From Acidobacteriota bacterium (lineage in GTDB: Bacteria > Acidobacteriota > Terriglobia > Bryobacterales > UBA6623): a stretch of 64,000 nt of DNA. The DNA lies in assembly GCA_016125275.1 (NCBI GenBank), contig WGMB01000005.1, forward strand, positions 253,001-317,000. Direction: 5' to 3'. The position numbers and the translations under genes are program-made. Positions 1 through 64,000 of the stretch are shown in pieces. Under the pieces are notes generated by a model. It had not been told where the DNA came from, did no database searches, and saw nothing but the letters and a program-made list of their open reading frames with translations. Position 1 is the first letter of the stretch, and each line of letters begins with the position of its first letter.

Positions 1-1238
1 AGATTCCGCGTCTGCCAGTACCAGTAGGAAAACCGTAGCTCGTTGATGAGGTTCGGCCGAAGCACGCTCGACAGCGACCCGACGCTCTGGTCGACCCAGT
101 TCGAGCTGGCGCTCCAGTTCGACGGCAGATTGCCCTGACCGCTGGGCGGCAGAAAGCTCTCGTTGCCGTCGTGCGTGTAGCGCACGAACGCCATGTTGCG
201 GTCGTTCAGGCGGAAGTCGAACCGGGCGCTCACGTGGTTGCTGTCGTACGGGCTCGGAAAGATTCCGCCGAAGCTCGCGAAGTCCGGCGACCGCGGCTGG
301 ACTGTCGACACGCCGTCCTGATTGTTCCGCTCGAAGTTCGTGAAGAAGAACAGCCGGTCCTTCACGATCGGTCCGCCAACCTGGAATCCCCATTGGCGGC
401 GCGCGAAGAACGGATCGGGATTGCTGGGCTCTCGCCGTAGGGCAGGGTACGCCGACAGATTGTGATCGCGGAAAAAGAAGAACCCGCTGCCATGAAGCTC
501 GTTGCCGCCTGAGCGCGTCACGACGTTCACCGCGCCCGCCCCGGTTAGGCCAGTTGCCAGATCGAAGTTGACCGTCTGGATTTGAAACTCCTGCACGACC
601 TCCTGTGAGGAGTTCTGGGGAGTCCCGCCGGTCAGCGGATTGAAGACGGGGCTGCCATCCATCGTGTAGCGCGTCGCGCTGGCGGAAGCTCCGAGAACCG
701 AGACGTCGAACTGGCGCCTGAAGAACCCGGCCCTTGGCGCAGCCGTCACGCCCGGCTCCAGGATTGCCAACTGAAAGAACTCGCGTCCGTTGAGCGGCAG
801 GTTCTCAATCTGGAATCGCGAAACAACGCCGTCGACGCCGTGCCAGTCGTAGCGCAACTCCGGCAGCGAATCCAACGCCTCGACCACCTGTTCGAGCACG
901 TCGACCGAGAGCTCGACATCCACGAACGTCGTCGCGCCCGTCTGCACGACAACTCGCTTGCGAGGGTCCTGGAAGCCCTCCGCCTCAACGCTCAGCTCGT
1001 AGACGCCTGGGGGCAACAGCGGCAGGGCGAAAGTTCCTTGCTCGTCGCCGGTCGCCGACCGCTCGAGTGCGGTCGCCGTGTTTCGGGCGAGGACGTGCGC
1101 CCCGCCCACGACCGCGCCCGACGGGTCGCGAATTTCACCGGCGATTCCCCCGGCCGGTAGCTGAGCGGGCGACGGTCGCCCTCCCGCACCGAGCAGACAG
1201 CAGGCAAGAAGCAGAGCACGCAGACGACTCGCAGGCAT
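1..1238 (-). CDS. TonB-dependent receptor, Oar-like, partial (3' end off window)
   Basis: The frame stays open from an ATG at 1238 to the window edge, about 412 codons. It starts with a signal peptide (MPASRLRALLLACCLLG), then a carboxypeptidase-regulatory-like beta-sandwich at about residues 30-105 (GGIAGEIRDPSGAVVGG). A plug domain follows, with the YTMDGSPVFNPLTGG and VNVVTRSGGNELHG motifs typical of large acidobacterial outer-membrane receptors, and then the first barrel strands. A GGAGGG ribosome site lies 6-7 nt upstream. Such proteins take up oligomers or chelates across the outer membrane, but the substrate cannot be told. It diverges from the excisionase/integrase pair and may be cargo of that element. 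Confidence 0.85.
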   Translation of the reverse strand, partial: MPASRLRALLLACCLLGAGGRPSPAQLPAGGIAGEIRDPSGAVVGGAHVLARNTATALERSATGDEQGTFALPLLPPGVYELSVEAEGFQDPRKRVVVQTGATTFVDVELSVDVLEQVVEALDSLPELRYDWHGVDGVVSRFQIENLPLNGREFFQLAILEPGVTAAPRAGFFRRQFDVSVLGASASATRYTMDGSPVFNPLTGGTPQNSSQEVVQEFQIQTVNFDLATGLTGAGAVNVVTRSGGNELHGSGFFFFRDHNLSAYPALRREPSNPDPFFARRQWGFQVGGPIVKDRLFFFTNFERNNQDGVSTVQPRSPDFASFGGIFPSPYDSNHVSARFDFRLNDRNMAFVRYTHDGNESFLPPSGQGNLPSNWSASSNWVDQSVGSLSSVLRPNLINELRFSYWYWQTRN

Positions 1239-1444
1239 GAAGGCCCTCCAACAGCGTTCAGGATCGGGCGCAACCGGCCGAAAAATCGACCTTGTCTTCA
1301 TCTGAGTCCGCGAGAGCGGGAAACCTCAAACCGTCTCGTGATTTTCGATACCCAAGCGTGAGGTCGGTCCCGATCGCCCCTCCCGCAAGCTCCATCGGAC
1401 GCCAGTTCGGTTGAGACCTTGACGCCGTCTTGCCTCTGTGATGT

Positions 1445-1696
1445 GTGACAACAACGCCGACTCCTTCCGACAATCCCCAGCAGGGGCCTCTGCTGACGCT
1501 TGCCGAGGCGTCTGCCTATCTGCGGTGCTCCAAGGCCCACGTCTCCAACCTGATTCGCGGCCTCGTGCCCAACTCGCAGCCGCTCCCCGCCGTGCGGCTC
1601 GGCCGGCGCGTCTACGTCCGACGCGACTCCTTGGCGCGTTACTTGCGCGTCGTTGAGTCGCGATATGATGATGACGGCCAAGATTCGACGCCGTAG
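1445..1696 (+). CDS. excisionase-like helix-turn-helix protein
   Basis: This 83-residue protein has a MerR/excisionase-type (HTH_17) DNA-binding motif: LTLAEASAYLRCSKAHVSNL followed by a VRLGRRVYVRRDSLARYL wing. Proteins of this kind direct excision or repress integrases. The start is a GTG without a clear Shine-Dalgarno; the first turn of the HTH begins at about residue 17, so no shorter start is likely. The integrase gene starts 22 nt downstream, which supports a recombination-directionality or regulatory role. It could equally be a simple repressor of the integrase. Confidence 0.75.
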   Translation: MTTTPTPSDNPQQGPLLTLAEASAYLRCSKAHVSNLIRGLVPNSQPLPAVRLGRRVYVRRDSLARYLRVVESRYDDDGQDSTP

Positions 1697-1718
1697 ACGC
1701 ATGCAATCGGAGGAAAGC

Positions 1719-2825
1719 ATGCGAAGAAAACGGTACCAACGCGGCAGCTTGCAGCGAGTCAAGCAGGGCAGTCGCTTTATGTGGGTCGTGAAGTACTACG
1801 ACATCAACGGTCGCCGCCGCCAGACCACTCTGGGACAGGCCGCTCGAATGACCAAAGCGGAAGCTCAGATCGAGCGCGAACGGTTCATGGCGACGATCAA
1901 CGAGGACGCCGCCGAGCGATTGGCTCGGCGCGATCCGCCAATGCTCGGCGAGTTCATCGTCGGGACTTACCTTCCGTTCAAACGACGCCGGTGGAAGCTC
2001 TCGACCGCCGTCACCACGGAAGACCGAATCAGACGACACATCGTCAACGAGATCGGCGATCAGTCGATCGACAAGCTTGATCGAGGCGCTCTTCAGGAGT
2101 TGCTCGACCGCAAGGCCGAGTCGCTCAGTTTGAGCGTCATCGATCATCTCCGCTTCGATTTGCGGTCCATCTTCGAGATGGCCATCGAGGACGGGCTCAT
2201 CAATCGCAACCCCGCGCGATCCCTGTTCACAGCACGGCGGGCGCATCAAGACCCTGGTCGCATCCTGACGCGCGAGCAGGTCCTCAAGGGGCTTGCGAAT
2301 CTCGAACTGCGCGAGCGTCTCATCTGGAGGCTCGCCGTGTTCGGCGGTCTCCGCCCGGGCGAGATCTTCGGATTGCAGCGAAGGCACGTCCAGCGCAACG
2401 CTGTGAAGATCCAGCAGCGCGTCTATGCCGGCAAGGTCGATACGCCGAAGTCCAGGGCGTCATCGCGATTGGCGGCGATCCCGGCAACCCTCGCTTCGGA
2501 GATTCACGCATGGCTGGCGATGCTTCCTGCCAATCCAGAAGCGTGGCTGTTTCCGTCCGAGACGGGCCTCAGCCCAGTTCGGCCGGAGAATCTGTGGCGG
2601 CGCTGGATCGGTCCAAACCTGGAAGAGGTCGGCCTCGGCTGGGTTAATTTCCAGGTGCTTCGCCGCACCCACGCCAGCTTGGCGCACGCGGCAGGCATCG
2701 ACCCGAAGATCCGAGCCGACCAGATGGGCAACGGGATCGGAGTGAACCTGGACGAATACACGGTGACCGGGCTGGACCAGCGGACGGCCGCCGTCGAGTT
2801 GCTCGAATCATCGGTCCTTCTCTAA
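1719..2825 (+). CDS. int: tyrosine recombinase / site-specific integrase
   Basis: A phage/ICE-type tyrosine recombinase of 368 residues. It has an N-terminal arm-binding beta-sheet (VKYYDINGRRRQTTLG), a SAM-like core-binding domain and a C-terminal catalytic domain. Visible catalytic residues are Arg in GLRPGEIFGL, Lys in TPKSRASSR, Arg in FQVLRRTHASL, and the nucleophile Tyr in LDEYTV. The usual HxxR reads QVLR and the usual GH reads GN. ATG 1719 is chosen because GGAGGA lies 6 nt upstream; an in-frame ATG at 1653 would overlap the excisionase gene. The 3' end of the gene points at tRNA-Gly 55 bp away, the standard geometry of a tRNA-integrated element. Confidence 0.9.
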   Translation: MRRKRYQRGSLQRVKQGSRFMWVVKYYDINGRRRQTTLGQAARMTKAEAQIERERFMATINEDAAERLARRDPPMLGEFIVGTYLPFKRRRWKLSTAVTTEDRIRRHIVNEIGDQSIDKLDRGALQELLDRKAESLSLSVIDHLRFDLRSIFEMAIEDGLINRNPARSLFTARRAHQDPGRILTREQVLKGLANLELRERLIWRLAVFGGLRPGEIFGLQRRHVQRNAVKIQQRVYAGKVDTPKSRASSRLAAIPATLASEIHAWLAMLPANPEAWLFPSETGLSPVRPENLWRRWIGPNLEEVGLGWVNFQVLRRTHASLAHAAGIDPKIRADQMGNGIGVNLDEYTVTGLDQRTAAVELLESSVLL

Positions 2826-2841
2826 TGGAGTGTTGGAGTGT
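2826..2841. repeat. tandem TGGAGTGT repeat beside the tRNA attachment end
   Basis: Two perfect copies of TGGAGTGT follow the integrase stop codon directly. They share TGGAG with the plus-strand copy of the tRNA 3' end at 2881. They may be integrase or excisionase arm sites; this is inference from position. Confidence 0.5.
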
Positions 2842-2857
2842 TTCGCCAATTGGCGAA
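2842..2857. repeat. 16-bp perfect palindrome TTCGCCAATTGGCGAA
   Basis: A perfect dyad lies between the integrase and tRNA-Gly. It could be a recombinase or regulator site, or a short hairpin ending integrase transcription, though no T-run follows it. Confidence 0.5.
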
Positions 2858-2880
2858 TGTAGCCTAAGTTGCTGAAAACA

Positions 2881-2955
2881 TGGAGCGGGAGACGGGGATC
2901 GAACCCGCGACATTCAGCTTGGGAAGCTGACGTTCTACCACTGAACTACTCCCGC
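2881..2955 (-). tRNA. tRNA-Gly, anticodon CCC
   Basis: On the minus strand the cloverleaf is complete. The acceptor stem is GCGGGAG/CTCCCGC, the D-arm holds AGTTCAGTGGTAGAAC, and the anticodon stem is TCAGC/GCTGA around loop TTCCCAA (anticodon CCC, reading GGG). The T-arm is GCGGG-TTCGATC-CCCGT, followed by discriminator T and an encoded CCA at 2883-2881. The 3' end faces the integrase, so this gene is the probable attachment target, with the element lying to its left. Confidence 0.93.
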
Positions 2956-3003
2956 TCGCCGGGAAAAGCTTCCACTGAGTCTAGCACCGCGCCTCGGGCC
3001 GCG

Positions 3004-3531
3004 CTAGAGTCCCAGCTTCTTGGCGGTCTTACCGTCCAGCAAGCCCGTCACCGGCAAGCCTTCGTCTTGTTGGAAGCGGCGCAGCCCCGCTTCGGTCTGC
3101 GATCCTGGGATGCCGTCGATAGCGCCGTCGTAGTAGCCCTTGGCCTGCAGCTTCTTCTGCGCCTTCACCACGCGCGCGCCGCGGGCATCCTCATCGCCCG
3201 GGTCGTCGTCGCCGAAGAAGTGGGCGATCGCCTTACCGGTCGTCTTGGCCGCCTCAGCGGTCTTCTTGCCTGCCGTGGTCGCGCCGCGGCTGGTGTGCTC
3301 CACGGCTTCGCCCACGCCTACGCCGGTCCCGTCCAGGCCTGCCTCCACGCCCTTGCCGGCGGCCTTCATGCCTTTCTCGGCGCCGTCGCCGGCCTTTTCG
3401 AGCGCTTCCTTCGTCGCCTCGCCGGCCTTGTCGTGGGCGTCGGGCTTCTTGTTGTCCTTGGCAAATGTCGCTGATGGCGCGGCCGCCAGGGCCATCGCCA
3501 GCACGAGGGTTGAGCAAATTCGGTTCATCAT
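3004..3531 (-). CDS. secreted peptidoglycan-binding domain protein
   Basis: A 175-residue protein with an N-terminal signal peptide (MMNRICSTLVLAMALAAAPSATFA). A low-complexity Lys/Ala/Gly-rich helical middle follows (about residues 30-110), then a C-terminal PG_binding_1 domain (VKAQKKLQAKGYYDGAIDGI, then GLRRFQQDEGLPVTG, ending at LDGKTAKKLGL). The domain usually anchors proteins to the cell wall. No catalytic domain is present, so this is probably an envelope linker or structural protein. A GGAGG-type ribosome site precedes ATG 3531. The stop codon lies 48 bp from the tRNA 5' end, outside the likely mobile element. Confidence 0.85.
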   Translation of the reverse strand: MMNRICSTLVLAMALAAAPSATFAKDNKKPDAHDKAGEATKEALEKAGDGAEKGMKAAGKGVEAGLDGTGVGVGEAVEHTSRGATTAGKKTAEAAKTTGKAIAHFFGDDDPGDEDARGARVVKAQKKLQAKGYYDGAIDGIPGSQTEAGLRRFQQDEGLPVTGLLDGKTAKKLGL

Positions 3532-3583
3532 CGACCTCCTTGGTCCGGTCGTGGATCGCGACTTTGCTGTGTGCGCCGTACGC

Positions 3584-3799
3584 CTAGCGCCGACTCAGCC
3601 AGCCGAACAACAGGCTGAGCACAACACTCAGTAGGATCGATGTGGCAATCGGCGCATAGACGACCGTGTGCTTTCCGCGCCAGACGAAATCTCCCGGCAG
3701 CCGAAACGGTCGCCATCCGAGCTGGCTCAGCAGTATCAGCAGCAAGCCCGCTGCGGCCGTCGCCAAGCCGGCTACGACCAGAAACTTGCCGACGCCCAT
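3584..3799 (-). CDS. small membrane protein, DUF2905 family
   Basis: A 71-residue protein with two transmembrane helices: residues 5-25 (FLVVAGLATAAAGLLLILLS) and about 50-68 (PIATSILLSVVLSLLFGWL). They are separated by a conserved-looking RLPGDFVWRGKHTVVYAPIATS segment that matches the DUF2905 pattern as I know it. Function is unknown for the family. It lies 52 bp upstream of the peptidoglycan-binding gene on the same strand and may be cotranscribed with it. Confidence 0.8.
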   Translation of the reverse strand: MGVGKFLVVAGLATAAAGLLLILLSQLGWRPFRLPGDFVWRGKHTVVYAPIATSILLSVVLSLLFGWLSRR

Positions 3800-3986
3800 G
3801 CCGCTCAGCGTACCTCATGGGCGCGAGTTTGAACGGGCGCTGGGTCCGCGATCTCACTTCCGGAAGATGCTTCGCCGAAGTGCATCGTTACAGGGCGATC
3901 TGCCGGACGAGGTCTCGTCTCCGTCAATCGATAACGAGGTGGACATACCGCCGAATAAAATTTTTTGAGGCGAGCTCTTTTTGAGA

Positions 3987-4013
3987 TTGACAAACCGCGT
4001 TTCGTGTTAATAG
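3987..4013 (+). promoter_or_regulatory. candidate promoter of the TonB receptor leader
   Basis: TTGACA at 3987-3992 is followed after 15 bp by TAATAG at 4008-4013. The spacer is shorter than ideal. The surrounding 60 bp is AT-rich compared with the rest of the window. Three GTAAC units (4016, 4021, 4030) follow directly. The stretch 3800-4343 holds no protein gene; it contains this promoter, tandem repeats and a structured leader. Confidence 0.4.
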
Positions 4014-4038
4014 TTGTAACGTAACGATTGTAACCAAA

Positions 4039-4070
4039 CGAACCCGAGGGCTCGCGAACCCACGGGCTCG
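4039..4070. repeat. two tandem 16-bp imperfect palindromes, operator-like
   Basis: CGAACCCGAGGGCTCG (4039-4054) is followed with no gap by CGAACCCACGGGCTCG (4055-4070), 14 of 16 bases identical. Each unit is itself an imperfect dyad. They sit just downstream of the candidate promoter, where a repressor would bind. The cognate regulator is unknown. Confidence 0.5.
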
Positions 4071-4092
4071 GTTGTGTTGCAAGCGTTCCATA

Positions 4093-4245
4093 GAGCTGAA
4101 GCTCGCAGGTTCTTTGCGCTGATCTGTCACGGGGAAGTGACACGCTCGCGGGAGCTTTCTCCGCGAGCGGCGGAGCGTCGGACCCGATCCCGACGCGGCA
4201 TTTCAGCAGACGTCTTCATCCTCCGGGGGCTTTCTCGCGCCCCCG
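4093..4245 (+). promoter_or_regulatory. structured 5' leader with five hairpins upstream of a TonB receptor
   Basis: Five hairpins with perfect stems follow one another. They are 4093-4104 (4 bp, loop TGAA), 4125-4142 (TGTCAC/GTGACA, loop GGGGAA), 4143-4169 (CGCTCGCGG/CCGCGAGCG), 4175-4196 (GCGTCGG/CCGACGC) and 4224-4245 (CGGGGGC/GCCCCCG). Hairpins three and five share GCTTTCTC at the loop. The last stem ends 98 nt before the receptor start. No T-tract follows any stem, so these are not simple terminators. I do not recognise a known riboswitch; a cis-regulatory RNA or small RNA is possible. Confidence 0.5.
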
Positions 4246-4343
4246 CGAATGCGTTTCTTTCGGCCAGCCCGGTTGGGCGTGGTCCTGCGATAGCTGTGCT
4301 CAATAGGTGGTCCCATCACTGGGATTGGGAGGGAGAAAACGTG

Positions 4344-7300
4344 ATGCATTTTGTCCGAATCAGGGGCGTACTCTTATCCGCTGCGCTCCTTGCAGCTCTT
4401 GTCTTTGTGCCAGGCGGCGCGATCTGGGCCCAGGAAACGACCGGCGTCATTACGGGAGTCGTCACCGACCCCTCCGGTTCGTTCGTTCCTGGCGCGGACG
4501 TGACTCTCATCAACCAGGGAACGAACGTGGAGGTCGAGGCGAAGACCGGGGAAACGGGTGTCTTCGTCGTGCGCGAGCTGGTTCCCGGCCGGTACATGGT
4601 CGTCTTCGAGGCGCCGGGCTTCAAGCGCCAGGAGGTTCCCGACACTCTTCTGCTCGCCGGGAACACGCTCCGCGTCAACGCGACCCTGGAGCTCGGCGAT
4701 GTGACCGAAACGATTGTCGTCTCCGAAGGCGCCGTGCTCATCGACACGGGCAGCACGATGGTGGCGCAGAACATCACTTCGGAAGAGTTCACCCTGCTGC
4801 CGAAGAACCGCACGTTCATCGGGTCGGCCATCCTGTCGCCCTCGGTCAATACGGGCGAGCTCGAAGGCGGCTACCAGATCAACGGCGCCAGCGGCGCGGA
4901 GAACAACTACTACATCGACGGCGTTTCGGTGACCAGCGTCATCAACGGCAGCGCCCGCCAGGGGGCCCAGTTCGAGTACATCCAGGAGGTCCAGGTCAAG
5001 ACCAACGGTCTGGAAGCCGAGTACGGCGGCGCGTTGGGCGGCGTGGTCAGCGCCATTACTAAGTCCGGCGGCAACGAGTTCCACGGCCACTTGCACTCTT
5101 ACTACTACGGCAACGCCATCGCAGCCGGACCGGTCAAGCGCCTGGAGCTCAATCCGGCCGACCAGGCGACGATGAAGTACATCCAGGACGACAAGCAGTC
5201 CAACAACAACTATGAGTTCGGCGGCTCGCTCGGCGGTCCGATCGTCAAGAACAAGCTGTTCTTCTACACCGCCGCCACGCCGCGCTGGCAACGCCGCACC
5301 AACCAGTACCTGTTCAGCAACGGGACCGAACCCGGCGAGATGAGCCGCAAGCTCTACCAGCTCAACTGGTTCAACAAGGTCAACTTCAACCCGACCGACC
5401 GTATTCGCACGACCTTCACGTGGCTCTACACGCCGACGCATCTGGAGGGCTCGCTGTTCTCCTACACCGGCTTCGAGCCCAACACCAGCGCCACGTCGCT
5501 GGCCACCGCCCAGGCCAATGCCAACAACGGCTACAACCAGCCGGAACAGAGCTATACCGGGCAGGTGGACTTGTCCCTCAGCAGCACCTCGATGTTGACC
5601 ATCAAGGGCGGCCGCTACTACCTCAACTACAAGGAAATCGGCATCGAGGATTCGTCCTCCTACTGGTTCATCACGCCGTCCATCGGCGTCGACGGCGTGC
5701 CGCCGGCGCTGCAACAGGCCGCCGGCTTCACCTCGCCGAGCGCCGCCCAAACGGTGTTCGACAAGACGACCCGCACCTACATCCAGGCCGACTTCAGCAA
5801 GTTCTTCAACTTCCTCGGCCAGCACAGCATCAAAGCCGGCATTGGAACTCAGAAGAACGTCAACAGCGTTCTCTCCACCGACTACGGCGTGGACGGCCGC
5901 GTGCGCGTCTTCTGGGATTCGGCGTTCCGCGGCGACCGCGGCCAGTACGGCTACTACCTCGTGGAGGACGGCGGCACGATCGGCTCCACCGGCGCCCACC
6001 TCGACAACATGTACATCCAGGACCAGTGGCGCGTGCTGCCGCGGTTGACGTTGAGCCTGGGCCTGCGGACGGAGCGGGAGACGATCCCGTCGTTCCGCCG
6101 CGACGTGCAGGACATCGCCTTCAAGTTCGGCTTCCAAGACAAGCTGTCGCCGCGCCTCGGCGCCAGTTGGGACGTCCTGGGCAACGGCAAGGTCAAGGTT
6201 TCCGGCTTCTGGGGCCGCTTCTACGACTGGACCAAGTACGACTTGGCGCGCGGCACCTTCGGCGGCCAGAAGTGGAACATCTACTACCGTTCCCTGGACT
6301 CGCTGGCGCCCTTTGTCGACCCCGGCGATCCCAAGACCTGGACCATCAATCTGAACAACATGCCCGGCCGCAACTTGTGGACCACGGGCGAGTACCGCGA
6401 CCTGCGCATCCCCGGCTTCGATCTGCTGGACCCGAACGTCAAGCCGATGAGCGCGGACATGGTGCACCTCGGCGTGGAGTGGGAGGTGGCCCGCCAGACG
6501 ATCTTCACCGCCCGCTATGCCCGCAACCACCTCAACCGGACCATCGAGGACCTCGGCGCTCTCGATGACGGCGGCAACGAGGTCTACTACTACGGCAACC
6601 CGGGAGAAGGACGGTTCAAGATCTTCCCCGCTTCCGGCGCCACCTGCGTGGTGGAAGTCAGCGGCGCCTGCGGCTTCCCGATGCCCAAGGCGACGCGCGA
6701 CTACAACGCCATGGTGCTGCAGCTCAGCCGCCGCTATCAAAACGGCTGGTTCGGAACCATCAGCTACGTCTACAGCAAGCTTTACGGCAACTATGCCGGG
6801 CTGCAGTCCACCGATGAGATCCGCGCTCCCACCATCGGCTCCTCGTTCAGCGGCGACCAGCAGTTCGGCGGGCAGAGCTACCGGCCGGGCGGCAACGCCA
6901 ACCGCTACTTCGACCTCGACGAGATCCTCTATGACGCGCACGGCAACGTCGGCAACGAGGGGCGCCTGCCCACTGACCGGCCGCACGTGGTGAAGCTGTA
7001 CGGCGGCAAGAACTTCAAGTTCGGGACCGAGATCGGCGGCTTCTTCCGCGCCATGAGCGGCACGCCGGTCACCACGCAGGTTTGGACCGTCAACAACATT
7101 CCGGTCTACGTGGAAGGGCGCGGCGACGCAGGCCGCACGCCGTTCTTCACGCAGACGGACCTGATGGTGGCCCACACCTTCAGCCTGGGAGAGACCAAGA
7201 AGCTGCGCTTCGAGTTCAACCTCGACAATCTGTTCATCCAGAAGACGTCGATGTTCCAGTTCCAGGACTACAACAAGCAGGAGCGCGGCGACTCGTCCGA

Positions 7301-7460
7301 GATCAACCTGATCAACACGGACTTGTCGAAGGGCTTCGACTGGCAGCAGATGGTGGCGAACACGAGCGACGGCTCGTTCGCGGTCGACCCTCGCTATCTG
7401 CAAAGCGCCTTGTTCAACCCGGGCTTCTCGGGCCGCTTCCTCGTCAAGTTCATCTTCTGA
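4344..7460 (+). CDS. TonB-dependent receptor, Oar-like, full length
   Basis: A 1038-residue outer-membrane receptor. It has a signal peptide (residues 1-26, ending AIWAQ), a carboxypeptidase-regulatory-like domain at about 28-115 (TTGVITGVVTDPSGSFVPGA), and a plug at about 140-240 (NNYYIDGVSVTSVINGSARQ, SAITKSGGNEFHGH). A large aromatic-rich barrel follows and ends in a terminal Phe (GRFLVKFIF), the usual outer-membrane insertion signal. ATG 4344 is chosen for the GGGAGGGAG ribosome site just upstream and the signal peptide; a GTG at 4341 is equally possible. The energy for uptake would come from the ExbB/ExbD/TonB-type system, for which the tol cluster at 10227 is one candidate. The substrate is unknown. 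Expression may be set by the structured leader. Confidence 0.93.
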   Translation: MHFVRIRGVLLSAALLAALVFVPGGAIWAQETTGVITGVVTDPSGSFVPGADVTLINQGTNVEVEAKTGETGVFVVRELVPGRYMVVFEAPGFKRQEVPDTLLLAGNTLRVNATLELGDVTETIVVSEGAVLIDTGSTMVAQNITSEEFTLLPKNRTFIGSAILSPSVNTGELEGGYQINGASGAENNYYIDGVSVTSVINGSARQGAQFEYIQEVQVKTNGLEAEYGGALGGVVSAITKSGGNEFHGHLHSYYYGNAIAAGPVKRLELNPADQATMKYIQDDKQSNNNYEFGGSLGGPIVKNKLFFYTAATPRWQRRTNQYLFSNGTEPGEMSRKLYQLNWFNKVNFNPTDRIRTTFTWLYTPTHLEGSLFSYTGFEPNTSATSLATAQANANNGYNQPEQSYTGQVDLSLSSTSMLTIKGGRYYLNYKEIGIEDSSSYWFITPSIGVDGVPPALQQAAGFTSPSAAQTVFDKTTRTYIQADFSKFFNFLGQHSIKAGIGTQKNVNSVLSTDYGVDGRVRVFWDSAFRGDRGQYGYYLVEDGGTIGSTGAHLDNMYIQDQWRVLPRLTLSLGLRTERETIPSFRRDVQDIAFKFGFQDKLSPRLGASWDVLGNGKVKVSGFWGRFYDWTKYDLARGTFGGQKWNIYYRSLDSLAPFVDPGDPKTWTINLNNMPGRNLWTTGEYRDLRIPGFDLLDPNVKPMSADMVHLGVEWEVARQTIFTARYARNHLNRTIEDLGALDDGGNEVYYYGNPGEGRFKIFPASGATCVVEVSGACGFPMPKATRDYNAMVLQLSRRYQNGWFGTISYVYSKLYGNYAGLQSTDEIRAPTIGSSFSGDQQFGGQSYRPGGNANRYFDLDEILYDAHGNVGNEGRLPTDRPHVVKLYGGKNFKFGTEIGGFFRAMSGTPVTTQVWTVNNIPVYVEGRGDAGRTPFFTQTDLMVAHTFSLGETKKLRFEFNLDNLFIQKTSMFQFQDYNKQERGDSSEINLINTDLSKGFDWQQMVANTSDGSFAVDPRYLQSALFNPGFSGRFLVKFIF

Positions 7461-7483
7461 CGCCGACCGGCGCCGGAATCGCC

Positions 7484-7519
7484 AAGGGCGGCCTCCCGGG
7501 AGGCCGCCCTTGTTCTTTC
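7484..7519 (+). terminator. rho-independent terminator after the TonB receptor
   Basis: A perfect 28-bp palindrome at 7484-7511 has half-sites AAGGGCGGCCTCCC and GGGAGGCCGCCCTT. It is followed by GTTCTTTC. It lies between the convergent receptor and cysQ genes and may stop transcription from either side. Confidence 0.8.
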
Positions 7520-7542
7520 GAAGCAGAAAAAGAGCCCGGCGG

Positions 7543-8328
<786 letters not shown>

Positions 8329-8376
8329 TCGGGTGGATCCAGGGGGACGGCAAGGCTCCAGCGCCGGACATCGCGC

Positions 8377-10065
8377 TCAAGGCTTGCGGACGATCAACTG
8401 CTGGGCGTTCTCCAGAGCCGCGGCGGTGACTTCGGCGCCGGAAAGCATCCTGGCCAGCTCCTGTACGCGCTCCGACTCGCCCAGTCTCACCAGTTTCGCA
8501 AACGTCTGTTGGTCGCTCTCGACCTTTTCCACGAAGTAGTGGGCGTCGGCAAAGCCGGCGATCTGCGGCAGGTGCGTGACGCAAAGCACTTGGCTGGCCC
8601 CGGAAAGGCGTTTGAGCCGGCGGCCGATGGCCTCGGCCACCCGCCCGCCGACGCCCGTGTCGACCTCGTCGAACACCAGCGTTCGCGGGACCGCCGCCGC
8701 CGACGGCGCCTGGGCCAGCAGTCCGCTCTTGAGCGCCAGCGTCACGCGCGAGAGCTCGCCGCCGGAGGCGACCTGCGCCAGCGGCCGCAAGGGCTGCCCG
8801 GCGTTGGCGGAGAACTCGAAGCGGATACGGTCGTAGCCCTCGGCCGTCCAATGCTCCTCGGCCTCTCCGCCTTCGAAGCCGACGCCGAAGCGGGCCCTCT
8901 CCATCGCGAGCGAACCCAGCTCCGATTGAACCATCTCGGCCAGCCGGGTCCCGGCTTCGCCGCGCCGGGCGGAGAGCTGCGCCGCCAGCTCGCGGTAGCG
9001 CTGCGCCGCCTCGGCCCGGCGCTTCTCGATCTTGCCGGCGGCGTGGTCGACGTCTTCGAGCTCCTCGACCTTGTCGGCCAGCTCGGCGCCGTAGGCGATC
9101 AGCTCGTCGAGGGATTTGGAGTACTTGCGCCGCAGCCGCTCCAGCAGCGCCAGCCGCTCCTCGACCGCGTCGAGCCGGCCCGGGTCCGCCTCCAGCCCGT
9201 CCAGATAGCTCTGCAGCTCGAAGGCCGCGTCCTCCACCGCCGCGCGCGCCTCTTCCAGGCCGGCGCGGTAGGCGTTGAAGCTCTCGTCGTAGCGGCCCAG
9301 CTCCTCCAGCGCCCGCACGGCCGTCTTGAGCTGCGCGGCGGCCGAGGCGCCGGCGTCATAGAGCGCGTCGTAGGCGGTGGCGGCGGACTCCTGCAGGCGC
9401 GCCACGTTGACCAGCTTGCGGCGCTCCTGCTCGAGCTGCTCGTCCTCGCCCGGCTGCAGCTTGGCGCCCTGGATCTCGGTGAGCTGGAACTTGTACAGCT
9501 CCAGCATCTTCAGCCGGTCCTTCTCCGCGCCGCGCAGCTCGGCGAGCTTCTTGGCCAGCTCGCGCCATTGCCGCCAGGCGGCGGCGACCTCGCCCTTCAG
9601 CGCCACCACGCCGGCAAAGCTGTCGAGCATCTCGAGCTGAGATCGCGTGGAGAACAGGCTCTGCTGCTCATGCTGTCCATGGATGTCTCCCAGAAAGTCC
9701 GAGAGGTCCTTGAGCAGGGCGGCCGTCGCCGGACGGCCGTTGACGTAGGCGCGGCTCTTGCCGTTGGCCTGCAAGACCCGTTCGATGAGCAGCTCGCCGT
9801 CTTCCAGCTCTTGCTCGGCTTCGGCCAGAACGGCGACCAGCTCCGGCGAGGGGCTGAGTTCGAAACGCCCCGTGAGGCGCGCCTTGTCGGCCCCTGCGCG
9901 GACGGTGCCGGCGTCGGCCCGAGCGCCCAGCAGCAGCGACAACGCATCGACGACGATCGACTTGCCGCTGCCCGTCTCGCCGGTCAGCAGATTCAACCCG
10001 CGATCGAAGCCGACCCGCAAACGAGCGACGACGGCATAGTTCTCGATGTGCAGCTCGTGAAGCAT
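8377..10065 (-). CDS. recN: DNA repair protein RecN
   Basis: A 562-residue SMC-like ATPase that gathers double-strand break ends in the RecA pathway. The Walker A motif GETGSGKS is at residues 29-36. Two long coiled-coil arms follow, split by a short hinge. The C-terminal lobe carries the ABC signature ASGGELSRV and the Walker B motif VFDEVDTGVGG. Length matches the family. It is divergent from the tol-pal cluster across 161 bp, which contains a TGCTAGATT element at 10115-10123 that could serve as an extended -10 box. Confidence 0.95.
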   Translation of the reverse strand: MLHELHIENYAVVARLRVGFDRGLNLLTGETGSGKSIVVDALSLLLGARADAGTVRAGADKARLTGRFELSPSPELVAVLAEAEQELEDGELLIERVLQANGKSRAYVNGRPATAALLKDLSDFLGDIHGQHEQQSLFSTRSQLEMLDSFAGVVALKGEVAAAWRQWRELAKKLAELRGAEKDRLKMLELYKFQLTEIQGAKLQPGEDEQLEQERRKLVNVARLQESAATAYDALYDAGASAAAQLKTAVRALEELGRYDESFNAYRAGLEEARAAVEDAAFELQSYLDGLEADPGRLDAVEERLALLERLRRKYSKSLDELIAYGAELADKVEELEDVDHAAGKIEKRRAEAAQRYRELAAQLSARRGEAGTRLAEMVQSELGSLAMERARFGVGFEGGEAEEHWTAEGYDRIRFEFSANAGQPLRPLAQVASGGELSRVTLALKSGLLAQAPSAAAVPRTLVFDEVDTGVGGRVAEAIGRRLKRLSGASQVLCVTHLPQIAGFADAHYFVEKVESDQQTFAKLVRLGESERVQELARMLSGAEVTAAALENAQQLIVRKP

Positions 10066-10226
10066 TCATGGGCCGCGAGCAGTCTTTCCGCGGCGACGAA
10101 GCGTCTTTCTATTGTGCTAGATTCTGGGTATTGCGTCGCGCCGAGCTCCGGGGTGGGCCTGGAAAATGAGCGGGTCGTTCAGCCGGATGCGCATTCGTTA
10201 GAACGACCTGGCCAACGAGGATTGTT

Positions 10227-11024
10227 TTGAACTCGACGTTCCTGTTTGCACTGCTCCTGCAAGCCGCCCCCGCCGTAGAAGATCCCGTCAGTCAGGAAGC
10301 CATGGACGCAGCCCTCGGCTCGGGGGCCATCGAGACCGGACTGCTGGACCTGGTGCTTTCCGCCGGGTTGCTGGCCAAGCTGGTCATCCTGCTGCTGCTG
10401 GCGATGTCGGTCTTCTCCTGGGCGGTCGCTTTCTCCAAATACGGTCTGCTGCGGCAGGCGGCGGCCAAGGACAGCCTGTTTCTCAAGGCGTTCCGCCGCG
10501 TCGGCAAGCTGGCGGACATGAACGCGGCCAGTGAGCAGTACCGGCCCGCGCCGCTGGTGACGATCTTCGAGTACGGCTACGAGGAGCTCGCCCGACAGGT
10601 CAACAAGTACGGCAAGATCCGATCCGGCGACGCCATCGAACGCGTGATGCTGCTGGCCACCGGCGAGGAGACCGCGCGCCTACAGCGCAGCATGGGCTGG
10701 CTGGCGACGATCGCCTCGGCGGCGCCGTTCATCGGCCTGTTCGGCACGGTCTGGGGCGTGCTGGAGTCGTTCCGCGGCCTCGGCGCGGCCGGCGGCGCCA
10801 CCCTGCGGGCGGTCGCTCCGGGCATCGCCGAGGCGCTCATCGCCACCGCCGCGGGCCTGTTCGCCGCCATCCCGGCGCTGATCTTCTACAACTACTTCTC
10901 GCAGCAGATTCGTGAGATTCGCGCTCGAATGAACGACTTCGGGCTCGAGTTCTACAACCTGGCGGAGAGAGACTACGGGGACGAGGATGATTCGTTCGAC
11001 CAGACGAGGGCGGTCCGGCGCTGA
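10227..11024 (+). CDS. tolQ: TolQ/ExbB-type proton channel subunit
   Basis: A 265-residue MotA/TolQ/ExbB family inner-membrane protein with three transmembrane segments. The first is at about 45-67 (LLAKLVILLLLAMSVFSWAVAFS); the other two lie near 155-175 (SAAPFIGLFGTVWGVLESF) and 190-215 (PGIAEALIATAAGLFAAIPALIFYN, split). It supplies proton-driven motion for the Tol-Pal system with the two TolR proteins downstream. The start is TTG 10227 with GAGG 7 nt upstream. The gene overlaps tolR by 38 nt and opens a seven-gene cluster. Confidence 0.92.
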   Translation: MNSTFLFALLLQAAPAVEDPVSQEAMDAALGSGAIETGLLDLVLSAGLLAKLVILLLLAMSVFSWAVAFSKYGLLRQAAAKDSLFLKAFRRVGKLADMNAASEQYRPAPLVTIFEYGYEELARQVNKYGKIRSGDAIERVMLLATGEETARLQRSMGWLATIASAAPFIGLFGTVWGVLESFRGLGAAGGATLRAVAPGIAEALIATAAGLFAAIPALIFYNYFSQQIREIRARMNDFGLEFYNLAERDYGDEDDSFDQTRAVRR

Positions 11025-11415
11025 CGAGCAACTGCTGGCGTCGATCAACGTCACGCCGTTCGTCGACGTCGTCCTGGTGCTGCTGATCATCTTCATGATC
11101 ACCGCGGCCGTGGTCGAGTTCGGCTTGCAGGTCAGCGTACCCAAGACGACCATCTCCACGGCCCGGCCGAAGAAGGACTTTCTGACGCTGCAGATCGGCT
11201 CCGACGGGCGTCTGATCCTCGACGGCGCCGCGGTGTCGCTCTACGACATTGCCGACGCGGCAAAAAAAGCGGATTCGGCGGAACCAAAAGTGTACGTACG
11301 CGTCCATAAGAGCGCGCCCTGGGAAATCGTCGCGCAGGTGCTCGCCGAGTGCCGCGCGGGCGGCGTGGAGGTCAATTTGATCCCCAAGCCGTTGACTCGC
11401 GATCCGCGAGGATAG
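10987..11415 (+). CDS. tolR: TolR/ExbD biopolymer transport protein, first copy
   Basis: A 142-residue protein with one transmembrane helix containing the proton-carrying Asp in NVTPFVDVVLVLLIIFMITA (about residues 21-40), followed by a periplasmic domain. It pairs with TolQ. The start lies inside the end of tolQ, so the two are translationally coupled. A second tolR follows after 18 bp; the two share a 63-bp block of almost identical DNA over the membrane segment. Confidence 0.92.
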   Translation: MIRSTRRGRSGADEQLLASINVTPFVDVVLVLLIIFMITAAVVEFGLQVSVPKTTISTARPKKDFLTLQIGSDGRLILDGAAVSLYDIADAAKKADSAEPKVYVRVHKSAPWEIVAQVLAECRAGGVEVNLIPKPLTRDPRG

Positions 11416-11433
11416 AGAGAAGTCGAGCAACGG

Positions 11434-11874
11434 ATGGCTTTTTCCACGCAGGGCCCGGACGCGCACGACGAGCCGTTGGCGGAGATCAACGTCACGCCGT
11501 TCGTCGACGTCGTGCTGGTGTTGCTGATCATCTTCATGATCACCGCCGGCGTCTTCGATTTCGGGCTCGAAATCGACGTTCCGCAGACGCGCGAGATCGC
11601 CGCGTCCCAGAAGGAATATCCCTTCGTCAACATCACCGCCGACGGCAAGGTTTTCTATAACACCGAGCCGATCGGCGTGAACGACATCGCCGACCGCATC
11701 GTGGCGGACTTTCACGGCGAGCAGGGCCAGACGCCGGGCGTCTTCGTCCGGGCCGACAAGGCCACGCCGTGGGAGGTGATCTCGCCCATCGTGGAGCAGT
11801 GCGGCGCGGCCAAAATAGCCGTCCAGATGGTGACCAAGCCGCTCGAGCACAACCCGAACCGGGGCGCGCCATGA
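11434..11874 (+). CDS. TolR/ExbD biopolymer transport protein, second copy
   Basis: A 146-residue paralogue of the preceding gene with the same INVTPFVDVVLVLLIIFMIT membrane motif but a diverged periplasmic part (DVPQTREIAASQKEYPF). Two TolR/ExbD proteins may form a mixed stator with TolQ, or one may serve TonB-dependent uptake and the other Tol-Pal. Its stop codon overlaps the next start in an ATGA junction at 11871-11874. Confidence 0.9.
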   Translation: MAFSTQGPDAHDEPLAEINVTPFVDVVLVLLIIFMITAGVFDFGLEIDVPQTREIAASQKEYPFVNITADGKVFYNTEPIGVNDIADRIVADFHGEQGQTPGVFVRADKATPWEVISPIVEQCGAAKIAVQMVTKPLEHNPNRGAP

Positions 11875-12671
11875 AGATTCATCTCGACCCGGATCTAGAG
11901 ATGAAAGAGGAGCGCCTGGGGCGCCCTTTGGGCGTTTCGCTGGGCTGCCACGCGGCCCTGCTGGTGCTGATCCTGACGTGGGGCTGGCTGCAGCCGCCGC
12001 CGTTCCGATTCGGCGAGCTCGACGGCGACGCCGGCTCGGCCGTCTCGGTGAACGTGGTCGAGGGCATCCCCATCAACACGCCGCGCTCCGCTCCGAATCC
12101 GGTCGCCAACCCGGTCAAGCACGAAGTGCCCGCGCCGCCGGAGGTCGAGCCCCCGAAGCGGCCCGAGCCCGCGCCGCCGGAAGAGCCCGAAGCCGTGCCG
12201 GTGGAGGAGCCCAAGCGCAAGCCGGCGCCCAAGCGCGAAGAGCCCAAGCCGGCCCAGAAGAGCGCGCCGGAGAAGGTCGAGAACCAGGTCGCATCGTCCA
12301 CCGGCGCCCGCGCCAGCAACCCGATCTTTTCCGGCACGCAGACGTCCACCGGCGGGGTCGGCATGCAGGGGACCAACCCCTTCGGCCAAGGCTTTGGGTG
12401 GTACTCCGAGCAGTTGCAGCGCCGGCTCGCCGAGGAGTGGCGCAAGACCTTGGGCCAGGTCTCCGGGCCCACGAACAACCCCGTGGTGGTGCGGTTCACC
12501 ATTCTCAATGACGGTAGAATCGAGGGAGTTCAAGTCATTGAGTCGAGCGGCAACCGCAGCTTGGACTACTCCGTCCAGCGCGCCGTGCAGTACATCAACC
12601 CTTTCCAGCGCCTGCCCCCGCTGATGCGCCGAAGCTCGATCAGCGTAGAGATGACCTTTAAACGCGACTGA
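11871..12671 (+). CDS. TonB/TolA family energy-transducing protein
   Basis: A 266-residue protein with one N-terminal membrane anchor (about 18-38, VSLGCHAALLVLILTWGWL). A long Pro/Glu/Lys-rich periplasmic spacer covers about 85-140, and a C-terminal TonB/TolA-type domain covers about 175-266 (WYSEQLQRRLAEEWRKTL, VVVRFTILNDGRIEGVQVIE). It would couple the TolQR motor to outer-membrane partners. In this position it takes the place of TolA, but the C-terminal domain is also of TonB type, so it may serve both TolB/Pal and TonB-dependent receptors. Confidence 0.85.
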   Translation: MKIHLDPDLEMKEERLGRPLGVSLGCHAALLVLILTWGWLQPPPFRFGELDGDAGSAVSVNVVEGIPINTPRSAPNPVANPVKHEVPAPPEVEPPKRPEPAPPEEPEAVPVEEPKRKPAPKREEPKPAQKSAPEKVENQVASSTGARASNPIFSGTQTSTGGVGMQGTNPFGQGFGWYSEQLQRRLAEEWRKTLGQVSGPTNNPVVVRFTILNDGRIEGVQVIESSGNRSLDYSVQRAVQYINPFQRLPPLMRRSSISVEMTFKRD

Positions 12672-12679
12672 GGACCCGA

Positions 12680-14056
12680 ATGCGAATTTCCGCTGCCTTC
12701 CTGCTTCTGTTTTCGGTGGCCGCCGTGGCTCAGCATGCCGTGGCTCAACAGCGGCCCGCAGACATCACCGGCACCGTGCTCAACGAGGGCGGACAAGACC
12801 CTCGGATCGCCGTACCCGACATCCGCGGCCTGGTGGGGACTGATAACGAGCGGGCCTTCAACAACACGCTCTGGAACGATCTGGAGTCCTCCGGACGGCT
12901 GGAGATGGTGCCCAAGAGCCTCTATCCCCGCATCGCGCCGGCCAAGCCGGAGGACTTGAAGTCCGGCCGGGACTTCCCGTCCGAGCCCGGCGCCCGCGGC
13001 CTGTGGCTGAACGGCTGGGCGGAGCCTCCGACGCTGGCCCGCTACCTCGTGTTCGGTTCGCTGGAAACCCAGAACGACCGCCTGGTGCTCAACGGCTATG
13101 TCTACGATTCCACCCAGGAGCAGACGACGCAGGCCTACATCTTCGGCAAGCGCTACTACGCCGCCATGGACAAGATGGGCGCCGAGGAGATCGCGCACGA
13201 CTTCTCGCGCGACATTCTGATGAACCTCGGGCTGGGCATGGGCCTGGCCGGCTCGCGGATCTATTTCGTCTCCGATCGCACCGGGCATTCGGAGATCTTC
13301 TCGATGGACTACGACGGCGCCAACGTGAAGCAGCACACCAAATACCAGAGCATCACGACGACGCCGGCGGTCTCGCCGGACGGCTCGAAGCTGGCCTTCA
13401 CGACCTACGCCGAGGGCACTCCCAAGATCTTCATCCACTCCCTGGAGACGGGCCGTCGCTTGGCGTTCCTCAACCAGGACGCCTCCCTGAACATGACCCC
13501 CTCGTTTACGCCCGACGGCAAGTCGATCTTCTATGCCTCTTCGGTCACCGGACGGTCTCAGATCTACCAGGCGGACCTTGACGGCAGAAATCTGCGCAGG
13601 ATATCTTATTCTCGATCGCTCGACCTCGATCCCAACGTCAACCCACGAACCGGCGCGCAGATCGCATTCGTCTCGGACGTGTCGGGACTGCCGCAGGTCT
13701 ACGTCATGGACGCCGACGGCGCCAATGTTCGTAAGCTCTCGGGCGGGGGAGGCGACGCCGTGCAGCCGGCGTGGGATCCGCAAGGGCAGAACCTCGCGTT
13801 CAGTTGGACGCGCGGTTTCGAGCCGGGCAACTACAACGTCTTCGTGATCAACGTCGCCACCCAGAAGCTGGTGCAGTTGACTCATGGAGCCGGCCGCAAC
13901 GAGAGCCCCTCGTGGGCGCCGAGCGGAACGCATATCGTGTTCTCCTCGGATCGCTCGGGCGGTACGCAGATTTGGACGATGACGGCGGACGGAACGCAAC
14001 CGAAGAGACTGACCGATCAGGGCCGCAACCGTACTCCGATTTGGGCTTCGAGGTAA
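12680..14056 (+). CDS. tolB: Tol-Pal periplasmic beta-propeller TolB
   Basis: A 458-residue protein with a signal peptide (residues 1-22, ending AVAQQ). An N-terminal alpha/beta domain lies at about 30-185. A six-bladed propeller follows, with repeated blades such as IYFVSDRTGHSEIFSMDYDG, AFTTYAEGTPKIFIHSLETG and IVFSSDRSGGTQIWTMTADG. TolB links Pal to the inner-membrane Tol complex during constriction of the envelope. It begins 8 bp after the tonB/tolA gene and is part of the same operon. Confidence 0.95.
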   Translation: MRISAAFLLLFSVAAVAQHAVAQQRPADITGTVLNEGGQDPRIAVPDIRGLVGTDNERAFNNTLWNDLESSGRLEMVPKSLYPRIAPAKPEDLKSGRDFPSEPGARGLWLNGWAEPPTLARYLVFGSLETQNDRLVLNGYVYDSTQEQTTQAYIFGKRYYAAMDKMGAEEIAHDFSRDILMNLGLGMGLAGSRIYFVSDRTGHSEIFSMDYDGANVKQHTKYQSITTTPAVSPDGSKLAFTTYAEGTPKIFIHSLETGRRLAFLNQDASLNMTPSFTPDGKSIFYASSVTGRSQIYQADLDGRNLRRISYSRSLDLDPNVNPRTGAQIAFVSDVSGLPQVYVMDADGANVRKLSGGGGDAVQPAWDPQGQNLAFSWTRGFEPGNYNVFVINVATQKLVQLTHGAGRNESPSWAPSGTHIVFSSDRSGGTQIWTMTADGTQPKRLTDQGRNRTPIWASR

Positions 14057-14109
14057 CGGGAAATCGGTCTGGAAACAGGAAAAAAAGCCGCGCCACAGCG
14101 GCGGAGGGG

Positions 14110-14139
14110 TTGCGTTATCGTTTTCCCCACACGTATCTT
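14110..14139 (+). promoter_or_regulatory. weak candidate promoter before pal
   Basis: TTGCGT (14110-14115) and TATCTT (14134-14139) are separated by 18 bp in the 126-bp gap between tolB and pal. This could give pal extra transcription beyond read-through. It is supported by base match alone. Confidence 0.3.
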
Positions 14140-14182
14140 AGTGGATCGCAGTGAATTGTTTGAGGAGGCCTACCAAGTTCCC

Positions 14183-14953
14183 ATGCTACGCAACCGTAAA
14201 CTCACGCTGATCGCACTCAGCGTCAGTCTGGCGCTCTTTGCGGCAGGCTGCAAGAAGAAGGCGCCGCCGCCGGAACCGCCGCCGCCGCCGCCGCCCCCGG
14301 TCGCCAAGCCCGCTGCTAAGCCGACCGTGACCCTTTCGGTCGAGCCCAGCTCGATCGAGCGTGGCAAATCGGCGACGTTGAAGTGGTCGGCGAGCAACGC
14401 GACGAGCGCTTCGCTGAACCAGGGCGTCGGCACCGTGCCGACCTCGGGCTCGCGCGAAGTCTTCCCGACCCAGACGACCGAGTACGTGATCACGGTGCAG
14501 GGCGAGGGCGGAACCGCTTCGGCTTCGGCCAGCGTGACCGTTCGGACGCCGCCGCCGCCGCCGCCGCCGCCGGCTCCGCGGACCAAGACGATCAGCGACC
14601 TGCTCAACGAGAAGGTCAAGGACGCCTACTTCGACTACGACAAGAGCGACCTGCGGCCTGATGCGCAGGCGGCCCTCCGCGCCGACGCCTCGGCGCTGAA
14701 GGAGATCTTCGGCGAGATCTCCGACGGGCGGGTTCTGATCGAGGGGCACTGCGACGAGCGCGGCACCAACGAGTACAACCTCGCTCTGGGCGACCGCCGC
14801 TCGACCGCTGCGCGCGACTTCCTCGTCAACCTCGGCGTGCCGGCCAGCAAGCTGAGCACGGTGAGCTACGGCGAAGAGCGTCCGCAGTGCACCGAGACCA
14901 ACGAGAGCTGCTACCAGCGCAACCGCCGGGCGCACTTCTCGGCCGCTCGCTAA
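14183..14953 (+). CDS. pal: peptidoglycan-associated lipoprotein Pal
   Basis: A 256-residue lipoprotein. The signal sequence ends in FAAGC with the lipidated Cys at residue 23. Poly-Pro linkers flank an Ig-like domain (about 45-130). A C-terminal OmpA-like peptidoglycan-binding domain follows (FDYDKSDLRPDAQAAL, GHCDERGTNEYNLALGDRRS). The extra Ig-like domain makes it longer than enterobacterial Pal. ATG 14183 is chosen because it gives a clean lipoprotein signal; a GTG at 14141 would add 14 residues. The GAGGAGG site upstream is 14 nt from this ATG, unusually far. Confidence 0.92.
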   Translation: MLRNRKLTLIALSVSLALFAAGCKKKAPPPEPPPPPPPPVAKPAAKPTVTLSVEPSSIERGKSATLKWSASNATSASLNQGVGTVPTSGSREVFPTQTTEYVITVQGEGGTASASASVTVRTPPPPPPPPAPRTKTISDLLNEKVKDAYFDYDKSDLRPDAQAALRADASALKEIFGEISDGRVLIEGHCDERGTNEYNLALGDRRSTAARDFLVNLGVPASKLSTVSYGEERPQCTETNESCYQRNRRAHFSAAR

Positions 14954-14983
14954 ACGAGTCGAATCGCTTCCTCTGAACAACCC

Positions 14984-15016
14984 GGGCCGGTCGCGCACAC
15001 ACGCGGCCGGCCCTTT
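14984..15016 (+). terminator. terminator hairpin after pal
   Basis: The stem GGGCCGGTCGCG / CGCGGCCGGCCC (one G-U pair) with loop CACACA is followed by TTT and a further pyrimidine-rich stretch. It separates pal from cpoB and suggests cpoB may have its own promoter or rely on read-through. Confidence 0.65.
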
Positions 15017-15131
15017 GTGCGCTTTCTTCCACTCGCCCGCCGGTCTGTTAAGCTATCGAAATCAAGGGTTCTAGGGGCGATGTGCAACCTAGACGGGCGG
15101 ACCGTCGTCCTCCTTGGGTAGAAGCAAGACC

Positions 15132-16031
15132 ATGCTCGAGCGAATGAAGACCCCACTGTTGACGTCCCTGCTCGTGGCCGCTCTGGCCGCGCCGGCGATG
15201 GCGGACAAGAAGGACGACATGCTGCTGCAGATCCAGCGGGATCTGGCCTTGCTGCAAGAAGCCTTGCGGCAGAGCGACCGGGCGCAAGGCGAACGGATCG
15301 CCGCGCTCGACGCGCTGCTGAAGCAGAACCTCGAGCAGACCACGCGCCTGAAGTCGGCCCTCGACGTCATCGAGCGCGCCGTCAACAAGCAGAGTGACGC
15401 CATTCTGCCGCCCGTGACCCGCACGGCCGCGAAGGTCGACGCCCTCACCGACCAGTTCGGCGGGCTGCGCGACGCCGTGGAAGAGAGCAACTCGATGCTC
15501 ACCCGGCTGATGCAGGAAGTCTCCGACCTGAAGACGCACATGACGACGCTGCCGCCTCCGGGCTTCGGCGCGACGCCGGGCGCGGAAGGCGCGGCGGCCC
15601 CGGAGGACTCCGGCGACGGCCTGTTCACCAGCGGCTTCACCGATTACAGCCGCGGCAACTACGATCTGGCCAAGGCCGAGCTGACGGACTTTCTGCGTTA
15701 CTACTCGGCGAGCTCGCGCGCCTCGGAGGCGCAGTACTACCTGGGCGCGATCGCCTATGAGCAGGGCGACCTCGAAGGGGCGGTCAAGGAGTTCAACCTG
15801 GTCCTGGAGCGCTACCCGGTGGGCCACATCACGCCGGACGCGCAGTACAAGAAGGGCGTCGCGCTCGAAAAGCTCGGACGCCGCGACGCGGCCATCCAGG
15901 AGTACCAGGCGTTGCTGACCCGCTTTCCCAACGCGAGCGTCAGCGAGAACGCCCGCGGCGCCATCGAGCGCCTGCAGGGCGGCGGGCTGGCCGGCGATCC
16001 CGGCTCCAAGCCGTCGCCGCTGCGCCCCTGA
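15132..16031 (+). CDS. cpoB: CpoB/YbgF-type tol-pal system TPR protein
   Basis: A 299-residue periplasmic protein with a signal peptide (MLERMKTPLLTSLLVAALAA, ending PAMA). An N-terminal coiled coil follows (about 30-125), then a Pro/Gly linker, then Tol-Pal-type TPR repeats (FTDYSRGNYDLAKAELTDFL, EAQYYLGAIAYEQGDLEGAV, AQYKKGVALEKLGRRDAAIQ). CpoB coordinates peptidoglycan synthesis with envelope constriction. The coiled-coil plus TPR order and the position after pal both support the call. Start alternatives are TTG 15114 and ATG 15144. Confidence 0.88.
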   Translation: MLERMKTPLLTSLLVAALAAPAMADKKDDMLLQIQRDLALLQEALRQSDRAQGERIAALDALLKQNLEQTTRLKSALDVIERAVNKQSDAILPPVTRTAAKVDALTDQFGGLRDAVEESNSMLTRLMQEVSDLKTHMTTLPPPGFGATPGAEGAAAPEDSGDGLFTSGFTDYSRGNYDLAKAELTDFLRYYSASSRASEAQYYLGAIAYEQGDLEGAVKEFNLVLERYPVGHITPDAQYKKGVALEKLGRRDAAIQEYQALLTRFPNASVSENARGAIERLQGGGLAGDPGSKPSPLRP

Positions 16032-16107
16032 GGTTTCGGGGTTCCAGGGCCCCCTGCCTTGGCGGATGGGCTCGCATCGTTCGATATCCCCCGGATCAGT
16101 GGGCTGA

Positions 16108-17787
16108 CTAGTAGCCGGTCGCCAAGCCTGCCGAGCGCGAATCGGCCGCTCCCACCAGGCCGTCCTCCACCACTTGAATCGCCATCGTGCGGCCCATCTC
16201 GCCGCCGGGCGCCAGCTTGTGGCCCATGCCTTCGAGCAAATGCAAGGTGTCGGGCGAGAACCCCCAGCTCTCCATCCGCAGCTCGTCGGGCATCCACTGG
16301 TGGTGGAAGCGCGGGAAGTCCACGGCCCTTTGCAGATCCATCCGGAAGTCGATGACGTTGAGGATGGTCTGCAAGACGGTCGAGATGATGGTCGGGCCGC
16401 CGGGCGAGCCGACCACCAGGAACAGCTTGCCGTCCTTGGAGACGATCGTCGGCGTCATCGCCGACAGCGGCCGCTTGCCGGGCTCGATGGCGTTGCGCTC
16501 ACTCTGCAACAGCCCGAACTGGTTCGGCGAGCCCGGCTTGGAGGTGAAGTCGTCCATCTCGTTGTTGAGCAGGACGCCCGTGCCGGCGGCGGTCACCCCG
16601 GAGCCGAAGCCGCCGTTGAGTGTGTAGGTGACGGCCACCGCCATGCCCTGTTCGTCCACGACGGAGTAGTGCGTGGTCTGCTCGGACTCCGGCCCCAGGG
16701 CGGGCCCGGCGCTGACCTGCGCGCTCGGCGTCGCCCGGCGGGGATCGATCGTGGCCGCGCGGGCCTGGGCGTAGTCCTTGGAGATCAGCTTGCGCAGCGG
16801 CACGTCTTTGGCGAAATCGGTGTCGCCGAAGAACTCCGCGCGATCGGCGAAGAAGCGCCGCATCGCTTCGGCGACGTGGTGGATCGCCTGCGCCGAGCCC
16901 GCGCCGGCCTCGAAGTAGCGGGTCGGCTCGAGCATGTTGAGCATCTGGATGACGCCCGCTCCGCCAGAGCTGGCCGGGGGCGCGGAGAGGATGTCGTAGC
17001 CGCGGTAGGTTCCCTCCAGCGGCCGGCGCTCCTTGGGCTCGTAGGCGGCTAGGTCCGCCAGGGTGATCGAGCCGCCGTTGCGCGCCATGTCGGCGGCGAT
17101 GCGGCGGGCCGTCTCCCCCTGGTAGAACTCGTCAGCGCCCTTCTTGGCCATGCGGTCGAGCGTCGCGGCCAAGTCCGGCTGGACGAAGCGGTCGCCGTAC
17201 TCGAAGAAGCGTCCGCCGTTTTGGAAAATGCGCCGGGACTCGGGGAACCGCGCCAGCCGCTCGCTGCCGCGTAGGGCCTGCGCCATGCCCCAGGGCAGCG
17301 GAAAGCCTTTGTGGGCGAGCTCCTGGGCCGGCGCGATCAGGCGCTTCCAGGGCAGGGAACCGTACTTGCGGCGGGCCAGCTCGAAGCCTCGCGCCGAGCC
17401 CGGTACGCCCGAGGCTTGGTAGCCCACCAGGCTGCGGTCGGTGGCCTTGCCGGCCGCGTCCAGGTACATATCGCGGGAGGCGGCCGCCGGCGCGGTCTCG
17501 CGAAAGTCCAGAAAGGTCGAGCGTCCGTCGGGGAAGCGGATCAGCATGAAGCCGCCGCCGCCGAGGTTGCCGGCCGAGGGATGCGTCACGGCCAACGCCA
17601 AGCCCACGGCCACGGCGGCGTCGACCGCGTTGCCGCCGTCGCGCAGCGTCTCGAGGCCGGCGCGGGCGGCGTGGGGCTCGGTGGCCGCCACCATCGCCTT
17701 GCGGGCGTGCACGGGCTCGCGGGTGGCTGCCTGCGCCGCCGGCGCGCAGGCCAGGGCGACAATCGAGAGGAGGCGGACAAAGCGCAT
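16108..17787 (-). CDS. ggt: gamma-glutamyltransferase
   Basis: A 559-residue periplasmic Ntn-hydrolase that cleaves gamma-glutamyl compounds such as glutathione. It has a signal peptide (residues 1-20), the large-subunit motif GGNAVDAAVAVGLALAVTHP, GNLGGGGFMLI, and the autoprocessing site EQTTHYSVVDEQG with the catalytic Thr at about residue 369. The small subunit carries the oxyanion motif PLSAMTPTIV and GSPGGPTI. Length is standard. It converges on cpoB and diverges from larC across 92 bp. Confidence 0.93.
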   Translation of the reverse strand: MRFVRLLSIVALACAPAAQAATREPVHARKAMVAATEPHAARAGLETLRDGGNAVDAAVAVGLALAVTHPSAGNLGGGGFMLIRFPDGRSTFLDFRETAPAAASRDMYLDAAGKATDRSLVGYQASGVPGSARGFELARRKYGSLPWKRLIAPAQELAHKGFPLPWGMAQALRGSERLARFPESRRIFQNGGRFFEYGDRFVQPDLAATLDRMAKKGADEFYQGETARRIAADMARNGGSITLADLAAYEPKERRPLEGTYRGYDILSAPPASSGGAGVIQMLNMLEPTRYFEAGAGSAQAIHHVAEAMRRFFADRAEFFGDTDFAKDVPLRKLISKDYAQARAATIDPRRATPSAQVSAGPALGPESEQTTHYSVVDEQGMAVAVTYTLNGGFGSGVTAAGTGVLLNNEMDDFTSKPGSPNQFGLLQSERNAIEPGKRPLSAMTPTIVSKDGKLFLVVGSPGGPTIISTVLQTILNVIDFRMDLQRAVDFPRFHHQWMPDELRMESWGFSPDTLHLLEGMGHKLAPGGEMGRTMAIQVVEDGLVGAADSRSAGLATGY

Positions 17788-17879
17788 CGCTTTAGCTTAA
17801 CGGCGCGCCGCGCCGTGTCGTTTCCTGTCGCCCATCCTGCCAGAATGAAAAGGAAGCGGGCCCGGTGGAGCCGCCTGCC

Positions 17880-19049
17880 ATGAGAATCGCCTACCTCGAC
17901 TGCTTTTCCGGCATCGCCGGCGATATGCTGCTCGGCGCCATGATTGACGCCGGGCTCGACGCCGACCGCCTGCGCGCCGAGATCGCCAAGCTGGGGCTGC
18001 CTGGCGTGGAGTTGCAGGTCGAAAAGACGGTTCGCCGCGGCATCACCGGCTCCGACGTCAAGGTCCTCACCGGGCCTGACCACGACCACCGCCACCTGTC
18101 GACGATCGAGAGGATCATCGACGGCAGCGACATCAGCGAGAGCGCCAAGCAGACCGCCAAGACGATCTTTCGCCGCCTGGGCGAGGCCGAAGCGGCCATC
18201 CACGGCGTCTCCATCGAACAGGTGCACTTCCACGAGGTCGGCGCCGTCGACGCCATCGTCGATATCTGCGGCGCGGCGATCGGCCTGGAGCTGCTCGGCG
18301 TGCAGAAACTCTACTGCTCGCCGCTGAACCTGGGCTCGGGCACGGTCAAGGCGGCCCACGGCGTAATGCCCGTGCCGGCGCCGGCCACCGCCGCGCTGGT
18401 CAAAGGGCTGCCCAGCTACTCCGACGGCCCCGCCATGGAGCTGACCACGCCGACGGGCGCGGCCATCGTCTCCACTCTGTGCCAAAGCTTCGGCCCGATG
18501 CCGGCGATGGCGATCGAGTCAATCGGCTACGGCGCCGGCGACAAGGACTTTCAGGACCGAGCGAACCTGTTGCGGATGGTCGTGGGCGAGTCCTCGCAGG
18601 CTCCGGAGGCGACCGAGGTGCTCGTGATCGAGGCCAACATCGACGACATGAGCCCGGAGTGGGCCGGCTACGTGCGCGGCCGTCTGCTGGACGAGGGCGC
18701 GCTGGACGTGACGATGACGCCGGCCTACATGAAGAAGGACCGCCCGGGCTACGTGCTCTCCGTGCTGGCCAAGCCCTTGGACCGCGATCGCCTGGCCGAC
18801 GTGCTCTTTGCCGAGACGACCACGATCGGCGTACGCTACTCCTCGGCCTGGCGCAGGGTTCTGGAGCGCACCTGGGCGACGGTCGGCACGCCGTACGGCG
18901 AGGTGCGCGTGAAGGTAGCCTCCGAAGGCGACCAGGTTCGCAACTTCGCGCCGGAGTATGAGGACTGCAAGAAGTTGGCGCAGGCGCAGAGCGTACCGCT
19001 CAAGGCTGTTTGGCACGCCGCCGTGCAGGCTTACCAGCAGAGCCGTTGA
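17880..19049 (+). CDS. larC: nickel insertion protein LarC
   Basis: A 389-residue LarC protein. It inserts nickel into the pyridinium bis-thiocarboxylate mononucleotide cofactor of lactate racemase and related enzymes. Recognisable motifs are AYLDCFSGIAGDMLLGA at the N-terminus, VHFHEVGAVDAIVDI, a PVPAPATAALVKG segment, and the C-terminal ANIDDMSPEWAGY. It is one continuous frame, unlike species in which larC1/larC2 need a frameshift. No larA, larB or larE is in the window. ATG 17880 matches the family N-terminus; a GTG at 17865 is an alternative. Confidence 0.92.
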   Translation: MRIAYLDCFSGIAGDMLLGAMIDAGLDADRLRAEIAKLGLPGVELQVEKTVRRGITGSDVKVLTGPDHDHRHLSTIERIIDGSDISESAKQTAKTIFRRLGEAEAAIHGVSIEQVHFHEVGAVDAIVDICGAAIGLELLGVQKLYCSPLNLGSGTVKAAHGVMPVPAPATAALVKGLPSYSDGPAMELTTPTGAAIVSTLCQSFGPMPAMAIESIGYGAGDKDFQDRANLLRMVVGESSQAPEATEVLVIEANIDDMSPEWAGYVRGRLLDEGALDVTMTPAYMKKDRPGYVLSVLAKPLDRDRLADVLFAETTTIGVRYSSAWRRVLERTWATVGTPYGEVRVKVASEGDQVRNFAPEYEDCKKLAQAQSVPLKAVWHAAVQAYQQSR

Positions 19050-19100
19050 CGCCTGCCGGCGCCCGCGCCAGACGCAGCCGCCGGCCCCAGAGATTCAGCG

Positions 19101-21062
19101 ATGAAGAAGTACTACATTACGACGCCCATCTACTACGTCAACGCCACGCCGCACATCGGGCACGCCTACACGACGCTCGCCTCCGACAGCGTCAAGCGCT
19201 TCCGCCGCATGCTGGGCGAAGACGCCGTGCTGACCACCGGCACCGACGAGCACGGGCAGAAGGTGGAGCAGTCGGCGCAGAAGGCCGGCTGGACGCCGCA
19301 GGAGTTTACTGACAGCGTCTCGGCCGCCTTTCGCCGGGAGTGGGACGAGCTCGGGGTGGACTACGATCACTTCCGCCGCACCACCGACCCGCTGCACGCC
19401 CAGGCCGTCCACGAGATCTTTCTGCGCTGCAAGGAGGCCGGCTACATCTACAAGGCTTCCTACTCGGGTAAGTACTCGGTGACCGACGAGATGTTCATCA
19501 CCGACGAGGAGGCCGCGGCGCTCGACCCGGACAAGGTGATCGAGGTCACCGAAGAGAACTACTTCTTCAAGCTCTCGGCCTTCGGCGACAAGCTGCTCGA
19601 GCTCTACCGCTCGCAGCCGGACTTCGTCCAGCCCGAGGCGCGCCGCAACGAGGTGATCGCCTTCGTCGAGCAGGGGCTCAAGGACCTGTCGATCTCGCGC
19701 TCGTCGCTCAAGTGGGGCATCCCGCTGCCGGACGACCCGGCCCACGTGTTCTACGTTTGGTTCGACGCCTTGACGACCTACATGTCGGCGATCGGCTACG
19801 GCGAAACCGGCGAGCGGCGGCAGTTGTGGGAGAAGCTCTGGCCGGCTGACGTCCACATGATCGGCAAGGAGATCGTGCGCTTCCACGCCGTCTACTGGCC
19901 GGCCTTCCTGATGGCCGCCGGCTTGCCCCTGCCCAAGAAGATCTACGCCCACGGCTGGCTGGTCTTTCAGGGCGACAAGATGTCCAAGTCCAAGGGCAAC
20001 ATCGTGCGGGCGCGGCCCATCGCGAAGGTCGTCGGCGTGGAGGGCTTGCGCTACTACCTGCTGCGCGAGATCGTCTTCGGCCAAGACGGCAACTTCTCTT
20101 GGGAAGCGCTGGTGGAGCGTTACAACTCCGACCTCGCCAACGGCTTGGGCAACCTGTTCAGCCGCACCCTGACGATGCTGAACAAGTATCGCGACGGCGT
20201 GGCGCCGGAGCCGCCGGCCGGCGACGACAGCGGCCTGCCGGAGAAGGGCTCGGCGACGATCGCCGCCGTCACGGCGCACTTCGAGAAGTTCGAGTTCTCG
20301 CGAGGGCTCGAGGCGCTGTGGTCGCTGCTGAGCGCGGTCGACAAGTACATCGTCACCCAGCAGCCCTGGAAGCTCGCCAACGCCCAGGACGCCGACAGCC
20401 AGGCGCGCCTGTCGGCCACGCTGTACAACGCCGCCGAAGCGCTGCGTCTGGCGGCCGTGCTGGCCTACCCGATCCTGCCGGATTCGACGCCGAAGATCTG
20501 GAAGGCTCTGGGGCAGAGCGACGATCTGGCGACCTACCCGCTGCGGGAGCTGGCCTGGGGCGGGCTCGCCGCCGGCGGCCGAACGCTCGAACCGGAGCCG
20601 CTGTACCCGCGGCTGGACGTGGAGAAATCCGTGAAGGAGATGCAAGCTTTGGAAGAAGAAGCGCTGAAGGAACAAGCGGCCACCATGGGCAAGCCCGCCG
20701 AGGAGAGCAAGCCGGCCCTGGTCGTCGACACGCCCGAGATCCAGATCGACGATTTCTTCAAGGTCGACATGCGGGTGGGTCTGGTGCTCGAGGCGCGGCA
20801 GCATCCCAACGCCGACAAGCTGCTGCACCTGACCATCGACATCGGCGAAGCGCAGCCGCGCTCCATCTGCGCCGGCGTCGCCGGAGTCTACGACCCCGCC
20901 AAGCTGGTCGGGCGCAAGGTCGCCATCGTGGCCAACCTGAAGCCGCGCAAGATGCGCGGCATCGAGAGCCAGGGCATGATCATCGCCGCTTCGGGCGACG
21001 ATCATCACCCTTATCTGGTGAGTTTTTTGGAGGACGCGCCGATCGGAGCGCGCCTGGGTTAG
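19101..21062 (+). CDS. metG: methionyl-tRNA synthetase
   Basis: A 653-residue class I synthetase. It has the HIGH motif at about residues 18-21 (ATPHIGHAYTT), the KMSKS motif in FQGDKMSKSKGN, and an anticodon-binding domain rich in Trp/Tyr/Leu. A C-terminal EMAP/Trbp111-type tRNA-binding domain starts near residue 548 (IDDFFKVDMRVGLVLEARQH). The connective insert reads YSGKYSVTDEMF and lacks the Cys pairs of zinc-containing MetRS forms. It follows larC by 51 bp on the same strand. Confidence 0.96.
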   Translation: MKKYYITTPIYYVNATPHIGHAYTTLASDSVKRFRRMLGEDAVLTTGTDEHGQKVEQSAQKAGWTPQEFTDSVSAAFRREWDELGVDYDHFRRTTDPLHAQAVHEIFLRCKEAGYIYKASYSGKYSVTDEMFITDEEAAALDPDKVIEVTEENYFFKLSAFGDKLLELYRSQPDFVQPEARRNEVIAFVEQGLKDLSISRSSLKWGIPLPDDPAHVFYVWFDALTTYMSAIGYGETGERRQLWEKLWPADVHMIGKEIVRFHAVYWPAFLMAAGLPLPKKIYAHGWLVFQGDKMSKSKGNIVRARPIAKVVGVEGLRYYLLREIVFGQDGNFSWEALVERYNSDLANGLGNLFSRTLTMLNKYRDGVAPEPPAGDDSGLPEKGSATIAAVTAHFEKFEFSRGLEALWSLLSAVDKYIVTQQPWKLANAQDADSQARLSATLYNAAEALRLAAVLAYPILPDSTPKIWKALGQSDDLATYPLRELAWGGLAAGGRTLEPEPLYPRLDVEKSVKEMQALEEEALKEQAATMGKPAEESKPALVVDTPEIQIDDFFKVDMRVGLVLEARQHPNADKLLHLTIDIGEAQPRSICAGVAGVYDPAKLVGRKVAIVANLKPRKMRGIESQGMIIAASGDDHHPYLVSFLEDAPIGARLG

Positions 21063-21129
21063 GCGCTAACAATTCGGCTCTCCGGCGCGTCTAGTGAAGT
21101 AGACTAGCGAAACACTCAGGAGGTGCACC

Positions 21130-21504
21130 GTGTCCGTCAAGATGAATCACGAACCTGAAAGCAGGGCGCTCGAAGTGACGATGGAGGGGAAGCTCCAAGC
21201 GGAGGACTACGAAACCTTCGTTCCGGTCGTCGAAGACCTGATCAAGCAGTACGGATCTCTGGACTTGCTGGTGAACCTGCATGACTTTCACGGCTGGACC
21301 GCCGGAGCGCTTTGGGAGGACATCAAGTTCGACGTGAAGCACTTCCGCGACATCGGCAAGCTCGCCATCGTGGGCGAGACGAAGTGGGAGGCCGGCATGG
21401 CGAAGTTCTGCAAGCCCTTCACGACCGCCGAGGTGCGGTTCTTCCCGCGCGAAGACCTCGTCGCCGCCCGGGAATGGATCGGCGTGCACGCGACGGTCAA
21501 CTAG
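21130..21504 (+). CDS. SpoIIAA-like STAS/Sec14-type protein
   Basis: A 124-residue single-domain protein of the SpoIIAA-like fold (the family once called DUF3478). It has ALEVTMEGKLQAEDYETFVP, a central LLVNLHDFHGWTAGALWED strand-helix, and KLAIVGETKWEAG. Members probably bind lipids or act as partner-switch proteins; no function is proven. The start is GTG with a strong AGGAGGTG ribosome site 6 nt away, so it is well translated. It lies 67 bp after metG. Confidence 0.82.
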   Translation: MSVKMNHEPESRALEVTMEGKLQAEDYETFVPVVEDLIKQYGSLDLLVNLHDFHGWTAGALWEDIKFDVKHFRDIGKLAIVGETKWEAGMAKFCKPFTTAEVRFFPREDLVAAREWIGVHATVN

Positions 21505-21527
21505 GCGGCCCGGGCCTTTGGGCCGCC
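21504..21527 (+). terminator. GC-rich hairpin after the STAS-like gene
   Basis: GGCGGCCC (21504-21511) and GGGCCGCC (21520-21527) form an 8-bp stem around GGGCCTTT. No T-run follows, so termination, if any, would be weak. Confidence 0.4.
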
Positions 21528-21562
21528 AGGACAACTGGCTCGCCGCTAGGGCGAGTGCTACG

Positions 21563-21606
21563 ATACCGCTCGGAACGCGATGCGCTTCGAGCGGTATTTT
21601 CTTTTG
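21563..21606 (+). promoter_or_regulatory. terminator-like hairpin enclosing the PSD1 start codon
   Basis: ATACCGCTCG (21563-21572) pairs perfectly with CGAGCGGTAT (21588-21597). The 15-nt loop contains the ATG at 21580, and TTTCTTTTG follows. The shape is that of an intrinsic terminator or translation-blocking hairpin placed over the start of the gene. Confidence 0.5.
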
Positions 21607-24600
21607 TTGGCGGCCCTGCCTCTCGCCGCCCAGAGCCCCGAACAGATCGACTTCTTCGAGGCCAAGATCCGGCCGGTGCTGGTGGAGCGCTGCGAGGTCT
21701 GCCACGGCGCCGGGACGCCGGTTCCGCAGGGCGGCCTGCGGGTCGACTCCCGGCAAGGCCTGCTCGAAGGCGGCGCGTCCGGCCCGGCCCTGGTCCCCGG
21801 AAAGCCCGAGCGCAGCCGGCTGATCCAGGCGCTCAGCTACGAGGACGAGTCCCTCCAGATGCCGCCGGGAGGAAAGCTGGCCGACGAGCAGGTCGAGGCC
21901 TTTCGCGCTTGGGTGGCGATGGGAGCGCCCGATCCGCGGACCGGAACGGCGACTGCGCCGCCGGCGCCGGCCTCCGAGCCATTGTGGTCCCTGGTCGCCC
22001 CGAAATCGGTGGAGCCGCCGGCCAACGCAGGCCGCACGCGCATCGACCGTTTCGTCCTCGCCCGGCTGACCGAGGCCGGCCTGGAGCCTTCGCCCGCCGC
22101 CGACCCGCGCACGCTGCTGCGGCGCCTCTCCTACGACCTGATCGGCCTGCCGCCCTCGGCCGCCGAGCTCGACGCCTTCGCCCAGGACGCTTCGCCGGAC
22201 GCCTATGCGCGCGCCCTGGACCGGCTGCTGGACTCGCCCGGCTTCGGCGAACGCTGGGCTCGGCACTGGCTGGACGTGGTGCGCTACTCCGACGACGGCG
22301 CCCAGGCCAAGCCGTTCCCGACCTCCTGGGTCTACCGCGATTGGGTGATCCGGGCTCTGAACCAGGACATGCCCTATGACCGCTTCGTCGTGGAGCAGTT
22401 GGCCGCCGACCAGCTCGAAGACGGCGACGCTCGGCGGCTGGCCGCCTTGGGCCTGCTGACGCTGGGAATCAATCTGCCGCGGGCGACCGACGTGCCCGAG
22501 AACCTCGACGACCGCATCGACGTGGTCACCCGCGGCCTGCTGGGGCTCTCGGTGGCTTGCGCCCGCTGCCACGACCACAAGTTCGATCCCATCCCGCAGA
22601 AGGACTACTACGCGCTCTACGGGGTGTTCCTCAATTCCCCCGACGCCATCGAGCCCACGCCCATCGAGCCCATCGGCGACTCTCCGCTCGATCGCTTCTA
22701 CCAGAAGCGTTTGGAGGTCCGGCGCCGTCAGATCGACGAGTTCCGGCAGGAGCGGCTGGAGGATCACAAGGCCGAGCTGCGCGAGCGGAAGGCGCTGGAG
22801 CGCTACCTGCAGGCGGCTTGGGACGGCCGGGAGCTCTCCAACACCCAGCTCGAGAAGATGGCCCGCGAGCGCGACCTGAACCTCTACGTGCTGCGGCGCT
22901 GGCGCGAGACGCTGCGGGCGGCCCTCGAGCGGAACGATCCGCGCTTCCGAGACTTCGCCGCTTCGCAGCTCGCCGCGCGGCTGGCGGAGGCGAGCCGGCC
23001 GGAACCCTGGCCCGGCCCGGAGAAGGAGTCCCTGCGGCAGTTGCTGTGGGGCGACGACGCGCCGACCAACGTACCTTTCGAGGACTTCTGGTGGATCCAG
23101 ACCGAAGGCGACTCGAACACCGTCAAGCAGCTCACCTGGCAGTACGAGGGAGTGCTGGCGGACTGGCTCTGGCGCGGCGGGCCGCAGCACGCCATGACGG
23201 TCTACGACGCTCCCCAGCCCGAGCCGGCCTACGTCTTCGTACGCGGCAATCAGAACGACAAGGGCGCCGCCGTGCCGCGGCGCTTCCTCACGGCGCTGGG
23301 CGGCCGGCGCTTCGAACACGGCAGCGGCCGGCTGGAGCTGGCGCGGGCGATCGTCGACCCCAAGAATCCGCTCACCGCCCGCGTCTGGGTCAACCGCGTC
23401 TGGAGCCACCTGTTCGGCGAAGGGCTGGTGCGCACTCCGAGCGACTTCGGCGTCCGCGGCGCCGAGCCGACGCACCCGGAGCTGCTCGACGACTTGGCCG
23501 TCCGTTTCGTGCGGCAGGGCTGGTCCACCAAGCGGCTCATCCGCGAGATCGCGCTCTCGGACGCCTATCGCCAGTCCAGCGCCGACCGGCCGGCCGCGCG
23601 CGCCCAGGACCCGGAGAACCTGTTGCTGTGGCGGCAGAACCGCCGCCGGTTGGGCTTCGAGCCGCTGCGGGATACCTTGCTGGCCGTTTCGGGCCGGCTG
23701 GAGGGCTCGGTCGGAGGACCGCCGTTCCAGTTGCAGGCCGAGCCGTCGGTGCCGCGCCGGTCGCTCTATGCCTACATCTCGCGCGAACAGATCTCCGGGT
23801 TGCTGCGCACGTTCGACTTCTCCAACCCGGAGCAGCATACGCCGCAGCGGCAGACCACCACGTCGCCGCAGCAGGCGCTGTTCCTGCTCAACAGCCCTTT
23901 CATCCTGGAGCAGGCGCGGGCGCTGCTGGCGCGCGTGGAACAGCAGGGCCCGGGCGACGACGCCGAGCGCGTCGGGCTGCTCTACCGCGATGCGCTGGGG
24001 CGCTCCGCCACTCCTGCTGAGCTGAAGCTGGCCGCGGATTTCCTGGCCGCTCGCGCCTCCGCCCACGGCCTGGAGCCGGCGGCGGACGATCCGGCCGCCT
24101 CGGCCTGGTCCTACGGCTGGGGCCGGCTCGACCCCGAAGCGGGACGCGTCGAGGACTTTCGCGCGTTCGCCGAGTTCGTCGACGGCTCCTGGCGGCAGTC
24201 CTCGCAGTTGCCCGACCCCGAGGCGGGCATGGCGGAGCTGACGGCCACCGGCGGCCGTCCCGGCGACGGCTTGGGCAACGCCGTCGTGCGCCGCTGGACC
24301 GCTCCGTTCGCCGGCAAGGTCGACCTCGAGGGCGAGCTGCGCCACACGGTCGGGCCGTACGCCGAACGGTTCGACACCACCAACGGCGTGCGCGGCTGGC
24401 TGCTGTCGAGCCGTCGCGGCGCGCTGGGTTCCTGGACGCTGCGGGGGCTCTCCGCCTCCACGGCTTTCTCCGGGTTGGAGGTGGAGCAAGGCGAGCGGCT
24501 CGACTTCGTGGTGGACGCGCGCGGCGACTACGAGGACGACGCCTTCTCCTGGGCGCCGGTCCTGCGGCGCAGCCTGTCCGCCGAGGAGAAGAAGGCCGGC

Positions 24601-24723
24601 ATGGCGGCCGGCGCCTGGAACGCCCGCGACGATTTCCGCGGCCCGCGGCCGGCGGCCCTTTCTCCCTGGGAAGAGTACGCCCAGACGCTGCTGCTGACCA
24701 ACGAGCTGATCTTCCTGGACTAG
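21580..24723 (+). CDS. PSD1 and planctomycete-type cytochrome c domain protein
   Basis: A 1047-residue secreted protein with a signal peptide (MRFERYFLLLAALPLAAQ). A planctomycete-type cytochrome c domain carries a haem-attachment CEVCH near residue 39. A DUF1549 segment has a second CxxCH (CARCHDHKFDPI, near 328), and the C-terminal half holds the DUF1553/PSD1 region (NRVWSHLFGEGLVRTPSDFG). Such proteins are abundant in Planctomycetes and Solibacter-like acidobacteria, usually beside sulfatases or DUF1501 genes; their role is unknown, perhaps redox chemistry during polysaccharide breakdown. Its TAG stop shares a CTAG with the stop codon of the convergent gene. Confidence 0.9.
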   Translation: MRFERYFLLLAALPLAAQSPEQIDFFEAKIRPVLVERCEVCHGAGTPVPQGGLRVDSRQGLLEGGASGPALVPGKPERSRLIQALSYEDESLQMPPGGKLADEQVEAFRAWVAMGAPDPRTGTATAPPAPASEPLWSLVAPKSVEPPANAGRTRIDRFVLARLTEAGLEPSPAADPRTLLRRLSYDLIGLPPSAAELDAFAQDASPDAYARALDRLLDSPGFGERWARHWLDVVRYSDDGAQAKPFPTSWVYRDWVIRALNQDMPYDRFVVEQLAADQLEDGDARRLAALGLLTLGINLPRATDVPENLDDRIDVVTRGLLGLSVACARCHDHKFDPIPQKDYYALYGVFLNSPDAIEPTPIEPIGDSPLDRFYQKRLEVRRRQIDEFRQERLEDHKAELRERKALERYLQAAWDGRELSNTQLEKMARERDLNLYVLRRWRETLRAALERNDPRFRDFAASQLAARLAEASRPEPWPGPEKESLRQLLWGDDAPTNVPFEDFWWIQTEGDSNTVKQLTWQYEGVLADWLWRGGPQHAMTVYDAPQPEPAYVFVRGNQNDKGAAVPRRFLTALGGRRFEHGSGRLELARAIVDPKNPLTARVWVNRVWSHLFGEGLVRTPSDFGVRGAEPTHPELLDDLAVRFVRQGWSTKRLIREIALSDAYRQSSADRPAARAQDPENLLLWRQNRRRLGFEPLRDTLLAVSGRLEGSVGGPPFQLQAEPSVPRRSLYAYISREQISGLLRTFDFSNPEQHTPQRQTTTSPQQALFLLNSPFILEQARALLARVEQQGPGDDAERVGLLYRDALGRSATPAELKLAADFLAARASAHGLEPAADDPAASAWSYGWGRLDPEAGRVEDFRAFAEFVDGSWRQSSQLPDPEAGMAELTATGGRPGDGLGNAVVRRWTAPFAGKVDLEGELRHTVGPYAERFDTTNGVRGWLLSSRRGALGSWTLRGLSASTAFSGLEVEQGERLDFVVDARGDYEDDAFSWAPVLRRSLSAEEKKAGMAAGAWNARDDFRGPRPAALSPWEEYAQTLLLTNELIFLD

Positions 24724-26141
24724 TTTTCCTGCCGGATCGAGTACAGCCGGCCGGCGGTCCGCACCAGCAGGCGGTCGCCCACGATCGCCGGGGTCGCCAT
24801 GGCCATCTCTCCCAGCGGATTCACGCCGAGCAGCTCGAACTTCTCGCCCGCCGCGAAGACGTAGGTGTCGCCCGTCTCGCTCAGGCAGAAGACCTTGTCG
24901 CCATAGGCCCACGGCGAGGAGGTGAAGGCCGCGCCGTCGCGGTCCAGGCGCGCCTTGTAGTCCTGCTTGCCCGTCTTGGCGTCGATGCGGGCGACGATGC
25001 CTGTGTCGAAGAGCACGTAGATCGAGCCCTTGTAGGCGACCGGCGTGGGGATGTAGGTGCCGGTTCGTTCGGCCGCCCAGCTCACCAGCTCGTGCAGCGG
25101 CTCGCCTTCCTGCGCCGTCAGGTCGCCGGAGCCGCCCGGGCGAACCGCAAACAGCGGGCGCGACTTGCCGCCGTCGAGTAGCAGCAGGCCGTCGACGGCG
25201 AACGGGCTGGGGGCGGGGTTGCCGCCCATGCCGGCCAGCCGCCACAGCTCCCGGCCCTCGAGGTCGTAGCTGATGGCGATGCCCGGCCCGATCGTCACGA
25301 TCTCGGTCCGCAGCTCGTTCTTCCAAAGGAACGGCGACGCCCAGCCGGAACGCCGGGCGGCCTCGCCTCGCGGCTTCACGTCCCGATCGGTCCGCCACAG
25401 CGGCCGGCCGGTGTTCTTGTCGAAGGAGGCCAGAAACTGCTGCTCCTCGTTGTCGTTGATGATCACGATCTGGTCGCCGGCCAGCGCGGGCGAGCTGCCG
25501 GTGCCGAAGTCGAGGTAGATGGGGTGCGACTCGAGCGGCGTGGCCCAAACCTGCTCGCCGTCGAGGTCGTAGGCGTACAGCCCGAGGTTGCCGATGTAGA
25601 CGTAGACCCGTTCGCCGTCGGTGACGGGCGTCTCGGAGGTGAAGCTGTTCTTGCGGTGGCGTCCGCCGGGCGGATGGCCGGCGTGGATCTCCTTGCGCCA
25701 GAGCGTTTGCCCGGACTCCAGATCGAGACAGTAGAGGTAGTAGTGCAACTGGACTTCGTGCGGCAGCTCGATGTCGCGCGCGACGACCTTTTCGAGCACC
25801 TCGGCGTCGCTGAGGCCCTGCTGGGAGAGCTCGGCGGCGTACTCATTGCTGTACTCGGTGCCGATCTGCGGCTGCTTGGAAGCGCCTTCGGTGGTGGCGG
25901 TCGTCAGAAAGATCTTGCCGCCGGCGACGATGGGCGAGGACCAGCCCCGTCCGGGAACCTCCACGGACCACTCGACGTTCTCGTCGACGGACCACTTGGC
26001 GGGCAGGCCGGCCCGTTCGCTGACCGGATTGGCGTCCGGCCCGCGAAACTGCGGCCAAGCGGACTCGGCAGCCCAGACGCCGGGCGCAAGCCACAACGCG
26101 GCCAAGGCAAAATGTGCGGTCGAAGCGGCGCTTCTCAGCAT
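24720..26141 (-). CDS. secreted PQQ-like beta-propeller protein
   Basis: A 473-residue exported protein: signal peptide (MLRSAASTAHFALAALWLAP, ending VWAAE), then WPQFRGPDANPVSE and PQQ-type propeller blades with the repeated pattern of a Tyr-rich strand and a Gly-x-x-Leu-Trp turn (LYCLDLESGQTLWRKE, LGLYAYDLDGEQVWATP, ASFDKNTGRPLWRTDR). No quinone-ligand set of a true dehydrogenase is evident, so this is probably a structural or binding propeller (outer membrane assembly BamB-like fold). ATG 26141 has GGGAG 7 nt upstream; an ATG at 26156 is also in frame. Confidence 0.85.
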   Translation of the reverse strand: MLRSAASTAHFALAALWLAPGVWAAESAWPQFRGPDANPVSERAGLPAKWSVDENVEWSVEVPGRGWSSPIVAGGKIFLTTATTEGASKQPQIGTEYSNEYAAELSQQGLSDAEVLEKVVARDIELPHEVQLHYYLYCLDLESGQTLWRKEIHAGHPPGGRHRKNSFTSETPVTDGERVYVYIGNLGLYAYDLDGEQVWATPLESHPIYLDFGTGSSPALAGDQIVIINDNEEQQFLASFDKNTGRPLWRTDRDVKPRGEAARRSGWASPFLWKNELRTEIVTIGPGIAISYDLEGRELWRLAGMGGNPAPSPFAVDGLLLLDGGKSRPLFAVRPGGSGDLTAQEGEPLHELVSWAAERTGTYIPTPVAYKGSIYVLFDTGIVARIDAKTGKQDYKARLDRDGAAFTSSPWAYGDKVFCLSETGDTYVFAAGEKFELLGVNPLGEMAMATPAIVGDRLLVRTAGRLYSIRQEN

Positions 26142-26284
26142 CGGCGGAGCTCCCATGGGACTCAGATACGCGCGCGGCCGCTGGTTTGTTCGTGGCGACC
26201 GATTCCCGAATGGATCTTGGACGCTGCCGTCCTGCTTTCGTGAGCCTCGAATGCGCTTCGTGACGCATCCGCTCGACCGCCCTC

Positions 26285-27850
26285 TCACTCCACCGTCGGG
26301 TACTCGATGCCGAGCTGCTCCATGTACGACGAGTACTTGGATGGGTCGTAGCGCAGCTTCTCGAGCGCGGGCCGGAACTTCTCCATCTTTTCCGCGTTGG
26401 TGTCCGCCGGCGGGCTCACGTCGTCGGGAATCAGCGATTGCCACTTCACGTCCTTGGTCTGCTCGGCGAAGTAGGCCTTGGCGCGCTCCAGGTGGCTCGG
26501 GTCGGCGAACAGCTCGATCATCGTCATCGCCTGCGCCTGCGCGCCGGCCAGGGCGCCCTTGTGCGCGATCGGTGTGGCCATGGCGATGCCCGAAGACCAA
26601 TGGTGGCCGACCGTTCCCGGGATGTTTGCCGGGTAGCGCAGGTTGATCGTCGGGACCTTCCAGCTCACCTCGGCGATGTCGTCCGAGCCGGAGGACGTCT
26701 CGGCCGGACCGTCGAGCGGACTCGGCTTGGCGCGCAGGCCGCTCTGCTCGGCGTCCATGAGCTTCTGCACGGCGCGGGCCAGGCGCTGGTCCTCGTCGCT
26801 CCAGGCCGGCATGCCTACGCGCTGGATGTTGGCGTCGAGCAGCTCGGCCAAGGGCTTGTTGAAGTGGCCTTCCCAGGCCGCCCCGATGATGCGCTCGGTC
26901 ATCGTCGTGTCGGTCATCATGGCGGCGGCGCGCGCCATCTGCTGGCCCAGGGCGTGCAGCTCCTTCACGTGGGCGTAGTCGAGCTCGCGGAAGAAGTACC
27001 AGACCGTGGCCTCGGACGGCACCACGTTCGGCTGATTGCCGCCGTGCGGAATCGAGTAGTGCGAGCGCTGCTGCAGCCGCAGGTGCTCGCGGCGGAAGTT
27101 CCAGCCGATGTTCATCAGCTCGACGGCGTCCAGCGCCGAGCGGCCCTTCCAGGGAGAGCCGGCGCCGTGCGCGCTGACGCCGTGGAAGGAGAATTGTGTG
27201 GAGACCAGCGCCAGCCCGCGCACGCCCCACTGGGTGTCGAACGAGCTCGACACGTGGCAGCTCAGCATCGCGTCGAGGTCGTCGAACAGCCCCTCGCGCG
27301 CCATGTAGGTGCGGCTGCCCAGCAGCTCCTCGGCGACGCCGGGGTAGACCCGGATCGTCCCCGGCATGTTGTGCTTCTGCAGGATCTCCTGGACGGCGAG
27401 CGCCGTGGCGACCTGCACCGCCTGGCCGGCGTTGTGGCCTTCGCCGTGTCCCGGACCGCCGGGGATGAGCTCGTCGTGGCGGGCGACGCCGGGCTTCTGC
27501 GAGGTCTCGGGCAACCCGTCGATGTCGGCCATCAGGCCGAGAATGGGCTTGCCGGAACCCCACTCGGCCACGTAGGCGGTGGGCATGCCGGCCACGCCGG
27601 TCCGGATCTTGAAGCCTTTCTCGGCGAGCAAACCCGTCAGGTACTCGACCGTCTCATGCTCTTGGTAGCCCAACTCGGCGAAGCTGAACAGGGAGTCGGT
27701 GATCACCTGCACCAGCTTGGCCCGGCCCTGCACGCGCTCCTGCGCCTCCTGCCGCAGTTGATCCGTGGGAGGGGCCTGCGCCGTGGCCAGGGAACAGGCC
27801 AGGAGCAGGAGCGGCAAAGCGCGGGCTGAGGGCAGAGGGCGGGCCGGCAT
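26285..27850 (-). CDS. secreted M20-family amidohydrolase
   Basis: A 521-residue M20 metallopeptidase/amidohydrolase of the AbgB-like branch, with a signal peptide (residues 1-24, ending ATAQA). Metal-site motifs are visible: GPGHGEGHNAGQAV (His ligand region), GVAEELLGSR (Glu-Glu), HGVSAHGAGSPWKGRSALDA in the dimerisation lid, and a C-terminal GHHWSSGIAMATPIAHKG. Relatives hydrolyse N-acyl or aminobenzoyl amino acids; substrate is unknown here. It lies upstream of the propeller gene on the same strand with a 143-bp gap, and diverges from the SpoIIE-type gene. Confidence 0.88.
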   Translation of the reverse strand: MPARPLPSARALPLLLLACSLATAQAPPTDQLRQEAQERVQGRAKLVQVITDSLFSFAELGYQEHETVEYLTGLLAEKGFKIRTGVAGMPTAYVAEWGSGKPILGLMADIDGLPETSQKPGVARHDELIPGGPGHGEGHNAGQAVQVATALAVQEILQKHNMPGTIRVYPGVAEELLGSRTYMAREGLFDDLDAMLSCHVSSSFDTQWGVRGLALVSTQFSFHGVSAHGAGSPWKGRSALDAVELMNIGWNFRREHLRLQQRSHYSIPHGGNQPNVVPSEATVWYFFRELDYAHVKELHALGQQMARAAAMMTDTTMTERIIGAAWEGHFNKPLAELLDANIQRVGMPAWSDEDQRLARAVQKLMDAEQSGLRAKPSPLDGPAETSSGSDDIAEVSWKVPTINLRYPANIPGTVGHHWSSGIAMATPIAHKGALAGAQAQAMTMIELFADPSHLERAKAYFAEQTKDVKWQSLIPDDVSPPADTNAEKMEKFRPALEKLRYDPSKYSSYMEQLGIEYPTVE

Positions 27851-27926
27851 GGAGTCAAGGTATCACGCCGGTCCAAGCCCGACGCGCACCGGGCGCTTTC
27901 CCTGCTACCCTCGTCGGAAACCGGTC

Positions 27927-29924
27927 GTGCTGGCATCGATCTCCAAGCTGGACCGTTGGAATCGCGTGTTGTTGGCGATTCTGGCCGCCTACCTGGCGCT
28001 GTGGCCGCTCGAGCCGCTGTCGAGGGCGGTCTACGGGCTGCGCGTGGCGCTGCAGACGCTGCTCTATGTGTTGGCGGCGGCGCTGTTGGCACGGCTGGCG
28101 TTTCGGGGCCTGCGGGCGCTCACCCGGCGCTTTCTGTGGCGCGTGCGGCATCGCATGGCGGTGGCCTACTTCTTCGTGGGCGTGGCGCCGCTGAGCCTCG
28201 CGCTGATTCTGGGCGGCTTTGCGGTGGCTCTATCGGTGGGTCCGTTGGCGGCCTACCTGGTGACGGCGCAACTCGAGAAGCGCTCGGCGGAGCTCTACGC
28301 CACGGTCGATTCACTCTCCTGGGAGCTCCGGGCGGCCCCCGCGGCGGACCGGCCGGCGATCGGACGGCGATTTCTCACCGACGCCCGCGCGCGCTATTCC
28401 GGCATTCTGGCGCGGATGCGGACGCCGGAAGGCGTGCTGGCCGTCCCGGCCTCGTTCGCCGAGGAGCCTCTGCCGGAGTCTCTGCCCAGCTATCGCGGCT
28501 TGGTGCTGTGGGACGGCCGTCTGTATCTGACGGCCTACGCCCGGGACAGCGACGGCTCGCCCTCGCTGCTCGCCCTGGCGCCGATGACCGACGACTATCT
28601 GGCCGGCCTGCTGCCGGACCTGGGTGTGGTGGAGTTTCGCGACGCCCGCTCGAACTCGCCCGCCGCCGGCTCGCGCGTGATCGAGATGGCGCGCGCCGCG
28701 GCCCCGGCCAACGCTCCGCCGCCGCCGGCCATGGCCCGGCTGCCGCCGCCCGCGCATCCGTTTGACTGGACGATTCGCTGGCCGGCCCAGACCCAGGTGC
28801 TCGATTGGCAAACCGGCGCCATCGAACCGCGCAACGTGCTGGCTCTGCGGACCCGCCCGTCGGCCGTCTTTCGCCACGTGATGAGCAAGCAGTCGCCGGA
28901 GGTCAACGCGATCGCCGTCAACCTGGGGCGGGCGCTGGCGATCCTGTTCGGAATCGCTCTGTTGATCTCGACCGTGGTGGCGGTGTCGCTAACCCGTACG
29001 GTCACCGGCGCCATCCACGACCTCTACGTCGGCACGCGCCACGTGGACCGCGGCGACTTCAGCTACCGCGCGCCGGTCCACGGCTACACGCAGCTCACTG
29101 AGCTGGCGCGGTCGTTCAACACGATGACGGCCTCGATCCAGCGCCTGGTCGAAGACTCCAAGGAGCGCGAGCGCCTGGAAGCCGAGCTGCAGATCGCGCA
29201 TGAGGTGCAGGCGCAACTGTTCCCGCGCTCGACGCCGCGGCTCGACACGCTCGAAGCGCTGGGCGTCTGCAAGCCGGCGCAGTCGGTCTCCGGGGATTTC
29301 TACGACTACGTGCGGCTGGGCGACCATCGCCTGGCGTTGTCGTTCGGCGACGTCTCGGGCAAAGGGATCTCGGCGGCGCTGGTGATGGCGGCGGTGCACT
29401 CGACGGTGCGCACCCAACTGGCGCTGCTGGGTTCCGGCGGAGAGGATCTGCGGGAGGCCGTGGCGCGGGTGGTGGCCGAGGCCAACCGCCAGCTCTGCGC
29501 CGGCACGGCCCCGGAGAAGTTCGCCACTCTGTTCTTCGGCATCTACGACGAGCCCACCCGCGCGCTGCACTACTGCAACGCCGGCCATCTGCCCCCGATG
29601 CTGGCGCGTTCGGGCGGCGTGGAGCGGCTCGACGTCAACGGCATGGTCGTCGGCGCCTTTCCCAACGCCTGCTACGAAGGCTCGTCGGTCGAGATCCGGT
29701 CCGGCGACCTATTGTGCGCCTTCACCGATGGCATCACCGAGCCGGAGAACGCCTACGGTGAGGAGTTCGGCGAAGATCAGCTCGGCCGGCTGATCCTGCG
29801 CGAAGCTGATCGGCCGATTCAAGAGATCATGCGCCTCGTGCTCGAAGAGGTCGACGCATGGACCAGCCACGGCTCGAGCTCCCTGCAGGACGACCGTACG
29901 CTGTTGCTGGCGCGAGGTCTGTAG
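27927..29924 (+). CDS. membrane SpoIIE-type PP2C phosphatase with HAMP domain
   Basis: About 665 residues. Several N-terminal hydrophobic helices (LLAILAAYLALWPL, LLYVLAAALLARLAF, VAYFFVGVAPLSLALILGGF) are followed by an extracytoplasmic sensor region with a Pro-rich stretch. Then come another membrane helix (LAILFGIALLISTVVAVSL), a HAMP domain and a linker coiled coil. The PP2C-type RsbU/SpoIIE phosphatase domain has GDFYDYVRLGDHRLALSFGD, GKGISAALVMA and the terminal DDRTLLLARG. Such proteins dephosphorylate anti-sigma antagonist proteins. GTG 27927 is the best start; further upstream the frame has no membrane or domain features. Confidence 0.88.
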   Translation: MLASISKLDRWNRVLLAILAAYLALWPLEPLSRAVYGLRVALQTLLYVLAAALLARLAFRGLRALTRRFLWRVRHRMAVAYFFVGVAPLSLALILGGFAVALSVGPLAAYLVTAQLEKRSAELYATVDSLSWELRAAPAADRPAIGRRFLTDARARYSGILARMRTPEGVLAVPASFAEEPLPESLPSYRGLVLWDGRLYLTAYARDSDGSPSLLALAPMTDDYLAGLLPDLGVVEFRDARSNSPAAGSRVIEMARAAAPANAPPPPAMARLPPPAHPFDWTIRWPAQTQVLDWQTGAIEPRNVLALRTRPSAVFRHVMSKQSPEVNAIAVNLGRALAILFGIALLISTVVAVSLTRTVTGAIHDLYVGTRHVDRGDFSYRAPVHGYTQLTELARSFNTMTASIQRLVEDSKERERLEAELQIAHEVQAQLFPRSTPRLDTLEALGVCKPAQSVSGDFYDYVRLGDHRLALSFGDVSGKGISAALVMAAVHSTVRTQLALLGSGGEDLREAVARVVAEANRQLCAGTAPEKFATLFFGIYDEPTRALHYCNAGHLPPMLARSGGVERLDVNGMVVGAFPNACYEGSSVEIRSGDLLCAFTDGITEPENAYGEEFGEDQLGRLILREADRPIQEIMRLVLEEVDAWTSHGSSSLQDDRTLLLARGL

Positions 29925-29928
29925 AGCC

Positions 29929-30936
29929 ATGCGCGGACCCTTTCTGCGGCTGTTCTGGATCGCGATCCTGCTCAACGGCGTGCTCGGCGTCGGAGCGGTC
30001 GGCTACCGCTTCATCGAGCAGCGTTCCTGGTTCGAGAGCTTCTTCATGGCCTTGATCACGCTCACCACGGTGGGCTACGGCGAGGTCTGGCCGCTGAGCG
30101 ACGAGGGCCGGCTGTTCACCTCCGGCCTGATCATCGTCGGCGTGACGGTGGTGTTCGCCGCCATCGGCATCATGAGCGACCTCGTGCTGCAACTCGAGCT
30201 CGAGAATTTCTTCGGGCGCAAGCGCACGGCGCGTATGCTGAAGAAGTTGCGGGACCACTACATCGTGTGCGGAGCCGGCCGCGTGGGGCGCGGAGTGATC
30301 GACGAGCTGCAGCGCAGCGGCTCCAAGCTGTTGCTCATCGACAGCTCGGGAGAGCGTGCCAAATGGGCCGAGGAGCAGGGCGTGCCGGTGCTGATCGCCG
30401 ACGCCACGCTCGACCGCACGCTGCTCGACGCCGGCGTGGAGCGGGCCAAGGGTTTGGTGGCGGCGATCGGCTCAGACGCGGAAAACGTCTACGTCACGCT
30501 CTCGGCCCGAGGCCTCAATCCCGCCCTGCGCATCGCCGCCCGCGCCACCGACGAGCAGGCGGAGGCAAAGCTCAAGCGCGCCGGCGCCTCGACCGTCTTC
30601 ACGCCGTATACCTTCATCGGGCATCGGCTGGCGCAGTCTCTGCTACGGCCGCACGTGGTGAGCTTTCTCGACGTGGCTTCGGCGTTCAAGGATACCGACC
30701 TCGACTTGGACGTGGAGCAGGTGCGGGTGGCCGAGAAGAGCCCTGTGGCCGAGCGCACGCTCGAGGAATCGAAGCTGCGCCAGCGCTACGGCATCATCGT
30801 GCTGGCGGTGATGCGCCCCGATGGGTCGATGCAGTTCAACCCGGCCGGGCAGACCCGCATCCACGCCGGCGACGTGCTGATCGCCATGGGTGAGCGCTCG
30901 GCGCTGACCCGTATGGAAGTCGAGGTCGAGGAGTAG
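29929..30936 (+). CDS. potassium channel with RCK/TrkA domains
   Basis: A 335-residue two-helix K+ channel. TM1 is at about 6-24, the pore loop has the selectivity filter TLTTVGYGE (about 43-51), and TM2 is at about 63-83. A TrkA-N/RCK Rossmann domain follows (YIVCGAGRVGRGVIDEL) and a TrkA-C domain (SKLRQRYGIIVLAVMRPDGS). It forms ligand-gated channels that respond to nucleotides or Ca2+. The start is 4 bp after the phosphatase stop, so the two are one transcription unit; nnr follows after 4 bp. Confidence 0.93.
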   Translation: MRGPFLRLFWIAILLNGVLGVGAVGYRFIEQRSWFESFFMALITLTTVGYGEVWPLSDEGRLFTSGLIIVGVTVVFAAIGIMSDLVLQLELENFFGRKRTARMLKKLRDHYIVCGAGRVGRGVIDELQRSGSKLLLIDSSGERAKWAEEQGVPVLIADATLDRTLLDAGVERAKGLVAAIGSDAENVYVTLSARGLNPALRIAARATDEQAEAKLKRAGASTVFTPYTFIGHRLAQSLLRPHVVSFLDVASAFKDTDLDLDVEQVRVAEKSPVAERTLEESKLRQRYGIIVLAVMRPDGSMQFNPAGQTRIHAGDVLIAMGERSALTRMEVEVEE

Positions 30937-30940
30937 AGCC

Positions 30941-32500
30941 GTGTTGCGCGTCTTGACGGCCTCCCAGATGCGGGAGGCCGACAGCCGAACCATTGAAGCC
31001 GGGATTCCGGGACTGATCTTGATGGAGAACGCCGCCTCCCGCGTGGTGGAGGCCTTGGTCGAGGAGTTTCCGAACCTCTCGGCCGAACGGATCGTGATTC
31101 TGGCCGGCAAGGGCAACAACGGCGGGGACGGCCTGGCCGTCGCGCGGCAGTTGCTCGTCCGCGGGCTGGCCGGCGACCTCGAGGTCATCCTCACGGCGGA
31201 CCCCGACGCGCTGCAAGGCGACGCCGCCGCCAACTGGCGAATGCTGCAAGCGGTCGGCGGCCGGGTGCGGGTGGCCCCGGACGAGGCCGCGTGGCGCGTG
31301 GCCCGCGGGGCGGCCGTGCGCGCGACCGTGATCGTGGACGCCCTGCTCGGCACCGGCTTGAGCGGCCCGGCCCGGCAGCCGGCGGCCGAGATCCTTCGCG
31401 ACGTGCGCCTGCACTGCGCCGACGCCCGCATCGTGGCCGTCGATCTGCCTTCGGGGTTGCCCTCCGACGCGGCCGACGCCGAGGGCGAGGTCCTCGATGC
31501 CGATCTCACCGTCACCTTCACGGCCCCCAAGCCTTGCCAGGTCCTGCTGCCCAACGCGGCCCGTTGCGGACGCCTGCGGGTGGCGTCGATCGGCACGACG
31601 GCGGAGCTGCTCGAAAGCCTCGACGGCGACCGCCTCTACGTCAGCGAGCCGGGCGACTTGGCGGAGCTCGTCGCGCCGCGGCCGACCGATTCCCACAAGG
31701 GCTCGTTCGGGCACGTGGCCGTCATCGCCGGCTCCCGCTCCAAGCCCGGCGCGGCCATCCTGGCGGGCACGGCGGCGCTGCGCTCCGGCGCGGGGCTGGC
31801 GACGGTCATCACGGCGCAAGGGGCCGCGCCGGCCATTGTCGGCAAGACGCCCGAGCTGATGACCCTGCCCGCCGCCGAGCTCGACGACGGCTCGCTGGGG
31901 CCGGACTCGATCGAGGCCGGCTGGCTGGAGCGCGCCGATGTGGTCGCCGTGGGTCCGGGCCTGGGGACCCTGCCGGAGAACCGTCGGCTCGTGGAGCGGC
32001 TGGTGGCGGAGGTCTCCCAGCCGCTGGTGGTCGACGCCGACGGGCTGACGGCGCTCGCGGGCCTCGACGCGTGGCCCCGCCGGACGCCGACGCTGATCCT
32101 GACGCCGCATCCGGGCGAGATGGCCCGCCTCACCGGTCTTTCGACCGCCGCCGTGCAGGCGGACCGCCTCGCCGTCGCCCGCAAGCTGGCCGTCGAGAAG
32201 CACGCTTTGGTCGTCCTCAAGGGCGCCCGCACGCTGATCGCCGCGCCGGACGGCTCGGTCGTCGTCAACCCGACCGGCTCGCCCGCCATGGCCACGGCCG
32301 GCTCCGGCGACGTGCTGACCGGGCTCATCGCGGGCCTGCTGGCGCAGTTTCCGGCCGCCGAGCCGCGGCGCGTGGTCGCCGCCGCCGTCTGGCTGCACGG
32401 CAAGGCCGGCGAGATCGCCTCCGAGCGCTGGGGCGAGCGTTCGATGCTGGCGGGGGATATGCTCTCCACCCTGCCGGACGTGTTTCGAGCGGCGCGATGA
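30941..32500 (+). CDS. nnr: bifunctional NAD(P)H-hydrate epimerase / dehydratase
   Basis: A 519-residue fusion that repairs damaged NAD(P)H hydrates. The N-terminal YjeF/NnrE epimerase has GKGNNGGDGLAVARQLLVRG. The C-terminal ribokinase-like NnrD dehydratase has HKGSFGHVAVIAGS, ILTPHPGEMARL and the ATP site GSGDVLTGLIAGLL. The start is GTG 30941 close behind the channel gene. The stop overlaps the tsaE start in an ATGA junction. The nnr-tsaE order is common in bacteria and supports both calls. Confidence 0.95.
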   Translation: MLRVLTASQMREADSRTIEAGIPGLILMENAASRVVEALVEEFPNLSAERIVILAGKGNNGGDGLAVARQLLVRGLAGDLEVILTADPDALQGDAAANWRMLQAVGGRVRVAPDEAAWRVARGAAVRATVIVDALLGTGLSGPARQPAAEILRDVRLHCADARIVAVDLPSGLPSDAADAEGEVLDADLTVTFTAPKPCQVLLPNAARCGRLRVASIGTTAELLESLDGDRLYVSEPGDLAELVAPRPTDSHKGSFGHVAVIAGSRSKPGAAILAGTAALRSGAGLATVITAQGAAPAIVGKTPELMTLPAAELDDGSLGPDSIEAGWLERADVVAVGPGLGTLPENRRLVERLVAEVSQPLVVDADGLTALAGLDAWPRRTPTLILTPHPGEMARLTGLSTAAVQADRLAVARKLAVEKHALVVLKGARTLIAAPDGSVVVNPTGSPAMATAGSGDVLTGLIAGLLAQFPAAEPRRVVAAAVWLHGKAGEIASERWGERSMLAGDMLSTLPDVFRAAR

Positions 32501-32934
32501 GCCAGCCGACCGTCTACCGCACGTCTTCCGCCGAGGAGACCATCGCCGCCGGGCGGCGGATCGCGGCCGGCTTGCGCGGCCCGCAACTGGTGTTGCTGAT
32601 CGGCGACCTCGGAGCCGGCAAGACGACCCTGACCAAGGGCATCGTCAGCGGGCTCGGCGCCGCCGCCCCGGAGGACGTGCTGAGCCCCACGTTTGCGCTG
32701 ATGCACGAGCTCGGCGACGACCCCAAGGTCTATCACCTGGACCTTTACCGCCTCGACCGCCTGCCGGAGCTGGAAACCCTGGGCCTGGACGACCTGTGGG
32801 ACGAGGAAGCCATCGTGCTCATCGAGTGGGGCGAAAAGTTCGCTGACCGGCTGCCGACGCCCCGCTTGGAGATTCGCCTGCGGGAATTGGGCGACGAGAG
32901 CCGCGAAATCGAAATCATCGAGGTGAATGCATGA
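32497..32934 (+). CDS. tsaE: tRNA t6A biosynthesis ATPase TsaE
   Basis: A 145-residue P-loop ATPase that resets the TsaB-TsaD complex making N6-threonylcarbamoyladenosine in tRNA. Walker A is GDLGAGKTTLTKG (about 34-46). SPTFALMHEL and YHLDLYRL are family hallmarks, and the C-terminal IEWGEKF motif is present. Length is normal. It overlaps nnr by 4 nt upstream and the cupin gene by 4 nt downstream, so the three are translationally coupled. Confidence 0.95.
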   Translation: MSQPTVYRTSSAEETIAAGRRIAAGLRGPQLVLLIGDLGAGKTTLTKGIVSGLGAAAPEDVLSPTFALMHELGDDPKVYHLDLYRLDRLPELETLGLDDLWDEEAIVLIEWGEKFADRLPTPRLEIRLRELGDESREIEIIEVNA

Positions 32935-33206
32935 GCGATCCGAAGGAAATCGCCGCCGATTGGGCGCGGCGCGGCTTCACCTGCGAGCTGTGGATCGATC
33001 CGCCCGGCCGCCGTTGGGAAGACTTCACGCATCCCGTGGATGAGCTCGTCACGCCGCTCGAAGGCGAAGTTGAGTTCGAAATCGAAGGGCGCGTGGTGCG
33101 GCCCCAGCCGGGGGAAGAGCTGCTGATTCCAGCCGGGGCCCTGCATTCGGCGCGCAATGTCGGTTCAACCACGACCCGTTGGCTCTACGGATACAAGCGT
33201 CAATAG
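32931..33206 (+). CDS. small cupin-domain protein
   Basis: A 91-residue single cupin barrel (EGEVEFEIEGRVVRPQPGEE, then LIPAGALHSARNVG). One His of the second motif is present (ALHSARN); the first motif lacks the usual GxHxH, reading FTHPVDELVTPLEGEVEF, so a metal site of one His from each motif is possible but not certain. Function is unknown. ATG 32931 overlaps the tsaE stop by 4 nt. Confidence 0.8.
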   Translation: MSDPKEIAADWARRGFTCELWIDPPGRRWEDFTHPVDELVTPLEGEVEFEIEGRVVRPQPGEELLIPAGALHSARNVGSTTTRWLYGYKRQ

Positions 33207-33229
33207 GGGCATGCTACACTCCGTCCTCG

Positions 33230-34675
33230 ATGCGCCTGCTGGCACTTTTCGCAGGATTGCTCGCTTATTCGAGCGCGAGCGTCGCGGCCGAGCGCCCCAA
33301 TTTCATCGTTCTGTTCGCCGATGACCAGGGCTGGGGAGACCTCGGCGTCCAGGGCCATCCCGACATTCGCACGCCGAATATCGACGCCTTGGCGCGCGAG
33401 GGGATGCGGCTGACGAGCTTCTACGCCGCGCCTTTTTGCGGACCCTCCCGCGCGGCGCTGATGACCGGAACCTACCCGCCGCGCAACAGCCTGGACTTCA
33501 ACCACGGGCCCAAGTCGACCACCGGCATCCATCCCCACGAGGTCACCGTGGCCGAGCTGCTGCAGCGGCAGGGCTACGCCACGATGATGATCGGCAAGTG
33601 GCACTTGGGCTCCAAGCCCCAGTTCCTGCCGCACCGCAACGGCTTTGACCACTGGTTCGGCCTGCCGTACTCCAACGACATGTGGCCGTATCACCCGCTG
33701 ATGCCGCCGCAGCCGGACGAAGACGAGCGCATGCGGGCGGCCCGCAAACGCGCCGACTACACCGGCTACGCCGGCCAAGGCCGCTACTACGATCTCGCCA
33801 AGGGACAGGGCTTTCCCGAGCCGCTGCCGCTGATGGCGGACGACGAAACGCTGGAGCTGAACCCCGACCTGACGCAGCTCACCAAGCGCTACACCGACCG
33901 CGCCCTGGCCTTCCTCGAAGCCAGCAAGGACCGCAGCTTCTTCCTCTACTTGCCCTACGCCATGCCGCACGTGCCGCTGTTCGTCTCCCAAGAGCGCGCC
34001 GGAAAGTCGATCCGCGGCCTCTACGGCGACGCGGTGGAGGAGGTCGACTGGAGCGTCGGTCGCATTCGCGACAAGCTGATCGAGCTCGGCCTCGATGACG
34101 ACACGCTGATCGTCTACACCTCCGACAACGGACCCTGGCTGCAGTACGGCGTCGACGGCGGCTCCGCCGGACCCTTGCGCGACGGCAAGGGCACGCTCTA
34201 TGAGGGCGGCGTGCGCGTGCCGGGGATCTTCCATTGGCCCGGCCACATCCCCGCCGGCAGGGTGAGCTCGGAGCCGGTCGCGACCATGGACATTCTGCCG
34301 ACCTTCGCGGCCCTGGCCGGCGTCGCCGCGCCTGCCGATCGCACCCTGGACGGCCGCGACCTGTGGCCGCTACTGTCAGGCCGGCCCGGAGCCGCCTCGC
34401 CTCACGAGTACTTCTACTACTTCGGAGGCCGCGGCGCGGACCACGGCACGGCCAACCTGCGCGCCATCCGGCAAGGGCGCTGGAAGCTGCACGTGCGGCG
34501 CGTCGGCGCGGACGGCGGCTTCCAGCCCACCGAGCTCTACGATCTGCACGAGGACGTCAGCGAGAAGTTCAATCGCTTGAAGTTGTTTCCGGAGATCGCC
34601 CGGCGCTTGCTGGAGCAAGGCGAACGCTTCGCCCGCGAGATCGACGCGCATCGCCGTCCGCTGGGGGAATCCTGA
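33230..34675 (+). CDS. secreted type I sulfatase
   Basis: A 481-residue arylsulfatase-family enzyme with a signal peptide (residues 1-19, ending SVAA). It has the metal motif LFADDQGWGDLG, and CGPSRAALMTG with Cys70 as the formylglycine precursor (C-x-P-S-R). Further motifs are GKWHLGSKPQFLP and TSDNGPW. It would desulfate glycans after activation by a formylglycine-generating enzyme, which is not in the window. The start has no clear ribosome site; a TGCTACACT element (33212-33220) ends 9 nt upstream, so the mRNA may have a very short leader. Confidence 0.92.
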   Translation: MRLLALFAGLLAYSSASVAAERPNFIVLFADDQGWGDLGVQGHPDIRTPNIDALAREGMRLTSFYAAPFCGPSRAALMTGTYPPRNSLDFNHGPKSTTGIHPHEVTVAELLQRQGYATMMIGKWHLGSKPQFLPHRNGFDHWFGLPYSNDMWPYHPLMPPQPDEDERMRAARKRADYTGYAGQGRYYDLAKGQGFPEPLPLMADDETLELNPDLTQLTKRYTDRALAFLEASKDRSFFLYLPYAMPHVPLFVSQERAGKSIRGLYGDAVEEVDWSVGRIRDKLIELGLDDDTLIVYTSDNGPWLQYGVDGGSAGPLRDGKGTLYEGGVRVPGIFHWPGHIPAGRVSSEPVATMDILPTFAALAGVAAPADRTLDGRDLWPLLSGRPGAASPHEYFYYFGGRGADHGTANLRAIRQGRWKLHVRRVGADGGFQPTELYDLHEDVSEKFNRLKLFPEIARRLLEQGERFAREIDAHRRPLGES

Positions 34676-35637
34676 GCGTCGTAGGCCCCAAACCCGTCGT
34701 CATCGACACCGATCCGGGCGTCGACGACGCCCTGGCGCTGTTGCTGGCGCTGGCTTCGCCGGAGATCCGCGTGGAGGCGGTGACCGTCGTGGCCGGCAAC
34801 GCCCCGGTGGAGAAGTGCGCCCGCAACGCGCTGCGGACGATCGCCGCTTCGGGCACGCTCGACCCGCCCCCGGTGGCGATGGGCTGCGAGCGTCCGCTCC
34901 GTCGGGACCTCGTGACGGCCCCCCATGTTCACGGCCAGGACGGGCTTGGCGACGTCGCGACTCCATTCGACAAAGGCCTGCGTGATCCGTTGCGGGTGCA
35001 TGCCGTTGACGCCATCCTCGAGACCGTCTCCGCCCGTCCCGGCGAGATCACCATCGTCGCCCTGGGCCCGCTGACGAACTTGGCGACGGCCATCCTGCGC
35101 GATCCGTCGACGATGGCGCTCACCAAGGAGATCGTCGTGATGGGCGGCGCTTTGGCTTGCCCGGGCAACGTCACCGAGGTCGCCGAGTACAACTTCTTCG
35201 CCGACCCGGAAGCGGCGCAGGTCGTGCTGCATTCCGGCGTCGAGGTTTCGCTGTGCCCGCTCGACGCCACGTCTCAAGCCTTGCTGGAGCGCAGCGAGCT
35301 CGAACGGCGGCTCCGTGACTCACGGCGCTTGTCGTGCGGCTTCGTCCGCGCCATCCTGCCGCGCTACTTCGCCTTCGCGGAGACCCGCCGGGGAGACGCC
35401 GTGTGCGCCCTCCACGATCCGCTGGCCGTGGGTCTGGCGATCGACCCGACCCTGGCGCGTTTCGATCGCTTTCGCTGCGACGTGGAGACCGACGGCAAGC
35501 TCACCACCGGGATGCTGGTCGCTGACCGCCGGGAGCGCCCCTCGGGCCAGGAGAACGTCCGCGCCGCGATGGGCCTGGACGTGCGCCGCTTTCTCGACTT
35601 GTTCCTGGACCGCGTCCTAGGCTCGCCCAAGCCCTAG
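34672..35637 (+). CDS. nucleoside hydrolase (IUNH family), probable CTG start
   Basis: About 321 residues. The N-terminus [19 protein letters not shown] is the Ca2+-binding signature of inosine-uridine nucleoside hydrolases. VALGPLTNLATAIL, EYNFFADPEAAQVVL and ALHDPLAVGLAID support it. The enzyme splits ribonucleosides to base and ribose. No ATG, GTG or TTG occurs in frame near the conserved N-terminus. CTG 34672 overlaps the sulfatase stop as CTGA and has GGGGGA just upstream, so it is chosen; initiation further upstream is unlikely because that sequence has no family similarity. Confidence 0.85.
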   Translation: MSVVGPKPVVIDTDPGVDDALALLLALASPEIRVEAVTVVAGNAPVEKCARNALRTIAASGTLDPPPVAMGCERPLRRDLVTAPHVHGQDGLGDVATPFDKGLRDPLRVHAVDAILETVSARPGEITIVALGPLTNLATAILRDPSTMALTKEIVVMGGALACPGNVTEVAEYNFFADPEAAQVVLHSGVEVSLCPLDATSQALLERSELERRLRDSRRLSCGFVRAILPRYFAFAETRRGDAVCALHDPLAVGLAIDPTLARFDRFRCDVETDGKLTTGMLVADRRERPSGQENVRAAMGLDVRRFLDLFLDRVLGSPKP

Positions 35638-36705
35638 CGTTTGGCGGCAGAAGGCCAGGTCGTGCGCCACGTCTTCGCGCTCCTGCCGCGCCGTCCACTC
35701 TTCGAGCCCCTTCGGGTCGGACTCCTTCGTCATCGGCGGCTGCGGCGCCTGGTAGGGACGGCCCTGCTCGGCCAGCGTCTCGAACTTGCGGAACACCCAG
35801 GCCGGCACGTCGCGATAGTCGTCCCAGAACTCGGGGTCCTTGTAGCGGAACGAGCGCGGCGAGCGCAGGTTGATGATCTCGAGCTCGAAGGTCAGATCCG
35901 GCCGCAGCTCGCCGAGCCGCTTGCGCCAACGCTCGATGTCGATGTTGCCTTCGCCGAAGGGGACCCACATCACTTCCGCGCCGCGCTCGGACTCCCAGAT
36001 CCGCGAATCCCTCACCCCGGTGGTGACCGCCAGCGGAGCCAGGATCTCGAGCGTGTGGTGCGGATCTTCCAGGGTCCAGGTGGCGTTGCCCGCATCGAGC
36101 AGCGCGCCCACGTACTCCTTGCCGGCCGCCTCGATCAAGCCCTTCAGCTCGAGCGCCTGCATGTCTCCGGCGTGGTTCTCGACGGCGATCTTGACGCCGG
36201 CGTCCACGAACTCGCTGCGCACCGAGCGGCAACTGGCGATGGTGTTCTCGATGTGCTGCGCGAACGGCGTCTTGCCTTGGCGGTCGTTGGACGAGCCCAG
36301 GTAGCAGCGCACGATCGGCGAGCGCAGCGCCTTGGCCGCCTCCAGCATGGCGAGCAATTGCTTGCGCGGCGTTCCGGCGGCTTGATCGAAGCGCGTCGAG
36401 GTCGGGCAGATCGACCCGAAGCCCACCTCGACGCCGAGATCGAGCCGGTCGGCGTGCTCGCGCACCTTCCCGAGGTGAGCCGGTTCGGACGAGCCCAGAA
36501 AGCGCGGCTCGGAGAAGTGTACGATTTGCGCGCCGTGCTCGGCGGCGAAGTCCAGCAGTTGAAACGGGGTCCAGCCTTGGCTGCGCAAGCTGAAGGCGTC
36601 GAGACCGAGCTTGTTCATGGGAGCCTCCGGCCGAGCCGCCGCGGCCAGCGCGGCGGCGCCGAGGAAGGCTCTGCGGCTGACCGGACTCGGCATCTCGGTC
36701 AGCAT
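35617..36705 (-). CDS. Tat-exported sugar phosphate isomerase/epimerase-like protein
   Basis: A 362-residue TIM-barrel (AP endonuclease 2 / xylose isomerase-like) protein with a twin-arginine signal (SRRAFLGAAALAAAA at about 9-23). Barrel motifs include ALRSPIVRCYLGSS, VKIAVENHAGDM (the metal Glu), ALLDAGNATW and TFELEIINL. Such enzymes are common beside sulfatases and oxidoreductases in acidobacteria, with unknown sugar substrates. The 3' end overlaps the nucleoside hydrolase by 21 bp in convergent orientation. ATG 36705 or 36693 may be the start; both keep the Tat motif. Confidence 0.83.
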   Translation of the reverse strand: MLTEMPSPVSRRAFLGAAALAAAARPEAPMNKLGLDAFSLRSQGWTPFQLLDFAAEHGAQIVHFSEPRFLGSSEPAHLGKVREHADRLDLGVEVGFGSICPTSTRFDQAAGTPRKQLLAMLEAAKALRSPIVRCYLGSSNDRQGKTPFAQHIENTIASCRSVRSEFVDAGVKIAVENHAGDMQALELKGLIEAAGKEYVGALLDAGNATWTLEDPHHTLEILAPLAVTTGVRDSRIWESERGAEVMWVPFGEGNIDIERWRKRLGELRPDLTFELEIINLRSPRSFRYKDPEFWDDYRDVPAWVFRKFETLAEQGRPYQAPQPPMTKESDPKGLEEWTARQEREDVAHDLAFCRQTLGLGRA

Positions 36706-36745
36706 AGCAAGGCCGATTTCACCGCAGTGGAAGTACAATGCGGGG

Positions 36746-38554
36746 GTGCAAATCGCGCGCCTCGCCCTCGCCGTCTTCGCTCTGCCCGCCGCCTGGCTCG
36801 CGGCGCAGACTCGGCCGCTGATCATGGGCCAAAACGGAGTCGTCGTCTCCGGCCATCACCTGGCCAGCGACGCCGGGCTCGACATGCTCAAGAAGGGCGG
36901 CAACGCGGTGGACGCCGGCGTGGCGACGGTCTTCGCGCAGGCCGTGGTCGAGTTCGACCGCTTCGGCATCGGCGGCGAGGTCCCGATCCTGATCTATCTG
37001 GCGGACCGCAAGAAAGTGGTGGCGATCAACGGCCACGGCCCGGCGCCGCTCAAGGCCACCCTCGAATGGTTCAGCCAGCGCAACATCGAGGCCATCCCCG
37101 GCGACTGCTTCCTGCCGGCCGTCGTGCCGGCCGTGGTGGATTCGCTGGTGCTGGCGCTCGATGAGTACGGCACGTTGAGCCTGGCGGAAGTGCTGGAGCC
37201 GGCGATCCGCATCGCCGACCAGGGCTTCTCCGTCTACGAACCCTATCTGGGGCACGTGGAGGACCTGGCTCCGCGCTTCAACTCCGAGTGGCCTAGCTCC
37301 GCCAAGATCTTCCTGCGCGACGGACGGGTCCCCAAGGTCGGCGACGTGATCGTGCAGAAAGACTTGGCCCGCACGTTGCGCCGGCTGGCTGAAGCCGAGG
37401 CGGGGGCCAAGGGCGAGGGCCGCAGCGCCGGGCTGCGGGCGGCGCGCGACCTGTTCTATCGCGGCGAGATGACCCGTGAGATCGTGGACTTCCAGGCGGG
37501 CTTCGAATGCACCGACGCCTTGGGCTTCAAATCCCCCGGGCTGCTGAGCCTGGAGGACTTCGCCGGCTACCACGCGCAGGTCGAGGAGCCGGCCCATGCG
37601 GCCTACCGCGGCGTGGACGTCTACAAGGCAGGCTTCTGGTCCCAAGGGCCTGTGCTGCTGCAAACGCTCAACATCCTCGAAGGCTTCGACGTCAGCGGCA
37701 TGCGCCACAACTCCGCGCCCTACCTGCACCTGCTGGCCGAGAGCATGAAGCTCGCCTACGCCGACCGCGAGTGGTACTACGCCGACCCGAACTTCGTGGG
37801 CGTGCCCGAGCAGGGGCTGCTGTCGAAGCAGTACGCCGCCGAGCGCCGCAAGCTCATCAGCCTGGAGACGCCTTCGCTGACGTTGCGGCCCGGCGACCCC
37901 TACCCCTTCCAGCCGCGGCAGCAGGCGCACGGGCCGATTCCGGAGGAGATCGCCTTCCGGCCCGACGCCGAGGGCACCACGGGCACGCGCGTGGCTGACA
38001 GCCGCGGCAACGTCTTCTCCGCCACGCCCAGCGGGGGCTGGTTCACCAGCTCGCCCATCATCGAGGGCCTCGGCTTCGTGCTCGGCACGCGCGGCCAGAG
38101 CTTCTGGCTCGACCCGACGCGCGCCAACCGCCTGGAGCCGGGCAAGAAGCCGCGGACCACGCTCACGCCGTCGCTGGCGCTCAAGGACGGCAAGCCCTTC
38201 CTGGCCTGGGGCACGCCCGGAGGCGACGTGCAGGATCAGGCCAACCTGCAGGTGTTCCTCAACATCGTCGAGTTCGGCATGGACGCCCAGAGCGCCATCG
38301 AGGCGCCGTTGATCCAGATCCTCGACTTTCCGCCGTCGTTCTTCCCGCGCCGCTCCAGTCCCGGCAACATCGCCGTGGAGACGCGCTTGGCGCCGGAAGT
38401 CGCCGCCCAGCTCGAGCAGATGGGGCACAAGATTCGGCCGGCCGGCCCTTGGTCGTTGGGCGACGTGACCGTGGTGCAGGTCGACCCCGAGCGCGGCGTG
38501 CTGTTCGGCGCGGCCGGCCCGCGGCGCAACAAATCCTATGCGGTGGCGTACTAG
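36746..38554 (+). CDS. gamma-glutamyltransferase family protein
   Basis: About 602 residues, distantly related to the ggt at 16108. It has a signal peptide (VQIARLALAVFALPAAWLAA), GGNAVDAGVATVFAQAVVEF, RFGIGGEVPIL, and the Ntn-hydrolase autoprocessing region EGTTGTRVADSRGNVFSAT with the candidate nucleophile Thr at about 412. The usual His two residues on is replaced (TTG for TTH). It ends with GTPGGDVQDQANLQ and a normal small-subunit end. It may act on other gamma-glutamyl or acyl amides. The GTG start lies exactly 6 nt after TACAAT and 40 bp from the divergent isomerase gene, suggesting a leaderless mRNA. Confidence 0.85.
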   Translation: MQIARLALAVFALPAAWLAAQTRPLIMGQNGVVVSGHHLASDAGLDMLKKGGNAVDAGVATVFAQAVVEFDRFGIGGEVPILIYLADRKKVVAINGHGPAPLKATLEWFSQRNIEAIPGDCFLPAVVPAVVDSLVLALDEYGTLSLAEVLEPAIRIADQGFSVYEPYLGHVEDLAPRFNSEWPSSAKIFLRDGRVPKVGDVIVQKDLARTLRRLAEAEAGAKGEGRSAGLRAARDLFYRGEMTREIVDFQAGFECTDALGFKSPGLLSLEDFAGYHAQVEEPAHAAYRGVDVYKAGFWSQGPVLLQTLNILEGFDVSGMRHNSAPYLHLLAESMKLAYADREWYYADPNFVGVPEQGLLSKQYAAERRKLISLETPSLTLRPGDPYPFQPRQQAHGPIPEEIAFRPDAEGTTGTRVADSRGNVFSATPSGGWFTSSPIIEGLGFVLGTRGQSFWLDPTRANRLEPGKKPRTTLTPSLALKDGKPFLAWGTPGGDVQDQANLQVFLNIVEFGMDAQSAIEAPLIQILDFPPSFFPRRSSPGNIAVETRLAPEVAAQLEQMGHKIRPAGPWSLGDVTVVQVDPERGVLFGAAGPRRNKSYAVAY

Positions 38555-38557
38555 CCG

Positions 38558-41242
38558 ATGCTGTGGATCGGACCGCCGGGGAGCGGGAAAACCACACTCT
38601 GCCTCGAACGCCTGCAAACCGCCCTCCGGCAAGGGCGCGCGGCCGAAGTTCGTCTCGTCACCCCGACCGCCAGCATGGCGCAGCACCTGCTGCATGAGCT
38701 GGCGCGCCGCGGGCTGACCGTTCCTGGCGACCTGATCCTCTCGCTCGACGAGCTGCTCGGGCGGCTCGTCCCCGAAGCGAAAACCCCTTCGGCGGCCGAG
38801 GCCGACTGGCTGCTGGACCGCGCCGTCGAGCAAGGAGCCGCGGACTTCTTCGGCGCCTTGGCCCGGACCAACGGCATTCGGCGGCGCTTGGCGCAGACGG
38901 TCCAGGAGCTGCAAACGGCTCGTTGCGACCCGGAGAGATTCGCGGGCTTGGCCGAGGATGCGCGCGGCCGAGCGGTGGCCGCCGTCTACAAGCTCTATGA
39001 AGCCTTTGTGCGCTCCTGGGGGCTGGTTTCGCCTGCGGAACGGCTGACGCTGGCGGCCCAGAAAGTCGCCATCGAAGGCCCCGGCGCCATTCGCCAGATC
39101 GACTTCGACGGCTTCGTGCACCTTTCCCCCGGCGAGCGCGACCTGATGCAGTCGCTGGCCGTGGGCGGCGCCGACGTGCTGGTGACCTTGCTGGAGGAGC
39201 CGCCCGCGGGCTCGTTTCCGCGCATGGAGCGCCGGCGCCTGGCCGAAGTGCGTCGGCCTCGCGTCACGCCGGAGGTGGTCTGCGCCGTGGGCGTGGAGCA
39301 GGAGGTGGAGGAGATCGCCCGGCGGATCCTCGAGCTGCGCCGCCGGACCAACCGCCCCTTCCACAGCTTCGGCGTGCTGCTGCGCTCGACCGAGCTCTAC
39401 CAGGCGACCATCCGGACCGTCTTCGAGGGCCTCGGCATCCCGTACCGGCTGCGCCGGCCGCAACCGCTCAGCGCGCACGCCGTCGGCCGCTTCGCCCTCG
39501 AGTTGCTGCGCGCCGCGGCGGAGGGCTTTCCGGGCGAGCCTACTTTGGACGCCCTGCGGATGACTCCCTGTAAGGTCGCGGGCGGCGAGTCGGACCGTTG
39601 GGACTTTGCGGTTCGCGGGCGCTTGCCTTGCGAGGGGCTGGAGTCGCTCCGCGCCGACGCGCCGCAGCCGGTGGTCGAAGCGCTCGACGGTCTCGAATCC
39701 GCGGCTGACTGGCGAACCGAACGCGCCACGGCCCGCGAATGGCGCGCCCGTTGCGAAAAGACCGTGCGGGCGCTGCTGCGCCGCCCGGCGGCTCCGGACG
39801 GCCTGGCGCCGGAGGCCGTGCTGGAGCTGCGGGCCCACGCCGAGGCCGTTCGACGCCTCGTGGCCGCCTTGGAAGAAGCCAAGGCGCTGCTCGAGCGCGG
39901 CGGCGTGGAGAAGATCCGCCTTTCGCGGTTCCTGGACGTCTTCGAGCGGGTGCTGGAGCTCACCGACCTGCCCGTCAGCGACTCTCGCCGGGACGTGGTG
40001 AACGTCATCAACCTCTACGAGGCGCGGCAATGGGAGCTCCCCTATGTCTTCGCGCCCGGCTTGGTCGAGGGCTGGTTCCCCAAGGCCGTGCAGGAGGATC
40101 TGCTGCTGCCGGACGCGCAGCGCAAGAAGCTGCGCCGCGTCGGCGTGGAGGTCCGCACGCGGGCCGAAGCGGTCGCCGAGGAAGAGTTCCTCTATCGCAT
40201 CGCGGTCACTCGGGCGACCGAAAGTCTGGTGCTGAGCCGCCCGGCCGCGGACGCCGGAGGCGCTCCGCTGTTGCGGTCCTTCCTATTGCCGCCGGAAGCC
40301 GGCTCGGACCGCCCGGCCGTCGGGGGCAAAGCGCTGAGGCCGGCCGCCGCGCCGGCTCCGCCTTGCGCCGAGATCGTCGACCCGCGGCTGCGGCAGTGGA
40401 TCGGCGACAACCACCAGACCTTCAGCCCCTCCGGCGTCGACCGCTACCTGCAGTGCCCCTACCTGTTCTTCGGCGACCGCACGTTGCGCTTGCAGGGGCC
40501 GCCGCAGAAGGCCTCCGAAAGGCTCGATCCGCTCTGGAAGGGATCGATCATCCATGAGGTCGTCGCGCGTTGGAGCGCTTCCGGCCACGCACCCATCGAG
40601 GCGATCCTCACCGAGATCTTCGACGCCAAGCTCGCCGAAGCCGACGTGCCGCCCAGCTTCCACACCGAGCTGCTCAAGGCCATGATGGCCCGGGACCTCG
40701 AGCGTTTCGCCGCCCAGCCGGGAGCGCGCTCGGTCGAAGCCGGCGCGGCCCACGAATCCGACATCCGCTACGTGGTCGACCTGGGCGAAGGGGCTTCGTA
40801 CGAGATCAAGGGACGCATCGACCGCTACGAGGTTCTCGAAGGCGAGGCGGCGGTCGTCATCGACTACAAATATTCACGGGCCGACCGCATCAACAAGTTG
40901 CGGGCGCAGCACGAGAAGGGCGACGCCGTCCAGCTCTTGCTCTACTTGCGCGGCCTGGCGCTCCAGGGGCTGAAACCCGGCGGAGCCCTCTTGTGGGCGC
41001 TGCGCAAGGACGCCGCCCTGGCCGGTTGGGCCGTCGAGTCGCTCTACGAGCGTTTCGACTTGGGCAAACAGGTCAGTCGGCAAACCCCAGAACAGCTCGC
41101 CGGCTTGCTCGAGCAGGCCGAGCGGACGACCGCCGAAGCCGTGCGCGCCATCCGCGCCGGCCGCATCGAGGCCGCGCCGCTCGATCGCGACTACTGCGGA
41201 AGGTTCTGCGACTACCGCAGCCTCTGCCGGGTGCAACTGTGA
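38558..41242 (+). CDS. addB: AddB-like helicase-nuclease subunit
   Basis: An 894-residue UvrD-like protein with a C-terminal PD-(D/E)XK nuclease. Walker A is GPPGSGKTT at residues 5-13. The nuclease region has YEIKGRIDRYEVLEG and VVIDYKYSRA. Four Cys fit an Fe-S cluster: YLQCPYLFF and the C-terminal CGRFCDYRSLC. With the next gene it would process double-strand breaks for RecA, like AddAB or AdnAB. It is shorter than Bacillus AddB. It begins 3 nt after the GGT-like gene and ends in a GTGA overlap with addA. Confidence 0.88.
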   Translation: MLWIGPPGSGKTTLCLERLQTALRQGRAAEVRLVTPTASMAQHLLHELARRGLTVPGDLILSLDELLGRLVPEAKTPSAAEADWLLDRAVEQGAADFFGALARTNGIRRRLAQTVQELQTARCDPERFAGLAEDARGRAVAAVYKLYEAFVRSWGLVSPAERLTLAAQKVAIEGPGAIRQIDFDGFVHLSPGERDLMQSLAVGGADVLVTLLEEPPAGSFPRMERRRLAEVRRPRVTPEVVCAVGVEQEVEEIARRILELRRRTNRPFHSFGVLLRSTELYQATIRTVFEGLGIPYRLRRPQPLSAHAVGRFALELLRAAAEGFPGEPTLDALRMTPCKVAGGESDRWDFAVRGRLPCEGLESLRADAPQPVVEALDGLESAADWRTERATAREWRARCEKTVRALLRRPAAPDGLAPEAVLELRAHAEAVRRLVAALEEAKALLERGGVEKIRLSRFLDVFERVLELTDLPVSDSRRDVVNVINLYEARQWELPYVFAPGLVEGWFPKAVQEDLLLPDAQRKKLRRVGVEVRTRAEAVAEEEFLYRIAVTRATESLVLSRPAADAGGAPLLRSFLLPPEAGSDRPAVGGKALRPAAAPAPPCAEIVDPRLRQWIGDNHQTFSPSGVDRYLQCPYLFFGDRTLRLQGPPQKASERLDPLWKGSIIHEVVARWSASGHAPIEAILTEIFDAKLAEADVPPSFHTELLKAMMARDLERFAAQPGARSVEAGAAHESDIRYVVDLGEGASYEIKGRIDRYEVLEGEAAVVIDYKYSRADRINKLRAQHEKGDAVQLLLYLRGLALQGLKPGGALLWALRKDAALAGWAVESLYERFDLGKQVSRQTPEQLAGLLEQAERTTAEAVRAIRAGRIEAAPLDRDYCGRFCDYRSLCRVQL

Positions 41243-44200
41243 GTCATACCGACAAGCAGCGCGAGGCCATCACGAGCTGGCGGCGGGGCGACGTCTGCGT
41301 GATCGCCGGGCCCGGCTCCGGCAAGACCCGCGTGCTGGTGGAGCGCGTCCGCTGGCTGGTGGAGGAGAAAGGCGTCGACCCGGCCGAGATTCTGGCCATC
41401 ACCTTCACCAAGAAGGCCGCCGCCAGCATGAAGGCGCGGCTGGTGGGCGCCGCGGCCGGCAATGACGAGCTGCGCCGCAACCTGGAGCGCGCCTGGATCT
41501 CCACCATCGACGCCTTCTGCGCCCGTCTGTTGCGGGAGAACGCCCTGCAGGCCGCCATCGACCCTGACTTCGAGATCCTCGAGCCCGCCGACGCCGCCCT
41601 CGAGCTGCAGGCCGCGCTCGACGCCGCGCTCAACGAGGCCTTCGACGCCGACCCCGCGGCCGCCTTCCGCTTCCTGCACGCCTTCCACGGCTCCGACCAG
41701 ATCGTAGACCCCGGCCGGCTCACCAAGATCCACGCTGAGCTGGCGGGCGTCATCGAAGCCTTTCGTGGCATCGGCCAGGCCCCGTTCGAGATTCCGCAAC
41801 TGGACCATCCGTATCCGGCCGAGCGGCGCTGGGCTCTGGCTGCCTGCCGCCGGGCTCTGGAGCTGTTCGGAGAGGCCAAGCGCGCCGCCGGCCGGCTGGA
41901 TTTTGGCGATCTGACCTTGCGGGCGATCGAGCTGCTGGAAGCCGGAGCGCCTCTGCCGGCCCGCTTTCGGCACGTGCTGGTGGACGAAAATCAGGACACC
42001 AACCCCTTGCAGGAGCGACTGTTGCGCGCCCTGCAGAACGCCGACAAGAACGACCGGCCGACGCTGTTCGCCGTCGGCGACCTGAACCAGTCGATCTACG
42101 CCTTTCGCGACGCCAAGCCGCAGGTCTTTCGGGACTATCGCGCCCGAGTCCAGGAGCAGGGCGGGCACGGCGTGGAGCTGCTCGAAAACTTCCGCAGTCG
42201 GCCCGAGATCCTGGCCGCCGCCGAGCTGCTCACCGAGAAAGCCCCCGGCGTGGAGGACCGCCGCCTGATCGCCGAGCGCCCTTTCGCCCCGCTCGACAGC
42301 CCCGCCCTCGAAGTGCTGATCGTCCGTTCCGAGGGCGACAAGCTGAAGGCCGAAGCGGCCTGGACCGCGCACCGTGTGACGGAGCTCAAGCGCAGCCTGC
42401 GCATCAGCGTACGTCCGGACGCGCCGGATGCTCCGCCGCGCACGCGCGAGGCTCGCTGGAAGGACTTCGCCATCCTGGGCCGCACGCACTCGGACCTGGA
42501 CGCCTTCGCCGAGGCGCTGCGCGACGGCGGCGTCCCCTACCAGCTCAGCGCCGGGCGCGGCTTCTTTGACGCCGAGGAGATCCGCGACCTGCTCGGCTAC
42601 CTCTACGTGCTCGACAATCCGCGCGACGAGGTCCGGCTCGCCGCCGCCCTGCGCTCGCCCTTGGGCGGCCTCGACGAGCTGGCGATCCTGCGGCTCAAGG
42701 CCGCCAAGGTCAACCTGGCCGACGGGCTGCGGCGCGCCTTGGAGGGCCCCGCCGCGGAGGTCGAGCGGGTGCGGCGCTTCCGGGAGCTGCTCGACCGCTT
42801 CCGAGCCGAACGTGAACAGGTCTCTCCCGACGCGCTGCTGGCTCGGATCGTCGCCGCCACCGGCTACGAGGCGTGGTTGATCGACCAACCGGGCGGCGCT
42901 CAGCGTCTGGCCAACGTGGCCAAGCTGGGTCGCATTCTGGCCGCCCTCGACGACGGCCGGCGCAGCTATCACGAGATTCTGGAGCGGTTGGCCGAGCGGC
43001 GCGGCGAGGTCGATGGAGAGACCGAGGCCAGCGTGCCCGAGGACGCTTCCGACGGCGTGCATCTGATGACGTTGCATGCGGCCAAGGGTCTGGAGTTCCC
43101 GGTCGTCTTCATGCCGTCTCTGCACCGCGGGAGCGGCGGCAGCAGCTCGTTCCTGGTGAGCGCGGAGGCCGGGCTGGGCGGGCGTTGGCTCGACGCCGCC
43201 GGCGAGAAGCTGGAAGACGCCGCCTACCAGGCCGCGCACGCCGCGCTCAAGCAGTCCGAGGCCGAGGAGGCCAACCGGCTCTTCTACGTAGGCCTGACCC
43301 GCGCCGAGGAGCGCCTCATCCTGAGCGCGAGCTGGGGCAGCTCGGTGCGGCGCACCGGCAGCTCCAAACACTTGGAAAAGCTGAAGATCGACCTGAACGC
43401 GGTGGACGCCGCGCCGATCGAGGGAGAGCGCAAGGGCGTTCGCTTCCGGCTGTTTCGCACCTGGGGTTCGCCGCCCCCATTCTCGATCGAGCCGCTCGAA
43501 GCCGAGCGGTTTCAACTCCCTCGCCTGGAGCCGTTCCCGCCGGGGGGCCAGGCTGACGCGGCTGCGGCGGTGACCGCGGTCTCCGTGTTCAGCGACTGCC
43601 CGCGGCGCTACTACCTTTCGCGCTACCTGGGGCTGGAGGAGGAACCCACAGCGGGTGACACGGACGGCGAAGAGCCGCCTTTCGACGTCGAAGCCGCCGA
43701 CGCGGAACCCACCGGAATCGCAACTGCCGGCGAGCTTGGGCAGGCCGTGCACGAGATCCTGGCTGGGTTGCGCGAGCCCGGCGAGGGCGAAGCGGCCCGC
43801 CTGGCCGGCGTCTTCCAAGCCGGCGCCCTCGGTCGCCGGGCGGCTGCCGCGCCCGAGGTTTCCCGAGAGCGCAAGGTGCTGTTTCCCGTCGGCGAGCGCC
43901 TGCTGCGCGGGGTGATCGACCTGGTTTTCGCCGATGGCGAAGGGCGGGTGCTGGTCGACTACAAGACCGACAAGGTCTCCACCGGCGGGTTGGACGAGCG
44001 GGCGCGGCCTTACGCCCTGCAACTCCAGCTCTACGCCGTGGCGCTCGAGCGAGCCGGCGAAAAGGTCGACCGCGCCGTGCTGCACTTCCTGCGGCCGGAC
44101 CGGCTGGTGGAGGTCGATCTGTCCCCGGCGGCTTTGCAGCGAGCGGAAGAAGCGGCCCAGGAGCTGTTCGCCGCCCAGCAGAGCCAGAAGTTCGAGACGC

Positions 44201-44310
44201 GGCCGGCGCCACGGTGCCGGCGCTGCCCGCACTACCGCAATCTCTGCCCGGCCGAGCTCCCCTCGCCGCGCGAGCCCGTCGCCCCGGGCACGCAGTACTC
44301 CTTGTTCTGA
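41239..44310 (+). CDS. addA: AddA-like UvrD helicase-nuclease
   Basis: A 1023-residue superfamily 1A helicase. Motifs in order are Walker A (VIAGPGSGKTRVLVERV), AITFTKKAAASMKARL, Walker B VDENQDTN, VGDLNQSIYAFRDAKP, and MTLHAAKGLEFPVVFMP. The C-terminal PD-(D/E)XK nuclease has LRGVIDLVFADGEGRVLVDYKTDKV (motif positions about 893-917). Cysteines at FSDCPRRYYL and CRRCPHYRNLC suggest an Fe-S cluster, which is unusual for AddA. The start GTG overlaps the addB stop by 4 nt. Confidence 0.9.
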   Translation: MSHTDKQREAITSWRRGDVCVIAGPGSGKTRVLVERVRWLVEEKGVDPAEILAITFTKKAAASMKARLVGAAAGNDELRRNLERAWISTIDAFCARLLRENALQAAIDPDFEILEPADAALELQAALDAALNEAFDADPAAAFRFLHAFHGSDQIVDPGRLTKIHAELAGVIEAFRGIGQAPFEIPQLDHPYPAERRWALAACRRALELFGEAKRAAGRLDFGDLTLRAIELLEAGAPLPARFRHVLVDENQDTNPLQERLLRALQNADKNDRPTLFAVGDLNQSIYAFRDAKPQVFRDYRARVQEQGGHGVELLENFRSRPEILAAAELLTEKAPGVEDRRLIAERPFAPLDSPALEVLIVRSEGDKLKAEAAWTAHRVTELKRSLRISVRPDAPDAPPRTREARWKDFAILGRTHSDLDAFAEALRDGGVPYQLSAGRGFFDAEEIRDLLGYLYVLDNPRDEVRLAAALRSPLGGLDELAILRLKAAKVNLADGLRRALEGPAAEVERVRRFRELLDRFRAEREQVSPDALLARIVAATGYEAWLIDQPGGAQRLANVAKLGRILAALDDGRRSYHEILERLAERRGEVDGETEASVPEDASDGVHLMTLHAAKGLEFPVVFMPSLHRGSGGSSSFLVSAEAGLGGRWLDAAGEKLEDAAYQAAHAALKQSEAEEANRLFYVGLTRAEERLILSASWGSSVRRTGSSKHLEKLKIDLNAVDAAPIEGERKGVRFRLFRTWGSPPPFSIEPLEAERFQLPRLEPFPPGGQADAAAAVTAVSVFSDCPRRYYLSRYLGLEEEPTAGDTDGEEPPFDVEAADAEPTGIATAGELGQAVHEILAGLREPGEGEAARLAGVFQAGALGRRAAAAPEVSRERKVLFPVGERLLRGVIDLVFADGEGRVLVDYKTDKVSTGGLDERARPYALQLQLYAVALERAGEKVDRAVLHFLRPDRLVEVDLSPAALQRAEEAAQELFAAQQSQKFETRPAPRCRRCPHYRNLCPAELPSPREPVAPGTQYSLF

Positions 44311-44329
44311 GCGCCGGAGCCCGCCGAGG

Positions 44330-44653
44330 CTACTTGAGGGCCAAGTAAATCAGCAGCTTGGCGCGGCCGTCGAGCGGGCAATCCAGCCGCAGCCAGTTGC
44401 CGAACTCGCGGACTGCGAACGAATACAGCCCCGGCGCGGCGATGGACACGCCCTCGGCGCCCTCGTCACACCAGAACAATCCGTCAGGCGAGATCTGCGG
44501 GCGGCACAGCAGCCGCGCGCCCTCGCTCAGCTCCCGCACGCGGACGAAGAAGCGGGCCTCGGAGGCCCAGCCGACCTCGTAGGGCTCGGTGGCAAAGTCG
44601 CCGTCGAAAACGGCGTTCTTCTCGAGGACGGCGGTGAAGGAGCGGCGGAGCAT
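44330..44653 (-). CDS. hypothetical protein, last gene of the aldo/keto reductase operon
   Basis: A 107-residue protein of unknown function (MLRRSFTAVLEKNAVFDGDF start, LLIYLALK end). It has an alternating hydrophobic pattern with many beta-strand-like segments and no signal peptide or membrane helix. ATG 44653 lies 8 bp after the stop of the upstream gene. Its close packing with that gene suggests a shared role, perhaps as a small beta-sandwich carbohydrate-binding partner; that is a guess. Confidence 0.65.
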   Translation of the reverse strand: MLRRSFTAVLEKNAVFDGDFATEPYEVGWASEARFFVRVRELSEGARLLCRPQISPDGLFWCDEGAEGVSIAAPGLYSFAVREFGNWLRLDCPLDGRAKLLIYLALK

Positions 44654-44661
44654 GCGGCGGT

Positions 44662-45537
44662 CTACCAGTCGACGGAGACGACGATGGAGTCGAAGAAGAG
44701 GAAGTTGCGGACGTCGCGCACGGTCCGCACGTCCACCAGAAAGTTCAGCAGGTTGGGCAACCCCTCGTAGGTCTCCGGGTAGAACGGCACGGGGATGTTG
44801 CGCAGGTTGAGCGTACGGTCGTTCACCTGCAGCTCGACGTTGCGGCGGGCCTTGGTGTCGTATAGCCAGCGCAGGTAATGCCAGTTGACCTTGGTGGCGA
44901 CCTCGTTGAAGCACAGCGGCTGATGCCCGCCGGGGACCTCCACCCAGTCGCGCGGATCGCGCACGTGGATGTCGGTGTGCTCGATCTCCCGGCCCGCTAC
45001 GGCCATCTTCGTGGTGGTGTGCAGCGAAGTCTTGTAGAGCCAGCGTTGTACCAGCCGCCCGTCAGCGTCGGCGTTGCGGTAGCGCAGGGCGAACATGTAG
45101 CGGGGGCCGCCGCCGGGCTCGCAGATGTCGTTGGAAAAGGTGATGTCGCCGAAGTTGGCTTCCGAGGGGTCCTGGTTGCCGTCCCAATCCGCCAGGTCTT
45201 CGCCGAACTGCTGCTCGGCCTTGAAAGTGAACCAGGTTTCGAACTGCACCAGGCCGCGGGCTTGCGAGGTGAGCCGCTTGATGGCGACGGCTTGATGGCC
45301 GGCCTTCTTGCGCGTGGCGAGCTTGAGCGAATAGGTCCCGTCGAGCGCGCCGTGAGTACCGATGTCGAAGAACGTGCAGCTCGACAACTGCGGCGGGCGC
45401 AGGTCGGCCACGGCGGGCCGAATGCGGTCGAGGTCTCCGCCGTGGTTGCCGACCAGCTCGCACCAGCCGTTGATCCCTTGGTCGAAGTCGTCGTGGAAGA
45501 GGACCCGCCGCAAGGGGTTGTAGTTCGCGATGGACAC
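44662..45537 (-). CDS. uncharacterised protein, possibly DUF6772 family
   Basis: A 291-residue cytosolic protein starting MSIANYNPLRRVLFHDDFD, with WCELVGNHGGDLD and FETWFTFKAEQQ. The strand-rich pattern suggests a concanavalin-like beta-sandwich. I recall similar proteins under the label DUF6772, but that name is from memory and not certain. It sits 11 bp after the aldo/keto reductase gene and 8 bp before the next gene, so the three form one operon. A role with the sugar or glycoside handled by the reductase is plausible. Confidence 0.7.
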   Translation of the reverse strand: MSIANYNPLRRVLFHDDFDQGINGWCELVGNHGGDLDRIRPAVADLRPPQLSSCTFFDIGTHGALDGTYSLKLATRKKAGHQAVAIKRLTSQARGLVQFETWFTFKAEQQFGEDLADWDGNQDPSEANFGDITFSNDICEPGGGPRYMFALRYRNADADGRLVQRWLYKTSLHTTTKMAVAGREIEHTDIHVRDPRDWVEVPGGHQPLCFNEVATKVNWHYLRWLYDTKARRNVELQVNDRTLNLRNIPVPFYPETYEGLPNLLNFLVDVRTVRDVRNFLFFDSIVVSVDW

Positions 45538-45548
45538 CAGCGTCTAGT

Positions 45549-46562
45549 CTAGACCGCGAAGCCGTGCTGTTGGCGATGGTGTGGGCCGTCGTAGGTCTGG
45601 GTGGACTTGAACAGCTCGTGGCGGCCGTCGGAGGCGCCTTCGGTCAGCGCCATCGACAGCAAGTTCTCCTTCTCCGAATCCGGCAACGGCTTGAAATCGC
45701 GCGCGATGGCGATCTCGGCCTTGAGCTCATCCATCGTCATCACGCCCACGACCAGCGACGAGATCGGCAGGCTGAGGGCGTAGCGCCGGCACTGGTCGTG
45801 CGTCAGCTTCGTTTCGGTGGGGATGCGGCCCTTGCCCGGGCCGGGGCCGCCGGCGAGCGACTTCATGCCGATCACCCCGACGTTCTTGCTCAAGCACACC
45901 GGCACGACCTCTTTCTGGAAGCTGCGGAAGTGGCCGTCCATCACGTTGATGGGCATCTGCGCCGTCGCCCAGTCGTAGGGCTTGTTGAGCATTTTCAAGT
46001 GGATGCGGGGATCCTTGTGGCCGGTGAAGCCGATGTAGCGGACCTTGCCGGCCTTCTGGGCCTCCAGCGCCGCGCGCAGGCCGCCCTTCTCGAACACCCA
46101 GTCCGGGTCGTTGTCGTAGACCATCTCGTGGAACTGCCAAAGATCCAGCCGATCCGTCTTGAGCCGGCGCAGGCTGTCGTCCAGGCACTTCATCGAACCG
46201 GCGTAGTCGCGCTCGCAGTTCTTGGTCATCAAGAACACTTTGTCGCGCTTGCCCTGCTGTGACAGCGCGCGCCCGATGATCTCCTCCGAGCCGCCCCACT
46301 GGTAGTCCCAGCAGGTGTCGAAGAAGGTGAGGCCTTCGTCGATGGCGGCGTGCATGATGCGCACGGCCTCGTCCTTGTTCTCCACCGCTCCGATGTGCCA
46401 GCCGCCGAGGCAGAGAATCGAGACATGCTCGTTGGTGCGGCCGAGCTTGCGCGTGGGCAAACCCGCCGCGCCGCTCTGCTGCGCGATGGCTTGCTGCGCC
46501 AGGGCCGCGGCCATGGCGCTGCCGAAGATGGATTGGAAGAAGTTGCGGCGCGAGTCAGGCAT
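45549..46562 (-). CDS. Tat-exported aldo/keto reductase
   Basis: A 337-residue (beta/alpha)8 NAD(P)H-dependent reductase. A twin-arginine-like leader (SRRNFFQSIFGSAMAAALAQQ) precedes the catalytic fold: FFDTCWDYQWGGSEEIIGRAL (Asp and Tyr), VFLMTKNCERD (Lys) and DLWQFHEMVYDND (His). The natural substrate is unknown; these exported forms are frequent in acidobacteria. Upstream an AGGAG site precedes ATG 46562, and TACAAT on the minus strand near 46592 may be a -10 box. Confidence 0.85.
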   Translation of the reverse strand: MPDSRRNFFQSIFGSAMAAALAQQAIAQQSGAAGLPTRKLGRTNEHVSILCLGGWHIGAVENKDEAVRIMHAAIDEGLTFFDTCWDYQWGGSEEIIGRALSQQGKRDKVFLMTKNCERDYAGSMKCLDDSLRRLKTDRLDLWQFHEMVYDNDPDWVFEKGGLRAALEAQKAGKVRYIGFTGHKDPRIHLKMLNKPYDWATAQMPINVMDGHFRSFQKEVVPVCLSKNVGVIGMKSLAGGPGPGKGRIPTETKLTHDQCRRYALSLPISSLVVGVMTMDELKAEIAIARDFKPLPDSEKENLLSMALTEGASDGRHELFKSTQTYDGPHHRQQHGFAV

Positions 46563-46660
46563 GGGGGATGTCTCCTGCGGTTGGCCCTATTGTAGGGGAA
46601 GGACCGGCCGCCGGGCCTCGAACGAAAGGAGAAAGGGAGATGGCTGCGAAGGGCGGGCGG

Positions 46661-46957
46661 CTACTGCCAGCTCGTCATCGCTTTCTCGCTGGTGACCAGC
46701 GAGTCGAAGATCGCCAGCACCTGCTTGCGGTACTGGTACATCTTCTGCAGATCGTCACGAAACTTCTGGTCCCACTCCCGCGCCCGCATCCACTTGCGGA
46801 ACAGGCTGGGAGAGATGTCGATCTCTTGCCGAATCGAGTCCGCCGAGTGGCCGCGCAAAAACAGGCCGTAGAACATAGCGGCTTCCCGTTGCGGAGAGTA
46901 AAACTCCTGCTCCGCAGTCATGCGGTGTCCGTTCCGCCTGGTCGTTCGCATCGACAT
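46661..46957 (-). CDS. small helix-turn-helix protein
   Basis: A 98-residue basic protein with a homeodomain/transposase-type HTH: MFYGLFLRGHSADSIRQEID followed by SPSLFRKWMRAREWDQKF. The short length, a Lys/Arg-rich N-terminus and no other domain suggest a DNA-binding regulator. I know of no precise family. It has the best-defined promoter on this strand (TTGCCG, 17 bp, TATACT) and would have a 25-nt leader. It diverges from the deacetylase gene across 108 bp. Confidence 0.7.
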   Translation of the reverse strand: MSMRTTRRNGHRMTAEQEFYSPQREAAMFYGLFLRGHSADSIRQEIDISPSLFRKWMRAREWDQKFRDDLQKMYQYRKQVLAIFDSLVTSEKAMTSWQ

Positions 46958-46987
46958 GGGTCGCCGTTCGCTCGTCAAAGAAAGCTC

Positions 46988-47016
46988 AGTATATACGCGG
47001 ACTCGGGAGGCGGCAA
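46988..47016 (-). promoter_or_regulatory. sigma-70-type promoter of the small HTH gene
   Basis: On the minus strand TTGCCG (47016-47011) is separated by exactly 17 bp from TATACT (46993-46988). The predicted start near 46981 lies about 25 nt before ATG 46957. Confidence 0.6.
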
Positions 47017-47065
47017 TAGTACTTGGCGGCTCCGCCTTCGCCTGCTGCATTTGTAGAATCGGGAC

Positions 47066-47806
47066 ATGCGGGACGAGTCTGTAGGTCCGAGCCGAACGTG
47101 GGCCGCCCTTGCCGGGGCCACCCTGGGCGGAGCGGCTGCGGTGGCCTATGCGGCGGTCTGCCCCGCGGCGCAGGTTTGGGGCCGAGGCTTCTACCGCGGC
47201 GGCGCCGCCGGCCGCGAGCTGGCTCTCACGTTCGACGACGGACCCAGCAACGAGACGCCGGCCTTCCTGGACCTGCTGGCGCGCTACGACATTCGTGGGA
47301 CTTTCTTCGTGTGTGGGCGGAACGTCGAGCGGCGTCCCGAGACCGCGCGCCGGGTCCTGGCCGCCGGCCACGAGGTTGGCAATCACACCGACTCTCACCC
47401 GCTGCTGCTGCGGCTGCCGCCATGGAGGGTGCGCCGCGAGGTCGAGACGGCGCAGCGCATTCTCGAAGACCGGCTGGGCGTTCGGCCCGCGCTGTTTCGC
47501 GCTCCCTACGGCGTCCACGCGCCCGGGCTCCGCGCCGCGCTCGAGCTGGAAGAGCTGACCGCCGTGCGCTGGACGGTGATCGGCAACGACTGGCGCTGGC
47601 CCGCGCCGGCCATCGCCCGCCGGGTGCTGCGCGGCGCCTCGCCGGGCGGCGTGATCTGTTTGCACGACGGCCGGGAAACCTTTCCCAGCGCCGATCGCCA
47701 GAACACTCTGGCCGCACTCGAGACGATCCTGCCGATCCTGCTCGCCGAAGGATACCGCTTCGTCACAGCCTCGGAGATGCGTGAAACCCTCGTTAAGGCG
47801 CTATGA
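47066..47806 (+). CDS. polysaccharide deacetylase (NodB homology domain)
   Basis: A 246-residue carbohydrate esterase 4 enzyme. An N-terminal hydrophobic segment (WAALAGATLGGAAAVAYAAV) anchors or exports it. Catalytic motifs are LTFDDGPSNE (metal and base Asp), GNHTDSHPLLLRL (metal His pair), RAPYGVHAPG and ICLHDGRE. It removes acetyl or related acyl groups from N-acetylglucosamine-type sugars. ATG 47066 lies 6 nt after TAGAAT (47054-47059), with no ribosome site, so a leaderless mRNA is likely. ACP follows after 10 bp. Confidence 0.9.
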   Translation: MRDESVGPSRTWAALAGATLGGAAAVAYAAVCPAAQVWGRGFYRGGAAGRELALTFDDGPSNETPAFLDLLARYDIRGTFFVCGRNVERRPETARRVLAAGHEVGNHTDSHPLLLRLPPWRVRREVETAQRILEDRLGVRPALFRAPYGVHAPGLRAALELEELTAVRWTVIGNDWRWPAPAIARRVLRGASPGGVICLHDGRETFPSADRQNTLAALETILPILLAEGYRFVTASEMRETLVKAL

Positions 47807-47816
47807 TGTCCCTCTC

Positions 47817-48086
47817 ATGGACGATGTCGTACAACGTGTGATCCGCCTGATCGCCGAAAACCAACAAATCGACGCTGGGACGATCACCATCGACTCGACC
47901 TTCGAGGAGTTGGGCGTGGACTCCTTCGACGGCGTGAACCTGCTGTTTGCGGTCGAAGGCGAGTTCGACGTCAGCGTTTCCGACGAGCAGGCCAAGCAGT
48001 TACGCAGCGTGCGCGACGTCGTCGAGGGCGTTCGGCAGTTGCTCGCCGCCAAGCCGGGCGGCGGCGAATCGGACGCCTCGGAATGA
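47817..48086 (+). CDS. acyl carrier protein
   Basis: An 89-residue ACP with the phosphopantetheine attachment site ELGVDSFDGVNL, Ser36. The acidic helical fold is typical. The motif reads DSF where housekeeping ACPs have DSL. It is dedicated to the neighbouring ketosynthase: its stop overlaps that gene by 4 nt. A TATGAT element (47802-47807) ends 9 nt before the start and could give it its own promoter. Confidence 0.9.
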   Translation: MDDVVQRVIRLIAENQQIDAGTITIDSTFEELGVDSFDGVNLLFAVEGEFDVSVSDEQAKQLRSVRDVVEGVRQLLAAKPGGGESDASE

Positions 48087-49300
48087 AGCGTCGTGTTGTC
48101 ATTACCGGCCTGGGCGTCGTCAGCGCCTGCGGCCTGGGCCTGGACGCCCTGCGCTGCGGTCTCCGAAGCGGGCGGACCGCGATCCGTCCCGTGGAGGCCC
48201 TGCCGCACGAGAAGCTGCTGGTGAAGATCGCCGGCGAGGCGGCCGGCTACGACCCGTTGGCGCACTTTGAGCCCAAGCGCCTGCAACTGCTCGACCGCTT
48301 TTCGCAGTTCGCCGTGGTGGCCGCCCGCGAAGCCGTCGAGCGCGCCGGCCTGTCGCTTGCCGAACCGGGCTTGGCCGAGCGCACGGCGGTGGTGCTGGGA
48401 ACCGGCGTCGGCGGCAAGACGACCGACGACGAGGCGTTCCGGCGGCTCTACGGCGAAGGCATACCGCGCGTCAACCCGCTCACGATTCCCCGGTTGATGG
48501 CCAGCGCCGCCACCTCGCAGGTGACGATGGATCTGGGTGTCACCGGCCCCGCTTTCACCACCACCAGCGCCTGCGCCTCCTCCTCGCACGCCATCGGCCA
48601 AGCCTACTGGATGGTGCAGCACGGCCAGGTGGAAGCGGCCCTCACCGGCGGCAGCGAAGCCTGCATCACGCTGGGAACCTGGAAGGCCTGGGAGGCCATG
48701 CGCGTGATGGCGCCGGACGCCTGCCGCCCCTTCAGCAAGGAACGCCGCGGCATGGTGCTGGGGGAGGGCGCCGCCATCGCCGTGCTCGAGCCCCTCGAGA
48801 GGGCTCAGGCCCGGGGCGCCAAAATCTGGGCCGAGATCGTGGGCTTCGGCATGGCCGCGGACGCCGGCCACATCGTCGAGCCCTCGTGGGTGGGAGCCGC
48901 CCGCGCCCTACGCTGCGCCGTCGCCGATTCCGAGCTGGCGCCGGAGCAGATCGGCTACATCAATACCCACGGCACGGGCACGGCGTCCAACGACGCTGCC
49001 GAGTGCCGGGCCATCCGTGAAGTCTTCGGCCCCCTGGCCGATCGGCTGGCGGTCTCGTCCACCAAGTCGTTGCACGGCCACGCCCTGGGGGCGTCGGGAG
49101 CGATCGAGCTGGCGGCTTCGGCGCTGGCGCTGCGGGAGGGCTTCCTGCCGCCGACGCTCAACTATCTCGGCGCCGATCCCGCCTGCGACCTCGACTGCAT
49201 CCCCAACGAAGCGCGGAGCGTGCAAGTCGAGGCGGCGCTGTCGAGCTCCTTCGCCTTCGGCGGCCTCAACGCCGTGCTGGCGCTGCGCAGCGTCGGCTAA
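48083..49300 (+). CDS. beta-ketoacyl-ACP synthase (FabF/NodE type)
   Basis: A 405-residue thiolase-fold ketosynthase. The catalytic triad is visible: Cys in TTTSACASSSHAIG, His in NTHGTGTASNDAAE and His in KSLHGHALGASGAIE. It condenses malonyl-ACP with an acyl chain. Coupled to its own ACP and a NodB-type deacetylase, it resembles the nodF-nodE pair of rhizobia, but no other Nod or fatty-acid gene is present. A housekeeping FabF is less likely because there is no fabD, fabG or fabH nearby. Confidence 0.9.
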   Translation: MKRRVVITGLGVVSACGLGLDALRCGLRSGRTAIRPVEALPHEKLLVKIAGEAAGYDPLAHFEPKRLQLLDRFSQFAVVAAREAVERAGLSLAEPGLAERTAVVLGTGVGGKTTDDEAFRRLYGEGIPRVNPLTIPRLMASAATSQVTMDLGVTGPAFTTTSACASSSHAIGQAYWMVQHGQVEAALTGGSEACITLGTWKAWEAMRVMAPDACRPFSKERRGMVLGEGAAIAVLEPLERAQARGAKIWAEIVGFGMAADAGHIVEPSWVGAARALRCAVADSELAPEQIGYINTHGTGTASNDAAECRAIREVFGPLADRLAVSSTKSLHGHALGASGAIELAASALALREGFLPPTLNYLGADPACDLDCIPNEARSVQVEAALSSSFAFGGLNAVLALRSVG

Positions 49301-49337
49301 CGCCTTTCGCGGCGTGCTAGAATCGCGCCGGAAAGCC

Positions 49338-52121
49338 ATGAAAAAACTGATCCTGCTCGCGCTGGCGAGCGCGTCGGCCGTGCTCGCCGCGCCCGTGACG
49401 ATCTATCTCGAGCTCGGCGTCGGCGCGAAAGAGGTCGAGCGCTGGGGCGGTTCGATCCGGCTCTCCGGCGGACGCATCCTCTCGCTCGAGGGCCGTCACT
49501 TCTCCGCCGAGGACAGCGTGATCGGCTCCGACCGCTGGCAGACCGCCACGCGCCGCGAGCAGATCGACGGCTTTCCCAAGGTCAACTACAACGAGATGAG
49601 CCCGGCCGAGCTGCCGCCCACGCTCTACTCGCCGGTCGGCCTGTGGGCGACCATCGAGGCTCCCGAAGGCGCCCGCGTCTCCGTCAGCACCGAGCAGGGC
49701 GACTTCGCCTTCCGCATCGACCAGCTCTCCCACCAGGCCAAGCCCTTTCTCGAGGGCCGCGTGATGGCCTCCACCACGTCTTCGGTGGAAAAGCTCACCA
49801 GCGAGGACTACGAAGACGACGAGGCGGCCATCGCCAAGCTTTCTGACGGTTCGCTGGCGGTGGGCTGGGTGAGCTACCGGGACCGCGCCGACCGGGTCTT
49901 CGTCCGCACGCGCGCCGCCAACGGCGCCTGGTCCGAGCCCGAAGAGGTGACGCCGAGCCCCGCCGACCTCTGGCGCGTCTCGCTCGCCGCCGATTCCTCG
50001 GGCGGCCTGTGGGCTTTCTGGTCGCAGCGCAACGGGACGGCGTGGGAGCTGTGGGGCCGCCACAAGACCGGCGGCTCGTGGAAAGCCGCCGAGAAGCTCT
50101 GCGCCACCGGGTCCAACACCTTCCACCGCGCCGCCTCCTCGGCTGACGGACGCGTCTACGTGGTTTGGCAGAGCTTTCGCGGCGTGGGCCTGGAGACGCA
50201 GAGCGACATCTACGGCCGCGCCTGGACCGGCGACGGCTGGGGAGCCGAGGTGCGCCTGAGCGAGTCGGCGGCCAACGACTGGGAGCCCTTCGTGGCGGCC
50301 GGCGCCGGTTCGGAAGCCTATGTCGCGTGGGACAGCTACGAGGGCGGCAACTACGACGTCTTCTTCCGCTCGTTCTCCGGCGGCCAGGCGGGCCCGATCC
50401 GCCGCATCACCAAGAGCCCCCGCTTCCAGGCGCACGCCACCGTGGCCGTCGACCCGCAAGGTCGCCCGTGGGTCGCCTGGGACGAATCGGGCGCGAACTG
50501 GGGCAAGGACCAGGGCTACCTCATCACCCCGCCGCTGGGCATCCCCTTGCACCAGGAGCGCACGCTGCGGGTGGTGATGTGGGACGGCGGCCAGTGGCTG
50601 ACGCCCAAACGTGAGCTGGAGCCCTTCTACGTCTACCAGCTCTACCCGAACTTCGAGAATCCCCAGATCGCCTTCGACGGCAAGGGCGTGCTGAACATGG
50701 TGTTCCGGCACTGGACGCGGGCCCAGGCGCACTCGATCGGCGCCAAGATCTTGTGGGAAAACTTCCTGTCCCGCTTCGACGGCGAACGCTGGACGCGGCC
50801 GGTGCCGATGGCCCACTCGGCGGGCTCGATCGAGAAACGGCCGGCGCTCACGCGGGACGATTCCGGCGATCTGCACGCCGCCTGGATGACCGACAACCGA
50901 CCGTTCCCTGATTTGGTTCCCCAAAACGCCGAGATCTACTATGGCGGACTGGGCCAATCGTCCACGCCGCCCTCCTACGGGACCGAGCAGTTCCTGCCCT
51001 ACACCGAGCCCTACGTCGAGGAGGTTCCGGTTCACCCGACCGAAGAGGAAGATGTGGCGGCCATCCGCGACTACACCATCGAGGCGGGCGGCAAGAAGTA
51101 CAAGATCTTCCGCGGCGACATGCACCGCCACACCGACGTGTCGCAGGACTTCAAGTACGACGGCTCGCTGATCGAGGTCTACCGCTACGGGCTCGATGCG
51201 GCCGGCTTCGACTACATCGTGCCGACCGACCACCAGTTGGGCTACGACATGGAGTTCACCTGGTGGCAGGACGAAAAGCTCAAGGACCTGTTCCACGTGG
51301 CGGGGCGGTTTGCGCCGATGTTCGGCTACGAGCGGTCGGTGAACTACCCCAACGGCCACCGCAACGTGATCTACGGCAAGCGCGGCAACCGCACGCTGCC
51401 GGTGGCGCCGGATGAGCGCCAGGGGAGGGTCCGCACCGGGCCGATCCTGTTCCCGCACCTCAAGAAGACCGACGGCATCTCCATGCCGCACTCCTCGGGC
51501 ACCGCGCAGGGCACCGACTTTGCGGACAACGATCCGGAAGTGGAGCCGTTGATCGAGATCTTCCAGGGCTACCGCGCCAGCTACGAGTACATGGACGCCC
51601 CGCTGGCGGCCAGCCCGCAGCGGCTACGCGAGCAGCGCTCGGGCTTCAACCCGTTGGGCTACTACTGGGACGCCCTCAAGAAGGGCTACAAGCTGGGCGT
51701 GCAGGCCTCCACCGACCACTGGTCGACGCACATCTCCTACGCCATGCTGGTGGCCGAGGACTTCACGCGGGAGTCGATGTTCAACGCGATCAAGTCGCGG
51801 CACGCCTATGCCGCCACCGACAACATCATTCTGGACTTTCAGGCCGAGATCGACGGCAAGACGGCGATCATGGGCGACGTCTTGGACTCGCAGTCCGAGC
51901 AGGCGCCGACGCTGACGCTCAAAGCCAAGGGCACCGACCGCATCAAGCAACTGGTGATCGTGAAGAACGAGCAGATCATCTACGAGCGGCGCCCGAATGC
52001 GGATTCGGTGACGCTGCGGTACCGGGACACGGATTTCAAGGCGGGCTCGAACTACTATTACTTCCGCGTTTTGCAGAACAACGGCATGGTGGCCTGGAGC
52101 TCGCCGATCTGGGTGGAATAA
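49338..52121 (+). CDS. secreted PHP-domain (DUF3604-like) protein with N-terminal propeller
   Basis: A 927-residue exported protein: signal peptide (MKKLILLALASASAVLAAPV), a beta-propeller-like N-terminal half with repeated Asp/Trp blades (AIAKLSDGSLAVGWVSYRD, WDSYEGGNYDVFFRSFSGG), then a PHP/DUF3604-type domain from about residue 590 (GDMHRHTDVSQDFKYDGS, YIVPTDHQLGYDM, STDHWSTHISYAML). The His/Asp residues fit a metallophosphoesterase site. Function is unknown. An extended -10 element TGCTAGAAT (49315-49323) lies just upstream of ATG 49338. Confidence 0.8.
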   Translation: MKKLILLALASASAVLAAPVTIYLELGVGAKEVERWGGSIRLSGGRILSLEGRHFSAEDSVIGSDRWQTATRREQIDGFPKVNYNEMSPAELPPTLYSPVGLWATIEAPEGARVSVSTEQGDFAFRIDQLSHQAKPFLEGRVMASTTSSVEKLTSEDYEDDEAAIAKLSDGSLAVGWVSYRDRADRVFVRTRAANGAWSEPEEVTPSPADLWRVSLAADSSGGLWAFWSQRNGTAWELWGRHKTGGSWKAAEKLCATGSNTFHRAASSADGRVYVVWQSFRGVGLETQSDIYGRAWTGDGWGAEVRLSESAANDWEPFVAAGAGSEAYVAWDSYEGGNYDVFFRSFSGGQAGPIRRITKSPRFQAHATVAVDPQGRPWVAWDESGANWGKDQGYLITPPLGIPLHQERTLRVVMWDGGQWLTPKRELEPFYVYQLYPNFENPQIAFDGKGVLNMVFRHWTRAQAHSIGAKILWENFLSRFDGERWTRPVPMAHSAGSIEKRPALTRDDSGDLHAAWMTDNRPFPDLVPQNAEIYYGGLGQSSTPPSYGTEQFLPYTEPYVEEVPVHPTEEEDVAAIRDYTIEAGGKKYKIFRGDMHRHTDVSQDFKYDGSLIEVYRYGLDAAGFDYIVPTDHQLGYDMEFTWWQDEKLKDLFHVAGRFAPMFGYERSVNYPNGHRNVIYGKRGNRTLPVAPDERQGRVRTGPILFPHLKKTDGISMPHSSGTAQGTDFADNDPEVEPLIEIFQGYRASYEYMDAPLAASPQRLREQRSGFNPLGYYWDALKKGYKLGVQASTDHWSTHISYAMLVAEDFTRESMFNAIKSRHAYAATDNIILDFQAEIDGKTAIMGDVLDSQSEQAPTLTLKAKGTDRIKQLVIVKNEQIIYERRPNADSVTLRYRDTDFKAGSNYYYFRVLQNNGMVAWSSPIWVE

Positions 52122-52197
52122 GCGCTTCCGCGGACATCCGCGCCGGGGAAGGGTGGCGCGGGCAAGCTCCGGTCCGGCGGACGCTGGGGAGGGGTGA

Positions 52198-52845
52198 GTG
52201 AGTTTCAAGCGCATGGGGACGGCGCTGACGGTTGTGGCGATCCTGGCAGCGATCGCCTTCTGGCAGTGGGGCCGCCGCATCGAGTTCACGCTCGGCGGCA
52301 TGATGGTGAACCTGGGCTACCGGCTGCAGGACCCGCTCGAGGAATACGACTTCGAGCACGAGGAGCTGACGCCGCAGCAGATTTGGGAAGAGTTTCTGCG
52401 GCAGAACGACAGGGCGGCCTCGGTGCGCGAGGTCTGGCCTCGCTCAGCCCGCCACCCGCTCGTCGCGCTGGTGACCTGCATGGACGCGCGGCTCGATACC
52501 AGTGAGATCGCCGGCGACACGCGCCGCTACTACTACGTGCTGCGGCTGGCCGGCTCCGTGCTGGCGCCCAAGGAAGAGGAGATGCTGGAGCTGGCGGTGG
52601 CCAACGGGACGAAGGTCGTGGTCTTCACGACCCACACCGATTGCGCCGCCGAGAAGATGGCCGCCGACGCCGCGCAACGGCCGCTCTACCCCAGCCTGAC
52701 GGAAGCGCTCGCGGAGCGCGACGAGCGTTTTCAGGAGTTTCTCGACCGGCCGGTCATTCGCGAACGCATCGCCGCCCATGAGCTGCTGGTCCAGCGCATG
52801 GTGCTCGACACGGCGACCGATCGCGTCGTCCCGGCGGCGCCTTGA
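52198..52845 (+). CDS. membrane-anchored beta-carbonic-anhydrase-like protein
   Basis: A 215-residue protein with an N-terminal membrane helix (about 8-24, TALTVVAILAAIAFWQWG). A beta-carbonic anhydrase-like core follows. The zinc ligands appear as Cys94 with Asp96 and Arg98 (CMDARLD) and His146 with Cys149 (HTDC), as in the family pattern. The family RNAG motif is replaced by RLAGS. It may hydrate CO2 or be an inactive relative. The GTG start follows GGGGAGGGG. It lies 76 bp after the PHP protein. Confidence 0.75.
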   Translation: MSFKRMGTALTVVAILAAIAFWQWGRRIEFTLGGMMVNLGYRLQDPLEEYDFEHEELTPQQIWEEFLRQNDRAASVREVWPRSARHPLVALVTCMDARLDTSEIAGDTRRYYYVLRLAGSVLAPKEEEMLELAVANGTKVVVFTTHTDCAAEKMAADAAQRPLYPSLTEALAERDERFQEFLDRPVIRERIAAHELLVQRMVLDTATDRVVPAAP

Positions 52846-52881
52846 TAGGCGCCGCCGTGCCGGGCCCGGCACGCCTGCCGG

Positions 52882-53466
52882 TCAGCCCACGGACGATCCG
52901 CTGGTCCGGTCATAGACCATACGGAGCTCGATGGTTTGAGGCAGCCGGCCGCCCTCGATCCGCCGGTCGATCACCAAGCGGTTCCCGTCGCTGGAGAGCG
53001 AGTGCGTCGTCGTCGCCTCGACGCCTCGATCGGTCTTCGCGGTGGTGACGAGAGAATCGCCTTGCCATTGCGTACGGGTCTCCACGGAGCCGCGCTCGCC
53101 TTCCTGGCGTTTGGTTTCGCCGTTGGCGACGAGTGTGCGGGAATGGCCGCCGGCCGTGAGCGTGACGTTGTCTCCCTCCACCTGAATGGAGAGGTTCTCG
53201 GCCGCCTCGGCCATGCGTTCGAGGGCCTGCTGCATGCGATCGGAGCCCCCGCGCAGCCGCGCCAGGCCGCCCCGGCGGCCCTTGCCGGCGCCGTCGAGGG
53301 CCTCCTGAATCTTCTGCTTGGGGTCGTCGCTCTCGTCGTGGTTCAGCAGCCACTGGCCGGCGAGCTGCGAGCGGTTCGCCGCATCGGCCGATCGCAGAAC
53401 GGCCAAGCCGGCGAGCGCGCCGAGGCACGCGCGACGGGTGAGGGAAGCCAGGATGGGTTGGGACAT
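52882..53466 (-). CDS. secreted hypothetical protein
   Basis: A 194-residue exported protein with a Tat-like signal (LTRRACLGALAGLAVLRSADA). The mature part is rich in charged residues with a helical first half (KIQEALDGAGKGRRGGLARL) and a strand-rich second half with IQVEGDNVTLTAGGHSRTLV. No family is recognised. A GGAGAG ribosome site precedes ATG 53466. It is divergent from marR across 192 bp. Confidence 0.7.
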   Translation of the reverse strand: MSQPILASLTRRACLGALAGLAVLRSADAANRSQLAGQWLLNHDESDDPKQKIQEALDGAGKGRRGGLARLRGGSDRMQQALERMAEAAENLSIQVEGDNVTLTAGGHSRTLVANGETKRQEGERGSVETRTQWQGDSLVTTAKTDRGVEATTTHSLSSDGNRLVIDRRIEGGRLPQTIELRMVYDRTSGSSVG

Positions 53467-53622
53467 GGTGAGCGGTCTCTCCTTTGCCGGTTTGCAGGAT
53501 CGGAAGTCAGCGACCCTGCGCAGGGCGGGGTCTGATCCTGGTCTTGGGACGTCCGGCTCGGCTCCGCCCGTTGCCGCGGCATTGTGAAGACTTGTAAACG
53601 CCCCCCCCCCGCGGCGAGATCG

Positions 53623-53652
53623 TTGACAGGTTGTTTCCGTGGAAAGTATATT
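53623..53652 (+). promoter_or_regulatory. marR promoter
   Basis: TTGACA (53623-53628), 18 bp, TATATT (53647-53652). The predicted start falls at ATG 53659, giving a leaderless mRNA. The repressor dyad covers the spacer and the start codon. Confidence 0.65.
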
Positions 53653-53668
53653 ATTTCCATGGAAACAA
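53631..53668. promoter_or_regulatory. double-palindrome MarR operator
   Basis: TTGTTTCCGTGGAAA (53631-53645) and TTTCCATGGAAACAA (53654-53668) are inverted copies with one mismatch and an 8-bp spacer. Each half also contains a 12-bp palindrome (TTTCCGTGGAAA imperfect, TTTCCATGGAAA perfect), with centres 20 bp apart, about two helical turns. It overlaps the promoter and the ATG of marR, a layout expected for autorepression. Confidence 0.7.
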
Positions 53669-54105
53669 ACTTGGAGCGCCACCTGGGGTACTGGCTGCGG
53701 CGAGTCTCCAACCATGTGTCGGGGGCGTTCGCGCGGAGCTTGCAGGCCAAGCGAACGTCCGTGGCGGAATGGGTGGTGCTTTGCCGTATCCGGCAGCGGC
53801 CCGGGATCACCCCGGGAGAGCTCGCCGAGGCTCTGGAGATGACGCGCGGGGCCGTCTCCAAGGTGCTCGACAAGCTCGATGCGAAAACGTGGATCGTTCG
53901 TTCGTCCAAACCGGACGACGCCCGCGTCCAACTGCTCGAGCTGACTCCCGAAGGCGAGCGGAGCCTCCCCGAGCTGGCCGCCATCGCGGACGAGAACGAC
54001 CAGCGGTTCTTCGGCGGGCTGGATGCCGATGAGATGGCCGCCCTGCGGCGGCTGCTCGAGAAGCTGACCGAGCTCCATCAAATCCGAGACGTTCCGATGG
54101 CGTAG
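53659..54105 (+). CDS. MarR-family transcriptional regulator
   Basis: A 148-residue winged-helix repressor (ERHLGYWLRRVSNHVSGAFA at the N-terminus; HTH ITPGELAEALEMTRGAVSKV; wing KPDDARVQLLELTPEG). MarR proteins respond to aromatic or oxidative signals by releasing DNA. The operator at 53631-53668 supports autoregulation. ATG 53659 is the first base that the promoter would transcribe. The following DUF1398 gene is 49 bp away and could be a target. Confidence 0.9.
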   Translation: METNLERHLGYWLRRVSNHVSGAFARSLQAKRTSVAEWVVLCRIRQRPGITPGELAEALEMTRGAVSKVLDKLDAKTWIVRSSKPDDARVQLLELTPEGERSLPELAAIADENDQRFFGGLDADEMAALRRLLEKLTELHQIRDVPMA

Positions 54106-54154
54106 CCTACCCCGCCGACTCGCCCCCCTCTTCCGAAAGCAAGGAGACCATCCG

Positions 54155-54574
54155 ATGAGCAAAGCGATTGAGAACTTGGAGTCCGCGCAGAAGCGCGCCA
54201 TGGCCGGCCGGCCCTCCAGCGGCGGCTTTCCCTATCTGGCCGAGGTCCTGCGCCGCGCCGGCGTGACGCGCAACGTTTGGACCCTGCCGGCTTGTCAAAG
54301 CCTCTATCTCACCGACCAAGGGCCGGTGGTGGTGCAGGGGACGCCGTTGGTCGCCGGCCCGGCGGACATCGCGTCATTTGATCGCGAGGCGCTGATTGCG
54401 GCTTTGCGCGCCGATCAAGAGGGTAGGAGCGCCTTCCCGGAGTTCCTGGCGGCGTCCTGGCGGGCCGGCGTGGTGGGCTATGACGTGGATTTGGAAGCCC
54501 GCACGGTCACCTACCGCGGCTGCAACGGAGAAGAGTATGTGGAGGCCTATCCCCTGGCCGAGGTTGACGGGTAG
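54155..54574 (+). CDS. DUF1398 family protein
   Basis: A 139-residue protein matching the DUF1398 pattern as I know it: an N-terminal helical region, FPYLAEVLRRAGVTRNVWTL, then FDREALIAALRADQEGRSAF and the C-terminal RTVTYRGCNGEEYVEAYPLA. Family function is unknown. AAGGAGACC precedes ATG 54155. It is likely to be regulated with or by the MarR gene just upstream, since no other promoter is apparent. Confidence 0.8.
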   Translation: MSKAIENLESAQKRAMAGRPSSGGFPYLAEVLRRAGVTRNVWTLPACQSLYLTDQGPVVVQGTPLVAGPADIASFDREALIAALRADQEGRSAFPEFLAASWRAGVVGYDVDLEARTVTYRGCNGEEYVEAYPLAEVDG

Positions 54575-54617
54575 CGCCGAAGCGGAGGCCCCGCCCTGGC
54601 TCGACCGCTATGATGAA

Positions 54618-54674
54618 ACAATGCGGGCGGGTGCGCGCGAGCCGCGAAATCAGCCCCGTTTCGACCCGCATTGT
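54618..54674 (+). promoter_or_regulatory. long hairpin upstream of metH
   Basis: ACAATGCGGG (54618-54627) pairs perfectly with CCCGCATTGT (54665-54674). A shorter nested stem CGGG/CCCG (54628-54631 with 54655-54658) lies inside. No U-run follows. The hairpin ends 35 bp before metH; it may regulate translation. It does not match the SAH or SAM riboswitch consensus I know. TATGAT at 54609-54614 may be a -10 box. Confidence 0.4.
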
Positions 54675-54709
54675 CCCGGAACTCCCCCGCGTTCACGCGC
54701 CGTATCGAC

Positions 54710-58543
<3,834 letters not shown>

Positions 58544-59639
58544 TCCTCGCCGTCGGGCTCGGACGCTTCCGCCAGGGCCCGCAGCAGCGCGCCGACAGCC
58601 CGGGCCTTGGCGAACGATTCCACCACGGTCTCCGGGCGCACCAACCCGAGCCCGCAGGTGGCGGTGACCATGGAGCGTGCCGCAAAGACCTCCGGGTCGC
58701 CGGCAACCGAGGCCAGGGTCAGCCAGCGCGCGAACAGCGCCCGCGGATCGACCGCCGCCAGGTCCTGCCAAGTGGGAATGAGCCCATAGGCGACCCTCCC
58801 GCCGTCGCGTACGAACGCCCGCGCGTCCGGGTCGCGAAAGAACTCCTCCAGCCCCTGGTGCGCGTCGAACGAGAGGATGTCCGGCTGGGCCCTGCGCATG
58901 CGGCCCAAGGGGCTCGCCGCGCAGCAGTGCAGGCCGGCGTAGGCGCCGCGGGCGCGGATTCCGTCCAGCACGGCCGCCACAGCCGCCAGCCGGCGCTCTT
59001 CGGAGACCAATCCGCCGGACGGCGCCGGCAGGCACAAAGCCGGCTCATCCACGAACAGCAACACCGGCGCCCCGCCGACGGCGAGACGTTCGATCTGCCA
59101 GCAAAGGATCTGCGAGACGTGAAACGCCACGGCGGCGAACAGCGCTGGATCGGCCAGGAACGGCCGCCCCTGGTGGAACAGGTACGCGGCCAGCGTGACG
59201 GGCCCTTCGATCTGGCCCTTGACCGCGCACGCCGACTCAAACCGGCCCGCGGCCAGCGCCGTCTGAAAGGCCGCGAAGCCGACGGCGTTCGCGGTGGTCA
59301 GCGCGCCGTCGCTGCGGTGCAGCGCTTCCACCACCCGGTCGATGCTTCCCTGCTTCACTTGGTAGCCGTACCCCTGGGCCCGCGGCTCCAGCCAGGGCGA
59401 CAGCGCATCGAGGCCTTGGCCCACGATGCTCTCGCGGTCCGACAGTCGCGGCAACTGCGGCCAGAACGGAACTTCGGGCGAGCACGCGGCGATGGCTTCA
59501 ACGGCCTCCGCGGGAGAGGTGAAGGGGAGGCTGCCGACGCCCGTGACCGCGCCGGCGGGCGGAAACTCGAGGCGTGGGGGGCGCGCTGCGGCCGTCGGCT
59601 GCACGCTCTCATTCTCGCGAATCGGTTGCCCGGCCCGCG

Positions 59640-60818
59640 TCACGCGGAGGCGCCCGCGAGCCGGTCCAAGATCGTCTCGACCTGCGCGTACCCGGACTCG
59701 AGCAGAAACGTGCGGGCGCGGCCGTAGCTCTTGGAGCCGATCAGATGGAACCCGGGTTCGCCCGATTCCAGGTCGGCGGGCCTGAGCTTCGGCGGCGACA
59801 GGCAGTCGGTCACATGAGTGAGAGCCTTGGCGAGGCGGGCGGCGCCTTCGGTGGCGGGCGCGATCTCGAGCGCGAGCTCGGAGAGGTACGACAGGTCGGG
59901 CCGGTAGCCGGTGAGGCCCACGACGGCGTCGACCGTCGCCGACCGCCCGCCGGAGAGCGCAACGTCCCAGCCGCCGTCAGGGTGAGGCGCGAAGGCCAAC
60001 ACCGAGGCGCGCCGCTCCACGCGCAGCCAGGGCGGCGGCTCGGCCGCCAGCGCATTGGCCCGGGCGGCCACCGCCTGGCGCTCGGGCAAGGGGTCCGGTG
60101 AGACCTCCACGCACGGCCGGCGGTGGAGCGAGCGGGTGGCCCACACCACGCGGGTCGCCGGCGCCCGTTCGGGCAGCGCGGCGAGCGTTCCCAGGGCGTT
60201 GGCGGCCGAGTGTCCGTGGCCGACCAGCAGGATGCGCCGGTCGCGGAGCCCCGGCCCGAGTGCATGCAGCGCGCCGAGGTCCCGGAGCAGGGCGTCGCCG
60301 AGGTGGCGTTCACCCGGGGCGGGGAGGCCTCCGGCGCCCACGGCGGCCGGATTGCGATAGACGCCGGACGCGTCGAGGACCGCTTCGGCCTCGAAGGTTT
60401 GCTCGCCGGTCGGCGTTTCGACCAGAACCCGGAAGGGACGCTCGGCGCGAATCGGGTGGCCGGCGAAGTCTCCCCGCGTCAGACCGGCCCGGCCCACGGC
60501 GACGACTCGATGCTTTTCTCGGACCCTGCCTTCCAGCGGCGCCGTCCTCGCCAGCGGCGCCAGGATGCGTTCCACAAACTTCGGGCCGGTCAGCAGGGCG
60601 TCATCGGGCGGCAAGCCGCCGGCAAGGATCGCACGGGCGCCCGGCGGCAGGTTCATGGCGAGCGGCGAGAAGAACCGCGTAGGGCCCCAGCGGCGCAGGG
60701 ACGCCCCGACTTCCTCGGACTCCAGGACCGTCACGTCCCAGCCCCGCCGGACGCCTCCCAACGCCGCCGCCAAGCCGACCGGCCCGGCGCCGATGACGAT
60801 CAGGCGCGGGCGGCTCAT
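59640..60818 (-). CDS. FAD/NAD(P)-dependent oxidoreductase
   Basis: A 392-residue two-dinucleotide-binding flavoprotein. The FAD site is VIGAGPVGLAAALG at the N-terminus, a second nucleotide site is LVGHGHSAANALGTL (about 205-219), and a conserved RWGPTRFFSPLAMNLPPGA follows the first. The order resembles flavin monooxygenases, including the ArsO-type proteins found in arsenic operons, but I cannot assign it to that group. ATGA overlap with the upstream AhpD-like gene and GTGA overlap with the downstream MetE-like gene show tight coupling. Confidence 0.85.
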   Translation of the reverse strand: MSRPRLIVIGAGPVGLAAALGGVRRGWDVTVLESEEVGASLRRWGPTRFFSPLAMNLPPGARAILAGGLPPDDALLTGPKFVERILAPLARTAPLEGRVREKHRVVAVGRAGLTRGDFAGHPIRAERPFRVLVETPTGEQTFEAEAVLDASGVYRNPAAVGAGGLPAPGERHLGDALLRDLGALHALGPGLRDRRILLVGHGHSAANALGTLAALPERAPATRVVWATRSLHRRPCVEVSPDPLPERQAVAARANALAAEPPPWLRVERRASVLAFAPHPDGGWDVALSGGRSATVDAVVGLTGYRPDLSYLSELALEIAPATEGAARLAKALTHVTDCLSPPKLRPADLESGEPGFHLIGSKSYGRARTFLLESGYAQVETILDRLAGASA

Positions 60819-61144
60819 CCCTGGCGCGTCAACGTGTTGAGCGTCTGCGCCCAGTGGGCGATGGTTCCGCCGCCGCGGATCACGGCCGCGACGTTGAGCG
60901 CCTCAGAGAGCTCCTCCGGGGAGCAGCCGGCGTCGGCGCACGAGGCCGCATAGGAATCAATGCAGTACGGCTCTTGGATGGCGTTGGCGACCGCGTAGGC
61001 GATGAGCTTCTTGGTCTTCGAGTCGAGAGCGCCGGGCTCCATCGTCTCCGCATACCACTTCAGAAAAAGCTCGAACAGCTTGGGATTGGTCTGGGCGATG
61101 TCGCCGAAGCGGGCGAGGTCTTCGGAGAGGTAATAACTCGGCAT
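60815..61144 (-). CDS. AhpD-like protein, arsenosugar-associated peroxidase family
   Basis: A 109-residue carboxymuconolactone-decarboxylase-fold protein. It resembles the family annotated as arsenosugar biosynthesis-associated peroxidase-like: YYLSEDLARFGDIAQ at the N-terminus, GALDSKTKKLIAYAVANAIQ, YCIDSYAASC and AAVIRGGGTIAH. The usual redox CPYC reads EPYC, so the first Cys is replaced by Glu58; Cys61, Cys69 and Cys74 remain. This makes a classical disulfide peroxidase mechanism doubtful. An AGGAGA site precedes ATG 61144. It follows the fusion gene by 55 bp. Confidence 0.82.
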   Translation of the reverse strand: MPSYYLSEDLARFGDIAQTNPKLFELFLKWYAETMEPGALDSKTKKLIAYAVANAIQEPYCIDSYAASCADAGCSPEELSEALNVAAVIRGGGTIAHWAQTLNTLTRQG

Positions 61145-61199
61145 GAAGTCTCCTTGAGAATGAAACGCGGGGGCAATGAAACGCGGACCGGAAGATCGG

Positions 61200-62738
61200 C
61201 TAATGGGCCGTGGCGCAAGCCGCGGCTGCTGCTGCGGCCGGATGCCTCGGGTCGACGGGCCGTAGGTCGCAGCCGTTCATCTCCTGGCTGATCTCCAGCG
61301 GTCCGTAGGCGAGCTCCAGCGGCCGCGTCCAGCGCGATCCCTCGGCCGGCGGGTAGATCCAACACTTCTCCGCCACCACCGCGTGGCAGCAGAAGACCGG
61401 GCGACCGCCGCCGCCCTGAAACTTGACCGGCCAGCCCACCCGGCGCGCGATTCCCGAGGCGTCTTCGAAGGCGGCGCGCACCAGCCCCATCTCGCGCCGC
61501 AGGTCGACGCCGAAGTGGTCCACGAAGGGCTTGCCGCGCGCCGGCTGCGGGTTCTCGTCGGGCTCGAGCTGGTCTTCTTCCGCCACCGGAATCGACGAGA
61601 AGATCAGGTTCAGCCCGCCCTCGAAGGCGTACTTGCAGTACCCGGTCCGGGCGTTTTCCTCGCGGCCGCCCAGGCCCAGGATGCGGTCCACCGGCAGGGC
61701 CGCCGTGTCGTCCACCTTCACGTGTACATGGACGCTGCTGGCCAAGCGCATCGCGCCAAAAAACGGGAAGGCCGGATCGAGCAGCAGCAAGGTCTCCTCC
61801 AGCTCCGGGCCGCTGAGCAGCCCCAGGGCCTCAAACTCCTGGAGCGTGGGCCGCCAGCGTTCGGCGTCCAGCAGTTCGGGAGCCCAGCGCGCCCGGCGGC
61901 CGGCGGACCCATTCCGGCTTTGCGAGCCGCGCAGCCAGCGGAAGCGTTCCGCTTGTGGCAGGCTGGCGACGCCGGTGTTCCAAACCCCGGTTCGGACGGG
62001 CTCCACGAAGACCGGCGCGATCCCCGCCTGCTCCATCTGCAACGCCCAAGCTTCGTGGTCATAGGCGACGCGGCGAATCTCGATCGACGGCGGCGCCTCC
62101 GCCGAGAGGCGCAGCATCGCGTAGTGCACCGCCGGGTCGCCGTCGTGATCCGGCTTTCCCACCACGCCGCAGTTGGCGGCAAACCGGCCGTCGCCCAGCA
62201 GGCGCACCCAGGGCAGGCCGGAGTGGGTGCAGACGAAGCCAACCACGCCGAACTGGTCGAGCCAGGCGTCCAAGCGCAGGTCGTCGAGCTCGGATTCGTA
62301 CAGGAACTCGCTCGTCTGTCCGGGGCTGCCGTGGCACAGCAACACCCGCCCGCCTTCCATCTCCACAACCTGCCGGTCCGGCCAAGTCGCCAGCCAGTCC
62401 CGTTCGGCGTCGCCCAGGGCGGCCGTCGCGATCTCAAAGGCCTCGCAACTGATCTTCTCGTCGTCCGGCGAGCTGTATCCGCAGCCGCAACTGGTGGAGC
62501 GAGCGACCGCCTGCTGCTCATGGTTGCCCGCCACGAACAGGTCGAAGCCTTCGCGAATCATCCCGACGACTTCGTTGCTGTGGCCGCAGCAGCCGATGCT
62601 GTCGCCCGTGAACGCCTTGAGGTCCGCCTGCAAGCCCTCGGCGTCGCGCAGACAGCTCCGCAACGCCGAGAGGTTGCCGTAGGCGCCGCCCATCACGGCA
62701 AGGGTTCGGGGAAAGATGCCTGGAGAGTTGGCGTTCAT
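61200..62738 (-). CDS. calcineurin-like phosphoesterase fused to ArsI/CadI-like VOC domain
   Basis: A 512-residue protein of two parts. Residues 12-250 follow a metallophosphoesterase pattern: GD at 45-46, GNHE at 71-74, HGSP at 136-139 and THSG at 171-174. The DxH motif reads GGAY (17-20) and the last His of GHxH is missing, so the first metal site looks lost while the second is kept. Residues 333-480 match the ArsI/CadI-type VOC fold: VHVHVKVDD (His337), VDHFGVD (His408) and FCCHAVVAEKCWIYP (Cys450, Cys451). The Glu that follows the last Trp in ArsI is Thr471 here. The protein is Cys-rich (C29, 50, 51, 84, 86, 98). It overlaps arsR by 4 nt. Confidence 0.75.
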   Translation of the reverse strand: MNANSPGIFPRTLAVMGGAYGNLSALRSCLRDAEGLQADLKAFTGDSIGCCGHSNEVVGMIREGFDLFVAGNHEQQAVARSTSCGCGYSSPDDEKISCEAFEIATAALGDAERDWLATWPDRQVVEMEGGRVLLCHGSPGQTSEFLYESELDDLRLDAWLDQFGVVGFVCTHSGLPWVRLLGDGRFAANCGVVGKPDHDGDPAVHYAMLRLSAEAPPSIEIRRVAYDHEAWALQMEQAGIAPVFVEPVRTGVWNTGVASLPQAERFRWLRGSQSRNGSAGRRARWAPELLDAERWRPTLQEFEALGLLSGPELEETLLLLDPAFPFFGAMRLASSVHVHVKVDDTAALPVDRILGLGGREENARTGYCKYAFEGGLNLIFSSIPVAEEDQLEPDENPQPARGKPFVDHFGVDLRREMGLVRAAFEDASGIARRVGWPVKFQGGGGRPVFCCHAVVAEKCWIYPPAEGSRWTRPLELAYGPLEISQEMNGCDLRPVDPRHPAAAAAAACATAH

Positions 62739-63055
62739 CGGGCTCCGGTCTCGATCTTGGTGAACTGAAGATTGCAGCAGCCGAGGTTGATGCCTCCGCC
62801 GGCGGCCTGCAGCGCAACGCCCTCGGCCAGCGCGTAGCGCACCGCCTTGCCGTCGCGATCGGCGACCACCAAGCCGGCGTCCCGCAGCACGCGCAGGTGG
62901 TGCGACAGTAGGTTTTGGGCGATCGGAACGCGCCGGTTGATCGCCTTCACGTTCTGCGGCCCGGCCAACAGGATCTCCATGACCGACAAACGCGTCGGGT
63001 CGGCGAGCACGGCCAGCTTCGTGGCGCAGTCGCCGGATGGATCGGATCGGCTCAT
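62735..63055 (-). CDS. ArsR/SmtB-family metalloregulator
   Basis: A 106-residue winged-helix repressor: LADPTRLSVMEILLAGP, recognition helix IAQNLLSHHLRVLRDAGLV and wing VADRDGKAVRYAL. Cys10 and the vicinal pair Cys93-Cys94 (LGCCNLQF) are present, and the usual ELCVCDL metal site of helix alpha-3 is absent. C-terminal vicinal cysteines of this kind bind As(III) in some ArsR proteins. It heads the five-gene operon, overlaps the next gene by ATGA, and has a canonical ATCAA-N6-TTGAT dyad over its promoter. Confidence 0.88.
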   Translation of the reverse strand: MSRSDPSGDCATKLAVLADPTRLSVMEILLAGPQNVKAINRRVPIAQNLLSHHLRVLRDAGLVVADRDGKAVRYALAEGVALQAAGGGINLGCCNLQFTKIETGAR

Positions 63056-63082
63056 CGTTCGATAAGTTGCTTCGAAGCCGAC

Positions 63083-63111
63083 ATCCTAGCTCCAATGGAA
63101 ATTGAAATCAA
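63083..63111 (-). promoter_or_regulatory. promoter of the ArsR-led operon
   Basis: On the minus strand TTGATT (63111-63106) is separated by exactly 17 bp from TAGGAT (63088-63083). Transcription would start near 63076, about 20 nt before the arsR-like ATG. The -35 box lies inside the operator. Confidence 0.6.
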
Positions 63112-63122
63112 CCGCCGTTGAT
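63107..63122. promoter_or_regulatory. ArsR-type operator ATCAAC-CGCC-GTTGAT
   Basis: A perfect 6+6 inverted repeat that reads ATCAA-N6-TTGAT, the dyad known for several ArsR proteins. It overlaps the -35 box of the operon promoter and lies 52 bp upstream of the regulator start, as expected for autorepression. Confidence 0.7.
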
Positions 63123-63226
63123 ATCTGGGCTGCGGCCGTTTCGGTCTGGTTTCGAACGTTCGCTCGGAGGCTGATTCTGGAACAAAATCGCAATGTACGG
63201 ACAATGAGACCAGCCCCGAACACGGT

Positions 63227-64000
63227 ATGAACGGGTTTCTACTGATCGCATTCCTGCTCGCAGCAGCCGCTCTGCCGGCCTCGGACGCCTCGCACGCCGA
63301 GTGGGAGAGGCAGCGCTTCGACGGCGGCGTGGAGCTCCATACGCTCTTCTCGGTGACGCCCGATCCGGCCGGAGGCGAGGCCGAGCGCACGCCTGTGATC
63401 AGCGTGCTGCGCGACACGCTGGGCGACGACGACCCCAACAACGACCGGCTGCGCTACGTCTGGCTGCTGGCCGGTCAAGAGCGCCGGGGCGTGATGAAGT
63501 GGCTCATCCCGGAGCCGGAGCTCGGGGACATGCCGAAGCCGTTGGTCGACTTGGCGGCGCCGGGCAAGGGCGTCTGGAAGACCGTGCTGCGGCGGGCCGT
63601 GCAAGCTTCGCTGCTCGATCCCAGCGGAGTCGGCGTGCGCATCTCCTCGCGCAGCTACTGGTCGGGCCGGCGGGCGTCGCGGACGGTGCGGCTCTATGAG
63701 GCCCTCTCGGTGATGCTCCTCCGCGAGCAAGCCTCCGCGCCGGGCGGCTTGACGGCCGAGCAGCGCAAGCAGGTCTTGGCGCGGACGTTTCTGGCGGACT
63801 CCACCTTGGGCGGGCTGGCGCCGGATTCGAGCCTCGACCGGATCGTCGAGCAGGAGCTCAGCGCAAGGCGCCAGTCGCTGGGCCGCAACTGGGAGCTGCT
63901 GCGCCAGCGGGCCGAGGAAGAGGGACTGATCTTCCAGCCGATCGGCATGGACGACGAGCCCGCCATCGCCGCGATGCTCTGGGTTTCTCGCGCCGACTTG
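63227..64000 (+). CDS. secreted hypothetical protein, partial
   Basis: The frame opens at ATG 63227 and runs to the window edge, 258 codons. The signal peptide is MNGFLLIAFLLAAAALPASD. The mature part begins HAEWERQRFDGGVELHTLF, has RLRYVWLLAGQE and a possible amphipathic helical stretch with EQELSARRQSLGRNWELL. No family is recognised. The gene diverges from arsR across 171 bp. It may belong to the same locus, but there is no evidence for that beyond proximity. Confidence 0.7.
   Translation, partial: MNGFLLIAFLLAAAALPASDASHAEWERQRFDGGVELHTLFSVTPDPAGGEAERTPVISVLRDTLGDDDPNNDRLRYVWLLAGQERRGVMKWLIPEPELGDMPKPLVDLAAPGKGVWKTVLRRAVQASLLDPSGVGVRISSRSYWSGRRASRTVRLYEALSVMLLREQASAPGGLTAEQRKQVLARTFLADSTLGGLAPDSSLDRIVEQELSARRQSLGRNWELLRQRAEEEGLIFQPIGMDDEPAIAAMLWVSRADL

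Follow-up and report, generated by a model that had tools for sequence, protein, structure and literature searches.

Genomic context of the receptor leader

The window, by which we mean the whole 64-kb stretch of DNA that was analyzed, carries at positions 4344-7460 (+ strand) a gene for a 1038-aa Oar-like TonB-dependent receptor. The protein combines a signal peptide, a CarboxypepD_reg domain and an outer-membrane barrel; PF13620 and PF25183 score above the cut-off, and the plug domain PF07715 scores below it. The two small genes upstream lie on the - strand and encode a DUF2905 protein (3584-3799) and a peptidoglycan-binding protein (3004-3531). Because the upstream gene is divergent, a terminator is not expected between it and the receptor. 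At a distance of 3 kb upstream, the left end of the window cuts a second Oar-like receptor gene, which is encoded on the opposite strand (1-1325, - strand). Further, a tyrosine-recombinase-like gene (1653-2825, + strand) adjoins a tRNA-Gly gene (2881-2955, - strand), and the pair resembles the remnant or the end of an integrated element.

A sigma-70-like promoter, TTGACA-16-AATAGT, is predicted at 3987-4014 (+ strand). It matches 10 of 12 consensus bases and is the only site of such quality in 3800-4500, where 0.1 would be expected in the 700 nt scanned. We infer that transcription starts near 4021. The receptor would then have a leader of ~323 nt, which is long: leaders predicted for its sister genes have a median length of ~91 nt, a value confined to the detectable range of up to 380 nt. 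The purine-rich ribosome site GGGAGGGAG is located at 4327-4335 (+ strand). Two pairs of direct repeats follow the promoter at the inferred start (4014-4070): two abutting 14-nt repeats, TTGTAACGTAACGA and TTGTAACCAAACGA (4014-4041, + strand), which span it, and two tandem 16-nt repeats (4039-4070).

The original prediction had drawn attention to positions 4093-4245 as the 5' untranslated region of a TonB receptor. The predicted promoter upstream, the divergent upstream gene and the Pfam matches of the receptor bear this out, and 4093-4245 is probably the middle of the untranslated mRNA leader. The stretch was also correctly described as free of protein genes: an open frame, 4074-4343, runs in-frame into the receptor. 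The signal peptide begins at ATG 4344, a start codon with a ribosome site of its own, and an N-terminal extension of the receptor by this frame was rejected for that reason.

A dense array of hairpins in the predicted leader

Five perfect hairpins are found on the + strand, with positions and stem lengths exactly as predicted. Hairpin 1 (4093-4104) has a stem of 4 bp and a loop of 4 nt; hairpin 2 (4125-4142) a stem of 6 bp and a loop of 6 nt; hairpin 3 (4143-4169), which directly abuts hairpin 2 at 4142/4143, a stem of 9 bp and a loop of 9 nt; and hairpins 4 (4175-4196) and 5 (4224-4245) each have a stem of 7 bp and a loop of 8 nt. The motif GCTTTCTC recurs, as had been noticed, at two of the hairpins (4154-4161 and 4229-4236), each copy lying within a 13-nt direct repeat that is identical at 12 of 13 positions. 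Two additional hairpins complete the predicted fold: an imperfect first hairpin at 4023-4087 (+ strand), which starts 2-3 nt past the inferred transcription start and holds the tandem 16-nt repeats, and a 5-bp hairpin at 4311-4324 (+ strand) just 5' of the ribosome site. No intrinsic terminator or attenuator, that is, a G+C-rich stem followed by a T run, is present within 4093-4245, in agreement with the reported lack of a T-tract.

The claim that this density exceeds chance also withstood analysis. The 153 nt contain four perfect hairpins whose stems measure 6 bp or longer, whereas 3000 dinucleotide shuffles contained 0.53 on average (P ~0.0007; fewer than 0.1% of shuffles reached four), and none of the 3000 matched the total of stem base pairs. 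When a 153-nt frame was moved along the 64 kb, only 3 of 6385 placements reached that total. The stretch is the densest spot of perfect stems in the window; its near-equal rival is coding DNA at 39711-39913. The folding energy of 4093-4245 is only moderately unusual (z -2.2, + strand). A fold of the wider region 4014-4343, which had been proposed as a check, is likewise moderately unusual on the + strand (z -2.7); since the opposite strand folds at z -3.6, energy leaves the strand undecided.

Searches for homologous leaders

A riboswitch-like or sRNA function had been proposed for these hairpins. Over the whole window, Rfam recognized only the tRNA, a low-threshold search gave nothing of note, and no covariance match in the leader reached the gathering score of an Rfam family. 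No second copy of the leader was found in its own genome, and an interspersed repeat was rejected on this ground. A covariance model built from the single sequence 4093-4245 matched itself at 198 bits, and no other match in 61 genomes, all from outside the genus, exceeded 20.2 bits. The same model returned nothing convincing from 73 paralog and ortholog sources or from 46 further ortholog loci. When the leader was searched as DNA against 60 related genomes, the short matches were judged to be chance, those inspected lying in coding sequence.

Orthologs of the receptor are up to 64% identical, and many come from Bryobacterales or Bryobacteraceae, so that the window probably belongs to this order of Acidobacteriota or to its vicinity; a protein search with the receptor alone found no relative in the named genomes, and an alignment recovered them. 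No sequence is common to the leader and the leaders of these orthologs, so the comparison does not support conservation as a riboswitch or sRNA at any depth that genomes from outside the genus allow. Homologous leaders, whose absence together with that of compensatory changes was to refute that reading, were found neither in the 61 genomes nor beside orthologs. TonB-receptor genes can carry a structured leader in the form of the cobalamin riboswitch (Rfam). The present leader shares the structured character, but differs in having no Rfam match, no conserved core and no homologous leader.

A regulatory RNA private to the species, responding to a ligand, an sRNA or a protein such as CsrA and tuning this receptor alone, has against it that the leader shows no Rfam relative, no covariance homolog and no sequence shared with orthologs, and we consider it quite improbable. 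It would fit the observations that, among 48 orthologs, this leader is the most hairpin-rich (29 bp of perfect stem), and that GCTTTCTC recurs at two hairpins. CsrA in particular is suggested by GGA at three hairpins and at the ribosome site, as in CsrA-regulated leaders, together with a csrA gene in the genome. Unlike in CsrA targets, however, GGA occurs as often as composition predicts (7 versus 5.9 expected), and the single A-N-GGA lies at the ribosome site; the leader thus shows no excess of GGA or A-N-GGA. The paralog leaders are not enriched in GGA either, and CsrA was rejected as a family-wide regulator for this reason. The genome has a single csrA match (L362, G000:C15:201609-201755); ~0.7 kb away, the opposite strand encodes a receptor (C15:200042-200947).

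Hairpins are enriched in the leaders of sister receptors

The genome contains ~100 matches to the window receptor. We compared the leaders of 90 sister receptors with 97 control leaders, which belong to other genes within 464 kb of this genome, and counted perfect stems (6 bp or longer, loop 3-12 nt) relative to shuffles. The comparison was not planned beforehand; the gene calls come from a seeded codon model of simple design, and starts and promoters are predictions. In the last 200 nt before the start codon, receptor leaders contain 2.6 times as many hairpins as shuffles, compared with 1.2 times for other genes and 1.0 for coding DNA; past about -110, the receptor value takes in terminators of the gene ahead where receptors form arrays. 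Within -80 to -1, a perfect hairpin is present in 40 of 90 receptor leaders (44%), versus 14.5 in shuffles (16%) and 21 of 97 other genes (22%; P = 0.0007). The difference persists among genes with an ATG start and a ribosome site (27/61 receptors versus 6/31 others, P = 0.015). Hairpins peak at -25 to -50, with 26 in receptors where 5.6 are expected and 5 in other genes where 7.1 are expected. Receptor leaders of this genome therefore show a family-wide hairpin tendency of modest strength, of which we found no earlier report in the literature searched.

The hairpins of different sister genes are unrelated in sequence, and most of them leave the ribosome site free. Their onset gathers near predicted transcription starts (24 versus 11.8 by permutation) and they tend to stay off the core promoter (9 overlaps versus 16.5 expected), a distribution consistent with a function in the RNA. 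The same clustering near starts could also reflect DNA operators, with each receptor controlled by its own dimeric regulator through a palindromic site around and just past the start of transcription. Such sites would account for every locus having its own unrelated repeat, mostly perfect and devoid of G-U pairs, for full palindromes in some paralogs (for example GACGATCTGTTATAACAGATCGTC in L147) and for the 14- and 16-nt direct repeats at the start of the window leader. We nevertheless regard operators as unlikely. The repeats avoid the core promoter, five different ones in one leader would require several regulators, and no regulator gene adjoins the window receptor. Moreover, palindromes without a loop are overrepresented ahead of receptor and other genes alike, whereas the excess specific to receptors concerns loops of 3-12 nt and does not extend to loops of 13-20 nt. 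An 11-mer at the transcription start, GTAACGTAACG, was rejected as a shared operator: it recurs at two other loci only, both downstream of the receptor start.

Other properties of the sister leaders sit less well with a role of RNA structure. Both strands fold equally well, and the excess of G-U pairs is barely above that of A-C, so that neither strand is favored. There is no excess of one-mismatch repeats, only of perfect ones, a pattern that selection on RNA structure predicts poorly. The hairpins might instead be a functionless by-product, new inverted repeats arising from copying errors in intergenic DNA and later drifting away. This reading, which is doubtful but the least so among the alternatives, agrees with the confinement of the excess to perfect repeats, with the lack of conservation of the leader in any relative compared and with a milder hairpin excess (ratio ~1.5) in other intergenic DNA of the genome. 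What it leaves unexplained is that the excess is centered on one gene family and on one distance from the start codon, while other leaders show none.

A second genome reproduces the tendency only in part. In G059, from another family of the order, the excess over 200 nt is 2.56 for receptors and 1.19 for other genes, but over the final 80 nt there is no significant difference from other genes and the hairpins show no tie to predicted transcription starts. The excess is weaker in G006, from the same family (1.7, n = 29).

A possible structure-dependent role of the leader stem-loops

To rationalize these observations, we favor, with a probability of about 40%, a long structured receptor leader whose hairpins would work as double strand rather than as specific sequence, shielding the mRNA and freeing the ribosome site. 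The stems would retard degradation that sets in at the 5' part of the message through RNase E/G-type attack, and they would hold the ribosome site clear of competing structure. A gene for RNase E/G is present in the genome. This proposal presupposes a transcription start near 4021 and hairpins that form in RNA and affect stability or translation. Our best guess is that the window locus represents the extreme case among receptor leaders. Operators, a private regulatory RNA and the absence of function would each be compatible with the sequence data as well.

The leader of E. coli ompA is the classical case of a stabilizing stem-loop. Leaders of the ompA type have stem-loops in an untranslated region upstream of a free ribosome site, as predicted here, and ompA, like the window receptor, encodes an outer-membrane protein. 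The present leader differs in its length of ~323 nt, its six or more hairpins and its origin in a different phylum. Leader stem-loops are also reported to stabilize several other bacterial mRNAs, for example recA of Acinetobacter and vacA of Helicobacter (PMC7509114).

Acidobacteria are abundant in soil and have very large sets of TonB receptors, and we found nothing on the post-transcriptional control of these sets in the literature searched. Bryobacterales, with ~100 or more Oar-like receptors each, might mark their receptor mRNAs by short leader stem-loops whose place is kept and whose sequence is free, although we would call this generalization speculative and rather unlikely to hold. If it did, the output of all these receptors could be governed by a single general factor, either an RNase or a protein that binds structure, and the window leader would be the most elaborate example of a marked message. 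A family-wide habit of this kind, with no shared sequence, would evade covariance searches; it would provide an easily tested way into the question of how ~100 similar outer-membrane messages are handled by one cell.

With respect to the ribosome sites themselves, a GGGG-type site (for example AGGGGGT) precedes 32% of receptor genes and 5% of others, a contrast that is overstated by a start picker that favored such sites more in receptors than in controls; examples from the genome of the window (G000) are L013, L020, L021, L025, L028 and L106. Dense hairpins also occur before at least one gene that is not recognized as a receptor: the leader L130, in the 400-kb control block (C14:153451-153916), equals the window leader in density, with 4-5 perfect hairpins in 200-466 nt.
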